A stretch of 25,501 bases of DNA from a virus: positions 1 to 25,501 of IMG/VR virus record IMGVR_UViG_3300011114_000013. One strand, given 5' to 3'. The translations under genes and the position numbers were made by a program. Shown here one piece after another: positions 1 through 25,501 of the stretch (within the stretch, counting starts at the first letter, position 1; every line of letters starts with the position of its first letter). The notes below the pieces were generated by a model. The model made no database searches. It had not been told where the DNA came from and worked only from the letters and a program-made list of their open reading frames with translations.

Positions 1-59
1 TAACCGGCTGACTCGATCTTGTGCTTGATGTCCTGAATTGCTTGCTGTGAGACTTTCAT
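1..59 (-). CDS. Leftward gene cut by the window edge (N-terminus only)
   Basis: An ATG at 59 on the minus strand opens a frame that runs off the left edge, giving about 19 residues beginning MKVSQQAIQDIKHK. A second in-frame ATG lies at 77. The start is helical and charged, but too short to name. No clear ribosome binding site precedes either ATG. A promoter-like pair and an imperfect palindrome lie just upstream, so it could be a regulator divergent from the early operon. That is inference from position only. Confidence 0.35.
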   Translation of the reverse strand, partial: MKVSQQAIQDIKHKIESAG

Positions 60-66
60 GTTTACA

Positions 67-96
67 ATGTTAACCATGTTTTGTGGAAAGCGTCAA
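67..96 (-). promoter_or_regulatory. Candidate leftward promoter with overlapping palindrome
   Basis: On the minus strand TTGACG (96-91) and TAACAT (72-67) sit 18 bases apart, close to a sigma70 promoter, just before the leftward ATG at 59. An imperfect palindrome, ACAATGTTAACCATGT at 64-79 (12 of 16 positions symmetric, centre TTAA), covers the -10 element and could be an operator. Seen in sequence; function is inferred. Confidence 0.4.
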
Positions 97-106
97 GTGT
101 ACAGCG

Positions 107-136
107 AAAAAAGGGGATCAGCGTGAACCGATCCCC
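107..136 (-). terminator. Intrinsic terminator-like hairpin facing left
   Basis: GGGGATC (113-119) pairs with GATCCCC (130-136) around a 10-base loop. Read on the minus strand, the stem is followed by six T residues (112-107), the layout of a Rho-independent terminator. It would stop leftward transcription before the leftward promoter at 67-96. On the plus strand no T run follows it. Confidence 0.5.
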
Positions 137-144
137 AAAGGCAA

Positions 145-168
145 CTGCTGGAAAGCAAAGACCAGCAG
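145..168. other. Second perfect hairpin in the divergent intergenic region
   Basis: CTGCTGG (145-151) pairs perfectly with CCAGCAG (162-168) around a 10-base A-rich loop. It lies next to the terminator-like hairpin and upstream of the early promoter. It may be part of the same terminator region or a binding site. No T run follows it on either strand. Confidence 0.3.
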
Positions 169-210
169 GGACATTGTAATCGGTTAATAGTTGACTAATT
201 TGTAAGGTAT

Positions 211-238
211 TTGACAAGTTATACAAGTCTGTTATTAT
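211..238 (+). promoter_or_regulatory. Candidate early promoter of the rightward operon
   Basis: TTGACA at 211-216 and TATTAT at 233-238 are separated by 16 bases and precede the first rightward gene by 35 bases. This is the only good sigma70-like pair seen ahead of the plus-strand operon. Directly repeated ACAAGT and CAAGT words lie in the spacer and could bind a regulator, which is speculative. Confidence 0.5.
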
Positions 239-273
239 CAAGTCCTCAATAACGCAACTCCAAGGAAAGCAAA

Positions 274-654
274 ATGAACACAACTTACAAAGCATACGCA
301 GTGTCTGATCTGTACGAAGCTGGCATCTCTTGTGATGGTCACCCATTTATTGCTGAAAAATATTATGTCTTGATTGAGAACGCAGCCGGCCGCCGTTTTC
401 GTCATGAAAAGTCTTTTGCTGGCGTAGAAGTTGTAGAGTGCGAAGAAACTGGCGAAACAGGATTTGCTGATATTCGTAAAGATGCTGTAGCTATTGTTGA
501 AGAGTTAGCCGCCAAAGTTAATGTTGTTTTGGCTTTAGGTAAGCCTTTGACATCATCTTGCTGGTTTGAAGTTGACCCAGCTTATGGTTCTGATGCCTAC
601 ATTGATCAAGGTACAGAGTCAAAGCGTCTTTTTGCAGAAAAGTTAGCCGCCTAA
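274..654 (+). CDS. Hypothetical early protein, 126 aa
   Basis: First gene of the rightward operon. The ATG has a good Shine-Dalgarno AAGGA at 262-266 with a 7-base gap, and a promoter-like sequence lies just upstream. The protein is soluble and acidic with no signal peptide or membrane segment. Its N-terminal half looks mixed alpha/beta and the C-terminal third is mostly helical. I recognise no family. Its position as the promoter-proximal small gene suggests an early, host-directed or regulatory role, but nothing in the sequence proves this. Confidence 0.8.
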   Translation: MNTTYKAYAVSDLYEAGISCDGHPFIAEKYYVLIENAAGRRFRHEKSFAGVEVVECEETGETGFADIRKDAVAIVEELAAKVNVVLALGKPLTSSCWFEVDPAYGSDAYIDQGTESKRLFAEKLAA

Positions 655-661
655 TCAACCC

Positions 662-679
662 AAGGGGGCGCAAGCCCTT
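662..679 (+). other. Stable hairpin with GCAA tetraloop between two early genes
   Basis: A short stem closes on a GCAA loop (GNRA type) between the stop at 654 and the ribosome binding site at 686-691. Outer pairs rely on G-T wobble and no T run follows, so this looks more like an RNA processing or stability element than a terminator. Confidence 0.25.
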
Positions 680-696
680 ATCTTTAAGGAGTCCCC

Positions 697-837
697 ATGA
701 ACCATACACAACACGCCATGACTGATGCCAGCCACCGCAGGCTTGGCAAACGCGCAGAGGCCGCGCTGGACTACTTGCTGTGCCTCGCCATCGGCACCGG
801 CTTGGCCGCACTGCTTGTCGCATGGTGGTCGGCATGA
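697..837 (+). CDS. Small membrane protein, 46 aa
   Basis: An ATG at 697 is preceded by a strong AAGGAG at 686-691 with a 5-base gap. The 46-residue product has a basic, polar N-terminal half and one hydrophobic segment at about residues 26-45, ending in AWWSA. This predicts a single-pass inner-membrane protein with the N-terminus in the cytoplasm. The stop overlaps the ATG of the next gene (ATGA at 834-837), so the two are likely translationally coupled. The family is not recognised. Confidence 0.6.
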   Translation: MNHTQHAMTDASHRRLGKRAEAALDYLLCLAIGTGLAALLVAWWSA

Positions 838-1076
838 ACAACCCACCAGCATTTCCAACAGGCACAGGGGTTACGCCATACAACCCTGGTATGACGCTTC
901 GTGACTACATGGCGGCCAAAGTGTTGCAGGGAATGCTGGCTGCGAAAGGATGGCATCCTGATTTCATGTTCCTAGCAGATTTCAATTTTGACGCGGGACA
1001 GCGTGCCGCAGATGCAGTAGCTGTGGCGGCTTACAAATATGCAGATGCAATGCTTGCCGCAAGGGAGAAATCATGA
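834..1076 (+). CDS. Small conserved-looking phage protein, 80 aa
   Basis: Starts at the ATG at 834 that overlaps the previous stop. A longer reading from 780 is rejected because it would run through the upstream gene and has no ribosome binding site. The protein has a Pro/Thr-rich start, then TLRDYMAAKVLQGM and a C-terminal helix ending YADAMLAAREKS. This pattern is familiar from small accessory proteins in many phages and prophages of proteobacteria, but I know no function. It ends in an ATGA overlap with the next gene. Confidence 0.75.
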   Translation: MNNPPAFPTGTGVTPYNPGMTLRDYMAAKVLQGMLAAKGWHPDFMFLADFNFDAGQRAADAVAVAAYKYADAMLAAREKS

Positions 1077-1240
1077 TCCTTTCACAAGGCAAACTGGCTG
1101 ATGGTCTGGTTGATGATCTGCTTGAGGCCATACATAAATACGATGAAACGCTGTACATGGCAACTGTTATTGGCGCACTGGAATTGGTCAAACAACAATT
1201 GATCAATGAAAGCGTCTCTCAGGATGATGATGATGACTGA
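1073..1240 (+). CDS. Small acidic hypothetical protein, 55 aa
   Basis: ATG at 1073 overlaps the previous stop (ATGA). The product is almost entirely helical in appearance (leucine, alanine and acidic residues) and ends in five aspartates encoded by a GAT repeat. The same GAT/ATG run provides the start codons of the next gene in another frame. The family is not recognised. Its length, coupling and AAGGGAG-type ribosome binding site at 1061-1067 support a real gene. Confidence 0.6.
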   Translation: MILSQGKLADGLVDDLLEAIHKYDETLYMATVIGALELVKQQLINESVSQDDDDD

Positions 1241-1487
1241 CCTTCAAGACTTCTGCCAAGAACCGCGCACCATGGAAGACTTGGAGAATGCCGGATTCAA
1301 GCCGCACGCGGTCTACAACGCCGTCAAACGCGGTGAATTGAAGAATGCCAATGCCATGGACGCATGGGGGCGCAAACAGCGCGGCAAAGGCTTATTCCTG
1401 TCCACCGTGACACCCATCCCCTACAACGCCAGCCTGCTGGTGCAAGCCTGGAACAACACACAACCACAAGGAGAGACAAATGTCTGA
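1224..1487 (+). CDS. Small helix-turn-helix-like protein
   Basis: Four successive ATG codons (1224, 1227, 1230, 1233) can serve as start. AGG at 1221-1223 gives best spacing to 1230 or 1233, so the product is about 84-87 residues. Residues from TMEDLENAGF to AVYNAVKRGEL (about 13-38 when counted from the 1233 start) resemble a winged-helix or MerR-like recognition unit, followed by a basic GRKQRGKG stretch. This suggests a small DNA-binding regulator, inferred from pattern only. It overlaps the previous gene by 17 bases and the next by 8 bases. Confidence 0.65.
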   Translation: MMMMTDLQDFCQEPRTMEDLENAGFKPHAVYNAVKRGELKNANAMDAWGRKQRGKGLFLSTVTPIPYNASLLVQAWNNTQPQGETNV

Positions 1488-1749
1488 AAAAATGCAGATT
1501 GAGATTGACCGCGCCGTTAACAAGTTCACGCCACCAATGGAAATCGGCGGTGGATTCCTTACCCGCGAGGACTTTAAGACGCTGGCACGCCAGGCTGTGA
1601 CTGACGGCACGTTCATTGGCTGGACGCACGCGGAGAACATGACCAGAGAGCGTATGCAGCGCAAGATTGACGCTGCTGAACACGAATTAACCATCCTGCG
1701 AGAGCGCGTTAAGGAAGTGGAGATGGAGTTGCTGGCGGCTCAGAAGTGA
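1480..1749 (+). CDS. Hypothetical protein with C-terminal coiled coil, 89 aa
   Basis: The ATG at 1480 follows an ideal AAGGAG (1468-1473) with a 6-base gap and overlaps the end of the previous gene. The N-terminal two thirds are mixed, with a TREDFKTLARQAV helix. The last 35 residues (from about 53) form a heptad-like charged helix ending in ELLAAQK, a likely short coiled coil for dimerisation. No family is recognised. The stop overlaps a GTG start downstream (GTGA). Confidence 0.75.
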   Translation: MSEKMQIEIDRAVNKFTPPMEIGGGFLTREDFKTLARQAVTDGTFIGWTHAENMTRERMQRKIDAAEHELTILRERVKEVEMELLAAQK

Positions 1750-1904
1750 AAATCATATGGTTGGTGCTGGCGGTGCTGGCGCTGTTCTATTTTGACTCGG
1801 AGGACTTCTATGGAAACGATGATGAATTTCGTGCTGATCGGTCTGCTCGGCATTGCACTGGTGGTGATCGTGCTTGCGTGCGTGGTCAAGTTCCTGCTCG
1901 ATGA
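1746..1904 (+). CDS. Possible small membrane or secreted protein with GTG start, 52 aa
   Basis: GTG at 1746 overlaps the previous stop. The first 16 residues are hydrophobic (VKIIWLVLAVLALFYF), a signal-anchor pattern, followed by an acidic patch. The second half overlaps the next ORF in another frame and has an unnatural Cys/Arg-rich look, so only the front part may matter. It may be a genuine short gene, or only a leader that couples translation to the ATG at 1810. Confidence 0.35.
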   Translation: MKIIWLVLAVLALFYFDSEDFYGNDDEFRADRSARHCTGGDRACVRGQVPAR

Positions 1905-1920
1905 AACAGAGGTGAAGTGA
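1810..1920 (+). CDS. Tiny single-pass membrane protein, 36 aa
   Basis: ATG at 1810 has a strong GGAGG at 1799-1803 with a 6-base gap. The 36 residues consist of one hydrophobic helix (about residues 6-29, FVLIGLLGIALVVIVLACVV) and a short charged tail. This is the clearer of two overlapping frames here. Its TGA overlaps the ATG of the next gene at 1920. A membrane function is inferred; no family is recognised. Confidence 0.5.
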   Translation: METMMNFVLIGLLGIALVVIVLACVVKFLLDETEVK

Positions 1921-2135
1921 TGAAAGGTGGTTCCCGCCCCAACTCAGGTCGCAAACTGCCTGACATCAATGGCCGCAGAGCCATGCTGCTGCTCTCCGAG
2001 GGTATGACAAAGAAAGAGATAGCCGAGCGTTTCAGCGTGCCGTATAAATCGATGCTGACGTTCTTCAAGAAGATGGGGGCGAAAGACGCTCGCGGCCACT
2101 ACGTCTGGTCTGGCAAATACAAAAAGGTGGCGTGA
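1920..2135 (+). CDS. Small helix-turn-helix protein, 71 aa
   Basis: Starts at ATG 1920, which overlaps the previous TGA, behind a GAGGTG ribosome binding site. A GTG one codon earlier is also possible. The N-terminus GGSRPNSGRK resembles the basic leader seen in some phage HTH and small-terminase proteins. Residues about 28-52 (GMTKKEIAERFSVPYKSML) form a classic helix-turn-helix. At 71 residues it is too short for a full small terminase, so a compact DNA-binding regulator is more likely. The next gene overlaps by one base. Confidence 0.75.
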   Translation: MKGGSRPNSGRKLPDINGRRAMLLLSEGMTKKEIAERFSVPYKSMLTFFKKMGAKDARGHYVWSGKYKKVA

Positions 2136-2386
2136 TGACACAAGCCGAATTCAACGCATGGATTAGAGCGCGATTTAATCTGTGGACAAAGGCTGATGTA
2201 GATGCAGAGGTACGCAAAGCAGTAGAGCAAGTCTTAGCACAGCGCACATGGGTTGATCTAACTCGCACACAAATGCAAGATGTTTATTTTGAGGTCTTAA
2301 AGGAACATCGCGGTGGTCATCAGATGCAGGGTCAGCTTGCCTTTGGTGAAGCATTGCAAGCCAAACTCAAGGAGCGCAACACTTGA
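2135..2386 (+). CDS. Hypothetical helical protein, 83 aa
   Basis: ATG at 2135 overlaps the previous stop (TGATG) and follows AGGTGG with good spacing; GTG at 2132 is an alternative. The protein looks all-helical and charged (FNAWIRARFNLWTKADVDAEV), with a Gln-rich C-terminal part. No domain is recognised. The stop overlaps the TTG start of the zinc-finger gene (TTGA). Confidence 0.7.
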   Translation: MTQAEFNAWIRARFNLWTKADVDAEVRKAVEQVLAQRTWVDLTRTQMQDVYFEVLKEHRGGHQMQGQLAFGEALQAKLKERNT

Positions 2387-2568
2387 TTGAAACGATACGC
2401 ACAATGACAGGTAAGCAGCACGGCCTGCGCGGTGAACGTCAGACGCTGGTCACTACCGGCAGACTTTGGCGGTGCAGCAAGTGCGGCAAAGTCTTCACCG
2501 ACAAGGAAGAGGCCAACAGACACGATAGGCGCGAGCATGAAATCAGCAAGACTACCGAAAGTAATTGA
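2383..2568 (+). CDS. C2H2 zinc-finger protein, 61 aa
   Basis: The TTG start at 2383 overlaps the previous stop and follows GGAG at 2371-2374. An ATG at 2404 is a shorter alternative. Residues 31-53 hold CSKCGKVF followed by RHDRREH: a classical C-x2-C-x12-H-x4-H finger with the usual phenylalanine after the second cysteine. This is the canonical eukaryotic-type C2H2 spacing. Such fingers occur sporadically in phage proteins. A role in DNA or RNA binding is inferred. The last 32 bases overlap the next gene. Confidence 0.7.
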   Translation: MIETIRTMTGKQHGLRGERQTLVTTGRLWRCSKCGKVFTDKEEANRHDRREHEISKTTESN

Positions 2569-2905
2569 CTTGCTACAGCGCACCGGCTGCACAGCGCCAG
2601 AGTTGGCGGCCAAGGTGTACTGCACAGAGCGTTCAGCGCAGCAGATGATCAAGCGGCTGCGGCTGGCTGGCACCGTACACATTCAAGAATGGACTAGATC
2701 AGGCCGCATACTGGTGGCCGTGTACAGGTACGGCATTGGCACAGATGCCGCCAGACCGCTACCGCTGACACCTGTGGAGCGTTTGCGTAGGTTTAGGCAG
2801 CGTGAGACATTGGACGATAAGGCTTTCCGCTTGGCGCGTGAAAGAGGTCATAGACTCAAGCCACGGCGCGATCCGCTGGTGGCTGCACTGTTTGGAGATA
2901 GATGA
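2537..2905 (+). CDS. Winged-helix DNA-binding protein, 122 aa
   Basis: I place the start at ATG 2537 rather than the GTG at 2432, because the upstream stretch duplicates the zinc-finger gene in another frame. Residues 6-50 (VIDLLQRTGCTAPELAAKVY through SAQQMIKRLRLAGTV) fit a winged helix with a recognition helix, followed by a beta-wing (RILVAVYRYG). The C-terminal 55 residues are very basic (RLRRFRQRE, RERGHRLKPRRD), fitting nucleic-acid contact. It is probably a phage regulator. Confidence 0.75.
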   Translation: MKSARLPKVIDLLQRTGCTAPELAAKVYCTERSAQQMIKRLRLAGTVHIQEWTRSGRILVAVYRYGIGTDAARPLPLTPVERLRRFRQRETLDDKAFRLARERGHRLKPRRDPLVAALFGDR

Positions 2906-3096
2906 TGAAGAAAATTATTGTGTACTGTGGTCTAAATTCAAAGACAAATTCAACATACTTGCTGCTGAAAGACTCTTTTCATGGCCTATCAAAGGATGAC
3001 CAAATCAATACATTAAATGAACTGATTGAAGAATTTCAACATCAATTAAATTTCATCAAGGAATATACCCAAGATACTTCAACAGGCCATCAATAG
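2905..3096 (+). CDS. Last gene of the early operon, hypothetical, 63 aa
   Basis: ATG 2905 lies 7 bases after GGAG (2894-2897) and overlaps the previous stop; ATG 2902 is in frame just before. The protein starts MKKIIVYCGLNSKTNSTYLL, a beta strand then helix, and ends in a helical, Asp/Glu/Gln-rich segment. No family is recognised. It is more AT-rich than the genes before it. Its final 41 bases overlap the last 41 bases of the convergent late gene, so the two operons meet tail to tail without a spacer. Confidence 0.6.
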   Translation: MKKIIVYCGLNSKTNSTYLLLKDSFHGLSKDDQINTLNELIEEFQHQLNFIKEYTQDTSTGHQ

Positions 3097-4633
3097 TTTG
3101 CTGATCTACTTGCTCACCATGATGAGCCTTCAGAATTGAAGTCCTAATGTTCGCATCTGTTTTACCTTGCTTTCGCAAGCGATCAAATGTTTTTCTAAAA
3201 ATCTTGTAATCTGGAACAGTAACTATTTCACCGGCTGCATTCTTAAACCCACCAAGCACTCCTTCAGTTGGAATTCCTGATGAATATGATCCATGCTCGT
3301 ATGTTGGAGTAAGTATTGTTCCTTTTGGTTTTGCTTTAAACATTACGCCGCCAGATGCGCCTGTGTATGCGCCTGGCTCATTAACTAAGTTTGTAAAAGT
3401 ATCCCACCTTGGAAATCCTAAATCTCTAAATTCAGCCTTTGACATTTCTTCCGCAATTGCTTTGCGTATGTCTCCAGCACTGTATTCTTTTGTGCCTTGA
3501 GCCATGATGTCATAAATATTTTCACTGGTTACGCCAGGGAAGTTTTTGAATGGTTGCGTCCTAATTGTTGTGCCGTCTTTTAATTTTTTAGGAACAAATT
3601 TATTTTGAATTGTAAAGTCTAGTAATTTTGTTGCATCTTTTGATGGCCGTAAAACAGGTAATTGTCCAATCAACCCTTGAGCAATATGATGCGAAAAGTT
3701 AGAACTATCTTGACCAAGCAAAGATGAAACACCAATAGTATCTCCAAGATCGGCATATTCGTTTAAGTTATTTGTTTTTGAGCTTGCAGCGCCAGGCATT
3801 GATGCCCAACCCACATCCTCATCTATGTTTTGCTCAAGCAAACCGTATTTTGTGCCTGCTTGTTTTTTTACTGGTCTTGCTAATGGAACTCCGGCGGCTT
3901 GTTTAATTGTTTCACCACCACCAGACCAATCAGAAGATACAGGGACTACATATTTTTTATCTAAATAAGTAGGATCAATTCCAAGTCCTTGTCTAAATAC
4001 TTCACCTGACGTTGGCTCTACTATATCTCCACCACCCTCAAGTGCCAGACGTTCTCTACGCATCACAGCTGGAACATCAAGTGATTTTTTGTATTTTGTG
4101 AGCGCAGATTTTTCTGCTGATGTCAATGATGCTTGCGTCCTACTAGGAAACAATACATCAATGGCTTTTACCTTGCCAACATTTTCAGCCATGTATAAAG
4201 GCTGCGGTGTCAATGCACCAAGCAGACCACCACGCTCACCCATCATGGCGGCATCAATCTCTTTAAGATAAGCATTGCCAACGGTTTTACCAATAGCCTT
4301 AGCACCCTTCACCAAAGGCTTAACAGCCGCCATGGGTGCCGGTGACATGAATGTACCGGCAGTCTCTAGCAAGCCTGCCTGTGGCGTTGGCGCTGTCATG
4401 CGCGGTGTCGTAGCCAGTATTTGCTCGGATGATGGGACAAGCCTCTGCCTTGGTTTCATTCGCGGATCAATATCTCCTTGAAACATTCCTTCATACAAGT
4501 AGGGGAGATCAAGCAAACCGGCACCAGTGCCTCGTACAAGCGACTCCAGATTACTCAGAGAGAACAGGCTTGGCATACCCTCTGCCGAGTAGTCAGGTGC
4601 GCCGTATGGGTCTTGGTAGTAACTGGTTGCCAT
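3056..4633 (-). CDS. Virion-associated protein, probable internal/ejection protein, 525 aa
   Basis: Last gene of the late operon. ATG 4633 follows AGGA and starts just after the previous stop. The N-terminal 110 residues are Tyr/Pro/Gly-rich, then a Gly/Ala-rich amphipathic region at about 90-120. The rest is mixed and contains no enzyme motif I can name. Terminal position after three other large Gln/Ala/Gly-rich proteins matches the internal virion or DNA-ejection block of podoviruses. The DNA for the C-terminal two thirds (3056-4150) is clearly more AT-rich than its neighbours, suggesting mosaic acquisition. Exact role unknown. Confidence 0.7.
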   Translation of the reverse strand: MATSYYQDPYGAPDYSAEGMPSLFSLSNLESLVRGTGAGLLDLPYLYEGMFQGDIDPRMKPRQRLVPSSEQILATTPRMTAPTPQAGLLETAGTFMSPAPMAAVKPLVKGAKAIGKTVGNAYLKEIDAAMMGERGGLLGALTPQPLYMAENVGKVKAIDVLFPSRTQASLTSAEKSALTKYKKSLDVPAVMRRERLALEGGGDIVEPTSGEVFRQGLGIDPTYLDKKYVVPVSSDWSGGGETIKQAAGVPLARPVKKQAGTKYGLLEQNIDEDVGWASMPGAASSKTNNLNEYADLGDTIGVSSLLGQDSSNFSHHIAQGLIGQLPVLRPSKDATKLLDFTIQNKFVPKKLKDGTTIRTQPFKNFPGVTSENIYDIMAQGTKEYSAGDIRKAIAEEMSKAEFRDLGFPRWDTFTNLVNEPGAYTGASGGVMFKAKPKGTILTPTYEHGSYSSGIPTEGVLGGFKNAAGEIVTVPDYKIFRKTFDRLRKQGKTDANIRTSILKAHHGEQVDQQTIDGLLKYLGYIP

Positions 4634-4635
4634 GA

Positions 4636-6477
4636 TTACTGTCCTAAAAGTCCTGCGGTGAATCCTGCGCCACTAGTCAGCGGCAAACTACGCCGAATCA
4701 TCTGTTCAGTCGCTGGATTAACTACACCAGCGGGTACAAGTCCAGCTTGTAAGCGCCGTGCTATGGCAGCTGATGGCGCTGACGTATAAGCACTTGCTGC
4801 AAGGTTGGTAGGCATGGACAACAGCATATTCAATGGCGTGTACTCCATTGTGCGTGTGGCTGTTCCAGAGTCCCCAACGATAGGCTTGAATGCCTGTGCA
4901 AAGCGTGCAGCCTCGTACATTGGCGTTGTGTTTGTACCTTCCATAAATCCGCGAGGGTCTTTGCGAGTCAATGCTGATGCTAGATTCAAGCCTGATACAT
5001 TTCCAGAGGATGGATTGATAACGCCAGAACTAGTTCTAACAGTCATCAGATTTCGGTAATTAGCACGCGCAGTCCTGAATGCAGCCTGGTCTGCTGCTGA
5101 CATTCCTGCCATCAATTGATCGTCAACGATCTCCTTGATCTGGAATAAAGCCTGACCAAGTTCACGGTCACCGGATGGCGTTGTCATCTCATTCTTGGCT
5201 TTTTTACCAAGTTTTGAAGATAACGTAGACAACTGATTTCCAGTGGCTTCACCCTTTAAAGCCAAGTCTTGCAACTGCTTGACAAAAATTTCTGATCTCA
5301 ACGGCTTAGTAGTTAACCCTTCAGCGGCAGAATCAATCAGATCAATGCCGTTCATCACATACATTTGATCAAGTTTCTGAACCGTTGGGCTAGCTGCCTT
5401 GTTATAGACCGCGCTGATCTGACGCTGCGCCGTTGCCAGCACTGGATTGCTTAACTCTGATGCATCAACGCCAATGGCTTGTGCTGTTGCCCGATTCAGC
5501 ACCTTTTGATTGGTGGCCTTAACAGTATTGAATGCGCCAGAGGTCATTGGATTGGACTCTAGACGGGCTTCCATCTGCTGAAGTGAACGGCTGCCAGTTT
5601 CTTGTCCTGGCGTAGTACGAAACCCCATGGCCTTGCCACGATCTAGGATGGCCTTTTGCGCCTCAGTAAGACCGGCAGATAAATCAGCACCAACAACACC
5701 AGGCGTAACCTGACCGCCAGTAACTGATGCAGTTGGCGTGACTGTGGCCGTTGCCTGAGACTGCGCTGTTGATGCAGCAGCTGGCGCAGTAACAGTTGGG
5801 CCTTTACCTAGCAAAGCACTAATCAATTTATCGGATAAATATCCACCGCCAGCGCCAAACAATCCAGCAGTACCAATTTGCTGTGCTTTTTGGGTAAAGT
5901 AATCAGACGCAGACATATCTCGCGGCTGTTCGCCAGTTATCAGGGTAGACAACGTAGGCGCTGTTGCCCCTGTCTGTACAGGTTGCATTGCCCCGCTGAC
6001 CATACCGCCAACAGCGCCAGCCTTAACTGGTGCTTGTGTGAGTTTTAATGCTCTGACGGCAGCTGTGCTTGGCAACAATGTGCCTGCGACATTACCAACT
6101 AAGCGACTGACATCCATTTCTTCAGGCATAAATTGACCAGCCCGTGATTGACGGTAAGCCTGCTCACCGGCGGTCATGCTTTGTTCAAACTGCTTACGCG
6201 CAGGACGAAACAATGGCCCAACGCCTGGCATCTGCTCTAACCCTCTACCAGCAAGCTGCACCGTACCTTCAGCAACATCACGCAGGCCGCGCAAAGCACC
6301 GCCAACTGGTGATGCCATCAATTGATCTATTACGTTTGTTGGCTGAACAGGTGCTACTGGCGCTTGTGGTGCTGATATTGGAGGAAGTTTCTTCAGCGCA
6401 GCCGCCATCTCATCCTTTGACATTCCATCAGGGAATGTGATCGGTCCATAACCTAAAACATTAACGACTTGCGGCAT
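4636..6477 (-). CDS. Probable internal virion / DNA ejection protein, 613 aa
   Basis: ATG 6477 follows GAGGTAAAAA. Near the N-terminus is YGPITFPDGMSKDEMAAAL (about 10-28), a short motif found at the start of many phage virion proteins (FPDGMS/T-x-E-x-I-type). Residues about 125-225 are rich in Gly, Ala and small hydrophobics, the kind of sequence that can insert in membranes during ejection. A Thr/Ala/Gln-rich linker (about 228-265) is followed by a long helical region. The context is between two other ejection-type proteins. The function is inferred from composition and position. Confidence 0.75.
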   Translation of the reverse strand: MPQVVNVLGYGPITFPDGMSKDEMAAALKKLPPISAPQAPVAPVQPTNVIDQLMASPVGGALRGLRDVAEGTVQLAGRGLEQMPGVGPLFRPARKQFEQSMTAGEQAYRQSRAGQFMPEEMDVSRLVGNVAGTLLPSTAAVRALKLTQAPVKAGAVGGMVSGAMQPVQTGATAPTLSTLITGEQPRDMSASDYFTQKAQQIGTAGLFGAGGGYLSDKLISALLGKGPTVTAPAAASTAQSQATATVTPTASVTGGQVTPGVVGADLSAGLTEAQKAILDRGKAMGFRTTPGQETGSRSLQQMEARLESNPMTSGAFNTVKATNQKVLNRATAQAIGVDASELSNPVLATAQRQISAVYNKAASPTVQKLDQMYVMNGIDLIDSAAEGLTTKPLRSEIFVKQLQDLALKGEATGNQLSTLSSKLGKKAKNEMTTPSGDRELGQALFQIKEIVDDQLMAGMSAADQAAFRTARANYRNLMTVRTSSGVINPSSGNVSGLNLASALTRKDPRGFMEGTNTTPMYEAARFAQAFKPIVGDSGTATRTMEYTPLNMLLSMPTNLAASAYTSAPSAAIARRLQAGLVPAGVVNPATEQMIRRSLPLTSGAGFTAGLLGQ

Positions 6478-6485
6478 TTTTTACC

Positions 6486-8603
6486 TCACTCAAATTGTTG
6501 CGTTGCTGGATTCCATGTTAATCCACCACCAGTAGTTTGCTGCTGTTGCGCTTTCTTGATTGCTTTAAGCGCAGGGCCGCCACGCACTTCCATCGCCAAC
6601 TCAGCAGACTTGCGTGCTTGCACCTTTTGCTTAATGACTTCTGGCTTGTCATCGACTTGCGGGAAGTACTTCTTAATTTCTTTTTCCATCTCATCTGTGC
6701 CAATAACAGCGCCAGACTCAGCGCGCAAGTTGGCAGTCACCCAATTCTCTTGTGCCTGACGGTATTGTTGGCGGCCAGAAGACTCGCTGACGTTCGCAAT
6801 TCCAGTAGTTAATCCTGCTGACGGTGTAGCACGCATGATGGCCTGATATCTATTAGGCGCACCAAATGCATTCTCCAACGTAAGTGGTTTGCCATTTGCA
6901 TCAACCATTGGCTGCTGAGTCATTGGATTAAGTACAGGTTGATTAAATATTTGCGATGCCTGATTCATCCGTAAAGTAAATCCAGCAGATTTAGCCTGAT
7001 CTTCAGTAGCTGAACTCTTCCCTGCCAATTGCTCACCGCCAGCACCCATAACTGGAATCACTGGCATACCAGGCGCTTTAGGTACATACACAAATCCATC
7101 AGCAGTTTCAACACGGTCATATTGACCACGCTGAAATTCTGATTCGCTTAGATTCAGACGTTTCAATGCAATACCTAAATTTGCCTTTTCAATTTTCAGT
7201 CTTGCCTCTTCGCCTGGTGACATACCTGTCAGATATGTAGCGTTTGCAGGAATCTTACTCTTGTCAACGAATTGAATCTTGCCACCAAGATTGACTTGTA
7301 CCAACTCGCGCGGTAAGCCATAACCTTCAACAGACTTGATTGTTCCATCGTCATATCTCTGTACAAGCACAGGCTGACCATTTATGTCTGTAACCTCTTT
7401 CATTTCACCAAGAGGCTTAGCAGCTGGCGCTTCTGCTGCTGGTATTTCAATTCTTCCACCGGTCTTAGTCCGCTGGTAAAACTTTCCTCCTGATCCGCGA
7501 TAAGGCTCACCAATTACTTCTGGCGTAGGCTTAATAGTCTTCGCAAGTTCTTGATATGCTTTTGCTTTTACTGGATCAGAGACTGAATACAACTGAGATA
7601 ACTTCATGTATCTGTCATAGGTAGCATCTTGCTGGCTTGGCGCTTCACCAGGCATAACTTGACCAATCATTGCAGCACGTGCGACAGTAGGGCCAGCAGG
7701 CAATTCTTCTGATACTGGTGCAGATATGGCTTGCTGTGGCGTAATCTGAGTGCCTGCTGGTGCTGTACCAGTATCACCCATCATGATTCTCTGCGCGGCA
7801 TCTTGCATTGCCATATTTCTCTTGTACTCATCCAACTTCTGTCGCATCATCAGCTGCTGGATAGCACCCTGCTGCGCCTGCTGATAACCGGCTGTGCCAG
7901 CCTCAAACGCACCGCCCAATGCCTCACCTAAAGAGATTGGCGTTGTTCTTACCCCGCTTGATTTAAGCAGCGAGGCAGCGGCCTGCATCATGGCCCGATT
8001 CTGCATAGCCTTTTGCTGTTGCGGTGACAAATAGTCTTCCATGCCATCACCTCCACCGCCAAACAATAGGCCGCCAAGGTTATCCATAAAGCTAGTGTTT
8101 GTTTGTGCATCTGCCATTTTGGGACTCACATAAGGTTCAATTGGAATTGGTGAATTTGCAATGCGCTGATCAATTGCTTGTATTCTTCTATCTCGATCAC
8201 TGACGTAAGGTTTTATTGCCATTGGTGCATCTGCAATGCGTTGTTCAATTGCTTGTCTTGTTTTATCGCTTTCACTGACGTAAGGTTCAGTATCCAATAC
8301 AACTCCACCTCCAAAGGTTTGAGGCGTAAATTCTGCTTGATTGATTGGTGACGTTTGCCGAGGAAAAAGCAAAGGTGAATAATCACTAGGATTTATACGA
8401 CTAGGATTTAAATTACCTTTATATGATGGAATTCTTGATTCACCTTCAATCATGTGCCAAGGATAAATTGGATTTAAAACATCCATATATCTTGATGGAT
8501 CTCTTAATTCATCATATGGATAATGACCAGTTCTTGCAAATTCATCTTGCATGAATTTACTGGTTAACAAATCATTTTCTTCATTTGTCATGCTTAACCT
8601 CAT
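6486..8603 (-). CDS. Large virion protein, probable internal/ejection protein, 705 aa
   Basis: The ATG at 8603 overlaps the previous TGA. The ATG at 8591 (fifth codon) has a better AGG-type ribosome binding site and may be used. Residues 106-160 hold two full copies and one partial copy of a 25-residue repeat starting E/K-PYVS. From about 163 (MADAQTNTSFMDNLGG) the sequence becomes Gln/Met/Ala-rich and helical, like ejection proteins, with a QQQT-rich C-terminus. The first 165 residues are encoded by distinctly AT-rich DNA and look like an added domain. No enzymatic motif seen. Confidence 0.75.
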   Translation of the reverse strand: MRLSMTNEENDLLTSKFMQDEFARTGHYPYDELRDPSRYMDVLNPIYPWHMIEGESRIPSYKGNLNPSRINPSDYSPLLFPRQTSPINQAEFTPQTFGGGVVLDTEPYVSESDKTRQAIEQRIADAPMAIKPYVSDRDRRIQAIDQRIANSPIPIEPYVSPKMADAQTNTSFMDNLGGLLFGGGGDGMEDYLSPQQQKAMQNRAMMQAAASLLKSSGVRTTPISLGEALGGAFEAGTAGYQQAQQGAIQQLMMRQKLDEYKRNMAMQDAAQRIMMGDTGTAPAGTQITPQQAISAPVSEELPAGPTVARAAMIGQVMPGEAPSQQDATYDRYMKLSQLYSVSDPVKAKAYQELAKTIKPTPEVIGEPYRGSGGKFYQRTKTGGRIEIPAAEAPAAKPLGEMKEVTDINGQPVLVQRYDDGTIKSVEGYGLPRELVQVNLGGKIQFVDKSKIPANATYLTGMSPGEEARLKIEKANLGIALKRLNLSESEFQRGQYDRVETADGFVYVPKAPGMPVIPVMGAGGEQLAGKSSATEDQAKSAGFTLRMNQASQIFNQPVLNPMTQQPMVDANGKPLTLENAFGAPNRYQAIMRATPSAGLTTGIANVSESSGRQQYRQAQENWVTANLRAESGAVIGTDEMEKEIKKYFPQVDDKPEVIKQKVQARKSAELAMEVRGGPALKAIKKAQQQQTTGGGLTWNPATQQFE
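8139..8288 (-). repeat. Two tandem 75-bp repeats inside the 705-aa virion protein
   Basis: Two in-frame 25-residue units, each starting PYVS at its second residue and containing QAI-E/D-QRIA, are encoded by diverged direct DNA repeats (8214-8288 and 8139-8213). A partial third unit follows (EPYVSPKMAD). Confidence 0.8.
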
Positions 8604-8944
8604 CCAAGTAAGCCGGTCATGCCGTACATCTTCATCAATTGCGCGTAGGTCAGATTGCTACCGCCTGGAAGCTGCGGCATCTGCATACCAGCAGACTTCT
8701 CTTGCCCAGCACCCAGCAGAGACATTGCCAGACCAGCATTCATGTTTGGTTTTGCAGCAGGCATCTGTCCAAAGGACTCAGGCGCTTTGATGCCAAGGCC
8801 ATCACCGTAATCAGATGACGGCATAGTCATGTCAAGGTTTGCGTTCTTTACGCCACCATACAGGTCAAAGCCTTCACCCATCATCGGCTTACGCAAACCG
8901 CTGGCAGGATTGTTTTTTCGCAGTAATTCTAGATAGTCGGTCAT
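8600..8944 (-). CDS. Small virion-module protein, 114 aa
   Basis: ATG 8944 overlaps the previous TGA (ATGA), and its own TGA overlaps the next ATG, so it is coupled on both sides. The protein is rich in Met, Gly, Pro and Asn with few predicted structural elements. It begins MTDYLELLRKNNPASGL and ends with an amphipathic YAQLMKMYGMTGLLG. That GLLG-type ending resembles the C-terminus of the gene before it. Likely a small structural or chaperone-like component of the ejection complex; family not named. Confidence 0.65.
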   Translation of the reverse strand: MTDYLELLRKNNPASGLRKPMMGEGFDLYGGVKNANLDMTMPSSDYGDGLGIKAPESFGQMPAAKPNMNAGLAMSLLGAGQEKSAGMQMPQLPGGSNLTYAQLMKMYGMTGLLG

Positions 8945-9675
8945 CCGAATAATCCTAAAAGTCCACCAGCAGCTGCACCCAATGGGTTACCACCGCTGAG
9001 TTGGAATCCAGCCAATGCGCCTCCCAATGCGCCAGCACCGACATTGCGCGAGGTCGGCTGAGTCATTGTCTGACCAATGTTTGCAGGCTGCGCTGACAGT
9101 GCCGCCTGAGTGATACCAAGACGCTGCAACTCAAGGTTTCTAGCCGCATCCAGCTGCTGCTGTGCAAATGACTGTCGGCCTAAGCCTAAGTTCATGGCAG
9201 TCTGATAGCCTTGCTGATTCATTTGACGTGCGGCCTGCGCCAGCGCAGCTGATTGCTGATAACCACCAGAACGCAACTGAGCAGCTGTTCTGGCCGCAGT
9301 CTTTAGCGCAGCCTCATTGGTGAGTGCAGACTGCACGCCTTGACGTGAACCGCCAAAGGCTTTTGCGCCAGTAGCCTGCTGTGCATCGCTCAGAGCCTGC
9401 ATCTGTCGCGCCTCTTCAATATCCCTTAGCGATGTCTGTACAACATCCTGCTCAAAAGGATTCTGAAACTTCATGATGTCTTGAGCGCCAAATGGATTCA
9501 TGCTGGCTTCGTAGGACGCTTTTTCAGCCGCCTGATACATAGGATCAAAGCCAGCAAACTCTTGTACTCCAAGATTACCGGCTGCTGTTTCAGCTTTACC
9601 TACTTGCTCTAAGTACTTGGCCTTGACATCCTCGTCAATGCTTGTTGAAGTTGTTTGTGAACCGCCTTTAGACAT
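8941..9675 (-). CDS. Phage structural protein, internal virion type, 244 aa
   Basis: ATG 9675 follows AAGGGG with a 6-base gap. The protein is strongly helical and Gln/Ala-rich. Residues about 72-125 contain NPFEQDVVQTSLRDIEEARQ and GAKAFGGSRQGVQSAL, a signature I recognise from many podoviral virion proteins encoded next to ejection proteins. The C-terminus is a Gly/Ala/Leu-rich hydrophobic tail (GGALAGFQLSGGNPLGAAAG), which may insert into membrane. A role in the internal core or DNA ejection is inferred from family context. Confidence 0.8.
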   Translation of the reverse strand: MSKGGSQTTSTSIDEDVKAKYLEQVGKAETAAGNLGVQEFAGFDPMYQAAEKASYEASMNPFGAQDIMKFQNPFEQDVVQTSLRDIEEARQMQALSDAQQATGAKAFGGSRQGVQSALTNEAALKTAARTAAQLRSGGYQQSAALAQAARQMNQQGYQTAMNLGLGRQSFAQQQLDAARNLELQRLGITQAALSAQPANIGQTMTQPTSRNVGAGALGGALAGFQLSGGNPLGAAAGGLLGLFG

Positions 9676-9685
9676 ACATTACCCC

Positions 9686-10621
9686 TTAAACCGTTTGACC
9701 GTTTTCACGAATGAATTGTGTATCAGTGCCAAGCACATTAAACACCTTCATCCAAAATTTTTCCACTGGCTTGAACAGCCAGCCATGCTTATTCTGACCA
9801 TAGTGCCACTTTCCATAGGACACCAGTGGATCAGCAAATGTCTTTGCCACCATGAATTTGAACAGCTTTGACTCACGCATCAGTGGAACAAACACCTCGG
9901 CCAGCTTGTAGTAACCGCGCTTGTTCCTGTCTGTAATCTTCTCATCGCGGTATCGGCGCACCACGGTGTCCATAGTGCCGTCACCGTAGCGTGCCTCCAG
10001 CATGATGAAACAACAGCCAGCGCCGCTACCAGCGCCACCGGCTCCACCCGATGCCCCACCGCCGTCACCGCCAGAAGCAGAAGCGCCACCACCGTCACCA
10101 CTGGATGATGCGCCGCCGTCACCTCCACGGCCACCACCGCCAGCACTCATGCCACCCTCGCCAGAGCCTGAGTTAGATGCGGATTGACCTGACGGTCCAG
10201 TTGCAGTCATTCCCATGCCAGACATACCGCTAGCGGCAGTACCGCCAAAGCCAACACCAGTACCTGGTGCGCCAGGTGATGTACCAATTCCAATTCCTAA
10301 CCCATTCGGTCCAAGCAATGCTTGCAATACCTGTATTGCAATTGGCGGCTGTGACAGAAATGCCATCACCGCCTTACCAATAGACTCGCCAGTATTTCCA
10401 AGGCTTTGCGCGTTGGACTCGCCATTTGCCATCTGTGCGCCAAATGCCGCATCACTCATTGGGCCAGCACCACCGCCAGTAGGTAAATTTGATGATCTTG
10501 GATCAACAGCGAGTAAGTTAGCAGGCTGCTGAATTACATCCTGTTTCATTGCTTGTATAGTGGCAGCCGGATTTGATATATCCAGTAAGCCATTTGGTAA
10601 TTGTTTGTATGTGTACGCCAT
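9686..10621 (-). CDS. CFI-box C-terminal domain protein with long Gly/Ser linker, 311 aa
   Basis: ATG 10621 follows directly after the preceding stop. Residues 1-105 form a moderately conserved-looking N-domain. Residues about 108-202 are almost pure Gly, Ser and Ala (a flexible linker). From 203 the sequence reads CCFIMLEARYGDGTMDTVV, then RRYRDE and helices to the end. This matches the CFI-box C-terminal domain (usual core CFIATAAYG followed by LRRFRDE), found at the C-termini of many bacterial proteins of unknown function. The context is tail and ejection genes, so it is probably virion-associated. Function unknown. Confidence 0.75.
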   Translation of the reverse strand: MAYTYKQLPNGLLDISNPAATIQAMKQDVIQQPANLLAVDPRSSNLPTGGGAGPMSDAAFGAQMANGESNAQSLGNTGESIGKAVMAFLSQPPIAIQVLQALLGPNGLGIGIGTSPGAPGTGVGFGGTAASGMSGMGMTATGPSGQSASNSGSGEGGMSAGGGGRGGDGGASSSGDGGGASASGGDGGGASGGAGGAGSGAGCCFIMLEARYGDGTMDTVVRRYRDEKITDRNKRGYYKLAEVFVPLMRESKLFKFMVAKTFADPLVSYGKWHYGQNKHGWLFKPVEKFWMKVFNVLGTDTQFIRENGQTV

Positions 10622-10990
10622 CTACAAGTCCTTGCACAAGATGAACCACTTCGGTTCGTACCCCTCGCCCTTTAAAAATGTTCTCTCCCAGCCTTTACGG
10701 CCAGCAAGAGACACTCGGCTGCAACCTATTTCTTTTCCCCATGACTCGATGATAGGTCGCATCAATTGGAGTTCATCTAGGTCGCCGCCAGCAAGGAAGT
10801 AGTGCAAGTCCTTCAACTGCGGGTAGACAATGATCTCGGTAACCACCACTGAATTCTTGCCAGGCCAGAGTTGAAACTGTCCCCGCCTGATTCCTTCAGC
10901 AATGTCCTCAACTTTATGAGTGCCGCCAGAGTATTCTAAGGCTGCTGCTACATGATGGCGCAGTCTCTCAAACTCTTCCTCTTCGCTCAA
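10622..10990 (-). CDS. GNAT-fold-like phage protein (T7 gp13-like position), 122 aa
   Basis: The start is TTG 10990, overlapping the TGA of the displaced tail-protein C-terminus (TTGA). No in-frame ATG exists upstream of residue 77. The core GQFQLWPG, TEIIVYPQLKDLHYFLAGGD and GCSRVSLAGRKGWERTFLK-GEGY (residues about 37-112) follows the pattern of small phage GNAT-like proteins; phage T7 gp13 has a similar fold and position near tail and core genes. The acetyl-CoA loop is not obvious, so catalysis is doubtful. It may act in tail or core assembly. Confidence 0.7.
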   Translation of the reverse strand: MSEEEEFERLRHHVAAALEYSGGTHKVEDIAEGIRRGQFQLWPGKNSVVVTEIIVYPQLKDLHYFLAGGDLDELQLMRPIIESWGKEIGCSRVSLAGRKGWERTFLKGEGYEPKWFILCKDL

Positions 10991-11097
10991 CGCTTACCCG
11001 CCGCCACTGCCTCAATCCGGTTGACACCAACCCGCCAATCTTCCAGCACGGCACCGGTGTACCTGATCTTCACCTGACGGCCAGAGAACCGGAGGGA
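10987..11097 (-). other. Displaced C-terminal segment of the tail nozzle-like gene
   Basis: In the +1 frame relative to the 476-residue ORF, this stretch encodes SLRFSGRQVKIRYTG, then LEDWRVGVNRIE and a final AGKR. It has the look of the conserved end of this tail family (R-F-S/T-G-R-Q and D-W-R-x-G). It ends in a TGA that overlaps the TTG start of the next gene, as expected for the native gene boundary. It is joined to the upstream frame by removing one base near 11094-11104. Confidence 0.7.
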
Positions 11098-12442
11098 TTG
11101 CGGCTGAGTATGGCCCATAGGTAAACTCAGTGTCCATCGGATAAAAGCGCGTCTTGAATGAAATTTGAACTTCGCCCAGCGTCTGCTCATCTGGTATCAC
11201 CTGACGCACAGACATGATGTTGTCGCCGTTTCCAATCTCCATCGGGCCAGACTCAGCGTAGACAGAGCTAGAGTCATAGGCATATCCCACTTCATGCTCG
11301 TAGATGTAGCCTGATGAATCCACCATCAAAGGATTGATAAACACGCCTCGATCTGTGCCAGCAGTACGCCCCATCACGCCAATATTCCAATGGTTTTCAC
11401 GGTAGTTGTAGGTGACATAGGAGTCAACTTCATTGCTGGAACTTGATGGATAGAACCACCAAACTTCACCATATTTTGAATTATGTACAGCGTAAACCTT
11501 GCTGGCCTGGTTGTAGTTCAGATTCTGGAAGACGTAGTCAGAGACATCGCAAGGCATAGGCTTGACATAACCGTCAAATATCCAGAATCCTGATCGACTC
11601 ATCCACATCGCGGCACTATCAATGGCGGCCACAGCCTGCGCTGATATCACACCGCAGCCTGAGCCTACACGTTCAAAGGCATAGACATAGGGTAGGCCGA
11701 TATAGCTGGCAGTATGCACGTCAACGTCAGTAAACAGCAAATTGATGCCTCTGACGCGCTTTCCGCACTTCAGTGAGCCACTGCTGTTGATCTCAAAGTC
11801 ACCGGCCTGATTGGTCGCTAATGCTGTCCATACCGTGTTGTTCTCCTGATCTGACCACTTCACCAGACGCGGGTTGCTAGAGGCACCCAGCGCAAACAGG
11901 AATCTTTCAGCCGTTGCATGAACTGCGGCGCAACCAGTTGGCGCATTAGTGATGACTGCGGCCAGCGTAGGCGTTGTGAATCCCAGCTGCCACTCGTATA
12001 ACTTGCCGTCATAGTTGGAGCAGCCAACTAAATATTCACCCCATGCGTCAAGGCTCCATGTCGTTGCAGGCGTAAATGTGTCAGATGCTGGACGCTGGAT
12101 ACCATATGCGGCTGTTCCATAGGTGTTATAGCCATAACCGGTGATGACAGTAGCGTCAGCAATACCAGAAGTAAATCCGGTTGGCGTAATGTCTTTTACA
12201 ACAGCAGTTGTGCCACTCATGACGTATAGCTTTGAATGCGTACCGCCATTGTCACGCCATGTCAGCAACCCACGGCATTTACCGGTAATGGCTGTCTCTG
12301 TCTTCTTGCGCCAGCCGCCAATAGGACGTAGCGTGTTTTCGTACCAGCGCACAAGGTTAGCGTCATACCAGCGTCCGGCAGACTGATACTCAGTACCATT
12401 GCGGTACACGCCTGGTGGAATTTTTAAGGGTATGAGTGCCAT
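11012..12442 (-). CDS. Tail nozzle / DNA-stabilisation-like protein, C-terminus frameshifted, 476 aa
   Basis: ATG 12442 opens with MALIPLKIPPGVYRNGTEYQ, AGRWYDANLVRW and RPIGGWRKK, a start typical of a podoviral tail family comparable to the P22 gp10 / T7 gp12 nozzle proteins. The body is beta-rich with recurring Trp and Gly, fitting a propeller-like fold. The frame stays convincing to about residue 448 (TYGPYSAA), then turns into an unrelated-looking tail (PSGEDQVHRCRAG). The expected ending lies in the next frame at 10987-11097. A real product ending at 10987 would be about 484 residues. It is therefore either damaged or carries an indel error. Confidence 0.8.
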   Translation of the reverse strand: MALIPLKIPPGVYRNGTEYQSAGRWYDANLVRWYENTLRPIGGWRKKTETAITGKCRGLLTWRDNGGTHSKLYVMSGTTAVVKDITPTGFTSGIADATVITGYGYNTYGTAAYGIQRPASDTFTPATTWSLDAWGEYLVGCSNYDGKLYEWQLGFTTPTLAAVITNAPTGCAAVHATAERFLFALGASSNPRLVKWSDQENNTVWTALATNQAGDFEINSSGSLKCGKRVRGINLLFTDVDVHTASYIGLPYVYAFERVGSGCGVISAQAVAAIDSAAMWMSRSGFWIFDGYVKPMPCDVSDYVFQNLNYNQASKVYAVHNSKYGEVWWFYPSSSSNEVDSYVTYNYRENHWNIGVMGRTAGTDRGVFINPLMVDSSGYIYEHEVGYAYDSSSVYAESGPMEIGNGDNIMSVRQVIPDEQTLGEVQISFKTRFYPMDTEFTYGPYSAAIPPVLWPSGEDQVHRCRAGRLAGWCQPD

Positions 12443-12449
12443 GGCTTTA

Positions 12450-13091
12450 TTATGCGGTTTCTATGGATAGATTGGACACGAATGTGAGGGTGGCAATGAC
12501 TGATGGCACTACAGGTCTAGTCGGCGAGCTGCTGGCCGCGTAGTGCTCAATCTGCACACCAACATCTGTTGGCCGCCACATGATCTCAACATAGTCATTG
12601 GCCGCCAGACTTACAAAGAAGTTCAGCGCGGCAACAATGTGGAATGGGTCGCCAACACCTTTTCTTGGCGCAAAGCCAAATCTGCTGTTTGACTTGTCAA
12701 TGTTTGTGCCGTTCTTCCTAAACCACACGTCAACATCCTGAGATGCGTTGGTGCTATTGGTCAACTGGATGCTGAATTGAATGTTGTAGATGCCAGCCTG
12801 CGCCACATTAAGCCTTGACGAATTTGACAATGTCACGCCATTGCTGAAGTCGGTGGTGTCAAATGTGACGGCATAGGCCGTTGTAGTGTTGGCCGCAACC
12901 TGATCTGTGCCATCCTGAAACGCGCCATATGGATTGTTGATCCACTTACCACCACGCGGCCCAAACAGCGCCGCAAACAGCGCCGTCAGCTTGCTGAAGT
13001 AGGTGTTAAGCGCACCGAATGACTGAGACTGAAACCTCTCGTCATAGGACGCACCAGGCGAGCCAAGATTAGGCTGCGCTGGTGTCGTGAT
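12450..13091 (-). CDS. C1q/TNF-like fibre protein with no canonical start, about 213 aa
   Basis: The frame is open from 13115 to 12450. Its recognisable sequence starts around ATC 13091 (ITTPAQPNLGSPGASYDERF) and continues through GPRGGKWINNPYGAFQDGTD and AAYAVTF-type strands to a jelly-roll-like domain (AGIYNIQFSIQLTNST, VDVWFRKNGT, YVEIMW). I know this pattern from phage fibre or receptor-binding proteins with a C1q/TNF-like fold. No ATG, GTG or TTG lies upstream in frame. The first conventional start, GTG 12836, would give only 128 residues and lose half the protein. It may need a noncanonical start or be damaged. Confidence 0.65.
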   Translation of the reverse strand: MTTPAQPNLGSPGASYDERFQSQSFGALNTYFSKLTALFAALFGPRGGKWINNPYGAFQDGTDQVAANTTTAYAVTFDTTDFSNGVTLSNSSRLNVAQAGIYNIQFSIQLTNSTNASQDVDVWFRKNGTNIDKSNSRFGFAPRKGVGDPFHIVAALNFFVSLAANDYVEIMWRPTDVGVQIEHYAASSSPTRPVVPSVIATLTFVSNLSIETA

Positions 13092-13516
13092 GCAAATGCT
13101 CTTGTGCCGGTCTTGTCAATAATCAAAGCCATAGCGCGGGGATCGGTATCCTCAGTATTAGGAATACTGATATGAGTCCAGCGGTCAAACTCACGAATGA
13201 CCTGATCGTATTCCAGATCAGAGCCAATGATGGCCTTAACGACTTCATCTGGTGTCATGCCTGGCACGCGAATATCGGCGGCACAGCCACGTCTATGTTG
13301 TGATTTGTCAGATGATTTCACTGCATCATTAACGGCTTTTGATCTGAATGCAGAATTCACAATAATCGGCTTACCGCCAAGCACAACCTTGACCTGTTCC
13401 AAGAATTCAGCCAAGCGGTACAGATTGGCTAATTCCTCTTCGTTTGGCAAATTGTCAAACTCGCGGTGATCGGTATGGGTTAATTCTTCAAGGGTAAAAC
13501 TTGGTGATAGATTCAT
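12986..13516 (-). CDS. M15-family peptidase endolysin, 176 aa
   Basis: ATG 13516 overlaps the stop of the Rz-like gene (ATGA). The product is a single-domain peptidoglycan-degrading metallopeptidase (D-Ala-D-Ala carboxypeptidase / L,D-endopeptidase type). The zinc motif S-x-H-x-x-G-x-A-x-D is present at residues 72-81 (SQHRRGCAAD, ligands H74 and D81), with the third ligand H115 in RWTHIS, and the SAFRS motif at 55-59. The natural end of such proteins is near ALIIDKTGTRAFA (residue 142). The last 34 residues look out of frame and overlap the fibre gene, so a stop appears to be missing. Confidence 0.85.
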   Translation of the reverse strand: MNLSPSFTLEELTHTDHREFDNLPNEEELANLYRLAEFLEQVKVVLGGKPIIVNSAFRSKAVNDAVKSSDKSQHRRGCAADIRVPGMTPDEVVKAIIGSDLEYDQVIREFDRWTHISIPNTEDTDPRAMALIIDKTGTRAFASRHQRSLILARLVRPMTRGFSLSHSVRLTPTSAS

Positions 13517-13986
13517 TTCATGTTCCTCATTTGTTCGTAGGTTTGGATGCAGGCGTTGAGCTTTCGGATGGCGGCATCTCCTTCGGCGGCGATGGCGACA
13601 AGATCGTCAGCAGTCTTTCGGTCAAGTTCGGCTGATGCTGTTCCGCTGTGATCTCCACCGGCAATGGCGGTATCTGTGGTGGCTGATACGGCGCACTCGG
13701 CGGCTTTGACAGGAATGAACAGCTTGCGTTCACCGCTAGCAATATCAGCACGCAGCTTTGTCTCTTTAACCCTTGCAGCATTATTCGCCTTTCGTAATGT
13801 GTCACCGTAACTCTGCACGACTTGCACCATGGCCTTCTCAGTCTCCCTAGCCTTGGCGTTCAGTGCGGCAATCTCCAGCTGCTGGCGCTGATACTCAGCG
13901 TCCTTACCCTTGGAGTATCCACCGGCACCGGCAGCGCCAATGGCAATCAGGATACTCAAAATCACCCAAGGGTTAAGCAGGCTCAT
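13513..13986 (-). CDS. Rz-like i-spanin, 157 aa
   Basis: ATG 13986 overlaps the holin-candidate stop and its TGA overlaps the endolysin ATG. It has one N-terminal membrane helix (about 7-23, WVILSILIAIGAAGAGG), a long charged periplasmic helix (about 28-75), and a C-terminal part with two cysteines (C97 and C146). This is the layout of inner-membrane spanins, which pair with an outer-membrane lipoprotein to fuse the two membranes in the last step of lysis. A second reading frame inside it encodes the partner. Confidence 0.8.
   Translation of the reverse strand: MSLLNPWVILSILIAIGAAGAGGYSKGKDAEYQRQQLEIAALNAKARETEKAMVQVVQSYGDTLRKANNAARVKETKLRADIASGERKLFIPVKAAECAVSATTDTAIAGGDHSGTASAELDRKTADDLVAIAAEGDAAIRKLNACIQTYEQMRNMK
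13527..13781 (-). CDS. Rz1-like o-spanin nested in the Rz-like gene, 84 aa
   Basis: ATG 13781 is chosen over GTG 13805 because it places the hydrophobic signal close to the N-terminus. The protein has a basic start, a hydrophobic segment (CVLILLAVNASC, C21 as likely lipidated cysteine) and then a strongly proline-rich stretch (KPPSAPYQPPQIPPLP). The lipobox is imperfect, with Asn at -3. Small size, proline content and complete embedding in another frame of the Rz-like gene are diagnostic of Rz1 outer-membrane spanin subunits. This also indicates a Gram-negative host. Confidence 0.75.
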   Translation of the reverse strand: MLQGLKRQSCVLILLAVNASCSFLSKPPSAPYQPPQIPPLPVEITAEQHQPNLTERLLTILSPSPPKEMPPSESSTPASKPTNK

Positions 13987-14303
13987 GGCTTTGGCGGCTC
14001 ATCATTGTCAATTGCTTCGGCCTTTGCGGATGCCGTAGCTATTGCCTTGACACCAGACCGGCCAGCAACCCCGCCAAGCACGCCAGTAATGAATACCATG
14101 ATGGTGCTGATCTGCTGGGTGTACACCTTGTCGATTGGGGCCATAGATGACATAGGCTGTGTGACGTAGGTTAATGCGTAGAGAAACATGGCTACCGATC
14201 CAAGCAGAATCAATATCAGACAAACAATTACGAAAGCCCATACCCTTGCTTCAATCTCTTCGGCAGTCATGCGAGTTTGTTTATTCATCACAATTGTTGG
14301 CAT
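13983..14303 (-). CDS. Holin candidate, two membrane segments, 106 aa
   Basis: ATG 14303 overlaps the lipoprotein stop (TGATG). The sequence has a charged N-terminus (TAEEIEARV), a first membrane helix at about 22-46 (WAFVIVCLILILLGSVAMFL), a short outside loop with MAPIDKVYTQ, and a second helix at about 63-84 (ISTIMVFITGVLGGVAG). An acidic tail ends EPPKP. Two helices and a location directly before spanins and endolysin fit a class II holin, though the membrane function is inferred. Confidence 0.65.
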   Translation of the reverse strand: MPTIVMNKQTRMTAEEIEARVWAFVIVCLILILLGSVAMFLYALTYVTQPMSSMAPIDKVYTQQISTIMVFITGVLGGVAGRSGVKAIATASAKAEAIDNDEPPKP

Positions 14304-14482
14304 CACTTCTTCTCCGGTTCTGGTTTTACAAGCATCTCAGGACAGGTAGCTGTGGCCGTACAAATTGGCGGCTTGCACTCTTCCTTATCCCAATTCTTTG
14401 GGTCTTGACATGGATATCTAAAGCGGTCTTCGCACCCTGTCAAAGACAGGATTATCAGTAATGGAAACAGGAGTCTTGTCAC
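14303..14482 (-). CDS. Small cysteine-rich lipoprotein, 59 aa
   Basis: I choose the GTG at 14482, which has AAGGA with a 7-base gap. The GTG at 14503 has no ribosome binding site. A short signal (TRLLFPLLIILSLTGC) carries a good lipobox LTGC with C17 as the lipidated residue. After it come RFRYPCQDPKNWDKEECKPP and further cysteines at 36, 41 and 47. This type of small Cys/Pro/Trp lipoprotein is seen in lysis regions of other podoviruses. It may be a lysis accessory or a second outer-membrane protein; function unknown. Confidence 0.7.
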   Translation of the reverse strand: MTRLLFPLLIILSLTGCEDRFRYPCQDPKNWDKEECKPPICTATATCPEMLVKPEPEKK

Positions 14483-14642
14483 GGTTTTTCCTTTCGATCT
14501 CACGGCGTAATTTTTCCACCTTTTCCAGCTGCTGTCTCACCTCTTGCTTTTGCTCCAAGGTATCCAACAGCATAAACGCCAACAGTGGCAGCATCAAGGC
14601 AACGAGAATTACTGAAACTATCCAGCCTACTGCTCCCATCAT
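14418..14642 (-). CDS. Single-pass membrane protein with coiled coil, 74 aa
   Basis: The ATG at 14642 overlaps the previous TGA (ATGA) and follows AGAGGA. The longer reading from 14762 is rejected because its first 40 residues only shadow the preceding gene. Residues about 3-28 form a membrane helix (GWIVSVILVALMLPLLAFML). Residues about 30-56 form a charged heptad helix (EQKQEVRQQLEKVEKLRREI). It overlaps the lipoprotein gene by 65 bases. Membrane anchor plus coiled coil is similar in plan to a spanin or a lysis regulator. No family name. Confidence 0.65.
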   Translation of the reverse strand: MMGAVGWIVSVILVALMLPLLAFMLLDTLEQKQEVRQQLEKVEKLRREIERKNRDKTPVSITDNPVFDRVRRPL

Positions 14643-15319
14643 GTGATCCTCTGGTTCGTCAGGACGAAAAACAGGAGCCATAGGTATCCGATAAGGATCA
14701 AGGTCAATACCGACAATCCGGCTTTTAACCTTTGGCTTGCTTCCCTTTGCTGACGTTGCCATCGCTTCCTCTCAGCCTTTGACTCCTGCGCCAGCCTGGC
14801 GGCTTCCTGTTCTGCACCAACAATCTCACGCATCCCCATGACCTTGCTGTACAAGGCACCAAGCTCAGGAGGCGCATTCCACGTCATCGCCATTCTGATG
14901 TCCTCCACCAGTTTTTGCATCTGGTCTTGCGCCCTTACTCGTTTGATGGCAGCCTCAAACAGATTAGCGTCAGGGTCATAGACTGTTCTGGACTTCTCCT
15001 CACTTTCGCGGATATGGTCAGCGAGCTGCTGCTGCAAGTGGAAAAACTGAATGAGCTGATCTACAACGTCATTCAGTATTGCTTCCTCGTCTATCTCAAC
15101 AAACTTCTCTTTTTTCTTCTTCGCTGCTACCGGCTTGGCTTGTTGCTGCGGTTTTGGTTTGCCACCAAAGAATTGCAGTAACTGTTTCCAGAACCCATAT
15201 GCCTCTTTGCCAATTGCAATAGCTTCTTCACTTGTTTTTTTTATCTCAATAAACTGCGTTTTTGCATCACGGTAAAGCTGACAGCCTGCTTGAATTTGCT
15301 TACAGAGGCTTCCGGCCAT
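14639..15319 (-). CDS. Helical phage protein with C-terminal membrane helix, 226 aa
   Basis: ATG 15319 opens MAGSLCKQIQAGCQLYRDAK. I see a helical N-domain, a basic Lys/Gln linker (about 53-72, KPKPQQQAKPVAAKKKKEKF), long charged helices and a C-terminal membrane segment at about 201-222 (AGLSVLTLILIGYLWLLFFVL). No strong ribosome binding site is visible. The combination of coiled-coil body and tail anchor suggests a membrane-attached protein made late in infection, adjacent to the lysis genes. Family not recognised with confidence. Confidence 0.7.
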   Translation of the reverse strand: MAGSLCKQIQAGCQLYRDAKTQFIEIKKTSEEAIAIGKEAYGFWKQLLQFFGGKPKPQQQAKPVAAKKKKEKFVEIDEEAILNDVVDQLIQFFHLQQQLADHIRESEEKSRTVYDPDANLFEAAIKRVRAQDQMQKLVEDIRMAMTWNAPPELGALYSKVMGMREIVGAEQEAARLAQESKAERKRWQRQQREASQRLKAGLSVLTLILIGYLWLLFFVLTNQRIT

Positions 15320-15343
15320 GAGGCATAACGTGATTGGATCAAT

Positions 15344-15535
15344 TTACAGCCCCAGCAGCTTAGAAAACATTTGAGCAGCAAAGCCTGGCCCGAGTAGCAC
15401 AGCGGCAATGACAATGTAGATCAGGTACTCAATCCTCGTCATGCGAGCTTTACCAGACTCCAGCTTCTCTTCGATGTTCTTATATCGCTCATCGCAAGAT
15501 GCTTGGTGCGCGTAGAAGTCTGTCTCTAAACTCAT
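15344..15535 (-). CDS. Small XhlA-like membrane protein, 63 aa
   Basis: ATG 15535 overlaps the previous TGA. The first 35 residues form a charged helix (DERYKNIEEKLESGKARMTR) and residues about 36-58 a membrane helix (YLIYIVIAAVLLGPGFAA). The plan matches haemolysin XhlA-like phage proteins that act with holins, although I cannot confirm homology. It sits between the fibre chaperone and the lysis block. Confidence 0.6.
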   Translation of the reverse strand: MSLETDFYAHQASCDERYKNIEEKLESGKARMTRIEYLIYIVIAAVLLGPGFAAQMFSKLLGL

Positions 15536-15936
15536 GGCATAGCCGCTTTGATTTCGTCAGCAGTTGTTGCTGAATCAATCGCTGTTTGCATGGCGGCGTA
15601 CTTGGTTCGGATTACAGCCCGTGCAGCCTCAGCAGCTACTGCTTCGCTTGGGATAGTGGCTTTGATGTCCAGCGGTGCAAACTCAGCAGAACGTGCTGCA
15701 CGGCGGGCTTCATGGGTGATGTCTTTGGCTTTTGGCATATCAACTTTGATGCCGTTATCGTCTTTCCAAGCATTGCGGAAAGTGCGGTCACTCGGTATTC
15801 CATCGTCAGTGATAATGCGGAAAGGTACGCCAGCAGGAACATCCTTGGCGGCAATTTCTTCAATGGTTAAACCGCATTCGGGTGCTGGAACAATAATGGC
15901 AATACCATCGTCTGTTGGGTAAATAATTCTTTTCAT
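15532..15936 (-). CDS. Tail-fibre-associated protein, probable assembly chaperone, 134 aa
   Basis: ATG 15936 has a strong AAGGAG five bases upstream. The N-domain (IIYPTDDGIAIIVPAPECGL, LTIEEIAAKDVPAGVPFRII, PSDRTFRNAWK) recurs in small proteins encoded directly after phage tail fibres. The C-terminal half is Ala-rich and helical (RRAARSAEFAP, EAVAAEAARAV). Position just downstream of the fibre gene suggests a fibre-assembly chaperone, although it could also be a minor tail component. Confidence 0.65.
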   Translation of the reverse strand: MKRIIYPTDDGIAIIVPAPECGLTIEEIAAKDVPAGVPFRIITDDGIPSDRTFRNAWKDDNGIKVDMPKAKDITHEARRAARSAEFAPLDIKATIPSEAVAAEAARAVIRTKYAAMQTAIDSATTADEIKAAMP

Positions 15937-15948
15937 GGTTTCTCCTTG

Positions 15949-16668
15949 TTAACGGAAGATGGAAACGCAAGCAATTGATGTATCGGTATTAGCGCCAGCT
16001 GAGTTTCGTTGAGGGTAAATTCTTATTGATGTTGTTGCATATGCACTTGGCCCTGCTGGGCCAGTTGTGCCACTACCCATAAATTGATCTCCGTCAGTTG
16101 ATTTGCCAATAAAAACAGCATAATTTGTATCACTCATTGCAGTTGTGAAGTTTACTGTGTAGTCACCAGTGCCATTATCAGTAATGCTGGTCACATTTCC
16201 GCTTGCACGAATAGCCACAGTGCCTGTGCCATTAAAGTTTACCCAAGCACGACACATGTAAATAGGTGCAGTACCTGACACCGTAGGAATCTGTGCTGAG
16301 TCAATTGTTGGTGTTGTAAGTGTTGGGCTAGTTAATGTTTTGTTCGTTAGCGTGTCAGTTGTCGCTCTACCCACCAAAGTGTCTGTGCTTGTTGGAAGAG
16401 TCAAAGTACCTGTGTTGACAATGCTTGAAATAACTGGTGCTGTTATTGTTTTATTTGTTAATGTCTGCGTGCCTGTCTTAGTAACAATGCCAGCGCCGTC
16501 AAGCGTAGCTGCACCAGTACCGCCTTTGGCAACTTTTAAATAAGGACCAGCATCAAATAATGCATCGATTAAATCGAGGTCTGTATTTACCTTGGTCCCC
16601 CAAGTGTCTGTTGAGGCCCCTACCTCTGGCTTTGTCAGCAGTAGGTTGGTGGTGGTGGTATCTGCCAT
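15949..16668 (-). CDS. Tail fibre protein, 239 aa
   Basis: ATG 16668 follows GGGGATTAAAG. The N-terminus ([33 protein letters not shown]) is a common phage fibre attachment pattern. Residues about 64-125 carry Thr-rich TLTNKT(I/L)T-x-P repeats typical of triple-stranded fibre shafts. The C-terminal domain ([36 protein letters not shown]) is a known fibre tip domain from many proteobacterial phages. Likely role: host attachment. The downstream gene may assist its folding. Confidence 0.85.
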
Positions 16669-16681
16669 TCTTTAATCCCCT

Positions 16682-17386
16682 TTACACGGCTTCTTGCCAA
16701 GTGATTGAATTGTCTGCTAAATCTGTCCAAGATTCTGAGGTGTCAGAACCTGGTGTCCAGCTGCCGGAGGAATCCGCAACTGGTGTCCATGTCTCGCCTG
16801 AATCAGACTGTGCCGTCCATGTCTCGCTGGAGTCTGGCACTGCACCCCAGCCAAAACCGATCAGCGTGCCAACAGCGCCAGCAGACTCAACGCCAATTAT
16901 CGCAACTTCAATGGTTAATCCAACAGAGCCGACACCTTCAAATCCATCAACACCAGTAATGTCTTGGAATGAGATGACCTCGGCTGACAGAATCCCCACA
17001 TCTCCAGTGGCGGCATTCCCTGAGATAGATGTAGTGCTGGTGACCCCAACAGTGCCAACCGACAAAGTCGCCACATTGCCAGTGATGGCAAATGATATCT
17101 GTGGCGTGACACTGCCAGCCGCCAATGTTGATGCATTGCCGGTAATGGCAAATGAAAGTTGTGGCGCTACTGTTCCAACATTACCTGTGGCGATTGTCCC
17201 ATCCTCTTGGATGGAAATATTGGTCAGTAGAGTGCCAACTGCGCCGGTTGAAGAATTGCCTGAGATGGCAACGGTTTTAGTGAATGAAACAGTGCCAACG
17301 GCACCAGTTGCCTGGTTACCGCTGATGACGACATTGCCTATGCCATAGACACCCTTGCCGTAATAACCTGAGCCATATGCAGCCAT
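16682..17386 (-). CDS. Repeat-rich tail/appendage protein, 234 aa
   Basis: ATG 17386 follows AGGGG. A Gly/Tyr-rich start (GSGYYGKGVYG) leads into at least six tandem 20-residue repeats (residues 19-138, consensus ISGN-x-ATG-x-VGTV). A degenerate part follows, and then five 10-residue repeats at 185-234 (DSSETWTAQS and similar, with a conserved Trp-Thr pair). No enzyme motif. The regular hydrophobic/Gly spacing fits a stacked beta structure such as a beta-solenoid. It is encoded with the tail fibre, so it is likely an appendage or shaft. Confidence 0.7.
   Translation of the reverse strand: MAAYGSGYYGKGVYGIGNVVISGNQATGAVGTVSFTKTVAISGNSSTGAVGTLLTNISIQEDGTIATGNVGTVAPQLSFAITGNASTLAAGSVTPQISFAITGNVATLSVGTVGVTSTTSISGNAATGDVGILSAEVISFQDITGVDGFEGVGSVGLTIEVAIIGVESAGAVGTLIGFGWGAVPDSSETWTAQSDSGETWTPVADSSGSWTPGSDTSESWTDLADNSITWQEAV
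16685..16834 (-). repeat. Five tandem 30-bp units encoding 10-residue Trp repeats
   Basis: The C-terminal 50 residues are five consecutive decapeptides of the form D-x-S-x-(S/T)-W-(T/Q), then a variable triplet (DSGETWTPVA, DSSGSWTPGS, DTSESWTDLA). Confidence 0.85.
16973..17332 (-). repeat. Six tandem 60-bp units encoding 20-residue repeats
   Basis: Units of exactly 20 residues (for example VAISGNSSTGAVGTLLTNIS and FAITGNVATLSVGTVGVTST) follow each other without gaps. Two adjacent units share FAITGN, and the codons show clear repeat ancestry. Confidence 0.85.
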
Positions 17387-17401
17387 GCCGCTGCCCCTTG
17401 G

Positions 17402-17839
17402 TTAAGCCAGCCGGATCAGGCCAGTGCTTGCGTCATTGGTAGGCATGGTCAGCGTAAACGTACCAGCAGTCACGGTCTGACTGCCAAAGGTATGCACGCT
17501 AACCGCTTTGTTTGACTGAGTTGAGTTGTAGATCAGGACTGCGTCAAAGGCCGTGGAAAGGGTCACAGCAGAGTAAGTGATGCTGGCGCTTGGCGTGACA
17601 AACGCTGTAGTGCCGCTGGTGCTTGGTGCGGTGCCAAAGGTCACCGTCACGCCGCCTGCGGTGTAGCCAGTGCCTGATACCTCATTTGTGGCGCTGTAAG
17701 CTGTTGTGGCCGCGCTGACAGTGGCAGAGGCTAAGTACAAGGCAGCCTTGAAAGTGTCGGCGGTGGTGGAACCTCGTGTAACTCCAACGCCAAAATTGTG
17801 GTGGCCGACAAGCAGCTCACCCTTGAAACTGGTACACAT
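17402..17839 (-). CDS. Small virion structural protein, 145-151 aa
   Basis: The ATG at 17839 lacks a ribosome binding site. The codon ATC at 17857, six codons upstream and in frame, has AAGGGA at ideal distance and extends the protein to IANTQSMCTSFKGELL. The beta-rich body (ADTFKAALYLASATVSAATT, EVSGTGYTAGGVTVTFG, AFDAVLIYNSTQSNKAV, FTLTMPTND) is a frequent phage structural family found between adaptor and tail genes. It may decorate the head or act in the tail. The HNH gene ends 19 bases before the ATC in the same frame. Confidence 0.75.
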   Translation of the reverse strand: MCTSFKGELLVGHHNFGVGVTRGSTTADTFKAALYLASATVSAATTAYSATNEVSGTGYTAGGVTVTFGTAPSTSGTTAFVTPSASITYSAVTLSTAFDAVLIYNSTQSNKAVSVHTFGSQTVTAGTFTLTMPTNDASTGLIRLA

Positions 17840-17875
17840 TGATTGTGTGTTTGCGATGATAGTTCCCTTCTTGGG

Positions 17876-18346
17876 TTATACCCAACTCACATTTTGATGT
17901 TGCCACTTCTTGCCTGATTTTAGACAACTTACATGGCCTTGAGTAATTCCAAATTCCAATGCTATTTCTTTTTGTAATTTAGTTGATTGTTTTATCAAAT
18001 CAACTTGATCAATAGTCAGTTTTGACCTTCCATGATCTTCACCAATACGCATTCTTCCTTTGCGCTTCGCATCTTGCATATTTTCTAATCTAGTTCCCAA
18101 TGCAAGATGTTCTGGATTTACGCAATTAGGCACATCACATTTGTGCATCACATCTCTTGCATCTAGTTCTCCATTAAATAAACGATAAGAGACTCTATGC
18201 GCCAATTGATTTTTTGTTGGTGATTTAAAAAATCCATATCCATTTTTTTTCATGCAATATGCTGTCCATAACCAACAACCAGAATCATGTTTATGTACAT
18301 GAGACATAAATCTTTCAACTTCTGATTGTTTTGGTTTTCCAGCCAT
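17876..18346 (-). CDS. Free-standing HNH homing endonuclease, 156 aa
   Basis: ATG 18346 lies one base after the previous stop; a longer reading from 18430 only overlaps that gene. The HNH_3-type core is complete: CWLWTAY (24-30), the AHR histidine (H50), H68 and C70 in MHKCDVPNCVNPEH, N77 and H80. A C-terminal helix-turn-helix (about 110-142, LTIDQVDLIKQSTKLQKEIA) likely reads the target site. The gene is distinctly AT-rich compared with both neighbours, consistent with horizontal acquisition into the structural operon. No intron is evident. Confidence 0.85.
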   Translation of the reverse strand: MAGKPKQSEVERFMSHVHKHDSGCWLWTAYCMKKNGYGFFKSPTKNQLAHRVSYRLFNGELDARDVMHKCDVPNCVNPEHLALGTRLENMQDAKRKGRMRIGEDHGRSKLTIDQVDLIKQSTKLQKEIALEFGITQGHVSCLKSGKKWQHQNVSWV

Positions 18347-18347
18347 A

Positions 18348-18539
18348 TTAACCAATCGACTGACTGATGCCATCAGCAAACACGCTGCGCTTGAGCGCCA
18401 TGTGGACAGATCGGTGAACCATTTCACCATCCAGCCAATACTCTACCCAGCTTGTTGTCTCGGTGTCGTTGTCCAATGAACCTTCACGCTTCTCAAGCAA
18501 TGAATCGTCCATCTCGCCCTTGGTGGTAGTGACTATCAT
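18348..18539 (-). CDS. Small conserved-looking structural-module protein, 63 aa
   Basis: ATG 18539 overlaps the adaptor stop (ATGA). The product starts MIVTTTKGEMDDSLLEKREG and includes WVEYWLDGEMVHRSVHM, a pattern I have seen in small phage proteins next to adaptor genes, with no function assigned. The C-terminus (FADGISQSIG) ends right where the HNH gene begins. I cannot exclude that a few residues were changed by that insertion. Confidence 0.7.
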   Translation of the reverse strand: MIVTTTKGEMDDSLLEKREGSLDNDTETTSWVEYWLDGEMVHRSVHMALKRSVFADGISQSIG

Positions 18540-19165
18540 CCGAATGTCCTTGCACGCGCCAACAGAGCGCCGCCAGAGGTTGAACCACGGTCATCAGCAA
18601 CTTGCAACTGCTCTAAACCAGCCAGGTATAACGATGACCACACAGAGATTCTCGCATCATCCTGCAAGTAAGGCGCAGCCTGTAACAGCGCACCGTACAG
18701 GTAAACATCCGGAGCCTGAGTCAGCAGCCAGTTGGTTGCAACAGTAGATGACAACTTGGTCAACTTGGCGTAGTACACCAGGTCAGCGGTGTACGCTCCA
18801 TCAGGAATTGGCAGCAACCGAAATTGATTGCCCACCACCGTGAAGTACAGCGGCTTACCGCTGGACAAGTAGGTGGTATTCGACAGCTGATCCATTGCCT
18901 CAATGGTCTGGAATGTCAAAGATGTCACCGGATTGGTGTCCAGCTTGATCGACTTAACTTCCATGAAGTCATCAGGCACCGTGCCGTACTCGGCGGCAGC
19001 TGCAAAGGATGCAGTGGCACGCACAATCATCTGACGTGTACGCAGCTGGCGCTCCATCTGCGCCTCTGCCAGGCTGATGAAGTCAGCAATAACAGAAGTC
19101 AAATCAGTACGGTTGAGCCAATCAGCCAGTGATGATTTAAGTTCGGTGTAGGTGGTCAATGCCAT
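18536..19165 (-). CDS. Head-tail adaptor, SU10-type, 209 aa
   Basis: ATG 19165 directly follows the previous stop (TAAATG). The helical N-domain MALTTYTELKSSLADWLNRT with FISLAEAQMERQLRTRQM, then VPDDFMEVKSIKL and a C-terminal helix bundle (WLLTQAPDVYLYGALLQAAP) match phage adaptor proteins of the SU10/P22 gp4 type. These proteins bind the portal and extend the channel to the tail. Its place after the capsid gene agrees with that role. Confidence 0.85.
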   Translation of the reverse strand: MALTTYTELKSSLADWLNRTDLTSVIADFISLAEAQMERQLRTRQMIVRATASFAAAAEYGTVPDDFMEVKSIKLDTNPVTSLTFQTIEAMDQLSNTTYLSSGKPLYFTVVGNQFRLLPIPDGAYTADLVYYAKLTKLSSTVATNWLLTQAPDVYLYGALLQAAPYLQDDARISVWSSLYLAGLEQLQVADDRGSTSGGALLARARTFG

Positions 19166-19819
19166 TTAGACTGCCTCTTTTTCAAGCTGTTCCTTCATGA
19201 CCCATGTGTGTTCATGCCGGAATTCAAACGTGCCAATATGTCCTATTTCTTTTGAGACATCATGGTCAATATACACCTTGAAACCCAATTCCTGAGCCTT
19301 CTTGCAGAAGAAGACATCCTCTCCCATGTAGCCGCGAGTGCCGGTCTGCCAAGGCATATCGAACCATGGCTCTGTCATGTTCTCAAACACTTCGCGCTTG
19401 ATCAGCATCACGCCAGTGCCAACTGAGCCAACCTCTTCTAAGCCGGTGGATTCAGGCATGGTGTAAACCTGTTGACGCTTGCCATTCTCGTCATAATTCT
19501 GCGCCGTTGGCCCTGTGGGCATACGTCTGCGCGCGCAGTTGGTTGCCACGATATCCACGTCATGCGCCATCAACCGCTGGATCATGTCCTGCGGGAAAGT
19601 CATGTCGGAGTCGATGAACAGTATGTGGCTGCAACCCTCGCGCATCGCGTCAAGGCACAGGTCGGCACGCTGATTCTGAATGAGCGTGCCTTGCAGAATC
19701 TTGAGGCTGACAGCGTCAGTAGTGTTCAGTGTGTGGTACGCCACCATATTGACCATGCAATAGGTGTAATTGGTATGAACCATGTCACGCGCTGGCGTGC
19801 AGACTGCGATGTATTTCAT
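19166..19819 (-). CDS. Phage GT-A fold glycosyltransferase, 217 aa
   Basis: ATG 19819 overlaps the previous stop (ATGA). The protein starts with a beta strand MKYIAVCTPARDM and has HILFIDSDMTFP with the metal-binding DSD at 70-72, an acceptor-side MGEDVFFCKKAQ (E167/D168 as possible base), and H194-x-G196 near the end. These are hallmarks of family 2-like GT-A glycosyltransferases. It lies inside the head gene cluster, so it may modify virion proteins or host surface sugars. The donor and acceptor cannot be read from sequence. Confidence 0.8.
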   Translation of the reverse strand: MKYIAVCTPARDMVHTNYTYCMVNMVAYHTLNTTDAVSLKILQGTLIQNQRADLCLDAMREGCSHILFIDSDMTFPQDMIQRLMAHDVDIVATNCARRRMPTGPTAQNYDENGKRQQVYTMPESTGLEEVGSVGTGVMLIKREVFENMTEPWFDMPWQTGTRGYMGEDVFFCKKAQELGFKVYIDHDVSKEIGHIGTFEFRHEHTWVMKEQLEKEAV

Positions 19820-20130
19820 ACCTGTCCTGGCCTCACTCTAAAGAACCTGTTATCGGGATCGTTCAACCATTTTTTCATGTAAACCGGATCATCCAACTTA
19901 CCCTCTGCCTTCAACTGAAAGTAGATTGACTCAGGAATGCTGGCAATATGGTGCCATTCGCCCTTCCAATCTGCTTTGTTGTCGATGGCGGCAAAGTCGC
20001 GCTTGTTGGCCTCAATGACGGCAGTCAAGTCCTGCGTTGTCTGAATCGTTGCCTCATCAGTCAGATCGTTGTAGTGCCAAGTGCGAGTGATCCCCTTCTC
20101 GGGGCTTGCATCAAAAAATCGTTTTTCCAT
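19816..20130 (-). CDS. Small conserved phage protein after the capsid gene, 104 aa
   Basis: ATG 20130 lies just after a strong hairpin that follows the capsid stop. The sequence (TWHYNDLTDEATIQTTQDLT, WKGEWHHIASIPESIYFQLK, WLNDPDNRFFRVRPGQV) resembles a family seen downstream of capsid genes in T7-like and related phages. Its LNDPD-x-R-x-FR-x-xPG ending is recognisable. No function is known to me. Confidence 0.75.
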   Translation of the reverse strand: MEKRFFDASPEKGITRTWHYNDLTDEATIQTTQDLTAVIEANKRDFAAIDNKADWKGEWHHIASIPESIYFQLKAEGKLDDPVYMKKWLNDPDNRFFRVRPGQV

Positions 20131-20137
20131 GTAAGTA

Positions 20138-20157
20138 GGGGAGGATTTCTCCTCCCC
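20138..20157 (-). other. Perfect 8-bp hairpin with GAAA tetraloop after the capsid gene
   Basis: On the minus-strand transcript GGGGAGGA pairs with TCCTCCCC around GAAA, a very stable GNRA loop. It lies between the capsid fusion stop (20173) and the next ATG (20130). No T run follows in the transcription direction, so it may be an RNA-stabilising or partial-attenuation element. It also sequesters a GGAGG motif. Confidence 0.5.
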
Positions 20158-20172
20158 TTTCCTCTTATTTGA

Positions 20173-21624
20173 TTAAGAAGTGATCAAGTCTGCTGCCAGA
20201 CCATGAGCATTTTCTGCTAACACCTTATGTCCAAATTCAATCAAAAGCATTCGTTTTTCGGCATCGCCTGTCTTCGCAAGTTCTACTTGCTGGTAAGGAC
20301 GCAGGACAGTCATCTTTGCGTACTCAGGATCAATGATCCAACCATCACGCTCGCGCTGGAAGCGGTTAGCGATGACGGCCACGTTGCCAAAGTCGCTGAC
20401 GTAGATGTCAACTGCACCGATCAACACGGCAGGCTTTTCGCCACCGTTGATGTTGAAACGTGAAGATGCAATGCCAGAGAAACCGGAAACGCGCTGCTTG
20501 TTGACAGGGCCAACCATCAGGATTTTCGGAGTACCGCCAGCAGACCATACTTTCTGAATCACATTCTTGAGAATGGTTTCAGTAAAGGTACGCACGTTGC
20601 CGTCAGTACGCGCACTGTTTGGCAGTGTGGTGTAGCTTGGGTCAGTGCCGTTGGTTTGCTTGTCGGTGTTGGTCTTGACAAACGCGCCCAAAGAGGCAGT
20701 CACGCGAGCAGTGGTAGTGTTGCCGGCAACAGCAATACCGCCATTCAACATGATGAATTCTTGGTCACGTTTCAGTTCAGAGCCGCGCTTGGCGATCTGG
20801 TATGCCAGTTCAGAACGGCGGCCAGCCTTGTTGACCACTTCCTCAGTGTTCGACAAGACAATAGTCTTGCGTGAAATCTGAGCATAGTTAGTCAAGCGGA
20901 CGGTTGCTGTCACTGAATCAAATGTGCCAACGTCATCACCCTCAAGCTGTGCGTTAGCAGCAGCGTCAAATCCAGCTTTCTGGCCGAATTGAACAAGCAT
21001 GGCTTTTTCAGCCGCAGCCTTCTTGGAGTCTTTCCACTCGGGAATAGCCGCCACTAAAGCCTCTTGCTCATGCTGCAACACCATCTGGTGCTGCTGCATT
21101 TGTTCCTGTTGCGACAACTGAGACAGGCGCTGCTTTTCGCTTTGAATAGCCGCGTTTTTCTCTTGGTTTTCTCGCATCACCTCGCGCTGCCGTACCCATT
21201 CAATGGGGTCTTCTTGGTAAAGACGTTCCCAATCAATATTCGGCTGCGTTGCCTGCTGAACCTGAGCCTCTAAAGCTCCTAACAAATGAGCGTATTGCTC
21301 GCGCTCGGCACGCACTGCCTGCAACTCTGCCTCTGCGTGCTTTCGCACCTCGGCAATTTGCTGCGTTTTGCGTGTGTAATCCTGAGTCCTTGAGTATCCT
21401 TTTTGGAGTTCATCCAGCGTCACCTCGACTTCTTTACCGTCAACCTTGACGGTGAAGACTTGTGGCTGTTCTTCCTCTTCAGAATTCTCATCTTCTTCGG
21501 ATTGTTCGGAATCAGTTTCATTGCCATCCGCGTCTGCATCGGTCAGCAACTCATCTTCTCCCGCCGCGCCCTCTTCGGGCAACTGCGACTCGCCTGAATC
21601 CTCTTGTCCCTCATCGGGGAGCAT
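20173..21624 (-). CDS. Scaffold-major capsid protein fusion, 483 aa
   Basis: Residues 1-219 read as a phage scaffolding protein: an acidic low-complexity N-terminus, VDGKEVEVTLDELQKGYSRT, long Gln/Glu helices and AAIPEWKDSKKAAAEKAM. From about 221 the sequence switches directly into the SU10-type major capsid family (formerly DUF5309): NAQLEGDDVGTFDS, YAQISRKTIVLS, EEVVNKAGRRSELAYQIAKR, KILMVGP and a complete C-terminus. The capsid N-arm and first strands (roughly 60 residues) and the scaffold C-terminus are missing. This implies a deletion that kept frame, or an assembly error. ATG 21624 has AGGA too close, so the start is uncertain. Confidence 0.85.
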   Translation of the reverse strand: MLPDEGQEDSGESQLPEEGAAGEDELLTDADADGNETDSEQSEEDENSEEEEQPQVFTVKVDGKEVEVTLDELQKGYSRTQDYTRKTQQIAEVRKHAEAELQAVRAEREQYAHLLGALEAQVQQATQPNIDWERLYQEDPIEWVRQREVMRENQEKNAAIQSEKQRLSQLSQQEQMQQHQMVLQHEQEALVAAIPEWKDSKKAAAEKAMLVQFGQKAGFDAAANAQLEGDDVGTFDSVTATVRLTNYAQISRKTIVLSNTEEVVNKAGRRSELAYQIAKRGSELKRDQEFIMLNGGIAVAGNTTTARVTASLGAFVKTNTDKQTNGTDPSYTTLPNSARTDGNVRTFTETILKNVIQKVWSAGGTPKILMVGPVNKQRVSGFSGIASSRFNINGGEKPAVLIGAVDIYVSDFGNVAVIANRFQRERDGWIIDPEYAKMTVLRPYQQVELAKTGDAEKRMLLIEFGHKVLAENAHGLAADLITS

Positions 21625-21626
21625 TC

Positions 21627-21830
21627 CTACAAGTGCATCGGCTGCTTCAGCAAATTCTCAATGGCACGCAACTGCGCCCAACAAATTTCACGCTTGTTAG
21701 CCTCTTCCGGCTTGCTGTTCTCAAACTCCCAAAGCAAATCTCCACGCATCTTCTCCAAGGCCGTTGCAAATACCTCATCCTGCATAAACTGCTCGGACTT
21801 GCGGCCTTTTCGTACTTGTTCTTCGTTCAT
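21627..21830 (-). CDS. Small gene between portal and scaffold, 67 aa
   Basis: ATG 21830 overlaps the portal stop (ATGA). The product is entirely helical and charged (MNEEQVRKGRKSEQFMQDEV, ALEKMRGDLLWEF, AQLRAIENLLKQP). Comparable short helical proteins are common between portal and scaffold genes in podoviruses. Function unknown; likely a head assembly accessory. A two-base gap separates it from the scaffold-capsid ATG. Confidence 0.75.
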   Translation of the reverse strand: MNEEQVRKGRKSEQFMQDEVFATALEKMRGDLLWEFENSKPEEANKREICWAQLRAIENLLKQPMHL

Positions 21831-24013
21831 TGAGCCATTCCATTAAGGTTGATGGGTGGAGGCACATTCGCCGCTGTCTGCACTGCCTGTTGAACAATTG
21901 CTGACTGCTGCTGCATGGCCTCCCGATCCATAGCCTGCTGCGCTTGAATCTCAGCAGTGCTAATTTGTGTGTTGTACTTTAACTCAAGTTCATATTTCTT
22001 GAGCATTAAGTCTTGCGCCAGTTGATCTCTACGGTAATCGTCATCGCGGATCATCTGCTCACGCTTCAATTCCAACTCGGCAGCCTTCTTCTGGATGTCG
22101 GCTTGGATCGACTGAGCCTGAACCTGTGCCAGCACCTCCTCTGGCGTTGGCTTTGGCGCATCGGCCTGCGGCATCTGGAAGTCTGCCGGCAACGTCTGGA
22201 TGTAGCTGGATGCATCCTTAAAGCCAGACAACTCAATGATCTTCTGGATGCTGCGGATGTACATGGCCGGTGTTACCACCGGATTGCTCAGGCCAAACTG
22301 CTGCATGATCTGCTCTTGCTTTCCCGCAATCATGGTTAGTGCTTGGATGCGCTCATTGGTGTCGCCATTGCCCAGGCCAATATTCACCGTCACGTCCATG
22401 CTGGAATTCCAGACTCGCGGGTCAATTTCCACCCACTCATTACGCAAGCGCACCATGCGCGGCTTGTCTTGGTGGGTAGTCATTAGGTACAAGATGCCCT
22501 TAAACAGTTTCTTCATGCCCTCGGCCAGTATGCGTGCCTGCAACTCAATACGGCCTTGGCTGGCACCAATGGTGGCCGCCACAGCTGCCTTTGTGCTGGA
22601 CTGCAATGCGTCAGCGTCCAACCCCATTGCGGCCTTGCTCATGCCGGTGCGGTCTTCTCGCATCTGATCCATGTAGTCGAGCATGGGGAATGCGGCCTGT
22701 CCAACAAATGGGGTCGTAAAAGGCTGCACCATGCCAGGCGCACGCATCCGAATAATGGCACCGGTTTCGTTGTTCAACACGTCATCAATGTTGACCTGAC
22801 CTTCCACCACGGCAGTGCGCGGGTGGATCGACTGCGCCAGTGAGTCCAGCGTGTTTCGCAGTACTTCGGACTTGATCTCTTGAATGTCATGCGTCAGATC
22901 GAATATCGACATTGCCTCAAGCGGTGAGGTATGCGGCTCTGGATCACATGGAAAATCAACAAATGGGATGTAGCTGGACGGCAGATTACGCACCACTGTG
23001 TAGCCAGAACCCATGCAGCAGACTTTTCGCAACTCAGGAATACCGTCACCGTCAAAGTCCACGCGGATATAGGACTCAACGTACAGCACGCGGCGCTGAC
23101 CAGGATTCAAACTGTCACCAGCACCCATGGTGGTGGACAGCGGCTGGCGTGCCAGGTACTCGTCATTACTGTCCAGATCGGTGCTGGATATGTTCTCCTC
23201 AATCTCATCCAACTCGTAACCCATCTGAATCAGATCGTCCACCGTTGCCATCTGGCGATGGGCAATGATGCCAGCATCATCAAACGATCTGGCGCGGCGG
23301 TCAATCACCAACTCTTCAGGCGGCACGGCCATGATCTTGATGCGGCCATCCTTGACGGTGCGCTTGATCTGCACGTCATGCAGCATCGGCTGAGGCATCT
23401 GAATCATTTGGCCGGTCATCGGATCAATCTGCGGCTGCATCATGTCCATCGGCACTGATGGGTCAGGGTAGCTGACCACAATCTTGACCTCGGCCTGCTC
23501 ATTCATCAGCATCTGCACGGTCTGGTCATCAAGGCCGGAGTATTCTTCAATCTTGACCTCTTCAACCTCATCCCACCAGTACTTTGCAATGCCGCACTTA
23601 CGCACCAGCGAGTCCTTGAACAGCGCGTAGGTGGTCATGAAACCGTTGTTGTCGTTGCTGAAAATGTAGTTGGCGTAGTCAGTGGCCTGCTGTGCGCCTG
23701 CGACATCTTCCGGCCCACGCGGTACATATTCCACGACATTCTCGGTGCTGAAGAAAACGCGCATCAGGCTTGGCAGCATGGCGCTCACTGTGTCGCGCAC
23801 CTCCATCGCCACAACCTGGCTGCGGCCATCTTCCTCGTTGCCAAAAGGGTCGCCACGGTAGTACTCTGTTCCCTTGGCGCGGATCGGTGAAACATCAGCA
23901 TCAATGTAGCTGACGGCATCTTCTAGTTCACCGGCAACAATGCCCTGCAACTCGGTGTCATCCATCGGATTGACGGCGGCCATGTCGGTGCTGATGTTCA
24001 TATCGTTGATCAT
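21827..24013 (-). CDS. Portal protein, P22 type, 728 aa
   Basis: ATG 24013 overlaps the DUF6321 stop. The length is close to P22 gp1 (about 725). Recognisable parts include YYRGDPFGNEEDGRSQVV, LPSLMRVFFSTENVVEYVPR, LFKDSLVRKCGIAKYWWDE, DRRARSFDDAGI, a wing/stem region with SYIPFVDFPCDPEPHTSP and LRNTLDSLAQSI, and TNERIQALTMIAGKQEQI. The last 110 residues are Gln/Glu/Lys-rich and helical, like the barrel of long portals. It forms the dodecameric DNA gate of the capsid and binds the terminase and adaptor. Confidence 0.92.
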   Translation of the reverse strand: MINDMNISTDMAAVNPMDDTELQGIVAGELEDAVSYIDADVSPIRAKGTEYYRGDPFGNEEDGRSQVVAMEVRDTVSAMLPSLMRVFFSTENVVEYVPRGPEDVAGAQQATDYANYIFSNDNNGFMTTYALFKDSLVRKCGIAKYWWDEVEEVKIEEYSGLDDQTVQMLMNEQAEVKIVVSYPDPSVPMDMMQPQIDPMTGQMIQMPQPMLHDVQIKRTVKDGRIKIMAVPPEELVIDRRARSFDDAGIIAHRQMATVDDLIQMGYELDEIEENISSTDLDSNDEYLARQPLSTTMGAGDSLNPGQRRVLYVESYIRVDFDGDGIPELRKVCCMGSGYTVVRNLPSSYIPFVDFPCDPEPHTSPLEAMSIFDLTHDIQEIKSEVLRNTLDSLAQSIHPRTAVVEGQVNIDDVLNNETGAIIRMRAPGMVQPFTTPFVGQAAFPMLDYMDQMREDRTGMSKAAMGLDADALQSSTKAAVAATIGASQGRIELQARILAEGMKKLFKGILYLMTTHQDKPRMVRLRNEWVEIDPRVWNSSMDVTVNIGLGNGDTNERIQALTMIAGKQEQIMQQFGLSNPVVTPAMYIRSIQKIIELSGFKDASSYIQTLPADFQMPQADAPKPTPEEVLAQVQAQSIQADIQKKAAELELKREQMIRDDDYRRDQLAQDLMLKKYELELKYNTQISTAEIQAQQAMDREAMQQQSAIVQQAVQTAANVPPPINLNGMAQ

Positions 24014-24300
24014 TTCTTGTTCCTTCGGGATATGGCCTTGGCCTTGGCCTTCGCCTGTTCTTTTGAGTCAGCCCCCCAAGCCTTGAGGGACAACGCTAAT
24101 CGGGTTGGCTCGCCGTTCTTTTCCATCGGGCCAGGCATATTGCCCATTCTCGCAAGGAATGATGCTCTGCGCGGGTTGTCACCAGACTTCACCGGCGCTT
24201 TCAGATTCATACCCTCGGCCTTGGCGCTGGCGCGTCCCTTGGCATTCAAGCCGCCACTCGGACTTTTTCCCTCTTTACGCTGCCACGCCGGTGTCTTCAT
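24010..24300 (-). CDS. DUF6321-type small basic protein, 96 aa
   Basis: ATG 24300 overlaps the methyltransferase stop (ATGA). The sequence TPAWQRKEGKSPSGGLNAKG, LKAPVKSGDNPRRASFLARM and GNMPGP with a C-terminal Ala/Lys tail is characteristic of the DUF6321 family. This small, very basic protein is encoded near terminase and portal genes in many phages. No function is known. Its charge suggests nucleic-acid contact, which is inference. Confidence 0.85.
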   Translation of the reverse strand: MKTPAWQRKEGKSPSGGLNAKGRASAKAEGMNLKAPVKSGDNPRRASFLARMGNMPGPMEKNGEPTRLALSLKAWGADSKEQAKAKAKAISRRNKK

Positions 24301-24812
24301 TTAATACCCCAAAAATATAAATCTCTAGGAGACTGATTTTCGCTAAATTCATGCTGTGAAAACCTTTTGACCAACAAACCAAAGTGTCCGGCCTCTAGAT
24401 TCATGTAATAGTCATTTGTGAAAGGTGCATCAGCCGGTGACGTTCTCGTTGTCCCATGCTCCTGCCTGCCAGTAGTCGCGCAGGAAAATATAACCAAACC
24501 GCCAATCCTGACCAAGTCAACCATCTTGGAGAATGTCTTGCGCCAATTCTTATCATGCTCAAAGCACTCGCACGATATCGCAACATCAAAATAACCGTCA
24601 GCATATGGCAACTCATGCCCTGCACAAACAATGTCAACGCCCCTACCCTCGCCCAAGTCGCAGCCTACATACTCTTCAGAATTGACAAAAAAGTCACGCA
24701 CGCTGCCGTTAATATTCAGTGAACCAACTTCCAAAACCCGCCCACCCGCAAAAAACTCAGGGAAATGCGCTTTCACGCCACCGACAAAGTCAAGTTGGGA
24801 TTGATGACTCAC
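24297..24812 (-). CDS. Class I SAM-dependent methyltransferase, 171 aa
   Basis: The start is taken as GTG 24812, which overlaps the preceding TGA (GTGA) and gives VSHQSQLDFVGGVK, the expected beginning of this family. A GTG at 24857 only adds out-of-frame residues. Motif I VLEVGSLNINGS (26-37), acidic D52 in VGCDLGEGRGVD, and FDVAISCECFEH in the fourth-strand region match Methyltransf_11-type folds. The sequence is closest in style to phage and prophage methyltransferases paired with glycosyltransferases. The acceptor is unknown, possibly sugar or virion glycan. Confidence 0.8.
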   Translation of the reverse strand: MSHQSQLDFVGGVKAHFPEFFAGGRVLEVGSLNINGSVRDFFVNSEEYVGCDLGEGRGVDIVCAGHELPYADGYFDVAISCECFEHDKNWRKTFSKMVDLVRIGGLVIFSCATTGRQEHGTTRTSPADAPFTNDYYMNLEAGHFGLLVKRFSQHEFSENQSPRDLYFWGIK

Positions 24813-25501
24813 TTGAACCACGCTTCGGCATAGTGCGGCCTGTTCTGTAGTAACCACGGTATGGCGGCCTTGGTCAGTGCATCCCCATTCATACCTATCG
24901 TCTGGCTTCCCACATGATGAACATATGACCGGCTCAGGTAATGGTGAAAGCCAGCTTCGATCAGGTCAGCGCAGTGAACGTCATCGGAGTACCAGTTCAG
25001 CGGTGGAAACTTAAAGCACTCCCACGCATCGGCACCAATCCATGCAAAGATAGGGGAGGGGCAATCCATCGGCACAATTGCGTCCTCATATGGGTACTTG
25101 AAGTAGTGCAGCTTCTGATTAAAGGGATTACTGCGAATGTTTTGAACCGGCCTGGCGGCATCGCACCGCGCTGAAACCCATCCCACAGGCTCACCGGTTT
25201 CCTCTTTCAGCTGCGCTACATCCTCCATCAGCAGCCGATAGCTCGTTGGTGTCAGCACAATATCGTCATTGGCGCAGATCACAGACTCAAACCCATCGGC
25301 AAAGGCGCGGTCAATGATCTCGTTGTAGTCCAGACCGAAATTGTGCGCTGCACCAAACAGTTTGAAGTCAGCGTTAAAGCCGCCAATGATGGACTCTGGC
25401 CCTCGCAAATAGACAGGCACTTCGGGACAGTACTCGGCAATGCTTGTGAGCATCACCCGCAAACCTTTGCCGTGTACCGTGCTGATGCAGATCGGGGAGA
25501 T
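24809..25501 (-). CDS. Glycosyltransferase-like protein, N-terminus beyond the window
   Basis: The frame is open to the right edge, where it reads ISPICISTVHGKGLRVMLTS, the first beta-alpha unit of a GT-A fold. The TTG at 25462 is therefore not the true start. Further on AHNFGLDYNEIIDRAF and SVICANDDIVLTP carry a DD metal site (D66/D67 when counted from the TTG). The C-terminal half has WVSARCD, PSPIFAWIGADAWE, DDVHCADLIEAGFHHYL and HHVGSQT, all consistent with a GT-A acceptor domain. It overlaps the methyltransferase start by four bases, suggesting a shared pathway. Confidence 0.75.
   Translation of the reverse strand: MSPICISTVHGKGLRVMLTSIAEYCPEVPVYLRGPESIIGGFNADFKLFGAAHNFGLDYNEIIDRAFADGFESVICANDDIVLTPTSYRLLMEDVAQLKEETGEPVGWVSARCDAARPVQNIRSNPFNQKLHYFKYPYEDAIVPMDCPSPIFAWIGADAWECFKFPPLNWYSDDVHCADLIEAGFHHYLSRSYVHHVGSQTIGMNGDALTKAAIPWLLQNRPHYAEAWFK

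Follow-up and report, generated by a model that had tools for sequence, protein, structure and literature searches.

The window (the whole stretch of viral DNA analyzed, 25,501 nucleotides) contains a minus-strand ORF, hereafter the carrier, in which an N-terminal part and a Gly/Ser/Ala-rich tether precede a C-terminal domain beginning with CCFIMLEARYG (Table 1). The plus strand at the same positions is full of stops, and the ORF is also present in contigs L001-L012. The preliminary description had read the tether as about 95 residues of nearly pure Gly, Ser and Ala; a stretch rich in these residues was recovered over that length, near-purity being confined to the last ~50 residues, with a density that rises towards the C-terminal end. 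The 109 residues of the domain read CCFIMLEARYGDGTMDTVVRRYRDE...FIRENGQTV. The whole protein has at most one weak hydrophobic segment, at residue 85 (highest 19-residue Kyte-Doolittle mean of 1.48); no transmembrane helix was predicted for the C-terminal domain, and its hydrophobic moments are only moderate. The window protein also matched phrog_815 (8.8e-6), which we judged to be an effect of Gly-rich composition because only 1 of 46 carriers gave this match and neither half of the protein did so alone.

Table 1. Coordinates of the carrier, its parts and the surrounding genes in the window.
Feature	Position	Strand	Remarks
Virion structural protein	11012-12442	-	phrog_3287, E 1.9e-73
GNAT-like protein, 122 aa	10622-10990	-	phrog_22172; ends directly before the carrier start
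Carrier ORF, 311 aa	9686-10621	-	ATG start at 10621, stop 9686-9688
N-terminal part, residues 1-107	10301-10621	-	Varies among relatives; without known family
Gly/Ser/Ala-rich tether, residues 108-202	10016-10300	-	75% G/S/A
Phage CFI-type domain, residues 203-311, Cys pair 203/204	9689-10015	-	Found conserved across 80+34 viral loci; distantly matches bacterial CFI-boxes
Next gene, 244 aa, ejection-type, boxless here	8941-9675	-	Homologues in related phages with CWVA box
Small cluster protein	8600-8944	-	
Candidate ejection-cluster protein, 705 aa	6486-8603	-	By position; without family match
Candidate ejection-cluster protein, 613 aa	4636-6477	-	By position; without convincing family match
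Protein at cluster end, 525 aa	3056-4633	-	

The carrier had been placed between a GNAT-like protein and ejection proteins. The upstream protein is indeed GNAT-like, albeit weakly and with no Pfam match of its own, and the downstream proteins are unannotated and of the virion-cluster type; "ejection" is for them a reasonable, still unproven label; the two larger genes after the carrier match no known ejection family. In other phages, carriers are preceded by genes for phrog_3287 virion structural proteins (10 of 74 proteins), phrog_511 internal virion proteins (5), head-tail adaptors (4) and portal proteins, and followed by genes for tape measure, transglycosylase, lytic tail, DNA transfer and DarB-like antirestriction proteins or, in HMO-2011-type phages, the major head protein. 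Several phages have their carriers beside portal and head genes, not beside large ejection genes, and some carriers themselves match LysM domains, tape-measure or transglycosylase families. In HMO-2011-type phages, the 3' end of the carrier gene is shared with an overlapping gene for a SAM-dependent methyltransferase (positions 12314-13009 of L082 and 4163-4855 of L071).

In described ejection clusters, a small gp14-like gene precedes the larger gp15- and gp16-like genes (PMC8954989), and the window protein is likewise small and may have a comparable place, first in a putative ejection cluster with larger proteins after it. It differs from the T7 gp14-type internal virion proteins in having no sequence match to them and in its hydrophobicity profile, which does not offer several membrane helices, whereas four or five are predicted for T7 gp14-like factors (PMC8954989). 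A search of 20 contigs for T7 gp13 (PF11090) gave no match, the control being empty as well.

Two other loci of the window deserve mention. The minus-strand ORF at 20173-21624 (483 aa) joins in frame a scaffold-like acidic N-terminal half and an SU10-type major capsid protein, of which the first ~55 profile positions are missing; the two parts are separate genes in relatives such as L220 and L170, with about 320 aa, and the fusion may stem from a deletion or from a join made during assembly. On the same strand, the overlapping ORFs at 13513-13986 and 13527-13805 resemble an Rz/Rz1 spanin pair, the second having a lipoprotein-like start.

Distribution and conservation of the CCFI domain

The CCFI domain is widespread in uncultured phages. 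By scanning IMG/VR with the domain we obtained 159 stretches encoding it, 80 of which were kept as loci with 70-100% identity across all 109 residues, and the variant CCFIFLEA was found in 34 further stretches. The recurrence of the domain in these 80 loci and the saturation of synonymous sites (see below) confirmed that the ORF with its Gly/Ser linker and C-terminal CCFIMLEARYG domain is real; the pairing of linker and domain, for which a search of related phages had been proposed, recurs in many of them. Among 50,697 phage records, the class was found only in the Roseobacter phages CRP-13 (gp55) and CRP-345 (gp62), whose C-terminal domains follow a Ser- or Gly-rich tract and are 71-76% identical to that of the window. 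These two carriers differ from ours in their length (~1200 aa) and surroundings, lying beside the portal gene and being followed by an overlapping methyltransferase gene. No true relative of the class was recovered from 84,980 bacterial and archaeal species with two patterns able to catch only close relatives; the single genome match (L084) is a chance ORF. We found no Pfam or PHROGs model covering the phage CCFI domain.

In every one of the 114 carriers whose stop could be read, the domain is at the C-terminus. The N-terminal parts of the carriers fell into 27 groups without BLAST similarity between groups, a count in which low-complexity linkers may have merged members of the largest group and incomplete records may have inflated the small ones. 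BLAST comparisons showed, at 58 of 115 loci, no similarity between the other genes around the box and any gene of the window, and yet the ungapped M-class boxes of these 58 loci are 73-82% identical to the window box. Overall, boxes on unrelated carriers are 70-82% identical. When the window box was compared with boxes on unrelated carriers, synonymous sites were saturated (pS 0.76-1.03) while amino-acid identity was 70-79%, indicating an old divergence under strong purifying selection and no recent spread. The invariant positions in an alignment of 43 members are C1, C2, F3, I4, L6, E7, A8, R20, R23, G34, Y35, P44, M46, P63 and W88.

AlphaFold2 models of the phage domain are helical, with moderate confidence (mean pLDDT 78-79). 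Sequence and fold searches of the PDB with this domain returned no usable relative, and we found no solved structure of a bacterial CFI-box; beyond CRP-13 itself, fold matches in BFVD had TM scores of 0.73 and 0.61 at ~19% identity. The box is predicted to be a small helical domain, with the invariant Cys pair at its start and a flexible Gly/Ser tether joining it to the rest of the carrier.

Relation to CFI-boxes and a second class of phage boxes

The preliminary description had assigned the C-terminal domain to the CFI-box. The NCBIfam model NF041770 (CFI_box_CTERM), with its curated cut-off of 40 bits, matched neither the window protein nor its domain, and the best sibling shown against it reached 13 bits; since the model fails to reach it, the window protein is not a member by the family's own cut-off. 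The assignment nevertheless held for the phage family as a distant homology. NF041770 was matched by more of the phage domains than any other family (22 of the 43, with a best value of 1.8e-4), and hhalign aligned the profile of the 43 phage domains with that of 14 bacterial and archaeal boxes over domain residues 2-60 (E 8.5e-6, probability 83%), with a score of 34.1; none of 150 column-shuffled phage profiles scored above 20.8. A bacterial CFI-box HMM run over 9168 viral ORFs likewise placed many carriers near the top, weakly.

In the alignments, phage and bacterial boxes have in common, in the same order, a Cys-Phe-Ile start, YG, RxxRD, Gly and Pro; the likeness to NF041770 extends to the C-terminal position, the aromatic-Gly motif and a later Gly, Tyr and Pro. 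The phage domain differs in lacking the CFIATA signature (CFIMLEA in the window and CFIFLEA in others, thus LEA for the bacterial ATA), in one extra residue before YG, in an extra Cys before CFI, in being ~30-40 residues longer and in its occurrence, the CCFI domain being found only in phage contigs and NF041770 in bacteria and archaea. Among cellular proteins, related boxes occur on cold-shock, TPR, CAP and restriction-like proteins. Matches of the phage domain to SDR/FabG were short and far below the cut-off and were discarded.

Some of the matches concern other proteins. The top ones of the bacterial HMM (L048, L074, L038 and L067) covered the FRD half only, without the Cys motif; at these four loci, proteins encoded 3' of the carrier contain a segment, FRD...YYxxSP, that resembles the latter half of a bacterial CFI-box (1e-7 to 2e-5). 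A CYIATAVYG box occurs on a zinc-ribbon/TPR-like protein of the Clostridioides phage pCD1602_4 (L091, 30732-30926), the sole record of a bacterial-type box in the phage collection.

The search of viral ORFs with the bacterial HMM also brought up a protein with the motif CWVATAVY (L114). Scanning with CWVAREVYG then gave at least 120 stretches, and among isolates this CWVA class was found only in HMO-2011 (gp25). The CWVA domains, which have no family name, resemble the CCFI domain in being C-terminal Cys domains of ejection-cluster proteins, and they show a clear homology to bacterial CFI-boxes, which they match better than the CCFI class does (E 3.1e-10, probability 97%, full-length alignment); the box was C-terminal in 115 of 115 cases among the matches listed. 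They differ in their size (~65 residues), in a single Cys accompanied by W and in the Gly/Ala-rich, more hydrophobic segments preceding them. No direct profile-profile match was obtained between the CCFI and CWVA classes, and the bacterial family forms the bridge between them.

The ejection-type gene that follows the carrier is boxless in the window. It shares homology with the N-terminal region of 13 CWVA carriers, the best match (E 1e-30) being to that of L207; no match was obtained between it and the N-terminal parts of CCFI carriers. In four contigs (L220, L226, L191 and L189), a phrog_3287 gene, a GNAT-like gene, a gene X and a homologue of the ejection-type gene with a CWVA box follow one another in an order mirroring that of the window, the box being on the second gene after the GNAT-like one and not on X; in L207, the box-bearing homologue comes immediately after the GNAT-like gene. 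The X proteins have no recognisable homology to the window carrier. Contigs bearing boxes of both the CCFI and the CWVA class numbered 1 of 32 and 0 of 30 among the records tested, a near-exclusion that is suggestive and may be partly due to sampling because the records are mostly fragments. These observations suggest that each ejection-gene cluster has a single CFI-type box, whose place has shifted between neighboring genes. In L189, L170 and L257-L268, the protein encoded between the GNAT-like and CWVA-bearing genes ends, after a flexible tract, in another Cys domain (VCTAMNKMG...); that this one is a CFI-box was not demonstrable (E 0.001, probability 21%).

That the CCFI domain could be unrelated to the CFI-box, with Cys and FRD motifs shared by convergence, seems to us very improbable. 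Such a reading would account for the failure of the window sequence against NF041770, for LEA in the place of ATA and the additional residue before YG, and for the missing direct match between CCFI and CWVA profiles, but the top rank of NF041770 for the domain set, the clearly exceeded shuffle null and the match of the CWVA class, located on homologues of the neighboring gene, to bacterial boxes all argue against it. From the sequence comparisons, the CCFI domain is supported, as a distant homologue, as a new phage branch of the known CFI-box superfamily.

Possible roles of the box

The interpretation that we tentatively prefer, as one that is quite possible, is that the carrier belongs to a podophage-like ejection cluster, that it enters the particle together with the internal or ejection proteins and that its box is a docking tag. 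From gene order we infer that the carrier would be present in the virion. The idea of the preliminary description that virions carry the domain has indirect support in the LysM or tape-measure matches of some carriers, in the virion genes around it and in the CFI-type box that the neighboring protein bears in related phages; we found no virion proteomics for any carrier. The flexible tether would give the box reach and, after ejection, the box would bind a conserved partner of the cell, located at the host envelope or inside it, and help to position the ejected complex; an action of the domain at or across the envelope, as proposed in the preliminary description, is plausible. The carrier may act in trans with the ejection-type protein of the next gene, itself box-bearing in related phages. 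The partner should be constant because the box is constant while the carriers change, and the related boxes on cellular proteins suggest that it is cellular. As a box can be borne by one or the other of two neighboring genes, their products may well become parts of a single complex. Some bacterial boxes are on proteins that are probably cytosolic and others on probably secreted ones, so a single shared partner is not assured.

The main alternative is that the box is a virion-assembly tag that attaches the carrier to the portal, core or scaffold while the procapsid is being built, with no host role. The placement in a virion and ejection gene cluster and the alternation of the box between two neighboring genes of this cluster would suit such a tag, and in the T7 head gp14 connects the portal barrel with the ring formed by gp15 (PMC11784390). 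We nonetheless consider it rather unlikely, as related boxes occur on bacterial and archaeal proteins outside phages and as the phage box keeps its 70-82% identity amid unrelated virion genes, which would demand the same constancy of a phage-specific partner. Bacterial boxes on cytosolic-looking proteins and the variable N-terminal part of the carrier could alternatively point to a late, moron-like, non-virion protein of the host cytoplasm, present in the cluster by chance; with the box fused to ejection-type, LysM or tape-measure-like carriers in other phages, and with a recurrent position within the cluster, this is unlikely. There is similarly little to be expected from a box modified by the product of an adjacent enzyme gene, for instance acylated at Cys or Lys to become a membrane-interface anchor. 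The Cys pair is invariant, a GNAT-like gene lies directly upstream in the window and its relatives, a GNAT-type gene overlaps the carrier start in cluster 2 phages (e.g., L105, L114 and L116) and, in CRP-13 and L071, the end of the carrier gene is overlapped by a methyltransferase gene; against this, the GNAT assignment in the window is weak, many carriers adjoin neither enzyme, and the domain combines the absence of a predicted transmembrane helix with only moderate hydrophobic moments, which makes a modified anchor quite unlikely.

Extending the docking tag to all these phages, CFI-type boxes might be general, movable C-terminal docking tags of podophage ejection machines, usually one per cluster on either adjacent gene, with a partner shared with the bacterial CFI-box proteins; in this broad form we hold the proposal to be doubtful. 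If true, the shared cellular partner would explain both an orphan bacterial domain and one step of phage DNA entry. We found no mention of the CFI-box in the literature searched. The connection of this orphan box with an ejection-type cluster of abundant uncultured phages, and of a second class with the neighboring gene, makes this domain the subject of a testable hypothesis, for which three cultured phages, CRP-13, CRP-345 and HMO-2011, offer test systems.

Follow-up and report, generated by a model that had tools for sequence, protein, structure and literature searches.

An open frame joining scaffold to major capsid protein in an SU10-type phage record, most probably an artefact of assembly

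Does this locus encode a capsid protein with a scaffold built into it, or does its single open frame reflect sequence left out between two genes? The window that we analysed comprises an entire virus record (25,501 bases), continuous and with zero N's. The original prediction, made from the letters alone, had seen in it a 483-residue open reading frame (ORF) running from a phage scaffold into an SU10-type major capsid protein, and had offered three readings: that the head architecture is new, that the genome is a deletion derivative, or that the assembly collapsed.

The fused frame and what it lacks

The ORF exists as predicted and lies on the minus strand (Table 1). Profile searches matched its residues 7-221 to the head scaffold family phrog_3927 (2.7e-47; profile positions 51-262 of 342) and its residues 196-482 to the major head protein family phrog_1328 (8.4e-72), and the Pfam domain SU10_MCP (PF17236) scored 236.6 bits, passing the curated cut-off of 24.1. 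These matches agree with the proposed order of scaffold (residues 1-219) then SU10 major capsid protein (residues 220-483). The capsid domain is nevertheless incomplete, the PF17236 profile being covered from 56 to 291 of 292 with its N-terminal part absent, and the scaffold has lost both ends compared with the relative L033, in which phrog_3927 is matched from 21 to 340.

Table 1. Features of the head region and positions of the three drop-outs in the window
Feature	Positions	Strand	Basis or comparison
Apparent scaffold-capsid fused ORF, 483 aa	20173..21624	minus	ORF listing, profile matches
Capsid fragment, native residues 57-320 of 320 by L033, plus stop	20173..20968	minus	comparison with L033
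Scaffold fragment, an island of 683 bases flanked by the two head drop-outs	20969..21651	minus	comparison with L033
Junction 1, 429-430 bases of relatives absent (net)	20968..20969		mapping to relatives
Junction 2, 153-155 bases of relatives absent	21651..21652		mapping to relatives
Truncated small gene between portal and scaffold, 67 aa, phrog_8161	21627..21830	minus	86 aa in L033
SU10-type portal gene, upstream, full length compared with relatives	21827..24013	minus	profile match and relatives
Junction 3, 8 bases of 7 of 7 spanning relatives absent	11093..11094		mapping to relatives

In L033, the scaffold (330 aa) and the capsid protein (320 aa) are encoded in different frames. With L033 as the reference, the scaffold island corresponds to native residues 20-247 of 330, its last codon lacking the third base, and residues 1-219 of the fused ORF correspond to native residues 29-247. 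The two parts meet inside codon 219, close to the place originally given (20953-20970, codons 220-224), and indeed neither a stop codon, a start nor a ribosome site separates them. The absence of the scaffold C-terminus and the capsid N-terminus was also correctly seen: the segment missing at junction 1 comprises, in L033, the last 83 scaffold residues, the stop codon, an AAGGA motif and the first 56 capsid residues. The ends of this junction have no homologous base in common with L033 and a single one with L007.

The original prediction missed two things, a truncation of the scaffold N-terminus and a second drop-out 683 bases from the first, at 21651|21652. The segment absent at junction 2 includes the last part of the small upstream gene together with the ribosome site of the scaffold, its start and its first 19 codons, so that native scaffold residues 1-19 are not encoded in the window; the ~155-base gap leaves neither flanking gene intact, and the portal is the next gene but one upstream of the fused ORF. 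Because junction 2 removed the native scaffold start, the ATG of the fused ORF corresponds to an internal position, residue 29, of the L033 scaffold (330 aa). The sole motif resembling a ribosome site, AGGA, abuts this ATG with zero spacer, and the fused ORF has no usable start and ribosome site of its own. Among the relatives, 59 of 78 capsid starts matched a strict ribosome-site pattern, as did 41 of 65 scaffold starts, with 2 more capsid and 8 more scaffold loci having no start in the contig.

Junction 3 causes gene 11012-12442 to lose its frame near the C-terminus, the native C-terminal end continuing in another frame as the small ORF 10987-11190. We looked for direct repeats at the joins and found none.

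Comparison with relatives and controls

The head module is of the SU10 type (portal PF23899, scaffold phrog_3927, capsid PF17236), and its genes, their order and their strand are those of the relatives, from which the window differs by the absence of ~430 bases at the scaffold-capsid boundary and ~155 bases at the boundary between the small gene and the scaffold. We retained the best 80 of at least 592 confirmed viral-contig matches, across which the protein identity of the capsid part is 92-99%. Scaffold and capsid occupy separate ORFs in all 73 of these contigs that hold both, as had been claimed for relatives, and the remaining 7 contain the capsid part only. Other genomes with the same fusion, for which the original prediction had proposed looking, were therefore not found among these 73, and the exact pattern of junction 1 gave no match in viral contigs or elsewhere searched; that of junction 2 gave none in the viral contigs, where it was sought. 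Records almost identical to the window may have been kept out of these searches. A phage collection yielded 294 matching records, and among the 40 listed, 7 covered at least 80% of the query at one place, always in two pieces. A protein scan of a genome collection (17 pattern matches) returned one relative, which holds the scaffold part only, ~95 bases from a contig end.

Fourteen of 14 longer records, ten of them re-mapped, are collinear with the region apart from clean drop-outs at the two head junctions, 20968|20969 and 21651|21652. The absence of several hundred bases, named in advance as evidence against the fusion if reads showed it, is what comparison with relatives reveals; its size was sought in 19 relatives, 2 of which yielded no value. 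When each of ten records was used as the query in a control, no drop-out was common to all relatives, the widest shared being common to eight, with sizes of 229-627 bases. A scan for private indels, which left out G004 (a near duplicate of G006) and G010 (a near duplicate of G002), reported the 8- and 155-base drop-outs and not the 430-base one, the support for which comes from the separate locus comparisons and mappings; the same scan also found small private indels in other records, mostly of 1-5 bases. Several genes conserved in relatives are full length here (among them 8944-9678, 12453-13115, 18539-20172 and the portal), other genes being too variable to judge.

Two further length differences did not qualify as losses of this kind. 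At 14439|14440, where 76-78 bases are absent relative to G001 and G002, the alignments are continuous for G004, G006 and G011, and the spacing is equal in G005, so this is probably a natural indel; a 207-base difference at 1922 is common to G002 and G010 only. Elsewhere, ~495 bases at ~17870-18365 are present in the window and G001 and absent from G002, and hold an ORF that we take, by eye, to resemble an HNH endonuclease. Just after the capsid module, a 217-aa gene (19166-19819) has its best match in phrog_1574, of unassigned function, and also matches the glycosyltransferase family phrog_12406 (5.2e-09); its identity is 95-98% in the five best matches among ten records. Our search for literature on DUF5309 together with scaffold and capsid found none.

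Conservation, constraint and predicted structure

The DNA of the lost scaffold C-terminus is ~98% conserved over 250 columns in six relatives, compared with ~97.6% over 250 for the retained scaffold, so the lost stretch is among, though not singly, the most conserved DNA of the head module. The conservation of the 155-base segment is not unusual. Across 15 aligned relatives, 45 of the 56 capsid residues lost here are invariant. The L033 capsid protein matches PDB chains 7z45_A and 9ny2_A, and the lost residues align, by sequence, to both. A phage with these losses should not be able to assemble heads.

What remains of the two proteins still appears to be under constraint. Measured on the best 80 of at least 592 matches, the scaffold part has a pN/pS of 0.07-0.13 against its five closest relatives and 0.26 against the sixth (median of 68, 0.23), and the capsid part 0.08-0.11 against its six closest relatives (median of 80, 0.08). 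The low values of both halves against the closest relatives thus give no sign of decay. Structure prediction gave a mean pLDDT of 40.8 for the fused ORF, with residues 186-483 below 50, and 29.4 for the intact L033 capsid protein, in each case from a shallow alignment.

Synonymous divergence in the scaffold gene (20969-21651 and its homologues) is 0.05-0.14 among the window, L033, L028, L018 and L007. For portal and capsid it is 0.2-0.5 in most of the same pairs, falling to 0.03 in pairs with L018 or L028. We considered whether the low scaffold values mark the window as a strain chimera and rejected the idea, as L033 and L028 show the same pattern (scaffold 0.045; portal and capsid 0.25-0.36). 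A step in strain affinity at the junctions was looked for, and none was found.

Explanations for the fusion

If the fusion worked, the scaffold fragment would serve a shortened capsid protein as its own scaffold domain, in the manner of HK97 gp5. The frame is open across junction 1, and in gp5, as in the window ORF, the scaffold lies N-terminal to the capsid in one open frame. According to the part of PMC10275583 available to us, gp5 joins a 103-residue N-terminal scaffold domain to a 281-residue capsid domain that is complete, N-arm included, bearing out the original statement that HK97 keeps the whole capsid domain; the same text describes the N-arm as not visible in Prohead I, so the linking region can be flexible. 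The window ORF, in contrast, is without the first 56 capsid residues, most of them invariant in relatives, and without both scaffold ends; it has an internal ATG abutted by AGGA in place of the native start, and no counterpart among the 73 relatives (from the best 80 of at least 592) that hold both parts. It therefore fails the comparison with gp5 on completeness, start site and conservation, and we consider a working fusion extremely improbable. That a head could be made from a single scaffold-capsid chain with neither the capsid N-arm nor either scaffold end is hardly credible. Of the three readings first offered, the new head architecture is not supported, none of the 73 relatives being fused and the exact junction patterns having no match elsewhere searched, and the deletion derivative and the assembly collapse are left.

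The record might instead be a faithful copy of a defective genome, a helper-dependent or dying remnant with true deletions of 430, 155 and 8 bases. Homology-free deletions do occur in nature, and the record is continuous and without N's. Set against this, the three separate homology-free losses occur in one record in which several conserved genes are full length, both halves of the ORF are without relaxed constraint against their closest relatives (from the best 80 of at least 592), and the two head junctions recur in no other viral contig searched. We regard a defective genome as unlikely. The homology-free joins argue against recombination between repeats or slippage, and, there being no direct repeat at them, we rejected repeat-mediated deletion and repeat collapse.

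We conclude that the fusion is most probably an artefact of assembly, produced by joining pieces and omitting sequence between them. We favour assembly error because this one record has three private, homology-free drop-outs, the 430- and 155-base segments being missing against 14 of 14 collinear relatives and the 8-base segment against 7 of 7. The ~430 bases between scaffold and capsid and the ~155 bases between the small gene and scaffold would have been dropped and the neighbouring pieces butted together without N's, and a 430-base gap would keep one open frame by chance one time in three. We infer that the source of the loss was the assembly, which would have bridged unresolved gaps between pieces, and not the phage itself; the software step is likewise a supposition, and the artefact would need one such as gap removal in scaffolding, or chimeric reads. 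The true phage very probably has the gene order of its relatives: portal, small gene, scaffold, major capsid protein.

Where viruses that share highly similar regions coexist, contigs are said to come out shortened or chimeric (PMC5610896), and de Bruijn assemblers to fragment at conserved inter-strain regions or build a consensus (PMC11443906). The sections of these two papers available to us describe fragmentation, consensus and chimeras, and not omitted sequence; the corresponding text of one of the two mentions neither deletion, indel, gap nor scaffold, and puts chimeras at <5% of contigs of ≥10 kb. The chimeras of PMC5610896 join different genomes, whereas the pieces of the window look collinear with one genome type, with sequence omitted. 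A break of the assembler at a conserved region would help to explain the 430-base segment, less so the 155-base one: since the latter is not unusually conserved, this cause fits one gap only. Among the 80 loci, contig ends show no build-up at the 430-base gap, with 7 falling within it and 16 in a neighbouring kilobase.

Were the fusion real, it would call into question whether heads of this kind need the N-terminal region of the capsid protein and the C-terminus of the scaffold. As an artefact, it is a caution that an open frame across an assembly gap can mimic a new protein architecture, and that comparing gene spacing with that of relatives exposes such false architectures.
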